Origin: Halalkalirubrum salinum
GTDB lineage: Archaea; Halobacteriota; Halobacteria; Halobacteriales; Haloferacaceae
Length of the DNA: 55,842 nucleotides
Assembly (NCBI RefSeq): GCF_005543295.1
Contig: NZ_SRSG01000029.1
Location: forward strand, 1 to 55,842
Reading direction: 5' to 3'
Shown piece by piece: positions 1 through 55,842 of the stretch. Under the pieces are notes generated by a model. The model worked only from the letters and a program-made list of their open reading frames with translations, did not search any database and had not been told where the DNA came from. How positions within the stretch are numbered: position 1 is the stretch's first letter; the number at the start of each line of letters is the position of its first letter. The position numbers were made by a program, and so were the translations under genes.

Positions 1-105
1 CTCTTCGGTGAGGCCTTTTTCGGCCTGGAACGCGGACTTCTGTTCTTTCTTGAACTCGAAGCGAGCTTCGGTATCTGTCTGTTTGAGGTGGTCTTCTGAA
101 CTCAT
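1..105 (-). CDS. sufB: SufB, Fe-S cluster scaffold subunit (N-terminal part only)
   Basis: The reading frame runs off the window edge after 35 codons, beginning MSSEDHLKQTDTEARFEFKK. This matches the usual opening of haloarchaeal SufB, a scaffold protein of the SufBC(D) complex that builds Fe-S clusters in the cytoplasm. It lies 51 bases downstream of sufC on the same strand, the normal order for this operon. The identification rests on the short N-terminus plus the sufC neighbour. No catalytic or cluster-binding residues are inside the window. Confidence 0.85.
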   Translation of the reverse strand, partial: MSSEDHLKQTDTEARFEFKKEQKSAFQAEKGLTEE

Positions 106-139
106 GATGTGTAGTTTCGTTTGCTAACGTATATGCCTG

Positions 140-163
140 TGCGTAATTGTAATTGGTTACGCA
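140..163. promoter_or_regulatory. Inverted repeat TGCGTAA-N10-TTACGCA before sufB
   Basis: Perfect 7-bp arms separated by 10 bases, overlapping the sufC stop codon and lying about 35 bases upstream of the sufB start. The same half-site TTACGCA recurs upstream of sufC. It could be an operator for a metal or redox regulator; that is inference. Confidence 0.4.
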
Positions 164-1077
164 GCCTGGTATACTTCCTCGCGGATCCAGTCATATCCTT
201 TGTCTTCGAGCTCCTCGGCCAGCGAGGCGTCGCCGCTCTTGACGACTTTGCCGTCGAGCATGACGTGGACGTGGTCGGGTTCGACGTAGTCGAGGATTCG
301 CTGGTAGTGGGTGATCTGCAGGATACCCGTACCCTGCTCGTCGCGCAGTGCGTTGATCCCCTTCGAGACGTCCTGGAGGCGATCGATGTCGAGCCCCGAG
401 TCGATCTCGTCGAGTACGGCGACCGCCGGCTCGAGAATTGCAGCCTGCAGGACCTCGTTTTGTTTCTTCTCACCGCCGGAGAAGCCGGCGTTGAGGTAGC
501 GGCGAGCGAACTTCTCGTCCATGTCGAGCAGCTCCATCTTCTCTTTGAGCAACTGTTGGAACTCCGCAACGCCAATTTCGCCGTCGTCGGCCGGACCTTC
601 CATCGGGGAGGTATCATAGCCAGTATCCTCTTCTTCGGCCTCGGCGGCCTCTTCGTCCTCGTCTTCGAAGAGCTCCTCGCGCTCGTCGGCCTTCGCGTTC
701 AGCGCCTGGCGGAGGAAGTTCGTCATGGTTACGCCTTCGATCTCTGCTGGGTACTGGAAGCCAAGGAAGATGCCCAGTGCTGCTCGCTCGTTCGGTTCAA
801 GTTCGAGGAGATTCCAGGTGTAATCGTCTTCGTCTAGCTCTTCGTCGATGTCGGCAACGTCTTCTTCATCGAGATGCAGCAGTATTTCCCCGTCGGTGAC
901 GCGATAGGCTGGATGGCCGGCGATGATCTTTGCTGTTGTCGATTTGCCGGAGCCGTTCGGTCCCATAAGCGCGTGGATCTCGCCGGATTTAACCGTAAGA
1001 TCGACGCCGCGAAGAATCGTTTCGCCGTCCTCTTCAGCCACTTCAGCGTGAAGGTTTTTGATTTCGAGTGTTGCCAT
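157..1077 (-). CDS. sufC: SufC, Fe-S assembly ATPase
   Basis: A 306-residue ABC-type ATPase that powers SufBD during Fe-S cluster assembly. The start is placed at MATLEIKNLHAEV; an in-frame upstream ATG would add 15 residues without family resemblance. Visible motifs are Walker A (GPNGSGKSTTAK), the ABC signature (FSGGEKKQNE) and Walker B with the catalytic Glu (AVLDEIDSGLD). The protein is longer than bacterial SufC (about 250) because of a very acidic insertion around residues 135-185, typical of halophilic versions. No membrane segments are present, consistent with a soluble subunit. It is followed by sufB, and both upstream regions carry a similar inverted repeat. Confidence 0.95.
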   Translation of the reverse strand: MATLEIKNLHAEVAEEDGETILRGVDLTVKSGEIHALMGPNGSGKSTTAKIIAGHPAYRVTDGEILLHLDEEDVADIDEELDEDDYTWNLLELEPNERAALGIFLGFQYPAEIEGVTMTNFLRQALNAKADEREELFEDEDEEAAEAEEEDTGYDTSPMEGPADDGEIGVAEFQQLLKEKMELLDMDEKFARRYLNAGFSGGEKKQNEVLQAAILEPAVAVLDEIDSGLDIDRLQDVSKGINALRDEQGTGILQITHYQRILDYVEPDHVHVMLDGKVVKSGDASLAEELEDKGYDWIREEVYQAA

Positions 1078-1117
1078 TGTAATGTTGTCCCTCGTAACTG
1101 AACGATAGGGGTTTGGA

Positions 1118-1134
1118 TGCATAATGGTTACGCA
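1118..1134. promoter_or_regulatory. Inverted repeat TGCATAA-TGG-TTACGCA before sufC
   Basis: Near-perfect 7-bp arms (one mismatch) with a 3-base spacer, about 40 bases upstream of the sufC start. It shares the TTACGCA half-site with the repeat ahead of sufB, which suggests a common binding protein. The rest of the 1078-1274 gap is A/T-rich and holds no recognisable gene. Confidence 0.4.
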
Positions 1135-1274
1135 TTTACCCGCTGTAGTTCTCTCTTAGAAAAGTTTGTTTGCGAAATTCAAAACAGCTTATCTTCTTTT
1201 TCAAGTATATTATTTCTCCACCGAATAATATTCACTTGATTTCCGGGAACCGATCAAAGAAACAACCGTTGCAG

Positions 1275-4200
1275 CTACATGAAGCTGCCAAGACCCGTCT
1301 GCTCTTGGCCGCTTTTGACCTCGTCCCACGACATCCCGAGCGCCTCGATGACGCGCTCAATCGGCCCTTTCAGCGTCTTTTCGAGCATCTTCTCCCAGTC
1401 GATTTCGAACTCCGCTGGAACCTGGTCGGCGTACTCGAAACAGATTACGTCCGGATTCCGCTTGAACTCGCCGTACAGCAGGTCTGTCTGTGGATTGAGC
1501 CCACGCTCGTTTTCCATCCGCTGCCAGAAATCCGGATGGACCTTTTTCAGGTACAGCCGTTTCGGCTTCGAGCCGCGATCAAAATTCGTCCCAAGCATGT
1601 GGTTTGCGTACTTCGCACCGCGCACCTGGGCGGTGTCGGTATCGTAGTTCGACAGCCGCTTGCCGATGCCGCCTGGAATGCCGATCTCCTCCAGCGATCG
1701 CTCGCCGTTTAAAAAGCCGGTGATGATCTCGTTGAGATACGTCTTTACTTCCTCGAGATCTGCTTCAATATCCTCGCCTGTGACGATCGTCTCGATCACG
1801 TTCAGTTGGACCTCTTTTGTGATCTGGGCGATGTCCGATCGTTTGTACTCGAAGCCGGTGATGTCGATGTCGTCGACGTCTTTGCCCTCCTTCCAGATGA
1901 TGTGGCCCGCGTAGCGCTTCTTGCGCCCTGCCTGGAAAAAGCGCCGATAGAGCTTCTCGAACTCGATCTGGAATCGGTGGACTTCTGCATTCAACTCTTC
2001 GTGCGCGAAGTCGTCATATCGTCCGTTTATATACTCCTCAATGTCGAACGACTGGTCGATCGCCTTGGATTTTTCCACATCACGGCCAAGCTCTAACATA
2101 ACGGAATCAGTGTTATGGAGGACGATCCCACCAACTCCATCGACAAAATTCTGGTTTGTCTCGACGCTCAGATCGTACACATATCCATCATGCTCAATCT
2201 GTTCTACAACTGGATCGCGCCCAGATCGATAGAAGTCACATGTTCTGATTGTGTAGCTTTTCTTCTCACTCCGGTATTTAAGTGAATGTTTCTGCCCCCG
2301 TTGTGTGAGTAACATTGAGAGCCCCGCTGCGAGTTCACGGCTTGTCGTCTCGAAATCGAAGTTTCGTTCACAGTATTCATCACTATATCGAGGGAACTTC
2401 CGTGATCCGTCCCCCTCAACGGCTGTTGTGATGAACAACGCCTGCAGCTCTTCCGGCAAATGGTACACACAATTCGGGACACGCTTTCCTCGTGAGGTTT
2501 GCCCAGCAAACTCTCGGAAGAATACTGCCGAGAGCTCGTTCATCATCTGTAGTTTTAACGTCTCATCGTTGTATGTCGTCGAGGCTTCACCGTCGTTCCA
2601 TTCGACAGTCCGTTTTGTCTTCGAATCAGACGAAATAATGCTCGTTTTTGCGCCTTCGAAGAGTCGCTGGTAATCCGATTGCAGTTGCTGCAGCCATGAC
2701 CGGCGGCTTTCGGAAATACTCACGCCAAACTTTGTATCAGTTGTTTCGATCGTCGAGGCACTTCCTTCTGTCACGTATGCCGCTAACAGCCGAACCAGTG
2801 CTTTGCCATCCTCGGAGTTGAGATCAATATACCGCTGGACGGTAACTTTGGTATCGAGAGCACCGTGATGAGCATGTCCGAACCAGACACGATCATCATC
2901 TGCATGGACTCGGTTTACTTTCGTTTCTGCATTCGCTGTTCCAACGCTTCGTCCATCAGCGTATGCTCTCGTATACCCAGAGAGTACCTCATACACGTCG
3001 ATCGTCTCGATCGTCTCGACCGCTGGTACGTCCGGAATTCGCAGCGGCTCTGTCACGTCTCCCGGCGATGATTCGACGTAGCGTCCATCCTCCTCGACAA
3101 TATAGGAGTGATCAGTGGTCGTTTCTGACTCTCCAAACTTGTGTTGGAGACGAACGACTGGCGTATCGGTTTGATGTCTGATTACCTGCGAAATGGGCTG
3201 CCACTCCGGAGTCCCATTATCCGCCAGCGATAGTGCTTCCCACCCTGGAAGCGATCGACGATTTTTTCCGCGCTGTGTTTCGCTGACGACGCCACCGTCT
3301 GCAGTAACGACCAGATCACTCTCAGCGGGCTCGGCGGTCGCCATCGCAAACAACTCTCGGATTGGCTTGACCTGCATCATCCCGTCTGGATCTCGAACAA
3401 CTACGGGCCGATCGCCGGTGACACTGTCGCCGTATGCGACATCGTAGTCCAACTCATTCGCGGCCGTCTCTGTGAAATTGATAACCTCTCTCCCGGTTGC
3501 GGTGACCGCTGCTGCGCCCTCTTTGTCGTACAGACGGAACCGATCCCACCCGGTCACGCCGTACAGCGACTGGCCGACGAACTGGAACGTCCCGTTTCGC
3601 CCCGCAAGCAGCGTGTGGTTGTCAGCGACCGTTACGCAGTAGACGCCATCTGTCGCAGTTGCGATCGAGCTATCCCGATCCATCCGGACGGTGGGTTTCT
3701 GCGCCTGATCCGATCGAACGTGCCATACCCCCTCTTCCCGTGTGTACTGTCCGGTGTGGCCCAACGTGAGACACAGCCGCAACACGTCGTCGCGAAGGTC
3801 CTGACTCTCGGTCGTGTACGTGAACGATCGCCCGCCGTCTTCGTACTGCCCACCACCAGCAACCAACACGTCAAGGAACGCGCGTCGAACGTCTTTCGAA
3901 CTCTCGAACACGACGTCTGGAATCGTCTTCTTCTCACTGCTCCCGCAACAGCGTTCGAGCACGCGATACAGGCGCTCACTCGAAAAGTGAACCGCTCCAT
4001 CGTCTCGATGATAGTTCGAGACGAGTTCGTCCACGACTGCCTCCACGGCGTCCAGGTTCGATCGATCGTCCACCGAAATTGTGATCTGGTATGGGTCGGT
4101 CTCTGTAGGAGTCAGTTCCCCGCCGGTAATATACCAACCGAGCAATTTGACGAACGCCGCTCGATCGACGTGATTGACGCGATCGCTGTGATTGACGCGA

Positions 4201-6413
4201 TCGACGCGCTCTTTGCCGGTCTGTGGTCCAGTCGGCGCTGCAACGGCTCCCGATCCATCTGTTTCAATTCGGGCGATCCCTGTCGTGTCTTCGGCCAGTT
4301 CGCGGAGATCGAGTGTCTCCGCGGAATCGATCGGCTCGTCGTACGCCCACCCCTGCGGCAGTTCGTAGTGTCCGTCCGCATCGAGGTCGCCTGCCTCGAT
4401 AAATTCCCACCCTTTCCCGGTGCTCGCGTCCTCGTCGAGGTCCCGTACGAGCATCCGATGATTCGGCGTCACACGGAAGTCGACCCCATCCGTATCGAGG
4501 TCGACGAGGTCACCGCGATACTCCGGATACGAGTGGGTCTCGGTTACGGGCTTGACTTGCATCGTCATCGTGTCCGGATCGAGCGAGTACACGTGGTCTC
4601 CGACGTCCAGTTCGGTGATCGATCGGACACCCTCCGGCGTCAGGACGTCCGTGTCCGGGGTGAAGCAGTTCATGATGACCTTCACCGCGCCCTGCTGTCT
4701 GTCGTACTGGACGTACGGCTCCGATCCAGGATCGTACTCGTTCCGCAGTGATTTTTTCTCTTCGCGTTCTGTCAAGAGTTCGTCGACCATCTCACGCATG
4801 ATCCCGTCAGGCTCTTTGCGGAACCGGGTCCCATTCGGTGCACGATAGGTCTCGCCATCAAAATCCTCCTCGACCTTCGTCTCCGGGCCCGCGTTAATTG
4901 TTACCATGCACATTGGGTAGAGGCTCTTTAAATCTAGTACCGTAACGTTCTCGCGAACGCCGGTGATCGGATCGAAGACCGCCCCACCCTCGAAGTCTTC
5001 AGTTTCTTGTTGGCCCTTCGTCGGCAGGGCAAACTTCCCGTGGGCTTTGTGCAGGACGTACACGTCGACTGCGTCCCCCGGCGTCGGCGCGTCTTCGAGC
5101 TTACAGCCGACGAACTTTCGCACCTCGTCCCAGAAGGGGATGATCGCCTGCTTGCGATCGATCTCGACACACAACTCGACGTCCCGAACATTGTACTCGA
5201 GCAGCCGGGTCGGGTCGTTCTCCCACAAATCGCCGATGTCTCCGGAGTACCGCTCCTTGCCGACGTCGAGTTCTAACTCGCCGACTGCATCGAGTCGGTA
5301 GGACTCCAACTCGGTGAACTGGGTCCGTTTGTACGCGTACAGCAGATCGAAGACGACCCGCCCTTTGATGTCGGGACCGCCCCATCCCGATCGCCAGACC
5401 TCATCAACGCGGGAGAGTCGCTCGATCGAGAGATCCACGTCGGTTCTCGGATTCAACAGCTCCATCCGATCGAGCAGGTACGGCGCGTCGAAGTCCTCAA
5501 AATTCCACCCGGACAGGAGATCAGGGTCGGTCTGCTCAATGTACTCAAGGAATCCCTCGAGCATTGCTTCCTCGCTGTCGAACGATCGAATCTCGATGTC
5601 AGTGTCTTCGCGAAGCGGCTCGTACTCCGACAGGTCGTCGGGTGAGCGTCCGTCGCCCACGGGTGCTTCGTACAGCCAGCCGATGTAGGTGTCGTCGAGA
5701 GAGTCGTGACTCGTGAGACAGACGATCGGCTCCTCACCGTCCTCGGGGAAGCCGTTTCGATCGTCGACCTCGATATCGAACATGTTGACCCGAATATCGG
5801 CGTCAACCTCGGCCGGTTCGGCCTCCTCGTGGGGAATCTGAATCGGCCCATCATCTTCGAGGCGACGTGCTGGGACTCGAATACCACCGCCGAGGCCCTT
5901 GTCGATCAAAAACCGATTTGGAAAGAGTATGTCGGCTTCGTAGTGCTCAAAATCGTCGCGTATCTGTCCGACATCTCGTGGTGTTCGCGCGATGATCTTG
6001 GTGAGTGCCTCGCCGCGGATACTCTCGAACCGATCGCCGTTTTCGTCGGTGTCACGGGCGTCAAGAATGACATCGTATTCCTCGACGGGGTCAGTGTCGA
6101 GGGTCTCTGTCGGCGTGTAAAAATACGGCTCGAAGCCGAGCACACGGACGTGTTCGGCCGTGCCCTCGGCCGTCCGCCCAAAGACGTGGATCACTGGATA
6201 TTCGCTTCGACCCGATCCTTCGATCGTGTAGTCGACTTGCGTGATCGCCAGTTCCACGTATCCCGTCGCGTCGGGAAAGCGGGCGTCTTCGACGTTGACC
6301 ACGTCGCTCACGTGGCCTTCTCCGTTTCCAGCGACCGTCGCGGCTTCGGCGACATCGGCTGCCGACTCCGGATCACTCGCAGAACCGAACTGACCGAGAT
6401 CCGACTGCGTCAT
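1275..6413 (-). CDS. polB: Family B replicative DNA polymerase with two inteins
   Basis: A 1712-residue precursor; removing the two inteins leaves a 908-residue polymerase, normal for haloarchaeal PolB. The start is MTQSDLGQFG, with a T-rich box 23-30 bases upstream. The exonuclease domain shows FDIEVD, GWNFEDFDAPYLLDR and YNVRDVELC. The polymerase domain shows motif A DLKSLYP (Asp494), motif B KVIMN/SLYG and motif C YGD/TDS; the slashes mark intein insertions, both in active-site motifs. The GRKKRYAG element follows motif C. The C-terminus QTGLGSFM resembles a PCNA-binding PIP box. The enzyme can only be active after both inteins splice. It acts in chromosomal replication together with PCNA. 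Confidence 0.96.
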   Translation of the reverse strand: MTQSDLGQFGSASDPESAADVAEAATVAGNGEGHVSDVVNVEDARFPDATGYVELAITQVDYTIEGSGRSEYPVIHVFGRTAEGTAEHVRVLGFEPYFYTPTETLDTDPVEEYDVILDARDTDENGDRFESIRGEALTKIIARTPRDVGQIRDDFEHYEADILFPNRFLIDKGLGGGIRVPARRLEDDGPIQIPHEEAEPAEVDADIRVNMFDIEVDDRNGFPEDGEEPIVCLTSHDSLDDTYIGWLYEAPVGDGRSPDDLSEYEPLREDTDIEIRSFDSEEAMLEGFLEYIEQTDPDLLSGWNFEDFDAPYLLDRMELLNPRTDVDLSIERLSRVDEVWRSGWGGPDIKGRVVFDLLYAYKRTQFTELESYRLDAVGELELDVGKERYSGDIGDLWENDPTRLLEYNVRDVELCVEIDRKQAIIPFWDEVRKFVGCKLEDAPTPGDAVDVYVLHKAHGKFALPTKGQQETEDFEGGAVFDPITGVRENVTVLDLKSLYPMCMVTINAGPETKVEEDFDGETYRAPNGTRFRKEPDGIMREMVDELLTEREEKKSLRNEYDPGSEPYVQYDRQQGAVKVIMNCFTPDTDVLTPEGVRSITELDVGDHVYSLDPDTMTMQVKPVTETHSYPEYRGDLVDLDTDGVDFRVTPNHRMLVRDLDEDASTGKGWEFIEAGDLDADGHYELPQGWAYDEPIDSAETLDLRELAEDTTGIARIETDGSGAVAAPTGPQTGKERVDRVNHSDRVNHVDRAAFVKLLGWYITGGELTPTETDPYQITISVDDRSNLDAVEAVVDELVSNYHRDDGAVHFSSERLYRVLERCCGSSEKKTIPDVVFESSKDVRRAFLDVLVAGGGQYEDGGRSFTYTTESQDLRDDVLRLCLTLGHTGQYTREEGVWHVRSDQAQKPTVRMDRDSSIATATDGVYCVTVADNHTLLAGRNGTFQFVGQSLYGVTGWDRFRLYDKEGAAAVTATGREVINFTETAANELDYDVAYGDSVTGDRPVVVRDPDGMMQVKPIRELFAMATAEPAESDLVVTADGGVVSETQRGKNRRSLPGWEALSLADNGTPEWQPISQVIRHQTDTPVVRLQHKFGESETTTDHSYIVEEDGRYVESSPGDVTEPLRIPDVPAVETIETIDVYEVLSGYTRAYADGRSVGTANAETKVNRVHADDDRVWFGHAHHGALDTKVTVQRYIDLNSEDGKALVRLLAAYVTEGSASTIETTDTKFGVSISESRRSWLQQLQSDYQRLFEGAKTSIISSDSKTKRTVEWNDGEASTTYNDETLKLQMMNELSAVFFREFAGQTSRGKRVPNCVYHLPEELQALFITTAVEGDGSRKFPRYSDEYCERNFDFETTSRELAAGLSMLLTQRGQKHSLKYRSEKKSYTIRTCDFYRSGRDPVVEQIEHDGYVYDLSVETNQNFVDGVGGIVLHNTDSVMLELGRDVEKSKAIDQSFDIEEYINGRYDDFAHEELNAEVHRFQIEFEKLYRRFFQAGRKKRYAGHIIWKEGKDVDDIDITGFEYKRSDIAQITKEVQLNVIETIVTGEDIEADLEEVKTYLNEIITGFLNGERSLEEIGIPGGIGKRLSNYDTDTAQVRGAKYANHMLGTNFDRGSKPKRLYLKKVHPDFWQRMENERGLNPQTDLLYGEFKRNPDVICFEYADQVPAEFEIDWEKMLEKTLKGPIERVIEALGMSWDEVKSGQEQTGLGSFM
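2112..3425 (-). other. Intein 2 of PolB (motif C site) with LAGLIDADG endonuclease
   Basis: 438 residues (997-1434 of the precursor), inserted inside the catalytic YGDTDS motif (YGD/TDS). It begins with Ser (SVTGDRPVVV) and ends GGIVLHN, followed by Thr of the extein. The endonuclease helices LLAAYVTEGS and LFITTAVEGDGS keep an acidic residue at the catalytic position, so this element may still be able to home. The terminal block is YDLSVETNQNFVDG. Compared with intein 1 it is the more complete element. Confidence 0.9.
3570..4667 (-). other. Intein 1 of PolB (motif B site), endonuclease probably inactive
   Basis: 366 residues (583-948 of the precursor), inserted between Asn and Ser of motif B (VIMN/SLYG). 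It begins CFTPDTDVLTPEG, a standard N-terminal splicing block with Cys1. It ends VADNHTLLAG...FQFVGQ, so the last two residues are Gly-Gln instead of the usual His-Asn. Two LAGLIDADG-like helices are recognisable, LLGWYITGGEL and FLDVLVAGGGQY, but the acidic residue expected before the final Gly is Gly in both. The endonuclease domain therefore looks dead, while splicing must still work for the polymerase to function. Confidence 0.9.
4170..4205. repeat. Two tandem 18-bp units inside intein 1
   Basis: GTGATTGACGCGATCGCT is followed directly by the same sequence with AC in place of CT at the end. On the coding strand this gives the repeat RVNHSDRVNHVDR just ahead of the first degenerate LAGLIDADG helix. 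Confidence 0.7.
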
Positions 6414-6434
6414 ACCACACGTACCGCCCTGCTC

Positions 6435-6444
6435 GATAAAAAGG
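6435..6444 (-). promoter_or_regulatory. TATA-like box of polB
   Basis: On the minus strand the box reads CCTTTTTATC, centred about 26 bases ahead of the polB start at 6413. This is the spacing expected for a leaderless haloarchaeal transcript. Confidence 0.5.
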
Positions 6445-6650
6445 ACGGCCATTCGATGGTCGTCAATCAATCTCGTTCGATTGTCACTATAGTAATGTTT
6501 GCAACGCTTTGCAACAACCACCTCGAAATGCAGTCTGAGAGTGCGTGAGCCGGTAGTTTCTGAATCGAAGTGAAAAAATAATTGCAAACGCTACGATAGT
6601 TGATCCTGTTCGATCGTTTGGGTCCGGCAAAACGTTGTACTGAACAAAAG

Positions 6651-6658
6651 ACATATAG
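6651..6658 (+). promoter_or_regulatory. TATA-like box of the DUF7331-like gene
   Basis: ACATATAG lies about 30 bases before the ATG at 6685. The remainder of the polB-DUF7331 gap (6414-6684) is divergent-promoter sequence without a recognisable gene. Confidence 0.45.
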
Positions 6659-6684
6659 CCTGTTATGATATACCATGTGTTGGT

Positions 6685-6864
6685 ATGACAAACCGCGCCA
6701 ACGACAACGAGTTGGATCGTGCCGACGGAGTTCCCGCCCTACCGGCGGGCGAGACAACCGTCGAGACGTACGACGTTGAGAACGGCGTGGTATTCTATGA
6801 CGCACAGAATCCCCTCGCATGGCTCGAATCCTCGAGCGTCGTTCGGCTCAAGGACTACGCCTGA
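6685..6864 (+). CDS. Small acidic protein, DUF7331-like
   Basis: A 59-residue frame beginning MTNRANDNELDRADG. The C-terminal half (VETYDVENGVVFYDAQNPLA, then WLES and KDYA at the end) matches a small protein family conserved across haloarchaea, which I recall as DUF7331. Its function is unknown. There is no signal peptide or membrane segment. It stands alone, divergent from polB, with its own TATA-like box. Confidence 0.75.
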   Translation: MTNRANDNELDRADGVPALPAGETTVETYDVENGVVFYDAQNPLAWLESSSVVRLKDYA

Positions 6865-6978
6865 TTCCGACTACACAGGCCCGCCTGGTCCCCACTACGG
6901 TCTGTGCAGATCAATCCTCTTTCAACGATCGCCGCGCACAAACCAACGTTTTTGCGGCTAGCTCTCTGACAATGTGCA

Positions 6979-7380
6979 ATGAGCAACGACGGAAAGGGAC
7001 CATCTGATCGGGTCGCCGACTACGTCAATCGGTATGCATCCGATGGCGAGGAGCTGGGCGGAATTCCGCTTCTCGGATCCACGGGCGACGGGGAATTCAC
7101 TACCGACATCGAAGCGGAGTCCAAGCAGCTCGAACAGGCGATTAAGAACACCGACCCTGCCATCACGAAGCGATTCGTCGTCGCGGTGATCTTCGCAAAC
7201 GTCGGCTTGCTGTCGACGAGTCTCGGTGCGATGTTTATGATCTTCCGAGGCGACCTCAACCTCGGCGGAATACTGCTCGTCATCGGACTTTTCGCGATCG
7301 CACAGACCTATCGACAGTACCGCGCCCACAACGCGTACGTGGCCGCCAAATCCGATCGGGGACCACCACAAAACGGCTAA
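6979..7380 (+). CDS. Two-helix membrane protein, DUF7322-like
   Basis: 133 residues. The N-terminal 55 residues are acidic and soluble. Two hydrophobic helices follow: about 67-88 (FVVAVIFANVGLLSTSLGAM) and 94-112 (LGGILLVIGLFAIAQTY), then a short basic/polar tail. The pattern of a variable acidic head plus this helical hairpin resembles a haloarchaeal membrane family (DUF7322, from memory). A T-rich box sits near 6941-6950. Its role is unknown. It runs in the same direction as the following DUF7346-like gene, 25 bases away, so the two may be co-transcribed. Confidence 0.7.
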   Translation: MSNDGKGPSDRVADYVNRYASDGEELGGIPLLGSTGDGEFTTDIEAESKQLEQAIKNTDPAITKRFVVAVIFANVGLLSTSLGAMFMIFRGDLNLGGILLVIGLFAIAQTYRQYRAHNAYVAAKSDRGPPQNG

Positions 7381-7405
7381 CTTCCTGCCGCTCAGAGAGT
7401 TGTCC

Positions 7406-7888
7406 ATGCGAACGGTCCGCGACGCAGACGGCAAGACGTACCTCCTCCGAAAAGAGTCCAGTGAGTCTGCCCTCCTATACGACCCCAAATCCGGCACGGA
7501 GCTGTATCGCCCACGATCGGAACTCGAACTCGTTTCGGATGAATCGGCGCTCACGACGGCCGCGTTGGCGATTCCGGCCCCGGTTCGTCGAATTCTTTCG
7601 GCGACACACAACGACCGCTCGATCGGCCTCCTCGTCACCGTGGTTGACCGCGGACCGATCGCTGCTGTCGATCTCGTTGCCGTCTCTGACCTCTGCGAGA
7701 GCGATCTCCTCGGGTTACTCTCGGAGTTCCGGGCGGCGGGACTCGTTGATGAGACCCACGTCGCCGGCACCCGCGGCTACGAAGCTACCCCGCTTGCGGT
7801 CGACGGTGTCAACACGCTTCGATCGATCGAATCAGATCGGGGCGAATCGACGACGGATCGATCGGCCGGCACGACAGCCGAGGAGTAA
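7406..7888 (+). CDS. Haloarchaeal conserved protein, DUF7346-like
   Basis: 160 residues starting MRTVRDADGKTYLLRKESS. The N-terminus looks like a small beta-rich domain (residues 1-45). The central region (about 65-120, IGLLVTVVDRGPIAAVDLVA followed by LLGLLSEFRAAGLVDE) reads like a winged helix-turn-helix. The family is conserved beside mre11/rad50 in haloarchaea (DUF7346, from memory), and here it converges on rad50 with only 6 bases between the two stop codons. A DNA-related role is possible but unproven. A TTG two codons upstream is an alternative start. Confidence 0.7.
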   Translation: MRTVRDADGKTYLLRKESSESALLYDPKSGTELYRPRSELELVSDESALTTAALAIPAPVRRILSATHNDRSIGLLVTVVDRGPIAAVDLVAVSDLCESDLLGLLSEFRAAGLVDETHVAGTRGYEATPLAVDGVNTLRSIESDRGESTTDRSAGTTAEE

Positions 7889-7894
7889 CGAGAA

Positions 7895-10576
7895 TCAGTC
7901 GTCTGCGGACTGCAGCGCCGACAGCGCGGGTGCGGGCTCTCGGCGTACCGTCGATCGGTTCGTCGTGGGATCCTTCTCGACGGTGACCAGATCGTCCGCT
8001 GCAGCGATCAGCTCGTCATCGTGGCTCACGATGAGGATCTGGCTGACCCCGAACCCGCGCATTTCGGCAACCAGATCCACCAGCCGCGAGACGTGACCCG
8101 TATCCAAGAAGACGGTCGGCTCGTCGAGAATCAGTGGGGGCGTCGGAGCCGCGCCGTCGATCCCCTCCGCGAGCAGCCGGTAGATGGCACAGCGGAGACT
8201 GAGGTTGAAAAGCGCGCGTTCGCCGCCCGAAAGCTGCTCGGGATCGAGGCGATCGCCGTCCTTTTGAAACACCGATAGCTCGTAGTCGCCGTCGAGTTCG
8301 ATGTGCGAGTAGGCGTCATTAGCGTAGACGAGCTCGAATATCTCGTTGAGCATCCGTTCGAGTGTGTCGACGTTCTGCTGTCGAAGGCTCGCTCGTAACT
8401 CGCCGTACAGCGACTCGATCGCCGTCGTCTCCTCAGTGAGTGAATTGAGTGCGTCGAGGCGGGCCGACAGTGCCTCCTGGCGATCCCTGAGTGATTCGAG
8501 CTGCTCGATGTCGGCTCTGATTGCGCCACGGGTATCTGTCAGATCGTCACGGCGCTCGGCCAGCGACTCCAGCTCAGCGGTCACCTGTTTGATATAGTCC
8601 ACTGCTTTCTGCTTTCGCTCGCGGGCCACCTCGATTGCCGCATCGTCGACCGAATCTTTCAATTCGTCGCGTTCGGTGCGGCGCGCTGTGAGCCACTCGC
8701 GGCGCTCGTCGTTTCTGGACTTGAGCGCTTCACGTTTCTCGTGGAGCCACTCTCTTTGCTCTTCGATCGCGGCTCGATCGTCGCGAAGAGACTCAACCCG
8801 ATCGATTCGATCGAGCTCGGCATCGATATTATCGAGCCGATCGCCGATCGCCTCGATTCGTTCGTCGGCCGCGGCAGCGTCCTCGCGTTTTTGTGTTGCG
8901 TCCGCAGCGATCGATTCGGCCTCCGATCGGCGCTCTTCGACCGTTTCGCGCTTCGTAGCCGCCTCGTCTTGGTTGTCACGTTGGGTCTCGCGCATCTCCT
9001 CAAGCCGTTCGTCGAGCAGTTCGACTGTCCTGTCGATCTCGTCGATCCGCGATTCGGCCTCGACGAGCGTTTCTGCGGTTTCGATCGTCTCTTCGGTTGT
9101 GGTGATCTGTTCTTCAAGCGATTCGCGCGCTTCGAGTTTGTTTTCGAGCTCTGCTCTGTCTTCCTCGATCCTGTCGACGTGCGGCGACTCCTCGACCGGC
9201 TGACCACACTCGGGACACTTGCCTGCCTCCCGCAGTGCCTCTGCTTCCTCGATATCCGATCGGAGCGCATCGATCGACGCATTCAGCTCCGCTCGTTCGG
9301 TTACAAGCTCCTGGCGAGTCGACTGCTGGGTTTCGAGATACGTCGACGCCTCGCCGTATGCCACTGGCGTTTCGTCGAAGCGCTCACGAAGCGTCTCTTG
9401 TTCGTCGATGAGCCCAGTGCGTTTTGCCTCACGCTCTTGGATCTGTTCGGCGAGCGCTTGGGCTTGCGATTCGAGCTGTTCCGCTTCGGTTTCCTGACGC
9501 TGGGCCTCCTTGCGCAGTCGTTCGGCCTTCTCTTCGAGCGCGTTAGCCTGATTTTCGAACGCTGTTTTCTCAACCGTTGCCTCCTCGCGATCGGATTCGC
9601 ACTCGGCTTTTTTGTCCTCTAAATCTGTCCGGTAGTTATTAATCGACGCTGGATCGGTCGCTTCGATGTCGAGCGATGCACAGATTTCGTCGATCTGGTC
9701 GTCTATCTCGCCGATTTGTTCGCGCGCCTCGACGATCTTCTCTTGGAGTGTCTCACGCTCGGCAGCGGTCTCGGCGATATCGGATTCAATTTCAGCGATC
9801 GATTCTTCGATCGATTCGAGCCGCTCGCGCTGTTCTTCGTACGCCGACAGCGTCGTGTCGGCCTCGTCTCTGGTCGATTCGGCCTCGCTGCGCTGTGTTT
9901 CGTAGTGTTCGATCCGTTTGTCAACGTCGTTGATCTTCGATTCGATCGCGTTGAGCCGGCTATACGGATCGTCGTTTTCTTTTGATTCGATCTGTTCTTC
10001 GACCGCTTCGAGCGCCCCTTCGGCATTCAAGCGCACGTCCTCAACGCCGAGTCGTGCCTGTCCAGCGCGGTTTCGGTACATTTCGAGGACACCAAGCTGG
10101 AGGAGGTCGTCGATCATTCGCTGGCGCTGTGCCGGCGTCGCATTGATCAGCTTGTTTACCTCTCCCTGTTGGACGTATGCGCAGTTGACGAACGCTTCTG
10201 CGTCCATGCGCAACAGTTCCGTCACAAACTCCCGCACGTCACGCGCGCCGTCGATCGACACGTCTGGCCCTTCGAGTACGCACGTTCGGGTGGAAACGCG
10301 ATCGCCCGATCGTTTCAACTCGCGTCGGATCTCGTACTCGTCGCCGTTGTGGACGAAGCCGAGTTCGATAGTCGACTCGTCCGCGCCGTTCGTCATCACG
10401 TCGTTGAGCGTCCCGTCGAGGGCCTTCGAGCCGTAGAGGGCGAAAAACACCGCTTCCAGAAGCGAAGACTTCCCGCTGCCGTTGACGCCGTGGATCACGG
10501 TCACGCCGTCGCGAAGTTTGATCGTCCCCTCTCCGTAGGGTTTGAAGTGCTCGACGAACAGGCGTGTCACTCTCAT
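7895..10576 (-). CDS. rad50: Rad50, DNA double-strand break repair ATPase
   Basis: An 893-residue SMC-like ATPase that works with Mre11 on DNA ends. The N-terminal Walker A is GVNGSGKSSLLE. Two very long coiled-coil arms (about residues 180-450 and 465-700) flank the zinc hook CPECGQP (Cys454 and Cys457), where two Rad50 molecules dimerise. The C-terminal half-ATPase carries the signature LSGGERALFNLSLR and Walker B PPLILDEPTVFLD. The start codon overlaps the mre11 stop (ATGA), so the two are translationally coupled. Length and domain order are normal for the family. Confidence 0.97.
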   Translation of the reverse strand: MRVTRLFVEHFKPYGEGTIKLRDGVTVIHGVNGSGKSSLLEAVFFALYGSKALDGTLNDVMTNGADESTIELGFVHNGDEYEIRRELKRSGDRVSTRTCVLEGPDVSIDGARDVREFVTELLRMDAEAFVNCAYVQQGEVNKLINATPAQRQRMIDDLLQLGVLEMYRNRAGQARLGVEDVRLNAEGALEAVEEQIESKENDDPYSRLNAIESKINDVDKRIEHYETQRSEAESTRDEADTTLSAYEEQRERLESIEESIAEIESDIAETAAERETLQEKIVEAREQIGEIDDQIDEICASLDIEATDPASINNYRTDLEDKKAECESDREEATVEKTAFENQANALEEKAERLRKEAQRQETEAEQLESQAQALAEQIQEREAKRTGLIDEQETLRERFDETPVAYGEASTYLETQQSTRQELVTERAELNASIDALRSDIEEAEALREAGKCPECGQPVEESPHVDRIEEDRAELENKLEARESLEEQITTTEETIETAETLVEAESRIDEIDRTVELLDERLEEMRETQRDNQDEAATKRETVEERRSEAESIAADATQKREDAAAADERIEAIGDRLDNIDAELDRIDRVESLRDDRAAIEEQREWLHEKREALKSRNDERREWLTARRTERDELKDSVDDAAIEVARERKQKAVDYIKQVTAELESLAERRDDLTDTRGAIRADIEQLESLRDRQEALSARLDALNSLTEETTAIESLYGELRASLRQQNVDTLERMLNEIFELVYANDAYSHIELDGDYELSVFQKDGDRLDPEQLSGGERALFNLSLRCAIYRLLAEGIDGAAPTPPLILDEPTVFLDTGHVSRLVDLVAEMRGFGVSQILIVSHDDELIAAADDLVTVEKDPTTNRSTVRREPAPALSALQSADD

Positions 10577-11949
10577 AGATATTCACCCATTGACGCCTGG
10601 CCGTCGACGTTTTGTTTCGGCGTTTCCCTGTCCCCACCTTGCTCCGGCTCTTCTGAAGTCGATTCTGCCGATGCCTCCGTCTCTCCAGTCGGACTCTTTA
10701 CTCCGGTTTCTGCGCCTGAGCTGTCCGTTGTCGTTGATTCTGGTTCGGCATTCGGTTTGGACTCCCGATCGTTATTCTCTGATTGAGATTCTTGATCGTC
10801 GGTTTTGGGTTGGGGCTCTTGGTCGTCGCCCACGACCGGTTCGAACGCTTCGAAGCCCTCCTCGAGCAGTTCACTCACGTGCTGTTTCGTCCGCTCACGG
10901 ATGTTTGTATCCGCGATCGTTTCTGTCCGGACAAGTTCGTCGATCGCCTCGCCAGCGGTCGACAGCCCCATGTCTGCGATCGCTTCGTCGACCGCCGCAT
11001 CGGGATCAGCGAACTCGACGCCGAGGTCGGCGGCTGCGTTTGCCCCCTTGTTTCTGTCATCGCTCACGCGCGCGACCAGGGCGCCGCGATCGATCGCCTC
11101 CGCCTCAATTTCAGCAGGGGTGACTGGCTCTCCCTCACCGGTGAGTTTGACGATGACCACCGCGTCGGTGGCGTCGTGTTGTCGGAGCCGTTCGCGGACG
11201 ACCGCCGGCCCCTCGCATTCGCCAAGCTCGACGTCAATGAAGACGAACGGCCGAGTGTCGATCGACCGGCGACGGATGTCGATCCGATCGCCGAACTCAA
11301 TGAGGTTGTACCCTCGAGGATCGCGTTCGCTCGCGCTCGCGCGCTCGGTCGATCCACAGTACGTTACCCACGTGTCGTCGACCGTCTCGACGCCGGGTGC
11401 GTGGTTGTCTCCGAGCAGGACCGCGTCGAACGGCACGGTCGAAGCCTCCAGGACGTGTTCAGTGTTCCAGTTGGCGTGTGCAAACGGCGTGAACAGGCCA
11501 TGGCTCACGAGTACGTCGTGTGCCGCGCCGCTCGGATCGAACTGGTAAGTAAGTTCGTCGCGGCGCGATTCGGGGACGTGATCGAGGCCGTAGAACGCAA
11601 CCTCCCCAAGTTCGATCGGTTCGGCCCCCAGACGGGTCGCAAGTCCCAGCCGCTCGAAGAGATCGAGCCACTGCCCGCTGCGGGTCGATTCGTGGTTACC
11701 GACTACTGCGAGAAACGGGATTCCCGCGTCGTCGAGCCGTCGAAGGATCGACAGGGTCCCCAGCAGGTCGTGCAGTTCTGGGCGACGATCGTGAAACAAA
11801 TCGCCCGCGTGAATCACCGCGTCGACGCCGTCGTCGATTGCATCGTCGATCACCGCTTCGAAGGCGTCGAGGAAGTCCTGTCGTCGCTCCGGCGAGTGGT
11901 ACTGCCGATACCCAATGTGGGTGTCGCCGGTGTGAATCACCCGTGTCAT
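10573..11949 (-). CDS. mre11: Mre11, DNA repair nuclease
   Basis: 458 residues. The N-terminal calcineurin-type phosphoesterase domain shows the metal-binding motifs GDTHIGY, HAGDLFHD and GNHEST, followed by the histidines of SHGLF and GDNHAPG. A capping region runs to about residue 350. The last 80 residues are a low-complexity Gln/Glu/Ser/Thr-rich tail ending in GEYL, probably disordered. It is the first gene of the mre11-rad50 pair and forms the end-processing complex with Rad50. The start MTRVIHTGDTH fits the family exactly. Confidence 0.96.
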   Translation of the reverse strand: MTRVIHTGDTHIGYRQYHSPERRQDFLDAFEAVIDDAIDDGVDAVIHAGDLFHDRRPELHDLLGTLSILRRLDDAGIPFLAVVGNHESTRSGQWLDLFERLGLATRLGAEPIELGEVAFYGLDHVPESRRDELTYQFDPSGAAHDVLVSHGLFTPFAHANWNTEHVLEASTVPFDAVLLGDNHAPGVETVDDTWVTYCGSTERASASERDPRGYNLIEFGDRIDIRRRSIDTRPFVFIDVELGECEGPAVVRERLRQHDATDAVVIVKLTGEGEPVTPAEIEAEAIDRGALVARVSDDRNKGANAAADLGVEFADPDAAVDEAIADMGLSTAGEAIDELVRTETIADTNIRERTKQHVSELLEEGFEAFEPVVGDDQEPQPKTDDQESQSENNDRESKPNAEPESTTTDSSGAETGVKSPTGETEASAESTSEEPEQGGDRETPKQNVDGQASMGEYL

Positions 11950-12059
11950 CTATCTCCGCTTTGTCCGTCGGGACTCATAGGCGTTCCGCGAGTGCGGCGG
12001 AAGTGAAACGCGGCTGATCGACCGTCTCGCCGGCCGATCCCAAGAGCGTACTTGCACGA

Positions 12060-12299
12060 TTAGCGCGATCGCGATCGAAGTTCATCGAACAAGCCCTGGC
12101 CGTGTTCTGCGAGGCTGTCTTTGCCCGCTGCATCCGCGGTGTCGATCGCCTGCGCGAGCCGATCGAGAAACGCCTCGCTCGGGGCATCTTCGGTTTCTTC
12201 AGCGAGACGATCCGCTTCGCGGATGATGGTTTCGTACGGCGCAGCGGCGATTGCCGTTTTTGTTCGGAACGCGTTGAGAACGAGTTCGATCAATCGCAT
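12060..12299 (-). CDS. Uncharacterised small protein upstream of mre11
   Basis: 79 residues from the ATG giving MRLIELVLNAFRTK. A TTG six codons further upstream is an alternative start. The sequence is predicted mostly helical and acidic (READRLAEETEDAPSEAFLD) and ends in Arg-rich ELRSRSR. It has no membrane segment or metal motif, and I do not recognise the family. It precedes mre11 on the same strand, with 110 non-coding bases between, so it may share its transcript. The 12300-12423 stretch upstream holds nothing recognisable. Confidence 0.5.
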   Translation of the reverse strand: MRLIELVLNAFRTKTAIAAAPYETIIREADRLAEETEDAPSEAFLDRLAQAIDTADAAGKDSLAEHGQGLFDELRSRSR

Positions 12300-12423
12300 A
12301 CGCTGTTTGGGTCTCAATCAGGTGTAAAGTGCCGCCGTGGCGGACACTATGCAACCAGTCTTGAGTGGACGGAGGGCCGACCAGAGCGGAGTGATCCTGA
12401 CGAAGTGTACGTGAGCAGACGTA

Positions 12424-12684
12424 CTAAATCGCGAGCGTGTAGAGCCGCTTTCGCGCGTCAGAAAACGAGAATCGCGAGTCGACGACGTTCTCCTCTTCGA
12501 GACGGGTCAGCGCGTACCGAACTGTCCGTGCCGGAAGAAGGGTTTCTTCGGCCAACTGACTCTGGGTTAGCGTGTCGTTGTAGTCCAATACCTTTGCGAC
12601 GAGCTTTGCACTCGGTGGCAACTCACGAACTGATTCCCAGCGATCGCTCGATTCCTCGGCTGGTACGGTCTTGGTGGCACTCAT
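12424..12684 (-). CDS. Small winged helix-turn-helix (MarR-like) protein
   Basis: 86 residues. After an acidic N-terminus, the segment LPPSAKLVAKVLDYNDTLTQ plus SQLAEETLLPARTVRYALTR forms a clear winged helix-turn-helix, with recognition helix ARTVRYALTRLEEENVV and wing DSRFSFSDARKRLYTL. Such a small HTH protein divergent from pan is conserved in haloarchaea. The 138-base gap to pan would hold both promoters, so it may regulate pan or itself. That is inference from context only. Confidence 0.8.
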   Translation of the reverse strand: MSATKTVPAEESSDRWESVRELPPSAKLVAKVLDYNDTLTQSQLAEETLLPARTVRYALTRLEEENVVDSRFSFSDARKRLYTLAI

Positions 12685-12822
12685 TTCGTATCCATACTAG
12701 TGCGATGCTGTGTAATAATAGTTGCTATAGCATTTGATTACTATCGGTCATTCCATTTTCGAGTATCCCGAAATAAGGCGGTGACCCGAAACCTCTTATT
12801 TCTCTCCGCCGTATAAAACGCA

Positions 12823-14037
12823 ATGACAGACACGGTGGACGAAGTCGATCTCCCGTACGATGAGGAGACGATGTCCCAACAAGAACAAATCGACGCCCTC
12901 CAGGAGCGGCTGTCAGTCCTTGAGTCCCAAAACGAGGAAATGCGCGACAAGCTGCTTGACGCAAATGCGGAGAACAACAAGTACCAACAGAAGCTCGAGC
13001 GGTTGACCCACGAGAACAAAAAGCTCAAGCAGTCGCCGCTTTTTGTCGCAACGGTCCAAGAGATGACTGGCGACGGCGTCGTCATCAAACAGCACGGCAA
13101 CAACCAGGAAGCGCTGACGGAAGTCACAGACGAGATGCGCGAGGAACTCGAGCCCGACGCTCGCGTCGCGGTCAACAACTCGCTCTCGATCGTCAAGCGC
13201 CTCGACAACGAAACCGATGTCCGCGCTCGCGTGATGCAGGTCGATCACTCTCCGGACGTGACGTACAACGACATCGGCGGGCTCGACGAGCAGATGACAG
13301 AGGTCAGAGAGACTGTCGAGATGCCGCTGAAGCACCCCGAGATGTTCGAGCAGGTCGGGATCAAGCCCCCGTCAGGTGTTCTGCTGTACGGGCCGCCGGG
13401 AACCGGTAAGACGATGCTCGCAAAGGCCGTCGCGAACCAGACCGACGCCTCGTTCATCAAGATGGCCGGCTCCGAACTCGTCCACAAGTTCATCGGCGAA
13501 GGCGCAAAGCTCGTCCGTGACCTCTTCGAGGTCGCCCGCGAGAACGAGCCGGCCGTGTTGTTCATCGACGAGATCGACGCGATCGCCTCGAAGCGGACTG
13601 ACTCGAAGACTTCTGGAGACGCCGAGGTCCAGCGGACGATGATGCAACTCCTTTCGGAGATGGACGGATTCGAGGATCGCGGCGAGGTTCGGATCATCGC
13701 CGCGACTAACCGCTTCGATATGCTCGACGAGGCGATCCTCCGGCCCGGCCGGTTCGATCGGCTCATCGAGGTGCCAAAGCCTGACGCCGAGGGCCGCGAG
13801 CTCATCTTCCAGATCCACACCCGGAACATGAATGTCGCCGAAGATGTCGACTTCGTCGAACTCGCCGAACTCGTCCACGACGCCTCTGGGGCGGATATCA
13901 AGGCGATCTGTACGGAGGCGGGGATGTTCGCGATCCGCGACGACCGGACCGAGATCTACATGGGTGACTTCATCGACGCGTGGGAGAAGGTCAATATCGA
14001 AGACGAGGACACGGGCGACTCGTTGGCGTTCGCCTGA
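12823..14037 (+). CDS. pan: PAN, proteasome-activating nucleotidase
   Basis: 404 residues. The protein is a hexameric AAA+ ATPase that unfolds substrates and feeds them to the 20S proteasome. An N-terminal coiled coil spans about residues 15-70, followed by an OB domain. The AAA+ module has Walker A GPPGTGKTML, Walker B VLFIDEIDAIAS, the SRH region IAATNRFDMLDEAILRPGRF and a helical lid. The C-terminus is LAFA, so the HbYX tail that docks to the proteasome has Phe where Tyr is canonical. A TATA-like box (CTCTTATTTC) lies about 25 bases upstream of the start. Confidence 0.96.
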   Translation: MTDTVDEVDLPYDEETMSQQEQIDALQERLSVLESQNEEMRDKLLDANAENNKYQQKLERLTHENKKLKQSPLFVATVQEMTGDGVVIKQHGNNQEALTEVTDEMREELEPDARVAVNNSLSIVKRLDNETDVRARVMQVDHSPDVTYNDIGGLDEQMTEVRETVEMPLKHPEMFEQVGIKPPSGVLLYGPPGTGKTMLAKAVANQTDASFIKMAGSELVHKFIGEGAKLVRDLFEVARENEPAVLFIDEIDAIASKRTDSKTSGDAEVQRTMMQLLSEMDGFEDRGEVRIIAATNRFDMLDEAILRPGRFDRLIEVPKPDAEGRELIFQIHTRNMNVAEDVDFVELAELVHDASGADIKAICTEAGMFAIRDDRTEIYMGDFIDAWEKVNIEDEDTGDSLAFA

Positions 14038-14103
14038 TCTGCGGGAGAAATCCCAATTGAGCAGTTGGCTGTTTTATACCGATCGCTACACATCCTCTGA
14101 TCG

Positions 14104-14235
14104 CTACAGCGCGAGGAACACGGCGTACGGAATCATAAACAGCGCGACGAAAATAATCGCTAAAAGCAGCGTGTAGCCGACTGCAACACTCCCGATCGCG
14201 TACCACGAGCCGTGATCGAATTCCGAGATATTCAT
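14104..14235 (-). CDS. Tiny one-helix membrane protein
   Basis: A 43-residue frame starting MNISEFDHGSWYAIGSVAVG, with one long hydrophobic helix (about residues 13-41, rich in Leu, Ile, Phe and Val) and almost nothing after it. The frame is intact, has an ATG, and is the only coding potential between pan and nth. Small one-helix proteins of this shape are common beside haloarchaeal genes. No function is known. It is convergent with pan and divergent from nth. Confidence 0.6.
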   Translation of the reverse strand: MNISEFDHGSWYAIGSVAVGYTLLLAIIFVALFMIPYAVFLAL

Positions 14236-14346
14236 GTACTACTGACGTGCAGCGATCGTCATAGCCTTTGCCCCGACTGTTGTCTACCGGCCGGAAGTCT
14301 GTTCGGGGATCGAACCATTCAATCTTCCGTGGGCAAAGTACGCGGT

Positions 14347-15030
14347 ATGGGAACGCCGCTTTCGCCCCGCGAAGACCAGACGCTCGAAGTTATTGATCGA
14401 CTCTACGACGCGTATCCGGATACCACGATCTCACTGAACTTCTCCACCCGTCTTGAGTTGCTCATTGCGGTCATGCTTTCTGCACAGTGTACTGACGAGC
14501 GGGTCAACAGCGTTACTGCGGATCTCTTCGAGACGTACACCTCTGCGGAGGAGTTCGCGAACGCAGACCAAGACGAGTTGGCGGAGGCAATCTCGTCTAT
14601 TACGTACTTCAATAACAAAGCGAAGTACATCCGATCGGCCTGCACAGACATCGTCGAGATACACGACGGCGAGGTCCCCGACACGATGGACGAACTGACC
14701 GACCTTGCTGGTGTTGGCCGCAAGACGGCGAACGTTGTGCTCCAGCACGGCCATGAGATTGTCGAAGGAATCGTCGTTGACACACACGTTCAACGAATCA
14801 CTCGGCGGCTCGGACTCACCACCGAGGAGTATCCGGGCCCGATCGAGGCCGATCTGATGTCGATCGTTCCTGAGGAGGACTGGAAAGACTTCACTCACCT
14901 GATGATCAGCCACGGCCGCGAGACGTGTACGGCGATCAGCCCTGACTGCGGTGACTGTGTGCTCGAAGATATCTGTCCGTCCTCGAAGGACGACAACGAG
15001 GTCGACCTGGCCAGCGGCGATCCATGGTGA
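14347..15030 (+). CDS. nth: Endonuclease III, base excision repair glycosylase/AP lyase
   Basis: 227 residues from MGTPLSPRED; the frame is open 45 codons further upstream but that extension has no family resemblance. The HhH-GPD fold is clear: hairpin LAGVGRKTANVVL with the catalytic Lys in GRKTA, and the catalytic Asp in VDTHVQR. The [4Fe-4S] cluster loop is C-X6-C-X2-C-X5-C (from CTAISPD to LEDIC). It removes oxidised pyrimidines and cleaves at abasic sites. The cluster ties it functionally to the suf genes at the other end of the window, though that is general biology. Confidence 0.95.
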   Translation: MGTPLSPREDQTLEVIDRLYDAYPDTTISLNFSTRLELLIAVMLSAQCTDERVNSVTADLFETYTSAEEFANADQDELAEAISSITYFNNKAKYIRSACTDIVEIHDGEVPDTMDELTDLAGVGRKTANVVLQHGHEIVEGIVVDTHVQRITRRLGLTTEEYPGPIEADLMSIVPEEDWKDFTHLMISHGRETCTAISPDCGDCVLEDICPSSKDDNEVDLASGDPW

Positions 15031-15074
15031 AATCGTGGTGAGACTGGCACGCCTGACCGCGTCGTGCTCGCCTC

Positions 15075-15563
15075 TCAGAAGTACTGTGTGAGATACCGAA
15101 TGCCGTAGCGCACGACGCCCGTGGTCCACGCGAGGAGCCAAAAGATTACGTAGCCGAACACGCCGACCCGGATCCGCTTGCGCCAGTGGCTCATCTTTTC
15201 GTGGAGCTCGTCGATATCCACGTCCGGATCGGGATCGTGGTACATATCGGCCTCGCGCTTGGCCTGAAAGACCCGCACGATTCCGGTTAGACCAAACAAC
15301 AACATTGCGTACGCCTGCAGCCCTAATACCGCGTGAAGTGCGCTGATCCCATTGAGTTGCACGAAGAGCCGCGGGATCATCCACGTGACCATCGGCACTG
15401 TCGTCAGCGTGAGCCCGACAAAAATATACTTGAGGTGATGCGTGAGCACCCCCCACGTGACGGTTTCGGCGTCGATCATAATCCACGCGCCCTTGAGATA
15501 GAACGGAAGGCTGCACGTCACGAGGATCCCCACGATCGTCGCGATCGCCGCGTCGCTTACCAT
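15075..15563 (-). CDS. Four-helix membrane protein, DUF7321-like
   Basis: 162 residues from MVSDAAIATIVGILVTCSLP. Four hydrophobic helices are visible: about 7-25, 43-62, 75-95 and 132-150. Histidines lie in LTHHLKY and LHAVLG, positions that could bind haem as in b-type membrane cytochromes, but this is not demonstrated. The family is conserved beside the halocyanin/cytochrome b cluster of haloarchaea (DUF7321, from memory). It is divergently oriented from that operon, with a 105-base shared promoter region. Confidence 0.75.
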   Translation of the reverse strand: MVSDAAIATIVGILVTCSLPFYLKGAWIMIDAETVTWGVLTHHLKYIFVGLTLTTVPMVTWMIPRLFVQLNGISALHAVLGLQAYAMLLFGLTGIVRVFQAKREADMYHDPDPDVDIDELHEKMSHWRKRIRVGVFGYVIFWLLAWTTGVVRYGIRYLTQYF

Positions 15564-15668
15564 TACGCGATGGTAGGGTTGGCGCAGTCCTAAATGATCC
15601 GAATCTGCTGGAGATTCGACGCACGACAATCGTCACGCTAACGAGTACGCAGTGCGAAGAGTACAGTT

Positions 15669-16535
15669 ATGAGCGAGGCCTCGGACGACCGGACTGACGA
15701 TGCGTCCACAGCCGCCGACGGTGACGGTGAAACACGATCGCCGCCGACTGACCGCGAAGATGGACCCACAGACGACGAGTCCGAGCCATCCCCCGCCGAC
15801 GATCTCGAAGCGCTCCGCCGGGAGGTCGATGAAAAGTACGACTTTGACGACTTCAGGCCGGCTGACATGGCCAAGATGACCGCTGAGGAGTGGGACGTGG
15901 CGTTCGACCCTGACACCTGGATTACCGGGATTGAACTGCTGGATCGGGTCGAACAGGACCTCAAATCCCGCATCGCTACCCGTGAAGTGTTTGCCGTACT
16001 GGAGCGACTCAGCGACGAGGAGGGCCCGCGGCTCCTCGCGTACTCCGACGAGGGATACGCCACGGTTTACCCTGACGGCAGCGTTGAGGGCCGAGGAACC
16101 GTCCTGCGCGACGTGAAGCCGACGGTTGCACTCTGTTCAATGGAGGAGTACACCCCACAGGAGCCACCCGAGCGCTACGAGCTCCCAAGTCCTGAGGAGG
16201 TCACAGAACAGAGCGGCGAACTCGGCAACCTCATGTTGCAGATTATCGCTGCTGGACAGATCCTCGCGGGACTCGCCGCGATCGTCGCTTGGGCCCTGCC
16301 AGGATTCATCGATCGAGGCAACCTCGTCGTCCTGTTGCTTGCAGGTGTATTCATCGCGATCGGGCTGTTTTTGTTCATGACTGTTGCGAACGCACGGCTC
16401 TCAGATCGCTTCCGTTCTGAGCAGTATCGAAACCGGCTCCGTGCGGTACAGCTTGAGGGTGGTGAGCGTCCCGAGATGTTGCCGTCCCAAGAGCCAGACA
16501 GCACCGAAGGAAATGAGCCGATTTCACGCGACTGA
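15669..16535 (+). CDS. Membrane protein of the cytochrome bc locus, DUF7319-like
   Basis: 288 residues. The first 50 are low-complexity and acidic. A soluble domain (about 50-175) contains FDDFRPADMAKMTAEEWDVA and a beta-rich part YATVYPDGSVEGRG. Two transmembrane helices at about 195-217 and 222-242 form a hairpin, and the tail is acidic. The family accompanies haloarchaeal cytochrome b genes (DUF7319, from memory) and may help assemble or cap the complex. It is 74 bases upstream of the halocyanin gene on the same strand. Confidence 0.75.
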   Translation: MSEASDDRTDDASTAADGDGETRSPPTDREDGPTDDESEPSPADDLEALRREVDEKYDFDDFRPADMAKMTAEEWDVAFDPDTWITGIELLDRVEQDLKSRIATREVFAVLERLSDEEGPRLLAYSDEGYATVYPDGSVEGRGTVLRDVKPTVALCSMEEYTPQEPPERYELPSPEEVTEQSGELGNLMLQIIAAGQILAGLAAIVAWALPGFIDRGNLVVLLLAGVFIAIGLFLFMTVANARLSDRFRSEQYRNRLRAVQLEGGERPEMLPSQEPDSTEGNEPISRD

Positions 16536-16572
16536 ACCGCCGTACTCGATGGTCTCCGATCGACCGTAGTCG

Positions 16573-16580
16573 GTGGGTTT
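16573..16580 (+). promoter_or_regulatory. TATA-like box before the halocyanin-cytochrome b operon
   Basis: GGGTTTAAGC around this position lies about 30-35 bases before the ATG at 16610. It suggests the halocyanin and following genes can be transcribed separately from the DUF7319-like gene. Confidence 0.4.
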
Positions 16581-16609
16581 AAGCACGTCCCATCCTGACC
16601 AGTAGCTGT

Positions 16610-17251
16610 ATGAAACGGCGGGACTTTATGCGCACAGCCGGTGGGTCAGCCGCCGCCGCAACGGCCGTCACGGCCGCGAGCGGGACGGCCGCCGCTCAGG
16701 AGGAAGAGCCCGACTGGGGTAGTTGGTTTGGCGATACAAATACTGGGTCCTACGAGGACGCCCGCGGATCCGACGAGGTTACTGTGGAGGTCGGTGCAGG
16801 CAGCGATGGCCTCTCGTTCGACGCGACCGGCGTCTGGGTCGATCCGGGAACGACGATTATTTTCGAGTGGACCGGAGAGGGCGGTGGCCACAACGTTGTT
16901 GCTCAAGATGGGCCGGCGGAGGGTGACCTCGACAGCGGCGACGCGATCGACGAAGAAGGCCACACCTACGAGTTCGAAGCGACCGAAGACCACGAAGGTA
17001 TCACGCAGTACGTCTGTGTGCCCCACGAGGGTCTCGGAATGATCGGCGGTGTGGCAGTCGGCGAGGTCGAAACAGTTGAGGCCGGCGGAGAAGGCGGTGG
17101 TGCGTGGCCAGAAGAAATCGGTGAAGTTGGTGTTCCGCTCCAGAAACACTGGCTCGGCGTGATTACCCTACTCGGGCTCGTAATGAGTTTTGTGTTCACA
17201 TTTTTCGTGCTCAAATACGGTGAGTCGCCGAACACCGGGAGGGGGCAATAA
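16610..17251 (+). CDS. Halocyanin-like blue copper protein, C-terminally anchored
   Basis: 213 residues. A Tat signal (RRDFMR then an Ala-rich stretch ending about residue 30) sends it out folded. The plastocyanin-type domain has the type I copper ligands His94 (GGGHNVV), Cys136 and His139 (YVCVPHE) and Met144. A Gly/Glu-rich linker leads to a transmembrane helix at about 182-202. It is the first gene of a tight cluster with cytochrome b6- and subunit IV-like proteins. It is therefore likely to pass electrons on the outer face of that complex. Its copper domain is very similar to the protein encoded at 52880-53512. Confidence 0.92.
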   Translation: MKRRDFMRTAGGSAAAATAVTAASGTAAAQEEEPDWGSWFGDTNTGSYEDARGSDEVTVEVGAGSDGLSFDATGVWVDPGTTIIFEWTGEGGGHNVVAQDGPAEGDLDSGDAIDEEGHTYEFEATEDHEGITQYVCVPHEGLGMIGGVAVGEVETVEAGGEGGGAWPEEIGEVGVPLQKHWLGVITLLGLVMSFVFTFFVLKYGESPNTGRGQ

Positions 17252-17640
17252 TGTCGTCTTCAGGCAGTACCTACGGTGATATTCACCGATACGAACCCGC
17301 CAGAGAGAACACCGCCGCAGCGATCGCAATTGTCCTCCTTACCGTAATCGAAGTCGTTTTTGTCTTCTTATTGGTCTACGGATTTATGTCCGGCTGGGGG
17401 CTTTCGGAGTTCGGTAATCGATTCCTCGGGGCGGTGTTGGCGATCATCTTCATGGACCTCGGATTCATCCTTGCGCTGTATCGCAAGGAGTTCCTTCCAG
17501 ACGTCATGATCGTCAAAAAGCGCCGGCGCAAGTGGGAAGATCTCTACATCCGCGAAGGAGACGCCGACGGCAAGCAGGTCGATACAGAGGACGTGTGGGA
17601 CACAGTCAAACGGGCGATCTACCCGTACTACAAACGGTGA
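17251..17640 (+). CDS. Small membrane subunit of the cytochrome bc locus, DUF7318-like
   Basis: 129 residues, starting on the last base of the halocyanin stop codon (TAATG), so translation is coupled. Two transmembrane helices are visible at about 22-44 and 58-77, followed by a basic stretch VKKRRRKWEDLYIREG in the cytoplasm and a C-terminus ending in IYPYYKR. The family is restricted to haloarchaeal cytochrome b operons (DUF7318, from memory). It may be an accessory subunit; no cofactor ligands are evident. Confidence 0.75.
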   Translation: MSSSGSTYGDIHRYEPARENTAAAIAIVLLTVIEVVFVFLLVYGFMSGWGLSEFGNRFLGAVLAIIFMDLGFILALYRKEFLPDVMIVKKRRRKWEDLYIREGDADGKQVDTEDVWDTVKRAIYPYYKR

Positions 17641-17647
17641 GTTTCCG

Positions 17648-18442
17648 ATGAGTTTAGAAAAAAAAGACGAATTCGATCACAATGCGTGGCTCAAGCGCAA
17701 GGATTTGACTCCGATCGAGACGACGTTCCTGATGTCGCTTATCTATCTGGATCAGCGGCTCCGGATCGTCGACTACCTCGAGGTGCTGGAGACGTTGTAC
17801 TATCGGGTCAACCTTCAGATGCCGAAGAGCCACACCGAACAGTACAACCTCGATAACAAGTTCTGGTACTGGTACCCGCTGTACTCACTCGGGTTCTTTT
17901 CGATCGTCGCGTACATTATCGCGGCGGCGACCGGCGCGTTACTCGGGTTTTATTATACGCCGTCAACAGCCGGCGATCCGAGCATGGCGTACAACTCCGT
18001 GGTGGCGATTACGACGGACCTCAACTTCGGGTTCTACCTCCGGAGCTTGCACCGCTGGTCCGCACAGTTCATGACCGCAGCAGTGTTCTTGCACATGATC
18101 CGCGTGTATTTCACCGGTGCGTACAAAGAGCCGCGTGAGCTCAACTGGATCCTCGGCATCGTGCTCATCAGCCTGACGCTGGTGTTCGGGTATACCGGCT
18201 ACCTCCTGCCGTGGAACCAGCTCGCGTTCTGGGCCGGCCAGATTGGTGTCGAGATGGCGCTTGCAGTGCCGATCGTCGGCGAATGGGGTGCACAGCTCGT
18301 CTTCGGAGGGTTTACCCTCGGAGAAGCAACAATCGTTCGGATGTACATCCTGCACGTGTTCGTGTTGCCGTTCGTGGTGACGGCGCTCATCGCGCTCCAC
18401 GTCGGCATCGTCTGGATGCAGGGCATCGCGGAGCCACACTGA
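17648..18442 (+). CDS. petB: Cytochrome b6-like subunit of the quinol-oxidising complex
   Basis: 264 residues carrying the four-helix haem-binding half of cytochrome b. The haem ligands should be His135 and His149 (SLHRW and FLHM) with His236 and His251 (ILHVF and ALHVG). The spacing of 14 and 15 residues is that of cytochrome b6 instead of mitochondrial cytochrome b. The start (MSLEKKDEFDHNAW) is 7 bases after the upstream stop. The C-terminal helices of cytochrome b are encoded by the next gene, so this is a split b6/subunit IV arrangement. Confidence 0.92.
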   Translation: MSLEKKDEFDHNAWLKRKDLTPIETTFLMSLIYLDQRLRIVDYLEVLETLYYRVNLQMPKSHTEQYNLDNKFWYWYPLYSLGFFSIVAYIIAAATGALLGFYYTPSTAGDPSMAYNSVVAITTDLNFGFYLRSLHRWSAQFMTAAVFLHMIRVYFTGAYKEPRELNWILGIVLISLTLVFGYTGYLLPWNQLAFWAGQIGVEMALAVPIVGEWGAQLVFGGFTLGEATIVRMYILHVFVLPFVVTALIALHVGIVWMQGIAEPH

Positions 18443-18448
18443 TCAACC

Positions 18449-19210
18449 ATGAGTGACGAAGAAACCAAACCTGACGTGCAATCCGGCGGCTCGGGCGCGG
18501 TCGCACCCGACGACGAGACGCCATCCTGGATGGAACGCAAGACGCGAAGCACCGGGCTCTCGCGGCTCACCTACGAGTACTTCGAGCGGGCCCGTCGGGA
18601 GGATCAAGACCTCCGAACCGAATCTGACTACGTCGAACGCGACGTGCTCGGATTCCCGACGTGGCCTCACGAGGTCATCCGCAACCTCGCGATTACGATG
18701 TTCTTTAGCGGCGTCATTCTGTTGATCGCCGCGACGGTGCCGCCGCACCTCGGTGCGCCGGCAAATCCCAGCAAGACGCCAGAGGTTATTCTACCCGACT
18801 GGTATCTCTACTGGTCGTTCGGACTCCTCAAGCTCAACCCCCTGAACCCTGGATTGGAGATTCTCGGCGGCGACAAGATCATCTCCGATCAGCTGTACGG
18901 CGTGCTCGCAAACGTGGTCGTCGTCAGCGCCGTGGCCGTTGTGCCGTTCCTGAACAAAGGCAGCGCCCGGCGTCCGGTCGAACAGCCCTTCTGGGCGGCG
19001 ATCGGTGTCGGCGGCTTTGTGTTCTCGATCACGATCGCCGCGATCGCGGTTCAGAACCTGATTCCGCTGTCGCTTGCGCTGCAGCTCAACCTCGCGTTCG
19101 TGTTGCCGATCGTGTCAGGAATCATCACGTACGCAGTGCTCAAGACCATGCGAGAGGGGTACATGTACGACCTTAACCGGCGGTACTACCGGCTCAGGCC
19201 ACCAAAGTAA
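18449..19210 (+). CDS. petD: Cytochrome b C-terminal half (subunit IV-like)
   Basis: 253 residues. An acidic N-terminal extension of about 70 residues precedes the helices. The quinol-oxidation motif appears as PDWY (LPDWYLYWSFGLLKL), the variant of PEWY. Transmembrane helices lie at about 84-104, 118-140, 160-180 and 190-212 and after. It completes the b6-type core made by the preceding gene, 6 bases upstream. A Rieske iron-sulfur gene would be expected in such an operon but none follows or precedes. Confidence 0.9.
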   Translation: MSDEETKPDVQSGGSGAVAPDDETPSWMERKTRSTGLSRLTYEYFERARREDQDLRTESDYVERDVLGFPTWPHEVIRNLAITMFFSGVILLIAATVPPHLGAPANPSKTPEVILPDWYLYWSFGLLKLNPLNPGLEILGGDKIISDQLYGVLANVVVVSAVAVVPFLNKGSARRPVEQPFWAAIGVGGFVFSITIAAIAVQNLIPLSLALQLNLAFVLPIVSGIITYAVLKTMREGYMYDLNRRYYRLRPPK

Positions 19211-19282
19211 CAGAGTAACTCCTCTACCGACTGAAGTCGTAGCCTTTCTTTTCGAATCGCACTATCGCGATTTTCTGTTTGA

Positions 19283-19350
19283 ATCCGTTGTAACTTGGCA
19301 ATATGACACTAAACGGATATCTACGACTATGCTAGAGAACATTTAATAAC
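19283..19350 (+). promoter_or_regulatory. Promoter region of the PASTA operon
   Basis: The gap after the cytochrome genes (19211-19379) is A/T-rich. A box CATTTAATAACC (about 19339-19350) lies 30-40 bases before the ATG at 19380. Upstream are inverted arms ATCCGTT (19283-19289) and AACGGAT (19312-19318), a possible operator. Confidence 0.4.
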
Positions 19351-19379
19351 CCATAGAGAGTTGAGACTGGAGAACACCC

Positions 19380-20033
19380 ATGGCAGACCCAGTCAACGAG
19401 ATCGTCAAAGAGATACCGTTCGCCGAGTTGGTCAGACAGTCCGCGCTTGCGATCGCTGACGGCCAGACCGCCCTCGACATTAACTCTGCACAGACCGCCC
19501 AGACACTCGCGGATATGAAGCTTGATCCAGACTCAGTCATTTTGAGTCTTATCGAGGAAACCGACGATGACGGCAACGTGACCAACGTCGAAACGGTGAC
19601 GAACGATGCACCGCTTTCACTGTTGGCGTATGGCATCACTCCGACGTTTTATGAGTTCGCTGAAACCGAGATCGATCTCCGGTTTTGGGTCCGCTGGTAC
19701 ACCCGAGAACAGAGCGGCAGCCGAAGTTCGGATTTCAGCCGCGATCTCGAGACGAAGCTCGAAACGTCGCAGCGAAAATTCGGCGGTGGCGGGGGCGTGA
19801 GTCTCTCGATCGGCCCGTTGTCGCTCGGCGGTCGTGCTGGTGGGAGTCGATCCCAAACCAACAAGCGACAACAGACGAGCCTTACCGTCAAGACTCACAC
19901 CGAGTACGACAGTCAGGTGTACGGACTGAGCGCTAACGCTGCGTGCCGACTAAATACGCGATTGGTCCCGAAGCCTGCGCCGAGTGGGGCGGTGCCAAAC
20001 GTGATCAGAGCCGAACCTGACCAGGAGGCCTGA
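19380..20033 (+). CDS. Beta-rich protein resembling DUF2589, operon gene 1
   Basis: 217 residues, no signal peptide or membrane helix. Residues 12-45 are helical (IPFAELVRQSALAIADGQ then TALD). A strand motif FYEFAETEIDLRFWV (90-104) is followed by a Ser/Gly-rich stretch (130-160, GGGGGVSLSIGPLSLGGRAG) and a further strand TSLTVKTHTEYDSQ. This order resembles bacterial DUF2589 proteins, whose function is unknown. Gene 2 repeats both the GQxALD helix and the FAxxExDL strand, and gene 3 has a similar strand. The resemblance is by eye. The start has its own TATA-like box. Confidence 0.7.
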   Translation: MADPVNEIVKEIPFAELVRQSALAIADGQTALDINSAQTAQTLADMKLDPDSVILSLIEETDDDGNVTNVETVTNDAPLSLLAYGITPTFYEFAETEIDLRFWVRWYTREQSGSRSSDFSRDLETKLETSQRKFGGGGGVSLSIGPLSLGGRAGGSRSQTNKRQQTSLTVKTHTEYDSQVYGLSANAACRLNTRLVPKPAPSGAVPNVIRAEPDQEA

Positions 20034-20042
20034 TCGGTCCCA

Positions 20043-20417
20043 ATGGATCGATGGCTTTCCCGGCCGATCCCCGAGGTGATCGAAGCGCTCGCGGTGGGCG
20101 TGGCTGAGGGGCAGGTCGCACTTGATGAACGATCGATGGCGATCGAACGAGAATACCGTGCCGCTGTCGAGGCGGGTGCGCTTCCGGCTGGCCTCGAAGC
20201 GCCGTGGTTTCGGTTTGCCGCTGCTGAGGCAGACCTTTCCGTTGAGCTGTCGCTCCACGGGCGTGAGGTGTACGACGATGCTGGAGAGGTCAGGGCCTAC
20301 CGACCCATTATTGCTGCTTCACCCCCTGGATCGCGCCGCAGTCGCGAAACGACGATCAATGCGACGAGTACGGTTCGAGTCCAGATCGCGCCTGTACCGC
20401 CCGGCGGAGAGCGCTAA
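20043..20417 (+). CDS. Shorter paralogue of gene 1 of the PASTA operon
   Basis: 124 residues. The helix RPIPEVIEALAVGVAEGQVA (residues 7-26) and the strand WFRFAAAEADLSVEL (55-69) align with the corresponding elements of the preceding protein. A C-terminal strand pair around 103-116 (ETTINATSTVRVQI) matches its last strands, but the Gly/Ser-rich insert is missing. The gene starts 9 bases after gene 1 and its stop overlaps the next start (TAATG). The two products could form hetero-oligomers; this is inference. Confidence 0.65.
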   Translation: MDRWLSRPIPEVIEALAVGVAEGQVALDERSMAIEREYRAAVEAGALPAGLEAPWFRFAAAEADLSVELSLHGREVYDDAGEVRAYRPIIAASPPGSRRSRETTINATSTVRVQIAPVPPGGER

Positions 20418-21535
20418 TGGCTTCGCGTGATCGGTCCTCCGGGCTGAAAACGGCGATCACCGCGGAGCTGCCAGCGATCAATACCGACAAACTCTCCCGA
20501 ACCGAGGAGCGCGAACTCGCTGGTATCGTTCACACCAAAGAGCGGCTTGAGACACAGTTCCGCGATCGGATCATCGAGTTAGAAGCCGAACACAGCGAGC
20601 TACAATACCGGGCCACCGCGCTCGAACGCGACAGAGATCGGCTCCGCGAACGCCTCGACCAGCTGCAAGCGGACCGCCCCGCAATCGATCCCGATCGCGT
20701 TGTCTCTGCGTTTTCCGAGCGGCTGACCGCAAGCGAGGCGCTTTCTGCGCAGGGATACGAAATTACGGACTACAGTGTCGAGCTGAAGGCGAACCTCGCC
20801 TACGAGGACGACGAACCCCGCATCCGCCTCCCAGGGCCCACTGAGGAGTTTGTGGCAGCCAATCTCAGCACAATTCGTTTCGGTGTCGAAAAGCGTGACT
20901 CCGACGATGCACTCATGTACCAACGGATTCCGGATGTTCAGGGGCGATCGATCGAGAGCGCTACCCGACTGCTCACAGAGGCTGGGTTCGCCGTTGGCGA
21001 TCGAGAGGTTATTGTGGGTGAGCCGGCGGGCCGTGTGGTCGAGCAGTTCCCCCGCCCCGGTGACGTTGCCCAACCGGGCACGGAGATCGATCTGGTCGTT
21101 AGCGAAGCCGCCGGCAGTGGAGAAGACTCCGAGGCCAGTACTACGGCCGAACATACCAAGAGCGAAGACACCAGCGAGGAGGCCGAACACACCAAGCGCG
21201 TAGATACTAACGACGAGAAAGGCGAAACGATCGATCGAGACCGCACCGATCGGCCCGACCGAACCAGCCCGACAGACGAACGGACGCAGCCGACAGACGA
21301 ACGGACGCAGCCGACAGACGAACGGACGCAGCCGACAGCCACAACACAGCCCGTGTCTGCGATCACCGGCATTGGTCCAACGTACTCCGATCGACTGGGC
21401 TCAGTCGGGATCGAGACGGTGAGTGACATCCAACGCGCCGACATCGAGACGATCGCCGACGTGGCAAGCGTCTCGAAAACCCGCGCCGAACGCTGGCGAG
21501 AGCTCGCTACAAAACTGGCCGAGGAATCCAAATGA
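20417..21535 (+). CDS. Coiled-coil, PASTA and helix-hairpin-helix protein
   Basis: 372 residues with an unusual domain order: coiled coil (24-88), a beta-rich part with YEITDYSVELKANL (114-127) echoing genes 1 and 2, a PASTA domain (170-230, IPDVQGRSIESATRLLTEAG ... GTEIDLVVSE), an acidic linker holding three TDERTQP repeats (286-307), and a C-terminal helix-hairpin-helix (313-365, ITGIGPTYSDRLGSVGIETV). PASTA domains usually sit outside the cell on kinases or penicillin-binding proteins; here there is no signal or membrane helix, so the protein should be cytoplasmic. The HhH suggests DNA or protein binding. Confidence 0.8.
   Translation: MASRDRSSGLKTAITAELPAINTDKLSRTEERELAGIVHTKERLETQFRDRIIELEAEHSELQYRATALERDRDRLRERLDQLQADRPAIDPDRVVSAFSERLTASEALSAQGYEITDYSVELKANLAYEDDEPRIRLPGPTEEFVAANLSTIRFGVEKRDSDDALMYQRIPDVQGRSIESATRLLTEAGFAVGDREVIVGEPAGRVVEQFPRPGDVAQPGTEIDLVVSEAAGSGEDSEASTTAEHTKSEDTSEEAEHTKRVDTNDEKGETIDRDRTDRPDRTSPTDERTQPTDERTQPTDERTQPTATTQPVSAITGIGPTYSDRLGSVGIETVSDIQRADIETIADVASVSKTRAERWRELATKLAEESK
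21269..21338. repeat. Three tandem 21-bp units in the PASTA gene linker
   Basis: CCGACAGACGAACGGACGCA plus G is repeated three times without mismatch (starts 21269, 21290 and 21311) with a partial fourth copy. It encodes TDERTQP repeats in the disordered linker between the PASTA and HhH domains. Confidence 0.9.
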
Positions 21536-21777
21536 GCGAGCGTGAAGGCGCTCCCACCAGAGAGACGTTTGTCCTGGAATTTGAGCCGGAGGCTTGTCCG
21601 GAAGCGATCGAACGGGTGATTCGAACGATCGAATCGGGCGGGGGATCGATCGCGCTCGTCCACGCCCGTTCGATCCTGTTTCGAGCAGACCGACCAGTCG
21701 CCGATCAACTCGGAGCGGCTCCCGGAGTCAACCACGTCGGTGCGGTACAGCTTCCTGTCACCAGTCAATCTCGGTGA
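21532..21777 (+). CDS. Small protein resembling a free inhibitor-I9 domain
   Basis: 81 residues, start overlapping the preceding stop (ATGA). The pattern strand (TFVLEFE), helix (PEAIERVIRTIESGGG), strand (SIALVHARSILFRAD), helix (RPVADQLGAAPG), strand (VNHVGAVQL) is that of the peptidase-inhibitor I9/subtilisin propeptide fold, including the GG turn and the PGV near the end. No subtilase is encoded nearby. It could be an inhibitor, a chaperone-like domain or a plain ferredoxin-like fold. Resemblance by eye only. Confidence 0.6.
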   Translation: MSEREGAPTRETFVLEFEPEACPEAIERVIRTIESGGGSIALVHARSILFRADRPVADQLGAAPGVNHVGAVQLPVTSQSR

Positions 21778-21814
21778 TCGCTGGCCCGATCGGGTCGCGG
21801 CTGTACCGGGGCCG

Positions 21815-23245
21815 TCAATCTCCCGGCGTTCGATCAGCCGGCTTTTCGACAACCCCGCCCTTCCACGTTCCGAGAGTAAACCAGCCTACAGCGACGGCGA
21901 ACGAGAGCACCGCGGCGGTCGCGTAGGCGATCCACAGTCCGCGGACGCCCATGTCAAGGGCGGCGATCGATGTCGTCGTCCCAGGAATCGTCACGACCCA
22001 CGCGAACGCGAGGACAACCGCCAGCGGGATCCGGAAAATCCACCGCGAGAGGAACGACAGGACCATTGCGACTTTTGTCACACCAGCGCCGCGGAATGCC
22101 CCCTGGATCACCATCACTCCGCCAAAGAAGGCCCACGACGGGGCGATGATTCGCAGGAACCGAATGCCCTCGTCGATCACAGCCTGTTCGCTGATGAAAA
22201 TCCCCATTGCGGCGGCGGGAAACGCGACGACAATCGCTGCCGCGGCGAACAATACACCCATTGTTCCGGCGGTCGCCTTCCACGTCACCTCGACGGCCCG
22301 ATCGGGCGTCTCTGCGCCGAGGTTTTGTCCCACGCCGGTCGCCGTCGCCTGTCCGACCGCACCCGCGACGGACCACGAGACCGACATCATCCGGACGCCA
22401 ATGCCGTAGGCAGCGATCGCCGCGACGCTGAACCGCGCGACGAGCGAGGCCATCGCGACCGCGGCGAACGATCGCGCCCACCCGTCGATCGTAGCCGGGT
22501 AGCCGATCCCGACGAGTTTTTTCAAAATTTCGGGGTGTGGCCGGAGGTCACGAACGCGGAGTTGGACGCCGAAGCCGCCGCGTAAGAGGACGTATATCCC
22601 GCCGGCAGCGGCGATGAACCGTGCCACCAACGTTGCAACCGCCGCACCTTGGGTCCCGAGTTCGGGGAACGGCCCCCACCCGAGGATAAGAAACGGATCG
22701 AAAACCACGTTGAAGCCGGCGGAGACGATCATGAGCCACATTGCCGTTTTCGTATCGCCCGCTCCTTGTAGCGACGATCGGAACGCGAAAAACAGGAACG
22801 TCAGCGGAATGGTGAAAAATACGACCTCGATGTACGCAAGTGCCTCGACGAACACTTGATCTCGTGCGCCCATGAGCGTCAACAGGTCGTGACGAACCGC
22901 GAAGCCGACAGCCGCGAGTACAACAGAGACCGCGAGCGCGAGCAGCGTCGTCTGGGCCACGACGTGGTCTGCCCGCCGATCGTTGCCCGCGCCGACGTGC
23001 TGGGAGACGAGCGCAATTGTCGCCGCGGTGATCCCCATCGCGGTCGAGACGAACATCCACGACAGCGGAAACATGAGCGAGACGGCCGCGACCGCGGTAT
23101 CATTCACGCGGCCGACCCAGAACATATCCGCGAGGTTGTAAAACGTCTGCAGCAAGTTGCCGAGGACGAGCGGATACGCAAGCGTGAACAGCCGTGGTGT
23201 GATCGCGCCGGTCGTCATGTCGACGCGCTTGCGTGCGTCAGCCAC
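21815..23245 (-). CDS. MATE family multidrug/Na+ or H+ antiporter
   Basis: 476 residues with about 12 transmembrane helices in two repeats, starting near TPRLFTLAYPLVLGNLLQTF and again near PHPEILKKLVGIGYPATIDG. These openings are typical of the NorM/DinF-type MATE exporters. The listed start is a GTG; an ATG nine codons in (MTTGAITPR) is equally possible. It lies 6 bases upstream-side of the epimerase stop on the same strand, so the two probably form one transcript. Substrate cannot be told from sequence. Confidence 0.93.
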   Translation of the reverse strand: MADARKRVDMTTGAITPRLFTLAYPLVLGNLLQTFYNLADMFWVGRVNDTAVAAVSLMFPLSWMFVSTAMGITAATIALVSQHVGAGNDRRADHVVAQTTLLALAVSVVLAAVGFAVRHDLLTLMGARDQVFVEALAYIEVVFFTIPLTFLFFAFRSSLQGAGDTKTAMWLMIVSAGFNVVFDPFLILGWGPFPELGTQGAAVATLVARFIAAAGGIYVLLRGGFGVQLRVRDLRPHPEILKKLVGIGYPATIDGWARSFAAVAMASLVARFSVAAIAAYGIGVRMMSVSWSVAGAVGQATATGVGQNLGAETPDRAVEVTWKATAGTMGVLFAAAAIVVAFPAAAMGIFISEQAVIDEGIRFLRIIAPSWAFFGGVMVIQGAFRGAGVTKVAMVLSFLSRWIFRIPLAVVLAFAWVVTIPGTTTSIAALDMGVRGLWIAYATAAVLSFAVAVGWFTLGTWKGGVVEKPADRTPGD

Positions 23246-23251
23246 CGCCGA

Positions 23252-23926
23252 TCACGCCCGCGCGATGTCTTCGGTCGTCAGGAGGCGACGATCGTCCTCT
23301 AGCGCCGCGTCGAGTGTCACCCGTGCGACGTGGTCGACCGGCAGTGGCTGGGCGTCGCCAAGCCGCTCGGAGAGCATTGGGACCCGATCGATCCATTCAA
23401 AAAGCGTGTTGACCGCGCCAGGGAAATGCGGCTGTCCGGGGCCGTACACTGGTCCAGGACGAAGCACCGTCAGCTCGAGATTGAGATCCGAAATCGCTCG
23501 TTCCGCGCGACGCTTCGATCGCAGATATGCTCGTCGGGCTGTCGGGTAGTTCGCCGCTGACGAAAGGAATGCAAAGGACTCGACACCGGCCCGTTCGGCC
23601 TCAAGCGCTGTGAGAATCGTCGAATCGCCGTTTATTCGCTCGAACGTGACGCCTTCGGTCGGGGCTTCGTGAGCGGTCCCGACTGAGTGGATGACGAGAT
23701 CACAGCCACGGAGGCGATCGCGCCAGGTGTGCGGACTAAACAGGTCGGCGCTGGTCCACTCGACTGCATCGATCCAGGATTCGGTTCCGGGTCGGAGGTC
23801 TGCGTGGGACGAATCGGGTCGGCCACTTTTCGAGACACTTCGGACGGTGTGGCCGTCCGCGACGGCGTGCCGGCAGATCGAACGACCGAGAAAGCCGCTG
23901 CCGCCAACGACGAGGAGCTGAGTCAT
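23252..23926 (-). CDS. NAD(P)-binding epimerase-like protein (NDUFA9-like)
   Basis: 224 residues from MTQLLVVGGSGFLGR. The Rossmann glycine motif GGSGFLG is at residues 8-14, and a YLRSK sequence fits the YxxxK catalytic pair of extended short-chain dehydrogenases. The protein is shorter than sugar epimerases and resembles the NDUFA9-like atypical subgroup seen in haloarchaea. Substrate is unknown. It precedes the MATE gene on the same strand and diverges from the S9 peptidase gene. Confidence 0.85.
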   Translation of the reverse strand: MTQLLVVGGSGFLGRSICRHAVADGHTVRSVSKSGRPDSSHADLRPGTESWIDAVEWTSADLFSPHTWRDRLRGCDLVIHSVGTAHEAPTEGVTFERINGDSTILTALEAERAGVESFAFLSSAANYPTARRAYLRSKRRAERAISDLNLELTVLRPGPVYGPGQPHFPGAVNTLFEWIDRVPMLSERLGDAQPLPVDHVARVTLDAALEDDRRLLTTEDIARA

Positions 23927-24051
23927 ACGCTGAATATGGGCCGCGGTTACCTTGTCGTTATGGTTGCGGCTCGGAGGGCCGCTGTAATCAGAGTGTCTGC
24001 TGCGATTGCTGGGTGACGAACGCTTTAGTCGATCGCCGCGGGACATCTCGC

Positions 24052-25866
24052 ATGTTCCCGGTCAGCCGGTTTTTGAGCATCGACGCCGCTACAACCCCCT
24101 CGTTCACCCCCAATGGTGGGTTGGTGTACCTCCGCGACACGACGGGGACGCCGCAGGCCTGGTACCGTGCTGACGCTGCGAGCGACCCCCAACGGCTCAC
24201 CGCCGAGTCCGAGCGGTTCTCGACCGTGGTAGCTTCACCGACCAGTGAGGAGTTTGTCTTCGGGATGGACGCCGGTAGCGACGAACGCGACCAGCTATTC
24301 CGCTACAATCTCGACACGGGTGAGCAGCACACACTCACAGACGACCTCTCGTCGATCCACCTGTGGGGTGGGTGGTCGCCAGACGGCGATCGCATCGCCT
24401 TCACTGCCAATCGACGCGATCCCCAGACGTTCGACGTGTACGTACAGGAGCGCTTGGGCGACCCCGATTCGGCGACGCTTGTCCGCGAGGGTGACGGCGG
24501 CTTTCTCTCGATCGAGGGATGGAGTCCCGATGGCAATCGACTGCTCGCCACGAAGGCGCGATCGAGCAACGCACAGGATGTCTTTGTGATCTCGATTGCT
24601 GACGGGACACAGACGAAACTGAACCGCGACGATACCACACGGTACGAGTCAGCGATGTTCGGGCCGAACGGCGCGATCTACTGTCTCACTGACGAGCCGA
24701 GCGACACGCTCGTACTCGCGCGGATGGATCCCGACACCGGCCAGGTCGCGACGGTCGTCGACGGCGGAGATTGGAACGTCGATGGATTCGATCTCGATCG
24801 CAGTACGGGAACGATCGCGTACACGCGCAATGTCGACGGCTACAGCACGCTGCACCTCGGGCGGCTCTCGGGAGACGGGACCACAGTTGCTGTCACCGCC
24901 GAGCCAGCACTCGAGGAGGCTGTGATCGAATCGGTCACAGTATCGAACGGTGGCGAGCGCTACGCGATCGCTCATTCGTCGCGATCGACGCCACACAACA
25001 TTGCGGTTGGACCTACAGACGCCGACGACGGGGAGAGTGAACGACCGAAACCGTACGTCCCTGTTGGAACGCTTGGCATCCCCGAGGAGCGGTTTCGATC
25101 GCCCGAGACGATCCGCTATGAGACGTTCGACGGGCGAGACATCTCGGCGTACTGGACGCTGCCAGCCGACGCATCTACGGGAGAGACGCCGGTGATCGTC
25201 GACATCCACGGCGGCCCCCATCACCAGCGCCGGCCGTGGTTCTACCCGATCGGGCAGTACTTCCTCCAGCAGGGGTATGCGATCTTCGAACCGAACGTTC
25301 GCGGCTCCTCGGGATACGGCACGGCGTACACGCGCCTCGACGACGTCGACAGGCGGCTGGACTCGGTCCGCGACATCCGTGCCGCCGTCGAGTGGCTCGC
25401 CGAACAGCCAGCTGTCGATTCCGATCGGATCGTCGCCTACGGACGCTCCTACGGCGGGTTCATGGTACTTTCGGCGATCTCCCGCTATCCGGACCTGTGG
25501 CGCGCGGCCGTCGAGTTCGTTGGGATCGCAGACTTCGAGACCTTCCTCGAAAACACCGGGGAGTGGCGACGGAGCCACCGCGAAGCTGAATACGGCTCTC
25601 TGGATACTGATCGCGATGTTTTACAGGAGATTAGTCCGATTCACGACGTTGCTGCGATCGACTGTCCGTTGTTCATCCAACACGGCGCGAACGACCCACG
25701 CGTTCCCGTAGGAGAAACTGAACAGATCGCCGAGGCGCTGCGATCGCGAGACGTGCCTGTCGAGACGCTTATTTTCGAAGATGAAGGCCACCACACGACC
25801 GATCGATCGAACCTGATCGAAGAGTTCGAACAGGTAGCGGGGTTTCTCGACCGTCACGTTCAATAA
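24052..25866 (+). CDS. S9 family prolyl oligopeptidase/acylaminoacyl-peptidase
   Basis: 604 residues from MFPVSRFLSIDAATTP; an ATG 13 codons earlier is possible but less like the family. Residues 1 to about 330 form a beta-propeller with TolB/WD-like blades (LWGGWSPDGDRIAFTANRRD). The C-terminal alpha/beta-hydrolase domain has the catalytic triad Ser466 (GRSYGGFM), Asp548 (HGANDPRVP) and His580 (DEGHH), with the oxyanion segment DIHGGPHHQ. There is no signal peptide, so it is a cytoplasmic peptide-trimming enzyme. Size and order are normal. Confidence 0.94.
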   Translation: MFPVSRFLSIDAATTPSFTPNGGLVYLRDTTGTPQAWYRADAASDPQRLTAESERFSTVVASPTSEEFVFGMDAGSDERDQLFRYNLDTGEQHTLTDDLSSIHLWGGWSPDGDRIAFTANRRDPQTFDVYVQERLGDPDSATLVREGDGGFLSIEGWSPDGNRLLATKARSSNAQDVFVISIADGTQTKLNRDDTTRYESAMFGPNGAIYCLTDEPSDTLVLARMDPDTGQVATVVDGGDWNVDGFDLDRSTGTIAYTRNVDGYSTLHLGRLSGDGTTVAVTAEPALEEAVIESVTVSNGGERYAIAHSSRSTPHNIAVGPTDADDGESERPKPYVPVGTLGIPEERFRSPETIRYETFDGRDISAYWTLPADASTGETPVIVDIHGGPHHQRRPWFYPIGQYFLQQGYAIFEPNVRGSSGYGTAYTRLDDVDRRLDSVRDIRAAVEWLAEQPAVDSDRIVAYGRSYGGFMVLSAISRYPDLWRAAVEFVGIADFETFLENTGEWRRSHREAEYGSLDTDRDVLQEISPIHDVAAIDCPLFIQHGANDPRVPVGETEQIAEALRSRDVPVETLIFEDEGHHTTDRSNLIEEFEQVAGFLDRHVQ

Positions 25867-25895
25867 ACCGACTGTTGGTGGTGCTATTCGGTGAG

Positions 25896-26216
25896 TTAGA
25901 TAATATCGATCTCGGTGTCTTCGTCGTCAGCGGTGCTGTTTTCCGGGTTTTCGTCGTCAGCGGTGTCAATCGACAGGTCTTCTTCGTCAGTCTCTGCAGC
26001 AGTATCCGCTGACCGGTCGCTCACAGCACCGACCAATGGCCACGCGACCACGAGTAACACCAACAGTGTGCCTTCGACTTTTGCCGCAGTCAACAGCCAG
26101 CTTCGCGGCTCTGCGTCCTCGCCGTTTTCGTAGGCAATCCGTGTCCAGATCGACACTGCACGACGGGGATAGCAGAGTTCGAACAAACCGATCACACCGA
26201 CAAGGAATCTGAGCAT
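25896..26216 (-). CDS. Small membrane protein with acidic repetitive tail
   Basis: 106 residues from MLRFLVGVIGLFELCYPRRA. One amphipathic or membrane helix at the start and a second at about 47-66 (VEGTLLVLLVVAWPLVGAVS) flank a soluble loop. The last 35 residues are Asp/Glu-rich with the motif TADDEN/TADDED repeated, encoded by imperfect direct repeats (tcgtcgtcagcggtg). An upstream extension of the frame into the A/T-rich intergenic region was not used. Similar two-helix proteins are common in haloarchaea; function unknown. Confidence 0.65.
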   Translation of the reverse strand: MLRFLVGVIGLFELCYPRRAVSIWTRIAYENGEDAEPRSWLLTAAKVEGTLLVLLVVAWPLVGAVSDRSADTAAETDEEDLSIDTADDENPENSTADDEDTEIDII

Positions 26217-26296
26217 ACTACTGGTACGCCCAACGTGAACAAAAAGGCGATGGGCGTGGATGATGATGTTAATTATTTTCTCTGTCGATGAAATTA

Positions 26297-26317
26297 ATGT
26301 AGCTGCAGTACCTACAT
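26297..26317. promoter_or_regulatory. Inverted repeat ATGTAG-N9-CTACAT before the stress protein gene
   Basis: Six-base arms flank CTGCAGTAC in the middle of a 180-base A/T-rich gap (26217-26396) between two divergent genes. It could be an operator for either gene. No other feature is evident in this gap. Confidence 0.35.
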
Positions 26318-26396
26318 ATTTACAGGAAAATACGATATTCAACACGAAATGTACACCATTGTTGCAATACGTGTGGACTATCGTGAATAACAACGA

Positions 26397-26846
26397 ATGT
26401 CAATCCACGCATCACCTCCATCGAGTTCGGTATCGCTGTTCGATCGCATTTGCGTCGTCACCACTGATGACGCGGCTGTCGACTCGGCTGCAGAGACCGC
26501 TGTCAGCCTCGCTGCCGGATCACGTGCAGACGTTCATGCGCTCTATGTCGTCGACACCGCAGAACACTTGGACATGGTCGTCGAGCGCCGCGAGCAAGCC
26601 GGCGAAGCCGCCGTCGAGTCCGTTGAATCGATCGCTGACGATCGTGGCGTCGACGTGACCAAACACTTCCGATACGGCACGCCCCACGCTGAGGCGATTA
26701 ATTACGTCGAGGATCACGATATCGATCTGGTTGTCGTGGCCTCGCCGAAACACACCGGCCTAGAGCGTGTTGTCAAGCCGACGCCAGTGGCCGATCGACT
26801 AACCAGCTCCCTCGATGTCCCGGTACTTGTCGTTGGTCCAGAGTAG
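26397..26846 (+). CDS. Universal stress protein (UspA family)
   Basis: 149 residues with the alternating Rossmann-like USP fold: first strand FDRICVVTTDD, a central ADVHALYVVDTAE, and the closing IDLVVVASPKHTGLERVV and VPVLVVGPE. The ATP-binding motif G-x2-G-x9-G-S/T of many USPs is not conserved here (the corresponding region reads SPKHTGLERVVKPTPVADRL), so nucleotide binding may be absent or altered. It is a single gene between a divergent membrane protein and topA. Confidence 0.9.
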   Translation: MSIHASPPSSSVSLFDRICVVTTDDAAVDSAAETAVSLAAGSRADVHALYVVDTAEHLDMVVERREQAGEAAVESVESIADDRGVDVTKHFRYGTPHAEAINYVEDHDIDLVVVASPKHTGLERVVKPTPVADRLTSSLDVPVLVVGPE

Positions 26847-26940
26847 CGAGGGCCACCGGTAGCCACCTCCACCGCGATCGCTACCCACGGTACATGGCCC
26901 CACGAAAGGTTTAGACCACAAGACGGCGTAGCCCGCCTCA

Positions 26941-29481
26941 ATGAGTCGTGGTCCCGAACTGATTATCACAGAAAAGGACAACGCCGCCAGACGGATCGCC
27001 GAGATCCTCAGCGGCGATTCTGCCGATGCGGAGCGAATGAACGGCGTCAACGTCTACAAGTGGGGCGGCACGCGCTGTGTCGGCCTCTCCGGACACGTTG
27101 TCGGCGTCGATTTCCCGCCCGAGTACAACGACTGGCGCGACGTTGAGCCAGTCGAACTTATCGACGCCCCGATCGACAAACAACCCACCCGCGAGAATAT
27201 CGTCGCCGCCCTCCGCCGGCTTGCCCGCAGAGCGTCAGCGGTGACGATCGCCACCGACTACGACCGAGAGGGCGAACTAATCGGCAAAGAGGCCTACGAG
27301 CTCGTCCGAGAGGTCAACGAGGACGTCCCGATCGATCGTGTTCGCTTCTCGTCAATTACGAAACGAGAGGTCGAGGAAGCCTTTGCGAACCCCGAAGAGC
27401 TCGACTTCAATCTCGCCGCCGCGGGAGAGGCCAGACAGGTAATCGATCTGATCTGGGGGGCGGCGCTCACGCGGTTTCTCTCGCTTTCGGCCCGCCAGCT
27501 TGGAAACGATTTCATCTCTGTCGGGCGGGTGCAGGGACCGACGCTGAAGCTGATCGTCGATCGCGAGCGCGAGATCGAAGCGTTCGATCCCGAAGACTAC
27601 TGGGAGCTGTTCTGTGATCTCACGAACGACGACGGCGCGGGCTTCGAGGCGCAGTATTTCTACCTCGACGAGGACGAAAACGAGGCCGAGCGGCTGTGGG
27701 ACGGCGGTCGCGCGCACGCGGTCTACGAGGCGCTTTCGACCACTCCGGAGACGATCGTCGACGCGGTTCGCCGGCGAACGAGGACGGACAGCCCGCCGAC
27801 GCCGTTCAACACCACGCAGTTCATCCGGGCGGCCGGTTCGCTTGGCTACTCCGCCCAGCGGGCGATGAGCATCGCCGAGGACCTCTACACGGCCGGGTAC
27901 ATCACTTACCCGCGGACGGACAACACCGTCTACCCGGATGATCTTGATCCCCACAAGCTACTTGAAGCGCTCGCGGCGAGTCGGCAGTTTGGTGATGATG
28001 CTGAGTCGCTGCTCGAACAGGAGTCGATCGACCCCACCGCCGGTGACGAAGAGACGACCGACCACCCGCCGATCCATCCGACTGGCGAACTCCCCGCAGG
28101 CTCGGACCTTTCGGAGGCCGAACGCGAGGTCTACGAACTCGTGGTTCGTCGATTCTTTGCGACTGTCGCCGAGGCAGCAACCTGGGAACACCTCCGCGTG
28201 GTTGCTGTTGTCCCTGACGCAACGATCGCGACCGACGGCGGCGAGACGATCACGGACCTCTCGATGAAGGCCAACGGCAAACGGCTCGTCGAGGACGGCT
28301 ACCATGCCGTCTACCCGTACTCCAACGCGGGCGAGACGTTCGTCCCCGACGTGACCGAAGGCCAGACGCTGTCGATCGCCGACGTGCGCCTCGAAGACAA
28401 ACAGACCCAGCCGCCACGACGCTACGGCCAATCGAGGCTGATCGAGACCATGGAGGGGATGGGGATTGGCACGAAGTCAACGCGACATCACGTAATCGAG
28501 AAGCTGTATGATCGTGGCTACATCGAAAACGATCCGCCGCGGCCGACCATGCTCGCGAAGGCGGTCGTCGAGGCATCCGAGCGCTTTGCCGATCGGATCG
28601 TGAGCGAAGAGATGACCGCGCAACTGGAGGCGGATATGCAGGCGATTGCCGCGGGCGAGAAAGACTACGACGAAGTCACGAAAGAATCCCGTGAGATGCT
28701 CGAACTCGTCTTCGAGGAGCTGATGGAATCCGGCGAGGAGGTCGGCGAGCACCTCCAGAAGTCACTCAAGGCCGACAAGACGATCGGCCCGTGCCCTGAC
28801 TGCGGCGAGGATCTGCTCCTCAGAAAGAGCCGCTACGGTTCGTACTTCATTGGCTGTGACGGCTACCCAAGCTGTGAGTACACCCTGCCGCTGCCGTCGA
28901 CCGGCAAGCCGCTCATCCTCGACGAAGAATGTGAGGACCATAGCCTGCGACACGTGAAGATGCTCGCCGGCCGCAAGACGTTCACCCACGGTTGTCCGCA
29001 GTGTAAGGCTGATGAGGCTGATGAGGCCGATGACGAGGTGATTGGTGTCTGTCCGGACTGCGGGGAAGAACACGGCGGCGAGTTGGCGATCAAACAGCTC
29101 CGATCGGGCTCGCGACTCGTCGGCTGCACCCGCTATCCCGACTGTGAGTACTCGTTGCCGCTGCCGCGTCGCGGCGAGATTGAGGTGACAGACGAGCTCT
29201 GTGAGGAACACGACCTGCCCGAACTCGTGATCCACAACGGCGACGAGCCGTGGGAACTCGGCTGTCCGATCTGCAACTATCGCGAGTTTCAGGCCCGCCA
29301 GCCCGACGCCAACGAACTCGAATCGATCAAGGGAATCGGCGAAAAGACTGCCGAGAAGCTCAAAGACGCCGGAATTGACGACGTCAGTTCGCTGAAGGAG
29401 GCGGACCCGGACGATATCGCGACCTCTGTCGACGGTATTGGCCCCGACACCGTCCGCAGCTGGCAGGCCAAGGCGGACTGA
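26941..29481 (+). CDS. topA: DNA topoisomerase I (type IA)
   Basis: 846 residues. The TOPRIM domain opens with ELIITEKDNAARRIAEIL and has the acidic triad in DYDREGELIG. The active-site Tyr is in YITYPRTDN. Several C-terminal zinc ribbons follow (CPDCGEDLL...CDGYPSC, HGCPQC, CPDCGEEHGG...CTRYPDC, CPIC). The last 55 residues form a helix-hairpin-helix (ESIKGIGEKTAEKLKDAGI). It relaxes negative supercoils. A short ADEADEADD repeat sits between zinc ribbons. It is preceded by AGGTTTAGACC, a possible TATA element 30 bases upstream. Confidence 0.96.
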   Translation: MSRGPELIITEKDNAARRIAEILSGDSADAERMNGVNVYKWGGTRCVGLSGHVVGVDFPPEYNDWRDVEPVELIDAPIDKQPTRENIVAALRRLARRASAVTIATDYDREGELIGKEAYELVREVNEDVPIDRVRFSSITKREVEEAFANPEELDFNLAAAGEARQVIDLIWGAALTRFLSLSARQLGNDFISVGRVQGPTLKLIVDREREIEAFDPEDYWELFCDLTNDDGAGFEAQYFYLDEDENEAERLWDGGRAHAVYEALSTTPETIVDAVRRRTRTDSPPTPFNTTQFIRAAGSLGYSAQRAMSIAEDLYTAGYITYPRTDNTVYPDDLDPHKLLEALAASRQFGDDAESLLEQESIDPTAGDEETTDHPPIHPTGELPAGSDLSEAEREVYELVVRRFFATVAEAATWEHLRVVAVVPDATIATDGGETITDLSMKANGKRLVEDGYHAVYPYSNAGETFVPDVTEGQTLSIADVRLEDKQTQPPRRYGQSRLIETMEGMGIGTKSTRHHVIEKLYDRGYIENDPPRPTMLAKAVVEASERFADRIVSEEMTAQLEADMQAIAAGEKDYDEVTKESREMLELVFEELMESGEEVGEHLQKSLKADKTIGPCPDCGEDLLLRKSRYGSYFIGCDGYPSCEYTLPLPSTGKPLILDEECEDHSLRHVKMLAGRKTFTHGCPQCKADEADEADDEVIGVCPDCGEEHGGELAIKQLRSGSRLVGCTRYPDCEYSLPLPRRGEIEVTDELCEEHDLPELVIHNGDEPWELGCPICNYREFQARQPDANELESIKGIGEKTAEKLKDAGIDDVSSLKEADPDDIATSVDGIGPDTVRSWQAKAD

Positions 29482-29483
29482 CT

Positions 29484-30227
29484 GTGACGGTCTTTTCGCT
29501 GTGTCGGCTGTGGCGGCCCGCACACTTCGCCGACTGGTATCTGTTCGGTGCGGAGTACGTCGAGACTGTGGCTGATGGGATGGGTTTTGACACGAGCGAG
29601 TTTGTTGACTACGAGGCTGGCGTTCAGGCACTCGAACAGGGTGTTGGTGGCTCGGACGCTTCCGAGTCGCTCCGGCGATCGATCGTCGCCGACCTCCTCG
29701 CTGATGCGCGATTCTGTGAGCCGTTCTGTGAGTGGATGCCGCTTTGGTACGAGGCGGTGCTCATTGCGCCCGTGAAGTACGTCGATATCAGGCTTACTCG
29801 GACCGCCCAATCGCTGGTGAGCAACCCTGCAAATCGCACGTCTGTTCGGGCTCCGACCTTCTCGCGGCCCCGAGACGTGCGATTCAATGGGAAGACAGCA
29901 GTGAGCCACGTCTCTGGGTTCGCCGATCGATTCGTGTTTGCGGACGCGATTCTCCACTTGGAGTGGTTCGTCCACGTCGCTCGTGAGTCGGGCATCGAGG
30001 TCCCGCAGTCGCTCGTCGATCGGACATACGAGGAGACGGTCGCCCACTACGCCGACGGTCAGCCATTCTCGCAAGATGTCCGACGATTCCAGGCGCTGTT
30101 GTTTGCCGACGATCGCTGGGTCCGGGGAATAAACGAGGGGTACGGACTGAACAGCGCGTTGTTCGACGTCTGGGAGCGGATTCTATCGGCCGAGCGGCGG
30201 CGCTTGGAGGCTGGGCTCGATCGGTGA
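29484..30227 (+). CDS. Uncharacterised protein downstream of topA
   Basis: 247 residues from a GTG two bases after the topA stop, which suggests co-transcription. An ATG 32 codons later (MGFDTSEFVDYEAG) is the alternative start. The protein is soluble, rich in Trp/Phe/Tyr (CEWMPLWYEAV, HLEWFVHVAR, DDRWVRGINEGYGLN) and looks mostly helical. Cysteines in FCEPFCEW are the only potential metal ligands. I do not recognise a family. The close spacing to topA is the only clue to function. Confidence 0.6.
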   Translation: MTVFSLCRLWRPAHFADWYLFGAEYVETVADGMGFDTSEFVDYEAGVQALEQGVGGSDASESLRRSIVADLLADARFCEPFCEWMPLWYEAVLIAPVKYVDIRLTRTAQSLVSNPANRTSVRAPTFSRPRDVRFNGKTAVSHVSGFADRFVFADAILHLEWFVHVARESGIEVPQSLVDRTYEETVAHYADGQPFSQDVRRFQALLFADDRWVRGINEGYGLNSALFDVWERILSAERRRLEAGLDR

Positions 30228-30288
30228 GCCGTCTCGACAGCCGTCTGTCGGCCGAAACGACTAATTCGGCCATGCCCGAAGCATCTGC

Positions 30289-31251
30289 GTGGATCGGACC
30301 TCGCTTGCCACGCTCGTGGTGGCCCTCCTCGCGGTAGCGGCGCTTGCGATCGGCGCAGCGACCGTTGACACCACAGTACCGGTCGGAGATGACGGCTCAA
30401 CTGGCAGCTCCAGTGGCAGCCTATTTGGGGGCGGACCTGAGTCAACCGAGGAATCGACGGACGAGCAACAAGAACCATCGTTCGCGCCGCCGGTCGGCTG
30501 CGTTGAATCCCTCTTGGAGCCACGAGCGATCGCGATCGTCTTGCTCGTGTGGTTCGTCATTGGCGGGCTCGCATATCTTGAGACTCGATCGCTGTTTGCT
30601 GCGGGTGTTGTCATGCTCGCGATCGGACTTCTCGCTGGGCCGTTCTACGCCATGCTTGCGATCTGTGGCGATCCGTTCGAGCTCTCGATCTCGCTTGGTA
30701 ATTCCGCCAGCGGCGGTGGCGTGGGCGGACTCTTCGGCGGTGAGGGAGAGTCTGGTGACGGCCAGAACGGCGAGGCGACGACTGTCCCACTGCCGACGGC
30801 TGTGTTCGGGCTGGTGCTCGTTGTTGCGTTGGTGCTGAGCGTGTTTCTCTTTGCAGTCGGCGGTCGCGAACCGACCGGAGACCTCGCTAGCGACGCCACA
30901 GCGACCGATGACGACGAAGCGACCACCGAGGAGATTGCTTCGATCGGCGAACACGCAGGCGAGGCGGCCGATCGGATTGAGGCCACTGGCGCGGTCGAGA
31001 ATGAAGTGTACCACGCGTGGGCGGAGATGGCCCGATCGCTCGACGTCCCTTCGCCCGAGACGAGCACTCCCGCCGCGTTCGCCGCTGCCGCAGTTGATGC
31101 AGGAATGGATCCGGCTGATGTTGAAGCACTCACCGCGGTGTTCGAGGCGGTCCGCTACGGCGGCGCAGCTGTCACGCCCGAGCGCGAACAGCGAGCCGTC
31201 GCGGCTTTGCGACGGATTGAACAGACGTACGCGGAGGATACTGATGGCTGA
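30289..31251 (+). CDS. DUF4129 domain membrane protein
   Basis: 320 residues from a GTG. There is an N-terminal hydrophobic helix (6-24), a Ser/Gly-rich linker, two helices (about 81-99 and 103-121), another linker, and a helix at 169-191. The cytoplasmic C-terminal domain (240-315, HAWAEMARSLDVPSPETSTP ... EAVRYGG) is the DUF4129 pattern seen beside MoxR/DUF58 genes. It is the first gene of a four-gene overlapping cluster. Its role is unknown but linked to envelope maturation by context. Confidence 0.85.
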   Translation: MDRTSLATLVVALLAVAALAIGAATVDTTVPVGDDGSTGSSSGSLFGGGPESTEESTDEQQEPSFAPPVGCVESLLEPRAIAIVLLVWFVIGGLAYLETRSLFAAGVVMLAIGLLAGPFYAMLAICGDPFELSISLGNSASGGGVGGLFGGEGESGDGQNGEATTVPLPTAVFGLVLVVALVLSVFLFAVGGREPTGDLASDATATDDDEATTEEIASIGEHAGEAADRIEATGAVENEVYHAWAEMARSLDVPSPETSTPAAFAAAAVDAGMDPADVEALTAVFEAVRYGGAAVTPEREQRAVAALRRIEQTYAEDTDG

Positions 31252-31903
31252 CCGCAGCCGCGGCGGTCTCGTTGGCGCGATCGGGTGGACTGCGACGAGT
31301 GGGATCGTACTGATCAGTTCAGGCGTAATCGCGCTGATCGTCAGCGAGTTTGCTGCAGCACTGTCAGTTCCTGAGGTGTTTTTGTCGCTCGTTGGGGCGT
31401 TTGCGGCGATACAGGGGCTTCGGTACGTCTCAGGTGCTCGTCGGGCCGATCGTGTGCGAACGTCCTTCGGTGATCCCGAACGTCGCGTAACGGTCCCGAC
31501 GCCGGGTGCGGAGATCGATGAGAAGACCGCGCGGGCACTACGCGGCGATCGGAGCGCTGCAAGCCATCGGCGCCAGCTCAGAACACGGTTTCGTGAGCTT
31601 GCGGTTGCGGCGCTTGTCGCCCGCACTGACCGCGACGAGGCCGCTGCACGGGATGCCGTTGAATCTGGTAGGTGGCCCACAGACACTGCGGCTGCAGCCT
31701 TTCTCTCACACGGACGGTTTTCCATTGCGATCCGAGCTCGAGCGTTCCTCCGTCGACAGTCGGTGTACGCGATCGGCATTGAACGATCGATCGACGCGAT
31801 CGAGGCGTTGTGGGATTCCACTACGGTCCAGACGAAACGCGATACGTCTTCGAACCGCCGGCGACCACAGACACGATTATCACCGGAGGATTCCCACGAA
31901 TGA
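31244..31903 (+). CDS. Membrane protein, DUF7269-like
   Basis: 219 residues beginning MADRSRGGLVGAIGWTATSG, overlapping the preceding gene by 8 bases. Two hydrophobic helices lie at about 12-35 and 39-58. The remainder is a helical cytoplasmic domain (ELAVAALVARTDRDEAAARD ... VYAIGIERSIDAIEALWDST). This protein type sits between DUF4129 and DUF58 genes in haloarchaea (DUF7269, from memory). Its stop overlaps the DUF58 start, indicating coupled translation. Confidence 0.75.
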   Translation: MADRSRGGLVGAIGWTATSGIVLISSGVIALIVSEFAAALSVPEVFLSLVGAFAAIQGLRYVSGARRADRVRTSFGDPERRVTVPTPGAEIDEKTARALRGDRSAASHRRQLRTRFRELAVAALVARTDRDEAAARDAVESGRWPTDTAAAAFLSHGRFSIAIRARAFLRRQSVYAIGIERSIDAIEALWDSTTVQTKRDTSSNRRRPQTRLSPEDSHE

Positions 31904-33165
31904 GGGCTTTCGACACGAACCGTTGGGTTGGTCTCAACGGCGTGATTCTGCTCGTCGTCGGAATTGGAATCGCAATTCGAGCCCCTGCACTCGTACTTGT
32001 CGGCGTTGTTGGGGTCGGCTACGCGGCGTTTGCGGCGTTTGGCGACGCACCCGAACCGACGCTCGAGATCGATCGGACGCTTTCAGAGGACGCACCTGAT
32101 CCGGGTGATGAGGTCGACGTTTCACTCACTGTGCGAAACGTTGGTGAGACATGGCTTTCAGATATGCGGATCGTTGACGGTGTCCCTCCTGGGCTGGAGG
32201 CGACCGGCCGGCCGGCACGGATGGCGGCCGCGCTGGCCCCTGGCGAAGCGGCGACCGTGGAATACACCGTCACCGCTGTCCGCGGAGAGCACACCTGGAA
32301 AGACGTACGGATTGTCACGCGCAACCCAAGCGGCTCACGTGAGCGATACGTCGAGCGAGCAGTCGAAACGATGGTCCGCTGTATCCCAACCTTCGAGGCC
32401 GGCTCAGACCTGCCGCTTCGGGGATTGACAACGCAGTACAGCGGCCGCGTTGTGACCGACGTGGGCGGTTCGGGTGTGGAGTTTCATTCGACCCGCGAAT
32501 ACCGTGCAGGCGATCCGGTCAAGCGGATCGACTGGAACCGTCGTGCACGAACTGGTGAGCTCTCCACCCTCGAACTCCGCGAGGAGCGTGCGGCGACGGT
32601 CGTTCTCCTCGTTGATTCACGGGAGGAGGCGTATGTCGCTCGAAATACGGCGGGACAAAACGCTGTCGAGCGGAGTGTCGACGCCGCGGGCCAACTGTTT
32701 ACCGCACTCGTTGGCAATGGCGATCGTGTCGGCCTCGGAGCGATGTCACCGTCAGACTGCTGGATCGCTCCAGGGGCGGGCACCGCCCACGGCGTTCGAC
32801 TTCGCGAACAGCTTGGATCGCATCAAGCGTTTGCGAGTACGCCCAGTGACGGCAAATTTTATTGGCCGCTCTGGTTCAACCGGATCCGACGGCGTCTGCG
32901 GAGGGACGCTCAAGTGGTCTTTTTGACCCCCCTTAGCGATCAGACCGCCGCCCGAACTGCGCGTCGACTTGACGCCCACGGTCACCTCGTGACGATCGTC
33001 AGCCCGAACGAGACTGGTGATACGAGCATCGGCTCTCGATTCGCCCGTCTGGAACGTGAACTTCAGCTCATGCGGCTGCGTCGGGCTGGGATACGGGTTG
33101 TCGACTGGGGCGAGGAACCGCTCCGTGTCGCGATCGCCGCAGCCGAACGGCGGTGGTCACGATGA
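31900..33165 (+). CDS. DUF58 domain protein (vWA-like)
   Basis: 421 residues from MRAFDTNRWVG. Two N-terminal membrane helices (about 10-45) precede a beta-sandwich region with NVGETWLSDMRIVDGVPPG and the conserved DUF58 core EFHSTREYRAGDPVKRIDWN (from about residue 195), followed by a vWA-like segment ATVVLLVDSREEA with partly kept metal-site residues. The family partners with MoxR ATPases. It starts within the upstream stop codon (ATGA) and overlaps the next gene the same way. Confidence 0.92.
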   Translation: MRAFDTNRWVGLNGVILLVVGIGIAIRAPALVLVGVVGVGYAAFAAFGDAPEPTLEIDRTLSEDAPDPGDEVDVSLTVRNVGETWLSDMRIVDGVPPGLEATGRPARMAAALAPGEAATVEYTVTAVRGEHTWKDVRIVTRNPSGSRERYVERAVETMVRCIPTFEAGSDLPLRGLTTQYSGRVVTDVGGSGVEFHSTREYRAGDPVKRIDWNRRARTGELSTLELREERAATVVLLVDSREEAYVARNTAGQNAVERSVDAAGQLFTALVGNGDRVGLGAMSPSDCWIAPGAGTAHGVRLREQLGSHQAFASTPSDGKFYWPLWFNRIRRRLRRDAQVVFLTPLSDQTAARTARRLDAHGHLVTIVSPNETGDTSIGSRFARLERELQLMRLRRAGIRVVDWGEEPLRVAIAAAERRWSR

Positions 33166-33689
33166 GTACGGAGCGGCCTGACGATGAACTAGTGGATGGA
33201 GAGATCGATCGAACCCCCTCGCCGCGGAGCGCGATCGGGGCCGTCGTGCTCGCCGCAATCGCGACGGCGATGCTCGCACTGGTATCGATCGAAGGTGCAG
33301 CACTCGCATTCACTGGGGCGATCGTCCTTTCGGTTGGCGTACGGTTCGGGCGGCTACGGATCGTCCACGCTGGATCACTGCTGTCGGTCGGTGGGCTCGT
33401 CACTGCGGGTGTCACCGGAGCCACCCCGGAGCCGCTGCTCGTTGCGGCGGTGTGTGCCGTCCTCGCGTGGGATCTCGCAGAGACGGCGATCGAACTCGGC
33501 GATCGGGTCGGCGGGGATGCATCTACCGCGCGCTTTGAGTCTGTCCACGCCGCGATGATTCTCGCTGTTGGGATCGCTTCAGCCGCAGTGGGCTATGGAC
33601 TGTACGCCGCGACCGCGGGCGGGCAGCCGACGACTGCGGTCGTTTTGTTGCTTTTTGGTGCGGTAATTGTCGTCTCCGCGTTTCGGTGA
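33162..33689 (+). CDS. Hydrophobic membrane protein, DUF7519-like
   Basis: 175 residues from MSTERPDDELVDGEIDRTPS. The N-terminal 24 residues are acidic. Five or six hydrophobic helices follow, with Ala/Val/Leu/Gly-rich segments up to the last residues VVSAFR. It is the last gene of the DUF4129-DUF7269-DUF58 cluster, where haloarchaea usually have this membrane protein (DUF7519, from memory). The stop codon lies inside the first unit of a 20-bp tandem repeat. Confidence 0.75.
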   Translation: MSTERPDDELVDGEIDRTPSPRSAIGAVVLAAIATAMLALVSIEGAALAFTGAIVLSVGVRFGRLRIVHAGSLLSVGGLVTAGVTGATPEPLLVAAVCAVLAWDLAETAIELGDRVGGDASTARFESVHAAMILAVGIASAAVGYGLYAATAGGQPTTAVVLLLFGAVIVVSAFR

Positions 33690-33736
33690 GCGTTGGCGCG
33701 TTTCGGTGAGCAATAGCGCGTGTCCGTGAGACACTG
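33677..33736. repeat. Three tandem 20-bp units across a stop codon
   Basis: CGCGTTTCGGTGAGCGTTGG, CGCGTTTCGGTGAGCAATAG and CGCGTGTCCGTGAGACACTG follow one another. The first unit contains the last codons and stop of the DUF7519-like gene. The array fills the whole space up to the convergent moxR stop at 33747. Confidence 0.85.
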
Positions 33737-33746
33737 TTGTGCTGAT

Positions 33747-34715
33747 CTACGCGCCGATCGACTCCGGGTCGACGGTTGGGACTGGCACCCGATCGAGCAC
33801 GTCAGCGACGATCGACGATCGACTGATATCGTTGACGAGTGCGTCTGGTGTAAGCACGAGTCGGTGTGCGAGCACAGGCTCGGCGATCGCTGTGATGTCG
33901 TCAGGGGTAACGAACGATCGTCCGGCGAGGATCGCCTGCGCGCGGGCGGTTTCTAACAGTCGCTGGGTACCACGTGGTGACACGCCAACGTCGACACGTC
34001 GGTCCGCGCGGGTTGCCTGTGCAATGTCGACCATGTAATCGAAGAGATCGGGATCGACACGGATCGATTCGGGTGCCTGCCGGAGGGCGCTGACCGCTTC
34101 AGGTGAGAGCACCGATCGGACCGAGGGGCTGCGATCGATCCGACCGACGCGCCGTTCGAGGAGTTCGACCTCGCCGTCGTGATCGGGATAGCCGAGGCTC
34201 GTTTTGACCGCGAAGCGATCGAGTTGAGCCTCCGGGAGCGGGAACGCACCCTCGCTTTCGACAGGGTTCTGGGTGGCCATTACAAAAAACGGGGACGGCA
34301 GCTGGTGGGTCTCGCCGTCGACGGTGACTTGGCCCTCTTCCATTGCTTCGAGCAGGGCGGCCTGTGTTTTCGGCGGCGCGCGGTTGATCTCGTCAGCGAG
34401 GACGACGTTTGCGAAGATCGGCCCTGGCGAGAACGAGAAACTGCCGTCGGACTCGTCGTAGATGTTCGTGCCTGTCACGTCGGAGGGGAGCAAATCAGGC
34501 GTGAACTGGACGCGGGAGAACTCGAGTCCGAGCGCGGTTGCGACGCTTCTGGCGGTGAGGGTCTTTCCGGTGCCGGGGACGTCTTCTAAGAGGACGTGTC
34601 CGCGCGCGAGCAGCCCGAGGAGGACGCGATCGAGGAACGCTTCCTCGCAGATGACAGCAGCGCCGATCGCGTCTGTCACCTCGCGGCAGGCGGCGGTGGC
34701 TTCCTGTCGTTCCAT
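33747..34715 (-). CDS. MoxR family AAA+ ATPase
   Basis: 322 residues from MERQEATAAC; a TTG three codons upstream is the other possible start. Walker A is EDVPGTGKTLTARS, Walker B VVLADEINRAPPK, sensor 1 FFVMATQNPVESEG and an arginine-finger region EAQLDRFAVK. It is likely to be a chaperone that remodels protein complexes or inserts cofactors together with DUF58 proteins. It faces the DUF58 cluster tail to tail instead of leading it on the same strand. Confidence 0.94.
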   Translation of the reverse strand: MERQEATAACREVTDAIGAAVICEEAFLDRVLLGLLARGHVLLEDVPGTGKTLTARSVATALGLEFSRVQFTPDLLPSDVTGTNIYDESDGSFSFSPGPIFANVVLADEINRAPPKTQAALLEAMEEGQVTVDGETHQLPSPFFVMATQNPVESEGAFPLPEAQLDRFAVKTSLGYPDHDGEVELLERRVGRIDRSPSVRSVLSPEAVSALRQAPESIRVDPDLFDYMVDIAQATRADRRVDVGVSPRGTQRLLETARAQAILAGRSFVTPDDITAIAEPVLAHRLVLTPDALVNDISRSSIVADVLDRVPVPTVDPESIGA

Positions 34716-34801
34716 GCCGGACAAGGAGGCGCGATCGACTTAGCAGTTGTTGGATATCGCTCTAGGCTGTTCGGCATTTGTTCGGTGTTTGATTGAGGAC
34801 G

Positions 34802-34892
34802 GGTGGCGTGCTTGTTCATGGACTGTCAGCGTGCTCGCCCGAGAACTGGTGGCTTGCATGCTCAGGAGTGTCGGCGTGCTCGACCAAGAGCG
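34802..34892. repeat. Two degenerate 46-bp direct repeats upstream of tRNA-Ser
   Basis: The copies start at 34802 (GGTGGCGTGCTTGTTCATGG) and 34848 (GGTGGCTTGCATGCTCAGGA), and both end in a GCGTGCTCG block. They lie in the 34716-34959 gap, which has no gene that I can support. Confidence 0.55.
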
Positions 34893-34927
34893 ATCGACAC
34901 ACGGCGCCCGCGTGCGATCGAAAGCGT

Positions 34928-34936
34928 TTATATTCC
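34928..34936 (+). promoter_or_regulatory. TATA-like box of tRNA-Ser
   Basis: TTTATATTCC lies about 26-32 bases before the first base of the tRNA gene, the right place for an archaeal promoter with a short leader. Confidence 0.6.
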
Positions 34937-34959
34937 GCGGCAGCCAGATGCGAATGTAC

Positions 34960-35044
34960 GCCGAGGTAGCCTAGCCTGGCCAAGGCGGTAGATTCGAAAT
35001 CTACTGTCCATTCGGACACGTGAGTTCAAATCTCACCCTCGGCG
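34960..35044 (+). tRNA. tRNA-Ser (anticodon CGA)
   Basis: 85 bases. Acceptor arms GCCGAGG and CCTCGGC pair fully, with discriminator G. The anticodon stem GTAGA/TCTAC encloses TTCGAAA, giving anticodon CGA (codon UCG). A long variable arm (TGTCCATTCGGACAC) is typical of serine tRNAs. The T arm is GTGAG-TTCAAAT-CTCAC. No CCA is encoded and no intron is seen. The last 21 bases are repeated three times downstream. Confidence 0.95.
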
Positions 35045-35413
35045 CTTCTGCCGCGAACACTACTCCGAGATCCCTCTGGGGATCTCGGACCCGTGAGCGG
35101 CTGTGCGTGAGCCGTGAGATTTGAACCAAGGAGCGGAGCGACTGCGGTTCAAATCTCACCCTCGGCGTTTTTATCGTAAACATCACTCTGAGATTCCTCT
35201 GTGAATTTCGGATCCGTGAGTGGTTGTGCGTGAGCCGTGAGATTTGAATCAAGGAGCGAAGCGACTGCGGTTCAAATCTCACCCTCGGCGTTTTTATCGT
35301 AAACATCACTCTGAGATTCCTCTGTGAATTTCGGATCCGTGAGTGGTTGTGCGTGAGCCGTGAGATTTGAATCAAGGAGCGAAGCGACTACGGTTCAAAT
35401 CTCACTCTCGGCG
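35045..35413. repeat. Three tandem 123-bp units, each ending in a tRNA-Ser 3' end
   Basis: Starting directly after the tRNA, units occupy 35045-35167, 35168-35290 and 35291-35413. Each ends with a copy of the last 21 bases of the tRNA (GTTCAAATCTCACCCTCGGC plus G): exact in units 1 and 2, one mismatch in unit 3. Units 2 and 3 differ at two positions only; unit 1 is more diverged. Each unit also has GTGAGATTTGAA, the reverse complement of TTCAAATCTCAC, giving a 12-bp hairpin with a 22-base loop. GTTTTT follows units 1, 2 and 3. This array accounts for the 399-base stretch without a gene. Confidence 0.95.
35167..35172 (+). terminator. First T-tract after tRNA-Ser
   Basis: GTTTTT directly follows the hairpin of repeat unit 1. 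The same tract recurs at 35290 and 35413. The tRNA itself is followed by CTTCTGCC, so this is the first plausible archaeal terminator for its transcript, implying a trailer that includes unit 1. Confidence 0.4.
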
Positions 35414-35443
35414 TTTTTATCGCCGATCGAACCCAGTGTGATG

Positions 35444-36205
35444 TTATTTGTCCTTCTTTTCGTTGTCCGCTGCATCGCTATCTGACTCGTCGTCTCCCTC
35501 GTTCTCTTCGTCGCCATCTGACAGCGTATCGGTCGTGTCTGAGTCTGATTCCTTCCCTTCGATCGCCTTTCGCGCCTCCGCGGCGACCGCCTCTTTTACC
35601 TGCCGGCCGACGGCATTTTCGACCTCTGTGCTCACCGACTCACCAATCTGATTCGTCACCTCGTCGCTTACGATCCGCCCGACTTGGTCGGCCACCCCTG
35701 TTATTTCGTTGCTCATAGTGTCCTCGACAGACTTGCGGACCTGCTTTTCGACGGTATCTTCGACCGTCTTCTCAACCGAATCGCCGACTGATTTCTCCAC
35801 CTCCTTTTCGACGGTATCTTCGACCGTTTTTTCGACGGTATCTTTCACCGTCTTTTCGACCGAATCCTCGACCGATTTCTCGACTTCTTTGCTAACGGTA
35901 TCTTCGACCGTCTTTTCGACCGAGTCACCGACTGTTTTTTTGACTTCCTTGCTAACGGTATCCTCAACCGATTTCTCGACCTCCTTGCGAACCGAATCAC
36001 CAACCGTCCTTTCGACCTCACGTGTCATCCAGTCGGGGTCGAACCGCATCATCTTCCAGGCGATATGGATAACGTACGACACGAGAACCCCGATTCCGAA
36101 GGCGATCCCTGTGATCGTTCCGACGGCAAGCATGAGTACGACGGCGACGAAAATCAAGGCCCCATACAACAGATCGACGATGAAATCGACACGATTTGGC
36201 GTCAT
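35444..36205 (-). CDS. Membrane-anchored protein with valine every fourth residue
   Basis: 253 residues. Hydrophobic helices at about 8-28 and 30-48 anchor it. From residue 64 to 170 every fourth residue is Val (25 times, then Met and Ile), as in VEKTVEDTVSKEVEKSV. After one 3-residue step the pattern resumes to residue 218 with Val, Ile or Ala. The spacer triplets are charged or polar (EKT, EDT, EKS, GDS). The last 35 residues are extremely acidic. This is a strict tetrad repeat of about 39 units, unlike a heptad coiled coil. I do not recognise a family. It converges on the tRNA-Ser array. Confidence 0.8.
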   Translation of the reverse strand: MTPNRVDFIVDLLYGALIFVAVVLMLAVGTITGIAFGIGVLVSYVIHIAWKMMRFDPDWMTREVERTVGDSVRKEVEKSVEDTVSKEVKKTVGDSVEKTVEDTVSKEVEKSVEDSVEKTVKDTVEKTVEDTVEKEVEKSVGDSVEKTVEDTVEKQVRKSVEDTMSNEITGVADQVGRIVSDEVTNQIGESVSTEVENAVGRQVKEAVAAEARKAIEGKESDSDTTDTLSDGDEENEGDDESDSDAADNEKKDK

Positions 36206-36315
36206 CGAGCGAACTCACCGCTGTTTACGATAGATTGCTGCATATCCTGACTCTCGTCGCCCGGACGGGAATATCCGTCCATTCGGCTGGGCGCCTCCGG
36301 TGTTCGGCTACCTGG

Positions 36316-36633
36316 CTACTCGATCGGCAACCCAGACTGGGCGGATTGATCGCCGCCGCGGAGCCGTCGTCGCCGCTTGTCGTAGGCGCGCTCGAGCTGT
36401 TCGACAGCGCCGCGGGTGTTTCGCGAGAGGAGATAGCCGTCGACGTCCGATCGGTCCGCTGGATGGGCGGCCTGGATCCACACGCGATCGCGCGTCGAGG
36501 AAACAAACTCCTCGGCCCATGTTTCGGCGGCCTGCCGACTCTCGAAGGTGTGTGTCGACCCCTCGCGGTTTACTACCTCGCCGACGTTCGGGTTTCGCTT
36601 TCGGGCCGAGGGTTTGATATCGACGACGAACAC
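36316..36633 (-). CDS. Small conserved haloarchaeal protein (DUF8081-like)
   Basis: 105 residues if the GTG giving VFVVDIKPSARKRNPNVG is the start. An ATG exists 37 codons upstream but would overlap leuA by 47 bases and add residues without family resemblance. The segments KPSARKRNPNVGEVVN, RVWIQAAHPADRSDVDGYL and a charged C-terminal helix are characteristic of a small haloarchaeal family (DUF8081, from memory). The protein is soluble and its function unknown. It follows leuA on the same strand with 64 bases between. The frame's true start should be tested. Confidence 0.65.
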   Translation of the reverse strand: MFVVDIKPSARKRNPNVGEVVNREGSTHTFESRQAAETWAEEFVSSTRDRVWIQAAHPADRSDVDGYLLSRNTRGAVEQLERAYDKRRRRLRGGDQSAQSGLPIE

Positions 36634-36697
36634 GTCAGCGCGTTCGACCGGCTGAATAAAATACGCTCCGAATTTCAAACCAGCCGTTCGCTCTCGT

Positions 36698-38260
36698 TCA
36701 GTCGTCGGCTGGCCCGGGAACCGGTTCCTCAGGTGGTGCGGCAACGAGGAGTCGATCGAGCGCGTTGACCATCGCGGTCACACTCGCCTGCGTGATGTCT
36801 GCCTCCGAGGCGGCGACAGACACCGTGTGATCGCCGCGGGACATCTCGACCTCGACGGTGACGACCGCGTCTGTCCCACCAGTGATTGCGTCGACGTGGT
36901 AGGACTCTAAGTCAGCGTGTGCACGCTGGCCTAGCGCTGTCCGCACCGCCTTCAGGGCAGCGTCGACCGGCCCAGATCCGGTGCCTGAGGCGACATGTTC
37001 CTCGTCGCCGACCCGGAGCTTCACGCTCGCGGTCGGGACGTTGGTGCCGCTGATCGCCGAAAACTCGATGAGTTCGACGTAGCGATCGCGATCGCGACCC
37101 TGGACGTCTTCGGCGATTGCCAACAGGTCGGCGTCGGTGACGCGCTTGCCGCGATCGCCGAGGGCTTTGACGCGCTCGACGACAGCAGCGAGTTCCTCGT
37201 CGGTCACGTCGACGCCGTGTTCTGTCAGTGCGGCCTCGACACCCGCACGCCCGGCGTGTTTACCGAGCACGAGCCGGCGTTCGCGGCCGACGGTCTCTGG
37301 CGGGTACGGCTCGTACGTCGCCACGTCTTTCAACATGCCATCGGTGTGGATGCCGCTTTCATGGGTGAACGTGTTCTGGCCGATGACGGCCTTGTTCGGT
37401 GCGAGCGGAATGCCCGTGTTTCGGGCGACCGTTGTTGCGAGCTCGTAGACGGCTTCGAGTTCGAGCGTTTCGATCCCGTAGCCGTGGCTGAGTGCGATTG
37501 CAACCTCCTCGAGGGCGACGTTGCCGGCACGCTCGCCAATACCGTTGATCGTGCCGTGGACCATATTTGCACCGGCCGAGAGCCCGGCGTGGGCGTTCGC
37601 CACTGCGAGTCCAAGGTCGTCGTGGGTGTGAACGCTCGTGGGTCCGAGTTCTGTGAGCCGTGAGACGGTCCGGTAGGTTGCCTCTGGCGTGGTGTGGCCG
37701 ACTGTGTCCGCAAAGCAGATCCGATCGGCACCCGCCTCAAGCCCCGATCCGAGCAGTTCGACCAGATAGTCTGGATCCGCCCGTGAGCCGTCTTCGCCGA
37801 GGAACTCGACCCAGAGGCCGTGATCCTTCGCGTAGTCGATCAGCTCTGCAGAGCGATCGATCACCGCCTCGTGGGTCGTTCCGACCTTGGTCTCGATGTG
37901 GCGATCCGAGGACGGAACCACGAGTGTGATGCCATCGACGTCGCACGCAAGCGCGTCGTCGATATCAGATTGCACACCACGGGCGAAACTTGTGACTCTC
38001 GCCTCAAGCCCGAGATCAGTAACTGCGCGGATGCAGTTTCGCTCGCCTTCGCTGGTGCAGGCGCTACCGGCCTCGATGACCGACATACCCGCCGCGTCGA
38101 GCGCCTGGGCGATCTCAATTTTCTCCTCAGGGGTGAGAGAAACGCCCGGGGCCTGTTCGCCGTCACGAAGCGTCGTGTCAAGCAGCTGTACGTCGTCGAC
38201 TGGGAGTGGGTGGTTATCGGGGGAAGACCCCAATAAATCGATCACGAGACATATATTCAT
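36698..38260 (-). CDS. 2-isopropylmalate synthase or (R)-citramalate synthase
   Basis: 520 residues from [13 protein letters not shown] box TTTTAGTAG lies about 29 bases before this ATG; an upstream ATG would add 16 residues. The TIM-barrel opens with [17 protein letters not shown], and the metal-binding histidines appear in [27 protein letters not shown] and the C-terminal LeuA allosteric domain (from about 390, [20 protein letters not shown]) follow. It condenses acetyl-CoA with 2-oxoisovalerate (leucine) or pyruvate (isoleucine via citramalate). The gene stands alone instead of in an ilv-leu operon, so specificity cannot be decided here. Confidence 0.9.
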
Positions 38261-38387
38261 TCGAGACTCAGTAGCTCGATCTACTAAAAGGAGCGGCTTC
38301 TCAGCCATATCTGCCGACTACATGGATCAAACGGACGATGGCGATAAAATCGTAGGTATCGACACCGATTCGGCTTCTTTTCGGCGA

Positions 38388-38738
38388 TTAATCGACAATC
38401 TCGATCGAATCGCCCGGTTCAACCGATTCAGCCGCCCCAGCTGGGAGTTCGATGATCGTGTCCGCACGGGCTTTTCCACGGCCGATCCATGGCCGGAGCT
38501 GTTTGACATGGGTCACCTCACCGTCGACAAGCCAGACCGCGTCGATCGCAAACGGAACGAACACCATGTGGAGGTCCCGACGCTTCAGCCCGTCAAACCG
38601 AAAGACGAGCGCGTATTCCTCAGGAACTGATCGACGAAACATCAACCCGCGCGCCTGGCTGAGGAACGAATCCGCAACCTCGCCGGTCGTCGCGATCGGC
38701 TCGCGGTTGCCATCGCTGTCTCGGTGGACGATCTTCAC
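38388..38738 (-). CDS. DUF192 family protein
   Basis: 116 residues from a GTG start. The DUF192 core is present: SQARGLMFRRSVPEEYALVF, HMVFVPFAIDAVWLVDGEV and the closing IIELPAG-AAESVEPGDSIEI. The family is a small beta-barrel found in all domains, with uncertain function. There is no signal peptide, so it should be cytoplasmic. Its upstream region contains the 27-bp tandem repeat shared with the divergent HNH-like gene. Confidence 0.9.
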   Translation of the reverse strand: MKIVHRDSDGNREPIATTGEVADSFLSQARGLMFRRSVPEEYALVFRFDGLKRRDLHMVFVPFAIDAVWLVDGEVTHVKQLRPWIGRGKARADTIIELPAGAAESVEPGDSIEIVD

Positions 38739-38784
38739 GAATTGCCACAGGCTGTCTGGAATGATAGGCGTACGGGTTTCGATC

Positions 38785-38880
38785 GTGTCGATCGTGCCGG
38801 TTGTGTCGGTCGTGTCGATCGTGCCGGTTGTGTCGGTCGTGTCGATCGTGCCGGTTGTGTCGGTCGTGTCGATCGGTTCG
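38785..38880. repeat. Three and a half tandem 27-bp units
   Basis: Units starting GTGTCGATCGTGCCGGTTGT lie at 38785, 38812 and 38839, with a partial fourth from 38866. The copies are identical. The array fills the gap between two divergent genes (DUF192 and the HNH-like protein). It is open in several frames, but the start of the HNH-like gene lies beyond it. Confidence 0.9.
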
Positions 38881-38960
38881 AGAGCGGCGGAGAGCGATCG
38901 CCGTCGTATTCATGCTCCGAGTGCCGCAGCATATATTCGGGCAGGTGTGCTACGGCAGGT

Positions 38961-39500
38961 ATGGCACAGACGCCGAACGGGACGCCGGTCGGTGTAGACG
39001 ACCCCTACGAGGTCGCGGGACACTGCGACCACCTCACTGACGACGGACGCTGTCGATTCGCGCTGGAGTACGCCGGAGCCGATCCGTCGTTCGCGGCCGA
39101 TCGTGCGGCCGACGAGTTCCGGTGTCACGTCGGCGAGTCCGGCGACTGGCGGGCGTGTCCGAAGTACCGCTGGACGACTGACGAGAGCGAGTGCGTTCGG
39201 TGTGGGCTCGAAGAGATTCGGATCGCCCACGAGGCCGACCGCCCCCTGATCGAAGAACACCATCTCTCCTATGGCAGCGGCTCGGACCACCCCGAGAGCG
39301 ATGACCCAACCCACGAGCTAACTGTTTCGCTCTGCCGGTGGTGTCACGGGAAGGTTCACAATAGCTTCGCTCGGATCGACGACGATGCGTCTCCGGACCT
39401 GGAGGCGATCGCCGAACGGGAAGCGCGGCGATCGAAAGAACAGACAGAGTTCGGATTTGACTCAGCGCTCGATCGGTACGGCGAACCGAGCGATCAGTGA
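38961..39500 (+). CDS. HNH-like zinc protein, DUF7097-like
   Basis: 179 residues from MAQTPNGTPVGVDDPYEVAG. The frame is open upstream through the 27-bp repeats, but homologous proteins start near this Met. Cysteines in HCDHLTDDGRC, FRCHVG, CPKYR and CVRCGLEE suggest zinc sites. An HNH-like core follows: EEHHLSY, then SLCRWCHGKVHNSF. The pattern matches a haloarchaeal family (DUF7097, from memory). Nuclease activity is possible but undemonstrated. It converges on the HAH_0734 gene with adjoining stops. Confidence 0.8.
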   Translation: MAQTPNGTPVGVDDPYEVAGHCDHLTDDGRCRFALEYAGADPSFAADRAADEFRCHVGESGDWRACPKYRWTTDESECVRCGLEEIRIAHEADRPLIEEHHLSYGSGSDHPESDDPTHELTVSLCRWCHGKVHNSFARIDDDASPDLEAIAEREARRSKEQTEFGFDSALDRYGEPSDQ

Positions 39501-39767
39501 TCAGACAGACAGCTCGTTGCGGGCCTGCACCACGTCGAGTGCCGCAGCGTCGATCGTCTCGACCTCGAGGAAATGCGGAACGTATTCGCGTTTTTGGAAG
39601 CTTTCGTACTCGTCTTCGGTGCCGATCGTACACCACAGTTGGACCTCGTCAGGGCCGTGCCAGTCGCCCTGTCGTTGGATGGAAAAACAGATCTGTTCGG
39701 TCCCATCGTAGTTGATAATCGCTCCCTTGCGAATACCGGGATCCCCTCTCACGATGAGGTGTTGCAT
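39501..39767 (-). CDS. HAH_0734 family protein
   Basis: 88 residues from MQHLIVRGDPGIRKGAIINY. Conserved features are DGTEQICFSIQRQGDWHGPD and EYVPHFLEVETI. The family is small, soluble and restricted to haloarchaea; its function is unknown. It is divergent from the L44e gene, with the 134-base gap holding both promoters. Confidence 0.88.
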   Translation of the reverse strand: MQHLIVRGDPGIRKGAIINYDGTEQICFSIQRQGDWHGPDEVQLWCTIGTEDEYESFQKREYVPHFLEVETIDAAALDVVQARNELSV

Positions 39768-39860
39768 GAGCGGTGGTTCGGCAGGTCACCGCTTAACGGC
39801 TTCGATGCGGCGAGATCGGATCGACCCCCGATCGCTCGCGTCCGGAGCGAACCAAACGGG

Positions 39861-39868
39861 TTTTAACG
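39861..39868 (+). promoter_or_regulatory. TATA-like box of the L44e operon
   Basis: GGGTTTTAACG around this position lies about 35 bases upstream of the L44e start. It would drive the ribosomal protein and initiation factor genes that follow closely. Confidence 0.45.
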
Positions 39869-39901
39869 TCCGATGCCAAACCTCCGGCAAGGTAGATCGT
39901 T

Positions 39902-40186
39902 ATGCAGATGCCACGCCGACTGAATACGTATTGTCCGCACTGTAACTCCCATCAGGAACACGAGGTCGAAAAGGTCCGTACCGGCCGATCGACTGGGATG
40001 AAAAAAGTCCAGGACCGCCAGCGACGCCGCCAGACGTCGACGATCGGCAACTCCGGGAAGTTCTCGAAGGTCCCCGGCGGTGACAAGCCGACAAAGAAGA
40101 CGAACCTCAAGTACCGCTGCAGCGACTGTGGCAAGGCCCACATGCGAAAAGGATGGCGCGCCGGCCGTCTCGAATTCCAGGAGTAA
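39902..40186 (+). CDS. rpl44e: 50S ribosomal protein L44e
   Basis: 94 residues, start [15 protein letters not shown] as in other haloarchaea. Two zinc-binding CxxC pairs are present, CPHC near the N-terminus and CSDC near the C-terminus. The basic central part is typical ([34 protein letters not shown]). It binds the large subunit near the E site. It leads an operon with S27e (2 bases later) and aIF2-alpha. Confidence 0.98.
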
Positions 40187-40188
40187 TC

Positions 40189-40362
40189 ATGCCAGGAGCA
40201 TACCTTCGCGTCAAATGTGGCGACTGTGAGAACGAACAGATCGTGTTCGAAAAGGCTGCAAGCCTCGTCGGCTGTGCGGTCTGCGGCACCACGCTCGCAA
40301 CCCCGACCGGCGGCAAGGCCGAGATCGAACACGAGATCGTCGAGACTGTCGAGGCACGATAA
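40189..40362 (+). CDS. rps27e: 30S ribosomal protein S27e
   Basis: 57 residues from MPGAYLRVKCGDCENEQ. The zinc ribbon consists of KCGDC and GCAVCGTTL, and the closing region is TGGKAEIEHEIVETVEAR. Length and motifs are normal. It is sandwiched between L44e and aIF2-alpha with gaps of 2 and 3 bases, so the three are one transcript. Confidence 0.98.
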   Translation: MPGAYLRVKCGDCENEQIVFEKAASLVGCAVCGTTLATPTGGKAEIEHEIVETVEAR

Positions 40363-40365
40363 CCG

Positions 40366-41166
40366 ATGAAGTACAGCGGCTGGCCCGAACCTGGCGACCT
40401 CGTGGTGGGGAAAGTCGACGAAATCGCCGACTTCGGCGTCTTTGTCGATCTCGAGGAGTACGAGGACAAGCGCGGGCTTGCCCACATCAGTGAGGTCGCC
40501 AGCGGCTGGATCAAGAACGTTCGCGATCACGTCCGAGAAGGACAGACTGTGGTTGCAAAGGTGTTAGAGGTCAACGAATCCTCCCAGCAGATCGACCTTT
40601 CGATCAAAGACGTCAACGAACACCAACACAAAGAGAAGATCCAGGAGTGGAAAAACGAACAGAAAGCAGACAACTGGATGCTGCTCGCCCTCGGCGAGGA
40701 CGTTGACGACGAGACCTACAGCGCCGTCGCGAACGCCATGCTCGCGGAGTACGAGACGATGTACGAGGCCTTCGAGGCGGCGGCGATCCACGGCACGGAA
40801 GCCCTCGAAGACACGGATCTCGACGACGAGGAGATCGAGGCGATCGTCTCGACTGCCCGCGAGAACGTCTCTGTGCCGTACGTGAATGTCACTGGCTACG
40901 TTGACCTGTCGATCGCGACCGGCGACGGCGTTGACGCGATCAAGGAGGCGCTACAGGCGGCGGAGGGCAACGGCGAAGTTCCAGACGAGGTCGAACTGTC
41001 GGTCTCGTACGTCGGCTCACCAGAGTACCGGATCACGGTCAAAGCGCCCGATTACAAGACCGCCGAGGCAGAACTCGAAGCCAGCGCCAAGCGCGCCGAG
41101 GAAGCGATCGAGACGATCGGCGGCGAGGGCGACTTCCACCGAGAACGACACGAAGACGACGAGTAA
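40366..41166 (+). CDS. aif2a: Translation initiation factor aIF2 subunit alpha
   Basis: 266 residues. The N-terminal S1/OB domain spans about residues 8-85 ([20 protein letters not shown], then [16 protein letters not shown]). It is followed by a helical domain and a C-terminal alpha/beta domain ([20 protein letters not shown] ... [17 protein letters not shown]). It is the RNA-binding subunit of the aIF2 heterotrimer that brings initiator tRNA to the small subunit. It is co-transcribed with L44e and S27e. Confidence 0.97.
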
Positions 41167-41199
41167 CCGTATCTGCCCCTGTGGCTCTCAACTATATTC

Positions 41200-41394
41200 A
41201 TGAAATCTGATATCCGAGTGTGCTCGGCGTGGCGCGATGCACACGATCGACCGGTGTACTCGCTCGGATCGACCTGCCCCGACTGTGGGGCGCCCACCGA
41301 AAACAGTGCGCCCGCACCATTTAGTCCGGAAGATTCCTACGGCGAATACCGGCGGACCCGAAAACAAAAACGCGCTCACGACGGCCGTGAGTAG
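41200..41394 (+). CDS. nop10: Nop10, H/ACA ribonucleoprotein component
   Basis: 64 residues, start MKSDIRVCSAWRDAHDRPVY. The zinc ribbon uses Cys8, absent a close second Cys, and CPDCG; the segment PAPFSPEDSYGEYRR is a signature of Nop10. The protein stabilises the Cbf5 pseudouridine synthase in H/ACA guide RNPs. It follows aIF2-alpha by 33 bases, a standard archaeal arrangement. In this copy only one CxxC pair is evident. Confidence 0.93.
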   Translation: MKSDIRVCSAWRDAHDRPVYSLGSTCPDCGAPTENSAPAPFSPEDSYGEYRRTRKQKRAHDGRE

Positions 41395-41479
41395 CCACGT
41401 ATTTTTCATCGGATAAAAAGCCCGATCGGATCGATCGGTTCCGACGGTATCTTATGCGGCGCACGCACGAGTACATAGC

Positions 41480-42247
41480 ATGGATTCGATCGATATCGAG
41501 TACGTCGAATCACCGGAGTTGGCGGAGCCGGTGTTGATCGAGGGATTGCCAGGCGTCGGTCACGTGGGGAAACTCGCCGCCGAGCACCTCCTCGAAGAGT
41601 TGGACAGCGAACTGGTCGCTCGACTCTACGCCGACGAGTTTCCGCCGCAAGTGGACATCGACGACGAAGGCATCGCCTCACTCACCTGCGCGTCGTTCCA
41701 CGCGGTATACACCGACGGAGACGGCCCGGATCTGCTGGTGTTGACCGGCGATCACCAGGCGTCGACGAACGACGGCCACTACCGGCTGACGGACGCAATC
41801 CTCGATGTTGCTGAGGAGTTTGGTTCCCAGCGAGCCTTCGCACTCGGTGGCGTTCCGACCGGCGAACTCGTCGAAGAGTACACCGTGTTGGGGGCGGTAA
41901 CGGCCGCAGAACAAAAGGCTGCGCTGGAGGACGCAGGCGTCGAGTTTCGTCCTGACGAGCCCGCCGGTGGGATCGTCGGCGTCAGCGGGCTGATCCTCGG
42001 ACTTGGAGGTCGTCGCGGCTTCGATTCGGTCTGTCTGATGGGTGAGACGAGCGGCTATCTCGTCGATCCGAAAAGCGCACAGGCAGTTCTTGAGGTCCTC
42101 CAGGAAATCCTCGACTTCGAGGTTGACTTCGGCTCGCTCGAAGATCGTGCAGAAGAGATGGAAGAGGTCGTCGGGAAGATCCGCGAGATGCAAGACCAAC
42201 AGCAGGCCCAACTGCCAACTGACGACGAACTCCGATATATCGGCTGA
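41480..42247 (+). CDS. PAC2 family proteasome assembly chaperone-like protein
   Basis: 255 residues. The PAC2 fold is recognised by PVLIEGLPGVGHVGKLAAEH at the N-terminus, DLLVLTGDHQAS, FALGGVPTGELVEEY and GLILGLGGRRGFDSVCLMGE. A C-terminal helix of about 45 residues is charged and probably coiled coil (DRAEEMEEVVGKIREMQDQQ). Archaeal members lie beside nop10 and aIF2-alpha as here. A role in proteasome assembly is inferred from the eukaryotic relative. Confidence 0.92.
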   Translation: MDSIDIEYVESPELAEPVLIEGLPGVGHVGKLAAEHLLEELDSELVARLYADEFPPQVDIDDEGIASLTCASFHAVYTDGDGPDLLVLTGDHQASTNDGHYRLTDAILDVAEEFGSQRAFALGGVPTGELVEEYTVLGAVTAAEQKAALEDAGVEFRPDEPAGGIVGVSGLILGLGGRRGFDSVCLMGETSGYLVDPKSAQAVLEVLQEILDFEVDFGSLEDRAEEMEEVVGKIREMQDQQQAQLPTDDELRYIG

Positions 42248-42283
42248 TCGCGCGCGGTTGTCGATCGGACCGCCGTAGCCGGC

Positions 42284-42292
42284 AAACATATA
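42284..42292 (+). promoter_or_regulatory. TATA-like box of the thiolase-DUF35 pair
   Basis: ACATATACC lies about 30 bases before the ATG at 42318. It is centred in a 70-base gap after the PAC2 gene. Confidence 0.45.
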
Positions 42293-42317
42293 CCCCTTCC
42301 ACGAGGACCGTCTGGGT

Positions 42318-43484
42318 ATGGAACCCGTACGCGTGGCCGGTGTCGGGCTCACACACTTTGGCCGCACGCCAGCACGAACCGGCAGAGAACTGTTCGCCGA
42401 GGCAGCCGATCGTGCGTTTGCGGACGCCAATGTCGATCGATCGGCTGTTGAGGAACTCGCGGTCGGGAACTTCATGGGTGTTGACGCGGAGCGACAGGGC
42501 CACCAGGGTCCAATTCTCGCCGACGCCGCGGGCGTCCAGTGTCCGGCAACGAGGTACGAGTCGGCGTGTGCGTCCGCCGGCGTGGCCGTCCGTCAGGCCG
42601 TCCGGGCGATCCGGGCAGGTGATGCGGACGTGGTCCTCGCTGGGGGCACAGAGCGAATGACGAATCTCGACACGCCGGCGGTGACGGATGCATTAGCGAT
42701 TGCTGCCGACGAACTCTTTGAGGTTCGTGCGGGCGTGACCTTCCCCGGTGCGTACGCGCTGATGGCACAGGCGTACTTCGATGCCTTCGGCGGCGATCGA
42801 ACCGATCTGGCCCACATCGCCTCGAAGAATCACGAGAACGCGTTGGTGAACGAGTACGCGCAGTACCAGCGCGAGATCAGTGTCGCGGAGGCCCTTGACG
42901 CGCCGATGGTGGCGTCGCCGCTCGGGCTATTCGACGCCTGTCCGATCACTGACGGCGCGAGTGCGCTCGTTCTCGTCTCCGAATCGTACGTCGAGGAATA
43001 TGACCTTGACGCGCCGGTTACCATCACCGGCAGTGGCCAGGGCGGCGATCGGGCGGCGCTTGCGGAACGAACCCACATCGCCCAGACTCCCGCAGCCACG
43101 ACAGCTGCAACTGCGGCCTACGAGGACGCGGGAGTCGGCCCCGAAGATGTCGATGTCGCAGAGGTCCACGACTGTTTCACGATCGCGGAGGTGCTCGCGA
43201 TCGAATCGCTTGGCTTCTATGAACCAGGTGAGGGGATCGGCGCAGCCCGCCGCGGTGAAACGACTGCTGACGGCCAGCGTCCGATCAACCTCTCGGGCGG
43301 GTTAAAAGCGAAAGGCCATCCGGTGGGCGCGACCGGCGGGAGCCAGATCGCCGAGATGACGCGGCTGTTGCGCGGCGATCATCCGAACAGCGATCACGTC
43401 CCTGAGGCGACAGTAGGCGTCACGCACAACGCCGGCGGGACAGTCGCGAGTGCTGTCGTTCACGTGCTGGAGGTGGACCGATGA
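42318..43484 (+). CDS. Thiolase (acetyl-CoA acetyltransferase, SCP2-like)
   Basis: 388 residues. The acylation Cys is in YESACASAGVAV. A first catalytic His lies in GGLKAKGHPVGATGG, and EVHDCFTIAEVLAIESLGFY is the SCP2-type signature. The C-terminal CxG motif of classical thiolases is replaced by THNAGGT, as in archaeal enzymes that work in a thiolase/HMG-CoA synthase/DUF35 complex. Only the DUF35 partner is adjacent; HMG-CoA synthase is not in the window. The partner overlaps by 4 bases. Confidence 0.92.
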   Translation: MEPVRVAGVGLTHFGRTPARTGRELFAEAADRAFADANVDRSAVEELAVGNFMGVDAERQGHQGPILADAAGVQCPATRYESACASAGVAVRQAVRAIRAGDADVVLAGGTERMTNLDTPAVTDALAIAADELFEVRAGVTFPGAYALMAQAYFDAFGGDRTDLAHIASKNHENALVNEYAQYQREISVAEALDAPMVASPLGLFDACPITDGASALVLVSESYVEEYDLDAPVTITGSGQGGDRAALAERTHIAQTPAATTAATAAYEDAGVGPEDVDVAEVHDCFTIAEVLAIESLGFYEPGEGIGAARRGETTADGQRPINLSGGLKAKGHPVGATGGSQIAEMTRLLRGDHPNSDHVPEATVGVTHNAGGTVASAVVHVLEVDR

Positions 43485-43906
43485 CTGACGATCGTGACTC
43501 TGCTGACGAGACCGCGTGGTCGAGTGAACACGGCTCCTACGAGGAGTGGCTGGACGCGATCGCCAATGGGGAGGGATACTATCTCGAATCTCCGGCCGGA
43601 TACGGCTCGCTGCCGCCGCGGCGGGTCTGTCCACACACTGGTTCCCCAGCGTTGACACACAAACCGCTTCCCGAGTCGGGGGTGATCGTGTCCGTTTCCG
43701 TCGTCCACGTCGCAGCGCCCGGCTTTGCCGACGATGTGCCCTATGCCACCGCAATGATTGATTTCGGTCCTGTCAGGGTATCTGGAATCGTCCGCGGACG
43801 GGATCCTGTGGCAGTCAAAACGGGCCAGCAGGTACGGATCGGCGTCGAAACCCGCGAGACGACAGACGATCGGCTCGTGGTCTTTCGACCAGTCGAGGAT
43901 TCGTAG
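43481..43906 (+). CDS. DUF35 OB-fold protein, partner of the thiolase
   Basis: 141 residues overlapping the thiolase stop (ATGA). The N-terminal hook region has EEWLDAIANGEGYYLE, followed by a zinc-ribbon remnant RVCPHTGSPALTHK in which most expected Cys are missing. The OB fold is VIVSVSVVHVAAPGFADDVP ... VRVSGIVRGRDPVAVKTGQQ. In archaea this protein scaffolds acyl-CoA transfer between thiolase and HMG-CoA synthase. The lost zinc ligands suggest the ribbon is structural at most. Confidence 0.88.
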   Translation: MTDDRDSADETAWSSEHGSYEEWLDAIANGEGYYLESPAGYGSLPPRRVCPHTGSPALTHKPLPESGVIVSVSVVHVAAPGFADDVPYATAMIDFGPVRVSGIVRGRDPVAVKTGQQVRIGVETRETTDDRLVVFRPVEDS

Positions 43907-43933
43907 CGGACTGCAATCGAACGTGGCGATCGA

Positions 43934-44860
43934 CTACTCTTGGAGCGCTTCAGTTGCGACCGAGAGGAACTCCTCGGGAAATTCGACGTGCGGAAGCAAC
44001 ATCGCGCGATCGAAAACGACAAGGCGTGCATCCGTTTCCTGTGCCAGCTCGCGCCCGTCAGACAGCGGCGTGATGTCTGTCTCGCGTCCCCAGACCATCG
44101 TCACGGGAATCGAAAGTGATGAGAGCGTCTCTGCGAGATCGATATCCGAGTTGAGATAGCCGCTAATGAACGATGCCGGCGCGTAGCGGGCGTTCGGCTG
44201 GTGGGCGGTTGCCCATTCGTAGTCCTGCCACTCTTGCCCAGCCTTCGAGGCGTCGTAGTAGCCGTGATCATCGTTGAAGTAGCGGATCGACGGCTTCGAG
44301 GCGATGAGGTTGTACAGCGCTTCGCCGACGATCGGCGATCGAACCAGCGTGTGGAGCCAGCCCTTCGGCGGCTCGGGCCCGGCGATCGCCGTCGGGCAGA
44401 TCAAAAACAGCGACGACACCGCCGTCTCGGTGGCCGCGGTGGCCGCGTACGCGCTTGTGAGTGAGGAGGCAACCACGGCTGGTTCGTCGTATTCTGCGAG
44501 GAACTCGGTCACGAAGTCTTCGTACAGCGCCGCAGAGTACCGAAGCGGCGGTCGATCCGAACAGCCAAAGCCCGGAAGGTCAGGCGCAACGACGTGATAC
44601 TCCTCGGCCAGTTCGTCAAATACTGCTCGAAACTCGCCGCTCGATCCGGCTGCATTGATCCCGTGGAGCAAGACGACAGTCTGGGTGCCCGGATCGCCAG
44701 CCTCCGTGTAGGCGATGTCCATCCCGCGCCAACGATACACGTCGTGGCTACCCGTAAGTGGTGCTTCGAGTTCTGGAGCGCTGTTTCGGAGTTGCCGGTT
44801 GACCGCTACGAGTCCACCGAGTCCGGCTGCCGTGTAGCCGATCGCTCGTCGAAGATTCAT
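43934..44860 (-). CDS. Alpha/beta hydrolase
   Basis: 308 residues from MNLRRAIGYTAAGLGGLVAV, giving an N-terminal hydrophobic segment that may anchor it. The frame is open far upstream but that part overlaps the TrmB gene antisense and is not supported. The oxyanion segment is VVLLHGINAAGSSGEF, Asp is in GRETDITPL and His in LLPHVEFPEEF. The nucleophile elbow reads VVASSLTSAYA instead of GxSxG, so the Ser context is atypical. Substrate unknown. Confidence 0.85.
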   Translation of the reverse strand: MNLRRAIGYTAAGLGGLVAVNRQLRNSAPELEAPLTGSHDVYRWRGMDIAYTEAGDPGTQTVVLLHGINAAGSSGEFRAVFDELAEEYHVVAPDLPGFGCSDRPPLRYSAALYEDFVTEFLAEYDEPAVVASSLTSAYAATAATETAVSSLFLICPTAIAGPEPPKGWLHTLVRSPIVGEALYNLIASKPSIRYFNDDHGYYDASKAGQEWQDYEWATAHQPNARYAPASFISGYLNSDIDLAETLSSLSIPVTMVWGRETDITPLSDGRELAQETDARLVVFDRAMLLPHVEFPEEFLSVATEALQE

Positions 44861-44951
44861 ACAGACGAATAGTCCGTCAGGAGTGTTAAACCCCTCTTCG
44901 AACCGGTGGTCGCTCACACAGAGACTGCGTGCTGTCCGCCATCTGTCGTAC

Positions 44952-45761
44952 TCATTCGATCGATTCGATCGGCTCAGCTGCCGCCCAGATCGATTCAAAT
45001 CCGTCGGCGACCCGGGCGGAAAACCGTGGCGTGCGGAGGTTGAGCATGCCGAAAAGGTGGTTCGGCTGTATCGGATCTGGAACCTCAAGACAGACCTCGG
45101 CGCGATCAATGAGATAGAAATTTCCGTACACTGCATCGCTGACGCGGAGTTCGAACGGTGGCTTGGCAATCGTGAATGCGGCTGTTTCAGCATCGACTGC
45201 CGAAACCGCGTCAGCGTACACTGGCGGTGAGAGCAACACAGAGACGTCGATTCCGTCGTTGATTGCGTCAAGTAGCCATTCAAGCAACGCCGTTCCTTCA
45301 TTGTCGACGTCGAACTGCTCGGAGACTCCCGCAGCGGTGAGCACAATGGATTCTGCTGCCGTATCGAGCCGCTCTAACAGGAGATCGAGTGAATCATCGG
45401 GTCCTACCGCAGCGGTCCAGAAGTCATCGACCGGCTGATCGATACCTGAGAGCGATTCAACGAGTGTTGATTGGTTCGCCTCCAGCCGATCGATTTCGGC
45501 TGACAGTTCGGAAGTACGCGATTCAACAAGTCGCGATACTGCCGTCTCCGGTTCGACAGGGACATACCGTTTTGGCTTTTCGGTGGTGTGTACTCGGACC
45601 AACCCACGTGACTCTAAGCCACCAAGTGAGTCATAGATCCTCCCAGTCGGAACACCACTTTCTTCGACAACATCCGAGGCAGTCCCGCTCCCGAGCGAAA
45701 GCAATGCCCGGTACGATCGCTCTTCGTAACTCGACAGCCCCAACTCGTGAAGTGTTTCCAT
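44952..45761 (-). CDS. TrmB family transcriptional regulator
   Basis: 269 residues. The winged helix (1-75) is clear: METLHELGLSSYEERSYRAL, then SGTASDVVEESGVPTGRIYD as helix-turn-helix, and the wing VRVHTTEKPKRYVPVEP. A coiled-coil linker (about 85-105) joins the C-terminal TrmB sensor region (DDSLDLLLERLDTAAESIVL ...). It is divergent from the exporter pair, and a 19-bp palindrome lies in the shared 190-base gap, so it probably controls those genes. Confidence 0.9.
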   Translation of the reverse strand: METLHELGLSSYEERSYRALLSLGSGTASDVVEESGVPTGRIYDSLGGLESRGLVRVHTTEKPKRYVPVEPETAVSRLVESRTSELSAEIDRLEANQSTLVESLSGIDQPVDDFWTAAVGPDDSLDLLLERLDTAAESIVLTAAGVSEQFDVDNEGTALLEWLLDAINDGIDVSVLLSPPVYADAVSAVDAETAAFTIAKPPFELRVSDAVYGNFYLIDRAEVCLEVPDPIQPNHLFGMLNLRTPRFSARVADGFESIWAAAEPIESIE

Positions 45762-45878
45762 ACATTCTCACAGGAACTGAACACAAAAAAGCGTACGATC
45801 GACTCACCGCGCTCTTGGGCCAGAATCTGTCGGCGTACTATTCTCTCTGGTTCGTCTGCACAGTGGCATACTTATCAA

Positions 45879-45897
45879 GAAACAAATAATTTGTTTC
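45879..45897. promoter_or_regulatory. 19-bp perfect palindrome GAAACAAAT-A-ATTTGTTTC
   Basis: Nine-base arms around a single central A, in the gap between the TrmB gene and the exporter genes. It lies 55-73 bases upstream of the exporter start. Such symmetry fits a dimeric regulator such as the adjacent TrmB protein. A second palindrome, CACGTACGTG, lies at 45920-45929. Confidence 0.65.
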
Positions 45898-45951
45898 CTC
45901 CTGTTTGCGAAGTGTATTACACGTACGTGGCATAATCATATCTACGTACAT

Positions 45952-47709
45952 ATGAGAGCGCTCCAGTTGGCGGCTATCTGTTTGTTTGTAACTGCCGTCA
46001 TTGTCTCTGGAATCGGAACCGCTCAGGATGTTGACGATTCCCGTGGTGAACCGGAAATTGAAGCGTATGCGCCAGAGACTGCGTTCGTTCCGGGTGAAGA
46101 AGCCAGCCTCGACGTTACGTTCAACAACCGCGGTGATCTCAGCGATCGCGGCCGTGAGGATCTCGAAACTGACGTTATTACGGCGCAGTCTGCCACTGCC
46201 CGCATCGTTACAGACGACGAAACTGAGGACGATGTCCCATTCGACGTTCGGACAGGCGAACAAGCCGTCGGTGATATCGGCGAAGGAACAACTGGCCCCG
46301 TTTCGTTCACCGTCGTTCCGGATGCTGACGCTGAGCCGGGCGTCTACAAGGTGCCGATCGAGTTGGAGTACCGCCACGCTTACAATTCAGAGATCGAAGA
46401 CGGTTCCACGATCCAAGACGAGCGCGACGAGACAGAAACAGTCTACGTCGAAGTAGAGATCACGGATCGTGCACAGTTTGCCGTCGTTGACATCAATTCG
46501 ACGGTTCAAGCAGGCACATCCGGGCTGGTAAACGTGACGATGCGGAACGTCGCGGACGGCCTCGCACGTGATACAGACGTCACGGCGACGCCAGTCGACG
46601 GAGATATTTCGTTTTCGACGGACTCAGGAACAACTGACACGTTCGTCGATCGGTGGGAACCCGGTGAGAACCGAACCTTTACCTACCGAATGGATGCGGC
46701 CGCCGATTCGACAGAACGTCCTTCGACGTTCGAACTCGACGTTGCGTACCGTGACAACGAGTCTGCGGACGCGACCGCACGAACGGTTCGGACCGGGGTC
46801 ACACCACTCGGCGAACAATCGTTTGGCGCTCAAGGAATAAACAGCTCGTTGCAGATCGGCGAGGACGGACACTTTACTGCAGAGGTCACGAACGATGGAC
46901 CAGTGCCCGCTCAGGACGTGATCGTCGTATTCGACAACGAGGCCCCGGCGGTTGAAGGGGTAACTGAAGAGGCGGTGCCGACCGACCCGAACGTTGTTCC
47001 GCGGGAAACCCAGGCGACTGTTGGCACACTCGATGTTGGTGAGTCCGCCACAGTAACACTTGAAGCAGGAATCCGAACCGACGCCCTCGCTGGCAATCGC
47101 ACACTGAACATCGCAACGCGGTACCGCACAGCTGACGGAGATGTTTCGGTTTCGGATCCACTCGATGTTGTCGTCCCCGTCGCGGAGGAGCAAGATGTCT
47201 TTGCGGTATCGCCAGCGACACCAAACGCAACCGTGCCGTCGAACGCAACTCCCGGCGACACCGTTCGGTATGATGTTGTCGTCGAAAATACTGGCGACGA
47301 GCGCGTCGAAGACGTCCAGGCGAAGCTCTTCGCAAACGATCCGCTGGATGCAACCGACGACGAGGCGTTCGTAACCGCCCTCGAGCCAAACGAGTCTACG
47401 ACAATGAGCTTCGAAGTCGAGATTGACGGCAGCGCCTCCGCAAAGACGTACGCCACAAGCATTGATCTCCGATATCTCGATGAGGATGGGGACGAGCAGC
47501 TCACAGACACCTATCGACTGCCTGTCGATGTCGTCGAATCGACGGACCCTGGACTCCTCGAGTCAGTGCTCACCGCGCTCACGGCGGACCGACGATCGAT
47601 TATTCTCCTCAGTGTCGGAGTGTTCGGGATTGCAGTCGTTTATACTCGTGGTCGAATTGCAACTGCGGCTACGCGGTCCCGTGACTGGCTCCAGCGCCGC
47701 CTCAAGTAG
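45952..47709 (+). CDS. Secreted CARDB/NEW3-type repeat protein with C-terminal anchor
   Basis: 585 residues. A Sec signal (MRALQLAAICLFVTAVIVSG) is followed by three or four Ig-like beta-sandwich repeats; typical lines are LVNVTMRNVADGLARDTDV, HFTAEVTNDGPVPAQDVIVV and VRYDVVVENTGDERVEDVQA. A transmembrane helix at about 550-570 and a basic tail end the protein. Several N-x-T/S sites could be glycosylated. It is followed without a gap by the MMPL gene and is likely its outer-face partner. Confidence 0.85.
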   Translation: MRALQLAAICLFVTAVIVSGIGTAQDVDDSRGEPEIEAYAPETAFVPGEEASLDVTFNNRGDLSDRGREDLETDVITAQSATARIVTDDETEDDVPFDVRTGEQAVGDIGEGTTGPVSFTVVPDADAEPGVYKVPIELEYRHAYNSEIEDGSTIQDERDETETVYVEVEITDRAQFAVVDINSTVQAGTSGLVNVTMRNVADGLARDTDVTATPVDGDISFSTDSGTTDTFVDRWEPGENRTFTYRMDAAADSTERPSTFELDVAYRDNESADATARTVRTGVTPLGEQSFGAQGINSSLQIGEDGHFTAEVTNDGPVPAQDVIVVFDNEAPAVEGVTEEAVPTDPNVVPRETQATVGTLDVGESATVTLEAGIRTDALAGNRTLNIATRYRTADGDVSVSDPLDVVVPVAEEQDVFAVSPATPNATVPSNATPGDTVRYDVVVENTGDERVEDVQAKLFANDPLDATDDEAFVTALEPNESTTMSFEVEIDGSASAKTYATSIDLRYLDEDGDEQLTDTYRLPVDVVESTDPGLLESVLTALTADRRSIILLSVGVFGIAVVYTRGRIATAATRSRDWLQRRLK

Positions 47710-50169
47710 ATGGGACGCACCGAACGCCTCCTCAAACACAGCGCGACGGCCACGATCGATCGACGTCGACAGATCGTCGTTGTCTGTCTCCTCATCACGG
47801 TTGCATTTGCGCCGGGAATGGCACTGTTAGAGTCTGAGGCAGGGAGCGATCAGTTTGCAGACGATATTCCTGAGTCCGACGCGCTCGATCAGGTCAACGA
47901 ACAGTTTGAGCCGGCCTTCGGTGGTGACGATCCGAGCACACAGCTCATCCAACGCGATACGAACGTGCTTGACCGCAGGGGGCTTCTCAATATGCTCGAG
48001 ACTGCTGAGCGGATCGAAAACCGCGATGACCTCCGTGTTTCGGAATTTAATTCACCCGCCTCCGATGTTGCCCAAGAACTCGATCCGGATGCGGACACGA
48101 TCGCTGCACAACGATCGGCAATAGAGGGTTCGACTGAGGGTGAAGTCCGCAATGCGGTCATCGATGCCGGTGAAGACCCGGCGTTTTCGACTCTCCTCGC
48201 AGACGATTACAACCCGGAGTCCGGAACTGCCTCTGCATCCCTCGCTGTCTTTACCCATGACTTCCCGGAAGAGCCGGATCTGACCACTGTCCAAACAGAC
48301 GCTCAAACCATCGCCGAGCGGTCTCCTGGCGATGTGACTGTCTTTGGCAGTGGTATTGTCGACGATGAGTTTGAAAGCGTTATTTTCGACTCGTTGGCGA
48401 TCGTCGTCCCGGCCGCACTCGTGATCATCCTCGGGCTGTTGGCGTACGCGTATCGTGATCCTTTTGACTTCCTTCTCGGCGCGATCGCACTGGTCATGAC
48501 GATCATCTGGACGTTTGGATTTACTGGGTACGTCGGAATCGCATTCTCGGACGTGTTAATTTCGGTGCCGGTTCTGCTGCTTGCGATTGGTATCGATTTT
48601 GGCATTCACACAATCAACAGGTACCGTGAGGAGCGGATCACTGGTAGTGACCCCGAGACAGCAATGGAAACTTCGTTACAACAGCTGTCAATCGCGTATT
48701 CGATTATTGCGGGAACGACAATTATTGGCTTTCTTGCGAACCTGACAAGCGGCCTTGATCCCCTTCGAGAGTTCGGAATCGTCGCCGCGATCGGGATCGT
48801 GTTCACGTTGGTCATCTTTGTCGGATTTTTGCCAGCAGCCAAACTTGTGGTCGACGAGTGGCGGCTCGATCGTGGCGTCCCAGTGTTCAGTGACAGACCC
48901 ATGGGATCGGAGGGATCTATTCTTGGATCGGTACTGCCAGGATTGTATCGGCTGTCGCGGCCTGCACCTGCGATATTCGTCGCCTTCATGCTGGTGCTTG
49001 CTGGTGGGGCGGCGGTGTACGGATCCGGGGTTGACACTACCTTCGAGGACGAGGACTTTCTCCCGCCGTCTGAAGAGCCCATGTACGTCCAGTATCTGCC
49101 GGGACCGCTTGAACCACAAGCGTACACGGTTACCGGCACGATCAATTTCTTAGAAGAGACCTTTGAGAGCTCCGAAGACGACACGGTCACGATCTATATT
49201 GAGACACGCATGGCAGACGATACGGCGCTGCGGTCGCTTGAACGCGCCGAGGTAGACCCGCCGTCAACGTTTGTTGAAGCCGATGGCCGCGCACGAACGG
49301 ACAGCGTCGCCGACCCAATCGACGCCTACGCCGATGAGGATCCAGAATTCGCTGCGCTCGTCGACCAATCGGCACTCGATGGCGGCCAGCCGAATCGTAA
49401 TACCGATCGGATATACAGCGAACTGCGCGATTCAGACTTCGAGGGATTCACTGACCAGTACCTCACTGACGATAACCGTGCGACTCGGGTCGTCTACGAG
49501 GTCCGCTCAGACGCTGCTGACGATGAAATCACCGCTGACGCCCGCGCTGTCGCTGAGCGGTACCGCGGCGACGCGATAGCAACCGGCCAAATCATCGTGT
49601 TCCAGGCGGTGGCCGACGAAATCTTCGACTCGGCAATCGTCTCGCTTGCTACGGCGATCGGGCTCTCGGCAGTCTTCCTTATTGTTTTATTCGGCGTCTT
49701 TTTGGGCCGTCCATCACTTGGGCTCGTCACACTTGTTCCAGTGACGGTTGCAATATCGGTGTTGACTGCCTCGATGCGATTCGCGGAAATCCCATTCAAC
49801 GCGCTCACAGCGACGATACTGGCCATCACAATCGGGCTCGGAGTAGACTACACGGTCCACGTTACCCACCGATTCTACGATGTGTACGAAGAGACTGGTG
49901 ACGTCAACCACGCCGTTGTGACGACACTCCGTGGAACCGGTGGTGCGCTCACCGGAACGATGGCGACGACTGCTTTCGGGACGGGAGTACTGGTGCTCGC
50001 AATTACCCCCCTTTTGGGACAGTTTGGATTGTTAACAGCAGTGAGTATTATTCTTGCGTACCTCGCATCACTGATCGTGCTCCCGCCTGCGCTCGTGGTT
50101 TGGGTTTCGATCATCGATCGCCAACCGATGTTGCTGGCAGTCGGTCGGATTCGAGAGCGTCTCCCCTAA
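47710..50169 (+). CDS. MMPL/RND family transporter
   Basis: 819 residues, starting on the base after the upstream stop. Two repeats each have one N-terminal helix, a large extracytoplasmic loop and five more helices. The first opens VVVCLLITVAFAPGMALLES, and the second near APAIFVAFMLVLAGGAAVYG. The conserved segments GIDFGIHTINRYREER and GLGVDYTVHVTHRFYDVYEE identify the MMPL/SSD type. It probably exports a lipid or hydrophobic molecule, working with the CARDB-like protein under TrmB control. Confidence 0.93.
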   Translation: MGRTERLLKHSATATIDRRRQIVVVCLLITVAFAPGMALLESEAGSDQFADDIPESDALDQVNEQFEPAFGGDDPSTQLIQRDTNVLDRRGLLNMLETAERIENRDDLRVSEFNSPASDVAQELDPDADTIAAQRSAIEGSTEGEVRNAVIDAGEDPAFSTLLADDYNPESGTASASLAVFTHDFPEEPDLTTVQTDAQTIAERSPGDVTVFGSGIVDDEFESVIFDSLAIVVPAALVIILGLLAYAYRDPFDFLLGAIALVMTIIWTFGFTGYVGIAFSDVLISVPVLLLAIGIDFGIHTINRYREERITGSDPETAMETSLQQLSIAYSIIAGTTIIGFLANLTSGLDPLREFGIVAAIGIVFTLVIFVGFLPAAKLVVDEWRLDRGVPVFSDRPMGSEGSILGSVLPGLYRLSRPAPAIFVAFMLVLAGGAAVYGSGVDTTFEDEDFLPPSEEPMYVQYLPGPLEPQAYTVTGTINFLEETFESSEDDTVTIYIETRMADDTALRSLERAEVDPPSTFVEADGRARTDSVADPIDAYADEDPEFAALVDQSALDGGQPNRNTDRIYSELRDSDFEGFTDQYLTDDNRATRVVYEVRSDAADDEITADARAVAERYRGDAIATGQIIVFQAVADEIFDSAIVSLATAIGLSAVFLIVLFGVFLGRPSLGLVTLVPVTVAISVLTASMRFAEIPFNALTATILAITIGLGVDYTVHVTHRFYDVYEETGDVNHAVVTTLRGTGGALTGTMATTAFGTGVLVLAITPLLGQFGLLTAVSIILAYLASLIVLPPALVVWVSIIDRQPMLLAVGRIRERLP

Positions 50170-50185
50170 AAGCGAGTCGCGGAGA

Positions 50186-51250
50186 CTACTCCTGTCGATC
50201 AGAGCGTGGTTTGATCGTCTCTCGAAGCGGCTCTAAAAGTTCGTCGGCGATCGTGTAGGGGTCTGTCTCGCGAGCCGCAACTCGCTCCGCAAGCGCGTCG
50301 ATGCCGCCACGTCGATCGATTTCTGCCTCTAAGAGTGTCGCAGCATCCGATCGGAGGTGTTGTCTGATCTCTTCGGCTGCCCGGATTCGCGCGTTTCGAT
50401 CCAGCCCGCCCGTCGTTTCGAGGTGCTCGCGATGCGACGACAGCGCCGTGAGTAAATCCGCAAGCCCGTCTCCCGCTGTGGCGACTGTTTCGACAACCGG
50501 CGGCTCCCAGCGATCGCCCTCGTCGGCTGGATCAGCGCGGTTGAGGTGATCGGGTATCTCAAATCCGTGGTGGCCCGTCTGCAGGCCGTGGGTGGGATCG
50601 TTGCGCATGTGGATCATCTCTTCGAGGTCCGCGACGGTTTTGGCTGCCCCAGACATGTCGGCTTTGTTGACGACGAAGACGTCGCTGATCTCTAAGATCC
50701 CCGCTTTGAGCATCTGTACGTCGTCACCTGAGCCAGGCTGGACGAGGACGACGACCGTATCGGCCGTTTTGACGATGTCGACCTCGCTTTGGCCTGCGCC
50801 GACGGTTTCGATCAGAATCCGGTCTTTTCCAAACGCATCGAGGGCTTTGACTGCGTCGGCGGTCGCCGTCGAGAGTCCACCGAGCTGGCCGCGGGCACTC
50901 ATCGATCGGAAGAAGACGTCCATGTCGCCGACGTTTGAGGCCATCCGGATGCGATCGCCTAACACTGCGCCACCGGTGTACGGCGAGGAGGGGTCGACTG
51001 CGATGACACCGACAGTCTCGCCTCGATCGCGGTAGCGTTTTGCGAGTTTGTCGACGAGTGTCGATTTCCCTGCGCCCGGACTGCCGGTGATCCCGACAAC
51101 ACTCGCTGTGCCAGTGTGTCTGTGGAGTTCGGAGACGAGTTCGCGGTACCCTGGCGATCGGTTTTCGATCTTCGTGATGGCTCGTGCGAGCGCACGGTGT
51201 TTCCCTGCCAACAGCGCCGAAATAAGCTCGTCTTGATCAACCCGACTCAT
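50186..51250 (-). CDS. meaB: MeaB, methylmalonyl-CoA mutase-associated GTPase
   Basis: 354 residues. Switch and nucleotide motifs are visible: GITGSPGAGKSTLVDKLAKR (P-loop), VDPSSPYTGGAVLGDRIRM, ILIETVGAGQSEVDI and VVNKADM. The C-terminal helical part runs from about residue 270. It protects and reactivates B12-dependent methylmalonyl-CoA mutase. It lies 6 bases after the B12-binding subunit gene on the same strand, so they form one operon. Confidence 0.96.
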   Translation of the reverse strand: MSRVDQDELISALLAGKHRALARAITKIENRSPGYRELVSELHRHTGTASVVGITGSPGAGKSTLVDKLAKRYRDRGETVGVIAVDPSSPYTGGAVLGDRIRMASNVGDMDVFFRSMSARGQLGGLSTATADAVKALDAFGKDRILIETVGAGQSEVDIVKTADTVVVLVQPGSGDDVQMLKAGILEISDVFVVNKADMSGAAKTVADLEEMIHMRNDPTHGLQTGHHGFEIPDHLNRADPADEGDRWEPPVVETVATAGDGLADLLTALSSHREHLETTGGLDRNARIRAAEEIRQHLRSDAATLLEAEIDRRGGIDALAERVAARETDPYTIADELLEPLRETIKPRSDRQE

Positions 51251-51256
51251 CGAGGC

Positions 51257-51676
51257 TCAGGGACGCTCCGGGGCATTTTCGCGGACAAACTCGATCGTCT
51301 CTTCCATCGGCGTCCCCGGCCCGAAAATCTCTGCGACGCCGAGTGATCTAAGCTTCTCACGGTCGTCTTCAGGAACGATTCCCCCGACGATGATGAGCGT
51401 ATCTTCGAGGGCATCGTACGATTTGAGCCCCTCGATCACCTTCGGAACGAGGGTGTTGTGCGCGCCCGACAGGATCGAGATACCGAGAACGTCAACATCC
51501 TCTTGGACAGCCGCCTGAACGATCTCTTCGGGTGCGCGGTGTAATCCCGAGTAGATTACCTCGAATCCCGCGTCTCGGAACGCACGGGCGATGACGTGCG
51601 CGCCGCGATCGTGGCCGTCGAGTCCGACCTTCGCCACGAGACAGCGGATCGACCGTTGCGCGGTATCTGTGCTCAT
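51257..51676 (-). CDS. mcmA2: B12-binding (small) subunit of methylmalonyl-CoA mutase
   Basis: 139 residues. The cobalamin-binding DxHxxG motif is GLDGHDRGAHVI, followed by the family segments VIYSGLHRAPEEIVQAAVQ, GISILSGAHN and IIVGGIVPEDD. Archaea encode this domain apart from the catalytic subunit, which is not in the window. It works with MeaB encoded next to it in propionyl-CoA metabolism. Confidence 0.95.
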   Translation of the reverse strand: MSTDTAQRSIRCLVAKVGLDGHDRGAHVIARAFRDAGFEVIYSGLHRAPEEIVQAAVQEDVDVLGISILSGAHNTLVPKVIEGLKSYDALEDTLIIVGGIVPEDDREKLRSLGVAEIFGPGTPMEETIEFVRENAPERP

Positions 51677-51780
51677 AGCGGCTCATTCGGCTACCAATCG
51701 CTTGACTCTAACGGAAAATCAGGGACAATTCGATTATCAGATCGGGTGGGTTTTTCACCAGACGGTCCTTCCAATGGCGT

Positions 51781-52854
51781 ATGCGTATCGTGTTCGTGTC
51801 GATGGAGACGCCACACTGGCGCGATACCCCCGCTGTTGTCCGACTCCACCGGCTCGCGCGGGCGCTTGCTCGGCTCGATCACGACGTTTTCGTCTGCTGT
51901 GCGCGGTGGTGGGACGGCGAACACCAGACGTTCGAGCAACACGGAATCACCTACCGGGCGATCACCGACGACCGATCGCTGCGAGCGTTTGCGACGAAGC
52001 TGCCGTTTGCGCTCCGAAAACTCTCACCGGACGTAATCCACGCGATCAACAGCCCACCGGCACACGTTCGGGCGGCCAACGCAACCGCGACGTTCCTCCG
52101 GGTACCGGTCGTCGTCGACTGGTGGTCAGATGTCGATAGCGATCCCGTGCGTGGCTATCGCAAGGCGGTCTCTGGGTGCGATCGGATCGTCGTTCCCTCG
52201 CGAATGGTCGCAACGATGGTCCGCGAACACGGCGCACGCGAATCAGCTCTGGATGTCATCCCCGAAGGCATCAACATGGACCTCATCCGAGAGACACGAC
52301 CTGCTTCGGATGTGGATCTGGTCTACAGCCGGCGACTCGACGAGCACGCCAACGTCGAGACGTTCCTGTTGGCGCTCGCAGAGTTGCGCCGCCGCGACTG
52401 GTCGGCAGTCGTTATTGGTGATGGCCCAAACAAGGATACGGCTGTTCAGACCGCTGCAGATCTGCGAATCGACGACAAGGTCGAGTTTGTCGGTGATCTG
52501 CCGATCGACGAGCGTGTCGCATACATGAAAGGAGCGCACGTGTTCGCCCAAACGGCCGAATTCGAACCCTTTGCGACGGATCTCCTGTGGGGATTGGCGT
52601 GTGGGTGCGTTGGAATTGTCGAGTATCAGGTCGGCTCCAGCGCCCACGAACTCGTTGAGGGCAAATCAAAACTGCAGGGGACGCGTGGGCGGTTGGTCAC
52701 CTCCCCGCAGGAGTTGGCCGACGAGGTCATTGCAACCCGATCGCTCGAACGAAAACAGATCGACGAGGCCTACGAGGCGTACAGCTATGAGTCGGTGGTT
52801 GATCGCTACCAGTCGGTGTACGAGCGGGCGCGATCGAACCGCGGACTGTTCTGA
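51781..52854 (+). CDS. Glycosyltransferase (GT4-like, GT-B fold)
   Basis: 357 residues. The N-terminal Rossmann domain starts MRIVFVSMETPHWRDTPAVV and includes DVIHAINSPPAHVRAANA. The C-terminal domain holds the nucleotide-sugar site: VIPEGINMDLI, AVVIGDGPNKD, VEFVGDLPIDERVAYMKGAH and FEPFATDLLWGLACGCVGIV, the EX7E-type region. Substrate is unknown. It is a single gene between the mutase operon and a convergent halocyanin gene. Confidence 0.88.
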   Translation: MRIVFVSMETPHWRDTPAVVRLHRLARALARLDHDVFVCCARWWDGEHQTFEQHGITYRAITDDRSLRAFATKLPFALRKLSPDVIHAINSPPAHVRAANATATFLRVPVVVDWWSDVDSDPVRGYRKAVSGCDRIVVPSRMVATMVREHGARESALDVIPEGINMDLIRETRPASDVDLVYSRRLDEHANVETFLLALAELRRRDWSAVVIGDGPNKDTAVQTAADLRIDDKVEFVGDLPIDERVAYMKGAHVFAQTAEFEPFATDLLWGLACGCVGIVEYQVGSSAHELVEGKSKLQGTRGRLVTSPQELADEVIATRSLERKQIDEAYEAYSYESVVDRYQSVYERARSNRGLF

Positions 52855-52879
52855 GACGCCTAATCCGTTCGAGCGACGG

Positions 52880-53512
52880 TTACTGATCGTCGTAGTCGCC
52901 GCCGTACTTCAAGAAAAACAACGCGAACGCGAGCGTCGAGACCATTGCGACGAACGAGGCCACGCCAAGCGTGAGCGCGGAATCTGGCACTGATGGTGGA
53001 CCGCCGCCCCCACCACCGCCGGCCTCAACTGTTTCAACCTCGCCGACAGCGACGCCGCCGATCATTCCGAGGTCTTCGTGTGGCACGCACACGTACTGGG
53101 TGATCCCCTCGTGGTCTTCAGTTGCCTCGAACTCGTACGTTTCGCCTTCCTCGTCGACTGGATCGCCGCTGTCGAGGTCGCCTTCCGCCGGCCCGTCTTG
53201 GGCAACGACGTTGTGGCCACCACCCTCTCCTGTCCACTCGAAGACGATCGTCGTTCCCGGATCGACCCACACACCGGTCGCATCGAAGGCGAGCCCATCG
53301 CTACCTGCACCGACCGAGACCGTGACCTCGTCGGAGCCGCGGGCGTCCTCGTAGGTGCCTTCATTCGTTTCACCGAACCAACTGCCCCAGTCGGGCTCTT
53401 CTTCCTGTGCCGCTGCCGTTCCGGAGACGCCTGCAACGGCGGCACCGCCGGCCGCCGCTCCGGTCGCAGCGCGCATGAATCCCCGGCGAGAAACGTCTGC
53501 GTTTTCGCTCAT
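52880..53512 (-). CDS. Second halocyanin-like blue copper protein
   Basis: 210 residues with Tat signal SRRGFMRAA. Copper ligands are His100, Cys142, His145 and Met150. The copper domain (about residues 37-160) is nearly identical to that of the halocyanin at 16610-17251. The linker and C-terminal helix (177-203, ALTLGVASFVAMVSTLAFAL) are unlike it. There is no respiratory gene next to it. It probably serves another membrane complex or acts as a mobile donor; that is inference. Confidence 0.9.
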   Translation of the reverse strand: MSENADVSRRGFMRAATGAAAGGAAVAGVSGTAAAQEEEPDWGSWFGETNEGTYEDARGSDEVTVSVGAGSDGLAFDATGVWVDPGTTIVFEWTGEGGGHNVVAQDGPAEGDLDSGDPVDEEGETYEFEATEDHEGITQYVCVPHEDLGMIGGVAVGEVETVEAGGGGGGGPPSVPDSALTLGVASFVAMVSTLAFALFFLKYGGDYDDQ

Positions 53513-53579
53513 ACCTCGGGGTTTGTATCCGATCGTAGTGAATACTTTGGTTCGCCGTCGTCGATTGGTGGCCGCTACA

Positions 53580-54629
53580 CTACAGGGTATAGTTGTGTTC
53601 GCCCGTCTCGGTTTCTAAAAGCGCGGTGAGCAGCTCGATCGTCGCGTCGATATCGTCGACGTGGGCGGTTTCAGTCACTGTGTGCAGATACCGCGTCGGG
53701 ATTGACAGCGCACCAACGGGCGTCGCGCCGTGGGTGTTCTGGAATCCGGCGGTGTCGGTGCCACCGGCGGGAAGCACCTCGAGTTGGAACGGGATCTCAC
53801 GATCCTCGGCGAGCGTTTTCATCCGTCGGTGGACCTTCGGGCTCGTGATGACTGAAGAGTCTTTCAGCTTGATCGCCACACCATCCCCGAGCGACGTCAC
53901 TGCGTCGGCCTCGCTGCCGATCGTCGGCACGTCGTTTGCGACGGTCACGTCGAGCGCGATCGCCAGATCTGGATCGATGTCGACCCCGAGCGCTGTCGCG
54001 CCGCGCAGGCCCACCTCCTCTTGAACGGTTGCCGCAAAGTGGATCGTCACCGCAGGGTCCTCGATCCGACGCGCCGCTTCGAGCATGGCTAACAGACAGA
54101 CGCGATCGTCGAGCGCCTTGCCGGTGACCATCTCGCCCATCTCGATCGTCGTCTGCTGGAGTGTGACCAGGTCACCGACGGAGACGCGATCCTCGACTGT
54201 CTCTCCGTCGAGGCCGAGATCGACGTAGACGTCTTTGACCTTGTCGTCGGCCGATCGCTGCTCGTCGGTAAGTGTGTGGGGCGGAACCGACCCGATGACT
54301 CCGGTGAGGTCCTCGTCGTCGGTGTGGACGGTGACTCGCTGGGCGCGGAGCACGCGCGGATCGAACCCACCGAGGGCGTCGAGCTGAACGAATCCTTCGT
54401 CGGTGATGTGCCGAACCATGAACCCAATCTCGTCCATGTGCGCCGCAACCGCGACAGAGTAGGGTGAATCGCCTTCGATCGTTCCAACGACGTTACCCAT
54501 CGCGTCAGTCTGAACGTCGTCGACGGTTTCAGCGAACTCTCGGCGCACGATCGTCCGTACCCGATCCTCGTAGCCGGCAACGCCGCTCGTTTCAGTCAGC
54601 TCACACAGCAGGTCGAAATCAAACTCCAT
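53580..54629 (-). CDS. M42 family metallo-aminopeptidase
   Basis: 349 residues. The metal-binding motifs AAHMDEIGFMVRHI, the bridging Asp in LDDRVCLLAML, the catalytic Glu pair in TVQEEVGLRGAT and DVTVANDVP are visible, with the final His in ALSIPTRYLHTVTE. Such enzymes form large tetrahedral complexes that trim short peptides behind the proteasome. It is upstream of the halocyanin gene on the same strand, and divergent from the MTH865 gene. Confidence 0.93.
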   Translation of the reverse strand: MEFDFDLLCELTETSGVAGYEDRVRTIVRREFAETVDDVQTDAMGNVVGTIEGDSPYSVAVAAHMDEIGFMVRHITDEGFVQLDALGGFDPRVLRAQRVTVHTDDEDLTGVIGSVPPHTLTDEQRSADDKVKDVYVDLGLDGETVEDRVSVGDLVTLQQTTIEMGEMVTGKALDDRVCLLAMLEAARRIEDPAVTIHFAATVQEEVGLRGATALGVDIDPDLAIALDVTVANDVPTIGSEADAVTSLGDGVAIKLKDSSVITSPKVHRRMKTLAEDREIPFQLEVLPAGGTDTAGFQNTHGATPVGALSIPTRYLHTVTETAHVDDIDATIELLTALLETETGEHNYTL

Positions 54630-54752
54630 ACCGAGTGATTCGGCTGGTGGATACTAAAACGCCGAGTTCCCGGCGAGCGCGATCGGTAAAACTTTCAATT
54701 AGTTTGGAGTGATTCCGGAACGCTTTTGACTCCGATACGTGCATGTGCAGGT

Positions 54753-55010
54753 ATGACAGATGTTGAAGCGGAGCTTCGAGAGCAGTTCACTGAGGCGTTC
54801 GAGGGTGCGGACTTCCCCGTGAGTAACCAGATGGATCTCGTGCCGGCACTTCCGAACGGCCCCGGTACAAAATTTGAGGCGGGCGACGTGAGCTTCACCG
54901 CGATGGAGATGGCCGCAAAGCTCGGTAGCCACCAAGAGTTCCCTTACGACAACGTTGAAGACCTCGTTGACAACGTGATCGAGGGACTCAAAGCCGAAGA
55001 TATGATCTAA
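54753..55010 (+). CDS. MTH865 family protein
   Basis: 85 residues from MTDVEAELREQFTEAFEGAD. The frame is open a few codons upstream, but this Met matches the family. The conserved core is FPVSNQMDLVPALPNGPGTK then FEAGDVSFTAMEMAAK. It is a small helical protein with solved structure but unknown function. It stands alone. Confidence 0.9.
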   Translation: MTDVEAELREQFTEAFEGADFPVSNQMDLVPALPNGPGTKFEAGDVSFTAMEMAAKLGSHQEFPYDNVEDLVDNVIEGLKAEDMI

Positions 55011-55062
55011 ATTAGCTACGAGCACGGATTTCAGCCGATCGACCCACGCGAGCGAGCAATTC

Positions 55063-55695
55063 TTGTTTCCCGACGTTCTACTGCACAGTGTGCCGCTTGA
55101 CGCTCTTTCGACAATTCCCTCCTGGTTCCTTTTCGGCGTGTTAGGTGGAGTTGGCGCTTCGATCGCCGTTGGGAGCGCGTTTTATTTCGGCGAACGATTC
55201 TTTCCGGCACCCGAGCGAACAAGCCAGCGACACAATCCGGGTGCGTCACGCCGACGATCAGAGATCCGCGCGTATCTCCGAGCGATCGAGGAGCCATTTA
55301 CTGAAGGCGCGGAAGTCGCCGGCGAGGTCGTCGACTTTTATCTCCCGGACAGAGACGTCGTGGTGACCTTCGACGCGCGGATCTACTTCGCGCTGCAGTC
55401 ACACACCGCCTACGTCATTCTCTGTGAACACGAGATGCCGGGCGCGCAACTCGGTCGACGGCTTCCCTTCGAGGTCCCACGGCTCGGGCCGTCACTCGAC
55501 AGCACGCCAGACCCAGTCGTCGCTGCTTTCGATCGCCTCGACATCACTCCCGGTGCGGACGAGTCTGAAATCAAGCGCGCGTATCGCGATCGGGTCAAGG
55601 AGGTCCACCCCGACCAGGGAGGAACAAGCGCCGAGTTTACGCAGGTTCGCGAAGCCTATTCGACCGCGCTGAATCACGCCGGTCGACAGTCCTGA
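55063..55695 (+). CDS. Membrane-anchored J-domain protein
   Basis: 210 residues from a TTG start. An N-terminal transmembrane helix (about 20-42, SWFLFGVLGGVGASIAVGSA) is followed by a soluble alpha/beta domain. The C-terminal J domain (about 150-205) has FDRLDITPGADESEIKRAYR and the HPD motif in VKEVHPDQGG. It should recruit DnaK-type chaperones to the membrane. A DnaJ-like domain at the C-terminus of this protein type is common in haloarchaea. The start codon is uncertain. Confidence 0.85.
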   Translation: MFPDVLLHSVPLDALSTIPSWFLFGVLGGVGASIAVGSAFYFGERFFPAPERTSQRHNPGASRRRSEIRAYLRAIEEPFTEGAEVAGEVVDFYLPDRDVVVTFDARIYFALQSHTAYVILCEHEMPGAQLGRRLPFEVPRLGPSLDSTPDPVVAAFDRLDITPGADESEIKRAYRDRVKEVHPDQGGTSAEFTQVREAYSTALNHAGRQS

Positions 55696-55725
55696 CCGGT
55701 GGTCTCCAGAGAGTGACGATCACTT

Positions 55726-55842
55726 GCTACTGTTGGATTTGTACTCCCTGCACTCGCTACTGTTAGATTCGTACTCCTGCACTCGCTACTGTTAGATTCG
55801 TACTCCTGCACTCGCTACTGTTAGATTCGTACTCCTGCACTC
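55726..55842. repeat. Tandem 29-bp repeat running off the window end
   Basis: Copies of GCTACTGTTAGATTCGTACT plus CCTGCACTC start at 55756, 55785 and 55814, exactly 29 bp apart. A diverged first copy of 30 bp starts at 55726. There are no unique spacers. The array is cut by the window edge so its full length is unknown. The stretch 55696-55725 holds nothing else. Confidence 0.9.

Follow-up and report, generated by a model that had tools for sequence, protein, structure and literature searches.

A strictly linked four-gene module of haloarchaea encoding distant DUF2589 relatives and a PASTA/HhH protein, with counterparts in methanogens

In Halalkalirubrum salinum, a tight operon of four plus-strand genes, here named G1 to G4, occupies positions 19380-21777 of the window, the 55,842-nucleotide stretch of DNA that was analysed. 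The four genes are a strictly linked module in haloarchaea. Profile comparisons show that G1, G2 and a strand domain of G3 are paralogues sharing a single ancestral unit, and they place G1 in the DUF2589 superfamily as a distant member. We favour, with slightly better than even confidence, the view that G1-G4 make up a self-contained cytoplasmic hetero-oligomer of paralogous subunits, in which G3 would be a coiled-coil tether and G4 an accessory protein. Any one stated cellular task, such as a membrane-apposed scaffold, a compartment wall or a filament, is held with much less confidence.

Operon layout and linkage across genomes

G1 (19380-20033, plus strand) encodes 217 aa with an N-terminal helix (GQTALD), a strand (FYEFAETEIDL), a long Gly-rich hairpin and a C-terminal strand (RLNTRLVP), and is DUF2589-related. 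G2 (20043-20417, plus strand; 124 aa) is a shortened G1 paralogue, with the helix GQVALD, the strand FRFAAAEADLSVEL and the C-terminal strand STVRVQIAPVPP, and is without the long hairpin. G3 (20417-21535, plus strand; 372 aa) carries a coiled coil (residues ~40-90), a strand domain paralogous to G2 (~86-163; window 20672-20902, plus strand), one PASTA domain (170-229), an acidic linker with PTDERTQ repeats and a helix-hairpin-helix (HhH; 315-362). G4 (21532-21777, plus strand) is an 81-aa protein with a predicted beta-alpha-beta-beta-alpha-beta, ferredoxin-like fold of I9-like shape and a conserved VGGV/VGAV C-terminal strand. The earlier note had placed four open reading frames here, 9 bases apart or overlapping, and coordinates and junctions read accordingly: a 9-bp gap separates G1 and G2, G2 and G3 overlap by 1 bp (TAATG), and G3 and G4 by 4 bp (ATGA), a spacing usual for genes that are translationally coupled. 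Upstream of G1 lies the only gap of any size, with none comparable within the operon. There, a putative control region (19342-19379, plus strand), to which a promoter role was assigned by eye, holds the AT-rich, TATA-like stretch TTTAATAA ~30 bp ahead of the G1 start, followed by a short leader with GGAG. The operon is flanked by a cytochrome b-type gene pair on one side and a convergent MATE-type transporter gene on the other (neighbours named by eye). G1 is identical in the sister strain 'Halophilic archaeon SHRA6', the closest named relative in the collections and the only strain returned by a genome contig scan.

Separate profiles of G1, G2, the G3 strand domain and G4, each searched over the same 292 Halobacteria genomes, match exactly the same 18 genomes (7/77 genera), at one locus. 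Co-occurrence of the four genes, as the earlier note had anticipated, is thus borne out; scattering in relatives was looked for in these 292 genomes and none was seen. Wherever a multi-gene locus was read, its genes adjoin one another and always share a strand, in the order G1-G1-G2-G3-G4 (n = 12), G1-G2-G3-G4 (n = 11) or G2-G3-G4-G1-G1 (n = 3), with a few variants; some cassettes have no adjoining G4 (L126, L127). Flanking genes differ between genera and lineages and are constant within the best-sampled genus. Genes at these loci were called automatically with a simple script based on codon usage. Some of their starts are therefore approximate; the caller missed G1 of locus L043, which was found by profile search, and merged or shortened a few other starts.

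The G1 profile also finds the cassette in methanogens, a label that rests on a methyl-coenzyme M reductase gene, present in 9/11 representative genomes examined. In one methanogen family, G1 matches occur in 39/111 genomes and 8/14 genera, a few of them being fragments. Such short fragments (G587:C9:117171-117419, G424:C1:3307041-3307271 and G409:C85:112-291) suggest cassette decay. Outside archaea, a plasmid of the betaproteobacterium Sphaerotilus sulfidivorans (L057:11643-14422) bears five consecutive 'hypothetical protein' genes resembling a bacterial copy of the module. It has a recognisable G4 upstream of two G1 genes, one of which, second of the five, is 57% identical to a haloarchaeal G1; the two genes downstream fit G2 and G3 in size and position, the last having by eye a strand domain at its C terminus and a long coiled coil, and both are too diverged for a sequence match. 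A tree of G1 places both bacterial proteins within the archaeal clade of two-G1 cassettes, where each sits with its respective paralogue. The window G1 clusters with G1 from three single-G1 cassettes of haloarchaea, adjacent to the methanogen clade (100/98); long branches leave exact positions unsure. This grouping points to two versions of the module in haloarchaea, one of which was probably acquired by a bacterium.

Patchy spread (18/292 haloarchaea; 39/111 genomes of the one methanogen family), varied sites and the copy on a bacterial plasmid would fit a mobile or defence-type cassette, anti-phage or toxin-antitoxin. However, the cassette holds no nuclease and no immunity gene, its site is stable within a genus, no relative of G1 was found in scans of viral contigs or in phage records, and the PADLOC matches, which were set aside, arise only through PASTA or coiled-coil stretches of G3. 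We regard this explanation as very unlikely.

Paralogous domains and DUF2589 loci

Profile-profile scores were judged against 12 column-shuffled versions and a reversed control. G1 and G2 score 140.7 against a null maximum of 15.6, which places the GQxALD and FAxxExDL motifs that the earlier note had seen in genes 1 and 2 beyond chance, and the similar strand that it had pointed to in gene 3 aligns with G2 (32.2 for the G3 strand domain, null maximum 13.1); a failure of these motifs to align, which the note had named as its refutation, did not occur. The direct score of G1 with the G3 domain is near background, so that the kinship link runs via G2. G4, serving as a negative control, stays at null level against every other family. 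The expectation that genes 1 and 2 would lead to DUF2589 (PF11655) holds for G1 (52.1 over 153 columns, null maximum 18.1, reversed 20.6) and more weakly for G2 (26.6, null maximum 13.4), and a second profile comparison gave E values of 7.9e-8 for methanogen G1 with DUF2589 and 3.9e-15 for G1 with G2. Single-model searches are silent on these proteins: at E<=1 Pfam contains no match for G1, G2 or G4, for which NCBIfam and PHROGs likewise gave nothing of note, and the PF11655 model, which does find other archaea, has no match in window G1, G2 or G3 or anywhere in the window's genome. Profiles of G1, DUF2589 and the G3 domain, run against PDB sequences, returned nothing credible; matches of the G1 helix to exosome subunits (PDB; also L133) are weak and were judged to be chance.

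DUF2589 is spread over bacteria and archaea and has, to our knowledge, no known role. PF11655 occurs in 20/295 Halobacteriota genomes, often as tandem pairs, and a third gene adjoining these pairs scores 30.9 against G2 (null 15.9) and 33.0 against the G3 domain (null 16.0). These scores, at 31-33, are modest, and the three types of third gene are not all joinable to one another, T3 against T3H being at null level in profile-profile comparison. At the level of such alignments, DUF2589 loci appear to be parallel systems of the same plan, in which tandem DUF2589 genes are accompanied by a third that aligns with G2 and G3.

Several of these loci have features of their own. The haloarchaeal DUF2589 cassette at L090:6561-9394 comprises two DUF2589 genes, an HhH-bearing third gene and a 108-aa fourth gene that is conserved in L088 and L089 (YFEPLT...GLFAGVLVIDD). 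On one viral (phage-like) contig, a DUF2589 gene has as its neighbours genes for a DUF2586 protein, a patatin phospholipase and an M15 peptidase (L135:2407-8591), and on bacterial plasmids DUF2589 genes occur close to genes for muramidase or phage lysozyme (L136, L138). In L091:5071-6565, which we take to be the Archaeoglobus fulgidus DSM 4304 DUF2589 cluster, one DUF2589 is split into two open reading frames (5588-5794 and 5791-5979); the four genes AF0414-AF0417 may in truth be three, one of them frameshifted. Among open-licence papers in PubMed Central, a single one concerns DUF2589, reporting that the A. fulgidus cluster AF0414-AF0417 is up-regulated on lactate (PMC3949148). The same literature yielded none describing the G1-G4 module, none joining PASTA with haloarchaea and none relevant on PASTA with Methanosarcina or Archaeoglobus.

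Variable tails, the G1 hairpin and the predicted fold of G4

The earlier note had read PASTA and HhH domains in gene 3 and expected PF03793, and Pfam agrees: PASTA (PF03793, E 6.7e-12) reaches 45.6 bits against a cut-off of 23.2 over residues 170-229, and HHH_5 (PF14520, E 3.7e-9), which has a GIGP loop, 37.4 bits against 27 over residues 315-362, both above gathering score. Across homologues the coiled coil and strand domain of G3 are constant, while PASTA domains number from 0 (L126) to 12 and HhH from 0 to 1. The note had seen in the combination of PASTA with HhH and a propeptide-like domain a hint of an undescribed cytoplasmic multiprotein assembly; PASTA and HhH are variable tails, absent from some homologous cassettes, and so do not form the core of the system. 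One methanogen cassette has upstream of it a further G3-type protein (L131:6550-10524; 1324 aa), which combines 12 PASTA domains with a very long coiled coil. The tandem PTDERTQ repeats of the window's G3 linker are at 21250-21345, and the sister genome differs in repeat content (394 aa against 372 aa for G3).

The PASTA matches above the curated cut-off could speak for a ligand-sensing module, with PASTA binding a cell-wall ligand outside the cell, as it does in the Stk1/PknB kinases of bacteria. However, some cassettes have no PASTA at all, the archaeal hosts of the module have no peptidoglycan, and the proteins lack the signal peptide, membrane segment and kinase domain that such a receptor would have. 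In the window proteins the highest 19-residue Kyte-Doolittle mean is 1.27, with no membrane span or signal peptide-compatible hydrophobic segment; for G3, which the earlier note had described as free of an export signal, it is 0.59, in agreement with that description, and domain searches place no kinase or transpeptidase domain in G3. Ligand sensing is extremely improbable in our judgement.

A DNA- or chromosome-associated scaffold, in which the G3 HhH would bind DNA, with a rod of coiled coil and PASTA connecting it to a G1/G2 oligomer, draws on the GIGP loop of the window HHH_5, on the HHH_5 that the third gene of the haloarchaeal DUF2589 locus L090 (L090:8046-9071) bears independently, and on the position of the cassette relative to topoisomerase I, which adjoins it in one genus and lies 5 kb away in the window. 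Yet HhH also serves protein contacts, and it is missing from many G3 proteins (L130, L131, L125, L126, L129) and so cannot be the core function; we consider such a scaffold quite unlikely. The topoisomerase I-like gene of the window (26941-29481) has a C-terminal HhH resembling that of G3, and in genus g24 (L043, L044, L047) a homologous gene lies directly 3′ of G4; adjacency and likeness together hint at an ancestral shared site or at domain capture.

One DUF2589 paralogue and the G1a protein of two-G1 cassettes have in common a long polar hairpin with an aromatic/glycine tip. The motif of this tip, G[WF]x(0-2)[WYF][SG], occurs in 17/46 G1, 8/11 DUF2589-A and 0/7 DUF2589-B sequences, against 1-2% in shuffles. 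Other hydrophobic or glycine-rich tips hold the same place elsewhere (GLAGLLFGKAK in methanogen G1; GGGGGVSLSIGPLSLGG in window-type G1). G1b, G2 and DUF2589-B are without the long hairpin, which indicates one hairpin-carrying subunit type per cassette. A single-sequence model of G1 is unreliable, with a mean pLDDT of 33.9. These tips, both the motif with its absence from DUF2589-B and the hydrophobic or Gly-rich variants, would suit the main rival to the hetero-oligomer, a membrane-permeabilising device in which G1 and one DUF2589 paralogue touch or enter the membrane by the polar beta-hairpin, like beta-pore-forming proteins, and are regulated by G2, G3 and G4. The nearness of DUF2589 genes to muramidase, phage lysozyme, M15 peptidase or patatin genes in bacteria and in one phage-like contig would also fit, but archaeal cassettes do not adjoin lytic genes, there is neither an export signal nor a toxin-immunity layout, and a soluble sheet assembly would be just as likely to have amphipathic strands, all of which leaves the device unlikely.

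The I9-like domain that the earlier note had proposed for gene 4 survives in predicted shape and not in sequence. The single-sequence model of G4 (mean pLDDT 82) has a beta-alpha-beta-beta-alpha-beta ferredoxin-like fold, and its top structural match is the I9-family inhibitor POIA1 (Z 9.6, rmsd 3.1, 70 residues), with subtilisin propeptides frequent below it. However, the ferredoxin-like fold is common; the model matches the unrelated ferredoxin-like domain of DAHP synthase equally well (Z 9.5) and NikR and ribosomal S6 almost as closely (Z 7-8), and none of 18 G4 homologues matches the I9 family models of Pfam at E<=1. G4 thus seems to resemble I9 propeptides and inhibitors at the level of predicted fold only.

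A candidate assembly and its relation to known systems

No enzyme domain was recognised in window G1-G4 by domain searches, and linked paralogues without enzymes commonly form a hetero-oligomer, as we infer here. In the hetero-oligomer that we favour, the domain common to G1, G2 and G3, a helix followed by amphipathic strands, would pair as subunits. G1 would contribute a long polar beta-hairpin with a glycine/hydrophobic tip, and this tip may contact the membrane, neighbouring subunits or cargo. G3 would be anchored in the oligomer through its strand domain and multimerise through its coiled coil, projecting a PASTA tail of adjustable length, with or without HhH, as a putative spacer and docking arm. 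G4 could act as a small ferredoxin-like capping, assembly or adaptor subunit. A cytoplasmic location, for which the basis is the lack of signal or membrane segments, is presumed for all four. With somewhat less than even confidence, we propose an undescribed self-assembling archaeal structure (a compartment wall, filament or membrane-apposed lattice). Its parts would be several paralogous DUF2589-superfamily subunits, a ferredoxin-like accessory protein and a tether made of a coiled coil with PASTA/HhH; both haloarchaea and methanogens would have it, and bacteria would have received it on at least one occasion.

This view brings four orphan genes together with DUF2589, a large domain family, as a single system open to testing. 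The module is strictly linked and occurs in haloarchaea and methanogens, among which are genetically tractable species, and it would give DUF2589 its first context. If the products assemble, they would constitute a new archaeal cellular structure in which PASTA modules are used without peptidoglycan. We found no characterised system to which the module belongs, and it is new in that sense, not as a demonstrated mechanism.

Known systems share parts of it. The I9 or subtilisin propeptides, represented by POIA1, have the same order of secondary structure as the G4 model, whereas their sequences do not match G4 and the cassette holds no subtilase. Like Stk1/PknB kinases and PBP2x, G3 has PASTA above the Pfam cut-off; in those kinases and penicillin-binding proteins, however, PASTA is extracellular and membrane-anchored and accompanies a kinase or transpeptidase, whereas G3 has neither of these nor a membrane span, belongs to an archaeal context and varies in PASTA number down to none. 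The A. fulgidus cluster AF0414-AF0417 is a cluster of short genes of the same plan as the module, but its proteins are DUF2589 proper, with no PASTA, HhH or G4 nearby. DUF2589 loci in general are without a PASTA protein and without a recognisable G4, the C-terminal region of DUF2589 is unlike that of G1, and window G1, G2 and G3 fall below the Pfam model. Nevertheless, G1 aligns with DUF2589 along most of its length at profile level, DUF2589 too occurs as tandem paralogues, and the two kinds of locus have in common a third gene, whose helix and strands can be aligned with G2 and G3 (in Archaeoglobus-type clusters as well), and the aromatic/glycine tip of the hairpin.

Follow-up and report, generated by a model that had tools for sequence, protein, structure and literature searches.

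Directly behind the tRNA-Ser(CGA) gene of Halalkalirubrum salinum, in a window of 55,842 nucleotides (the whole stretch of DNA that was analyzed), the 3' end of the tRNA recurs several times, which raises the question of what these repeats are and how they came to be there. The tRNA gene lies on the plus strand, as do all the array features described below, at 34960..35045 (ARAGORN 34960-35045, Rfam 34960-35044), and the repeated segment is its tail, from the T-loop to the discriminator (35025-35044). The original prediction held that the tail recurs at 35147, 35270, and 35393 with a 123-bp spacing and that units 2 and 3 differ at two positions. Both statements are right. The repeated segment corresponds to the last 20-21 bases of the tRNA, and the copies lie at 35148..35167 (TTCAAATCTCACCCTCGGCG, 20/20 identity with the tRNA), 35271..35290 (20/20), and 35394..35413 (19/20), the third having a single C to T mismatch (CTCACTCTC). 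Tandem Repeats Finder (TRF) reports a 123-bp period with 3.2 copies and 92% matches over 35024-35422, including the tRNA tail. Units 2 and 3 differ at 2/123 positions, while units 1 and 2 differ at 17.

Each 123-bp unit also has an internal structure that was missed by the original prediction. In unit 1, the element runs from the tRNA tail to the first tail copy (35045..35147) and contains two palindromes. Hairpin A (35050..35101), which reads GCCGC-GAACACTAC-(TCCGAGATCCC TCTG GGGATCTCGGA)-CCCGTGA-GCGGC and was found by RNA folding and by DNA folding with a z-score of -5.1, starts approximately 5 nt after the preceding tail, and its GARC..GYGA motif recurs in other elements. Hairpin B (35114..35159; 14-bp perfect arms, DNA fold z-score of -5.2) is composed of an inverted T-loop/T-stem arm (GTGAGATTTGAACC), a tip (AAGGAGCGGAGCGACTGC), and a second arm (GGTTCAAATCTCAC). 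Throughout the array, such an inverted T-loop/T-stem arm is found 18-22 nt upstream of each tail copy, the order being GTGAGATTTGAAyC (inverted T-loop/T-stem), the tip AAGGAGCGnAGCGACTrC, and then the tail copy. In unit 2, in register at +123, hairpin A occupies 35173..35224 (tandem repeat and fold) and hairpin B 35237..35282 (inverted repeat and DNA fold), with GCGAAGC in its tip; in unit 3, they occupy 35296..35347 (tandem repeat and fold) and 35360..35405 (inverted repeat), respectively. Folded as RNA, the repeat stretch as a whole has a z-score of -8.3, shuffled sequence never folding equally well, and the DNA fold of the array hairpins is also far better than that of shuffled sequence. 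When the window was searched with Rfam covariance models, the tRNA was the sole match, and the units match no known structured RNA family.

The proposal that the array arose by local amplification is supported. Units 2 and 3 have almost the same sequence, and where this genome has three units, the congener G001 has one at the same tRNA; unit 1 closely resembles that single unit (7/123 differences). Unit number and sequence differ between genera as well, so the identity across distant species that would argue against recent amplification is absent. On the branch of units 2 and 3, compared with unit 1 and the congener unit over 35169-35414, 11 of the 15 substitutions are C>T and the other 4 are G>A, as if these two units were an older duplicate pair in decay, with a well-maintained unit 1 in front of them. 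The changes hinted at a C-to-T (RIP-like) process acting genome-wide, which was rejected when tail copies overall were found to have no such bias.

The array lies among ordinary genes, with a MoxR-type AAA ATPase and DUF58/DUF4129 genes to one side of it and, to the other, a LeuA-type synthase and a coiled-coil protein resembling DUF445. In agreement with the original prediction, no integrase turned up in the 18 main flanking ORFs scanned, from ~21.8 to 47.7 kb, and the units themselves have no coding capacity. Several other repeats were seen in the window. The protein encoded at 35444-36205 (minus strand) is 253 aa long, has a membrane segment at its N terminus and a long array of VEKTVEDTVEKSVED-like repeats, and gives a sub-threshold DUF445 match; the array is encoded by 12/24/36/60/84-bp DNA repeats (35744-36019). 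There are also 1) a 45-bp repeat (34795-34889, 2.1 copies) immediately 5' of the tRNA-Ser promoter region, 2) a 27-bp tandem repeat (38779-38875, TCGGTCGTGTCGATCGTGCCGGTTGTG, 3.6 copies with 98% matches), 3) a 29-bp tandem repeat (55721-55842, CACTCGCTACTGTTAGATTCGTACTCCTG, ~4 copies) that runs into an assembly gap, and 4) a perfect 12-bp inverted repeat, AATCGCACGTCT/AGACGTGCGATT, with a 29-nt loop (29832-29884).

How widespread are such units? They recur behind close to half of the tRNA genes in this genome, a point that also escaped the original prediction. A genome-wide search for an inverted T-loop facing a T-loop returned 11 hairpins besides the tRNA itself, against 0 for a reversed-pattern control. 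Nearly all of them lie just 3' of tRNA genes, namely Ser(CGA), Ser(GGA), two Leu, Gln, and Val, with one orphan in addition. We rejected the possibility that hairpins of the CGAGCGNAGCGAG kind occur everywhere in this genome, since there are 12 sites, 7 of them beside tRNA genes. In the order as a whole, the hairpin pattern is present in 125/146 genomes and the reversed-pattern control in none, with a minority of the matches attributable to chance or to tRNA-Ser genes as such; elsewhere in the phylum, hairpin matches drop to the chance level of the control. An exact-pattern scan of the genomes of 84,980 species identified at least 119 matching stretches, and among the 80 matches listed with titles all bear haloarchaeal names or MAG labels, apart from one titled only "Euryarchaeota archaeon." All these pattern-based counts miss diverged elements and those with unusual T-loops. 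In the data searched, the element is restricted to Halobacteria. At the loci that were read, nearly all hairpins with a recognizable tRNA tail lie within ~500 bp downstream of a tRNA gene on the same strand, and orphan hairpins mostly bear a tRNA-type tail or sit behind a tRNA missed by the finder. The last 20 bases of a tRNA gene are repeated within 300 bp behind 20/42 tRNA genes in this genome and 20/44 in the congener, a few of these repeats being a second identical tRNA gene (tandem tRNA-Asp), while foreign tails are found there in 1/868 cases. The remaining half of the tRNA genes have plain trailers. On these findings, the array in the window belongs to a family of short DNA elements that lie directly behind tRNA genes across the haloarchaea, and is a member that was amplified locally in tandem. 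We found no description of the element in the open-access literature, and the family is apparently undescribed.

Wherever they were read, the units are similarly short, usually ~75-130 bp and roughly 100 bp, and share the same internal plan, in which hairpin A is followed by a spacer and by hairpin B, whose stem is formed by an inverted and a direct copy of the host T-loop. The direct copy extends to the discriminator, the last base of the tRNA: identity is 0.84-1.0 from two bases before the T-loop to the discriminator and ~0.5 beyond. Hairpin A is present at 13/20 tRNA genes with a tail copy in this genome and 10/20 in the congener, versus 0/22 and 1/24 of those without (Fisher's exact test, 3e-6 and 9e-4), and the sole exception is a locus that has lost its copy. 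Since hairpin A occurs almost only where there is a tail copy, hairpin A, hairpin B, and the tail copy are parts of one element.

The stems covary and conserve tandem G.A pairs. In the commonest tip family (yCAGGGA...GACCGtGG), tip pairs within the constant frame are 96-97% Watson-Crick, versus 42% and 77% with shuffled partners, and CG, TA, and GC are all used. In this covariation set, the search pattern itself specified the outer G.A positions, and the same G.A residues are found in most tips of a set not selected on the tip. In hairpin A, the two sides switch together between GAAC/GTGA and GAGC/GCGA (130 matched versus 19 mixed). GNA triloops are the commonest central loops, and triloops of the d(GCGNAGC) type have been described as extraordinarily stable in DNA (PMC4686876). 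There is a second tip family, AGACGAGTCGCA...CGTCTCGGCGwGG, which shows the same behavior in 25 genomes, behind Val, Lys, Leu, Ala, Ser, Ile, and Met genes, with most members carrying the tail of the local tRNA.

The copies are tailored to the tRNA behind which they lie. Tail copies are perfect in 107/168 cases. Where the tail of a tRNA departs from the majority sequence of its isotype, the copy has the same variant in 124 cases, the majority base in 9, and another base in 1. The inverted arm is tailored as well, the unusual T-loops TTCAACT and TTCAATT being faced by AGTTGAA and AATTGAA, and the own inverted 12-mer is matched at 11 or more positions in 40% of elements, versus 0.7% for foreign ones. 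Simple insertion with target duplication is therefore not a sufficient explanation on its own, since it does not account for inverted arms that match unusual T-loops. At L390 of Halorubrum ezzemoulense, the T-loop of a tRNA-Ser(GGA)-like gene that ARAGORN missed reads TGCAAAT, and the tail copy in the element behind this gene carries the normal form, TTCAAAT.

The elements come and go as complete units, and the tRNA stays intact. In our sample of one genome per species, we compared 30 tRNA-Leu(CAA) loci of one genus (including Halorubrum amylolyticum), of which 14 are occupied, 11 are exactly empty, 4 have internal deletions, and 1 is disrupted. In the empty sites, the tRNA runs straight into the sequence found after the tail copy at other loci. 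When mapped on a tree of the upstream flank, occupied and empty sites are interspersed, with ~8 state changes and at least 3 to 4 of them on well-supported branches, so occupancy has changed repeatedly. These changes are mostly losses because the element and its flank are also found in the genus of the window; no clean gain was seen among the 30 loci of this genus, where the polymorphism may reflect loss only. Precise occupied and empty sites, together with boundaries from the T-loop to the tRNA end like those of T-loop/3'-end integrases, mark the units as discrete elements and make it doubtful that they are, as originally stated, far too short to be integrated elements. At the same tRNA gene, a degenerate second tRNA-Leu copy, common to two genera, lies downstream of tRNA-Leu(CAA) at locus L459 (G000:C42) and Halorubrum loci L519, L522, and L528; its tail is intact, and its anticodon/variable region is followed by an insertion rich in GAGCGA.

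Do the hairpins act as DNA or as RNA? Selection on an RNA helix should favor G.U pairs, and we therefore counted G.T and A.C mispairs, which number 28/18 in tips, 13/6 in hairpin A, and 38/38 in arms, versus 83/0 in the tRNA stems of the same loci; the signal is weaker in the inner tip pairs alone, with 7 to 3. The strong excess of G.U over A.C expected in the stems of a functional RNA hairpin is thus not seen in the element, which suggests folding as DNA rather than RNA. This argument is statistical, with G.T slightly in excess of A.C in tips, and while it points to DNA, some RNA role is possible. From these counts we infer that the element probably works as folded single-stranded or cruciform DNA. 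A terminator or an RNA switch, suggested by the strong RNA fold, was downgraded by the same mispair test and by the absence of the element behind half of the tRNA genes. The earlier suggestion that the array yields tRNA-derived small RNAs likewise finds no support in the pairing patterns, since A.C is tolerated about as well as G.T, which is not the case in tRNA stems.

Several known systems resemble the element in part. Integrative elements inserted in tRNA genes by tyrosine integrases acting at the T-loop or 3' end (PMC8371274) are alike in their direct repeat from the T-loop to the 3' end, the intact tRNA, and possible tandem accretion, and here we found both precise empty sites in relatives and a direct repeat of the att type that begins inside the tRNA and extends to its 3' end. 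The present units differ in being ~100 bp long, lacking an integrase, having an inverted T-loop hairpin, and occurring behind half of the tRNA genes. They also differ in their absence from viral contigs: three collection scans of viral contigs revealed no matching attP and no attachment site with the hairpin, the only tip match being a host tRNA flank, and a viral attachment site is thus unsupported. PATEs, which are small palindromic mobile repeats of haloarchaea, show neither target duplication nor a link to tRNA genes (PMC3119063); they are similarly short and noncoding with palindromes near the ends, whereas the present elements carry the host tRNA tail, and this 20-bp duplication sets them apart from PATEs and IS200-IS605-derived repeats.

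A structural parallel may be drawn with integron attC sites and the CTXphi attP(+) site, which are folded single-stranded recombination sites consisting of an imperfect hairpin with conserved noncanonical positions and a variable terminal stem-loop. The present element has all these features, with a recombination-type sequence in its stem, covarying stems, and conserved unpaired or noncanonical positions. Unlike those sites, it has no cassette genes and no linked recombinase, and its stem derives from the tRNA T-loop.

The best overall explanation of these findings, to which we give a little less than an even chance, is a recombinase-inserted, DNA-folded, and tRNA-tailored family of elements that was amplified locally in the window. 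The first unit behind a tRNA gene would be placed there by site-specific insertion at the T-loop/3' end of that gene, the T-loop being one of three tRNA-gene regions used by integrases (PMC8371274). The inserting recombinase would be supplied in trans and would recognize the folded hairpin, in whose top strand the T-loop would be exposed in duplex form, bordered by a constant noncanonical stem; strand exchange would take place within the T-loop, the limits of the repeat being those expected. A recombinase acting on a folded hairpin is our leading guess for the origin, most likely but unproven, and if it holds, the elements would be, with the same proviso, nonautonomous mini integrative elements. 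Once in place, the 20-bp direct tail repeats could recombine, leading to precise loss, tandem gain, and homogenization of units, while intrastrand hairpin repair and tail exchange could keep the copies and the inverted arm matched to the tRNA. A more ambitious reading, which we put forward tentatively and judge about half as likely to be right as wrong, is that ~100 bp of hairpin DNA spreads between haloarchaeal tRNA genes, writing in direct and inverted copies of the end of each new host, and that the folded strand, with its tandem sheared G.A pairs and GNA mini-hairpin tips, is the recognition structure for a recombinase or a repair process. The element would then be mobile or self-maintaining and previously undescribed.

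The strongest rival is a static host feature, an old structural DNA element behind tRNA genes (insulator, roadblock, integrase decoy, or replication-transcription buffer) that is inherited vertically, immobile, and kept matched by gene conversion and intrastrand hairpin repair. That the two congeners largely share elements at the same tRNA genes, that copies are homogenized with their own tRNA (124:10), that tips are alike at different tRNA genes of one genome, and that no recombinase could be linked to the elements would all fit. We nevertheless consider it rather unlikely, since half of the tRNA genes lack the element and their trailers lack hairpin A, presence and absence are precise and scattered within one genus, and two unrelated tip families each extend across many isotypes. 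An RNA element is less probable, and we would be surprised if it were correct. According to this rival, the anti-T-arm of a read-through transcript pairs with either the T-arm of the tRNA or the decoy copy and affects tRNA folding, 3' processing, or decay, or gives rise to small RNAs. All tRNA-linked cases do lie on the strand of the tRNA, the RNA fold is very stable, and the tailored arms could anneal to the tRNA itself, but A.C is about as common as G.T in the element and absent from tRNA stems in the same genomes, most loops are triloops like those of DNA mini-hairpins, and half of the tRNA genes have no element.

Hardly more convincing, and if anything slightly less so, is the notion of scars, in which a provirus or plasmid integrated at the tRNA lost its interior and left both attachment arms. 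It agrees with repeat limits equal to those of T-loop/3'-end integration sites (regions: PMC8371274) and with a locus of Haloterrigena salina (L354), where a 3.1-kb mobile element separates the tRNA from its hairpin element; at its right end, however, the mobile element has no inverted T-loop hairpin, no viral contig bears the tip except for the host tRNA flank, and unit lengths are short and similar with a constant internal plan. The 3.1-kb element itself (~4753-7790, minus orientation, behind tRNA-Val(CAC)) encodes a 501-aa P-loop-type protein. It also bears on the earlier suggestion that the array offers several attachment sites: the copies may do so, although in this one clear case the mobile element sits at the tRNA itself and not at a copy. 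Insertion by a Cas1/casposase-type enzyme is very improbable. Insertion of casposons at the 3' ends of tRNAs, with duplication of the target, has been described (PMC6614799), and here too a fixed segment, the tRNA tail, is duplicated next to the tRNA 3' end. However, no terminal inverted repeats were found in the units read, coding capacity is lacking, and 28/40 related genomes have no Cas1, including the element carriers G045 and G001, so the phyletic distribution of Cas1 is unsupportive.

Behind approximately half of haloarchaeal tRNA genes, there is thus an element whose sequence is dictated by the preceding tRNA. On its own, a repeated tRNA tail in a haloarchaeon does not prove that a provirus has integrated. 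The family offers a naturally replicated, genome-wide system for how short DNA palindromes arise, are copied, stay matched, and are precisely lost, and it may reveal an archaeal recombinase acting on folded DNA.
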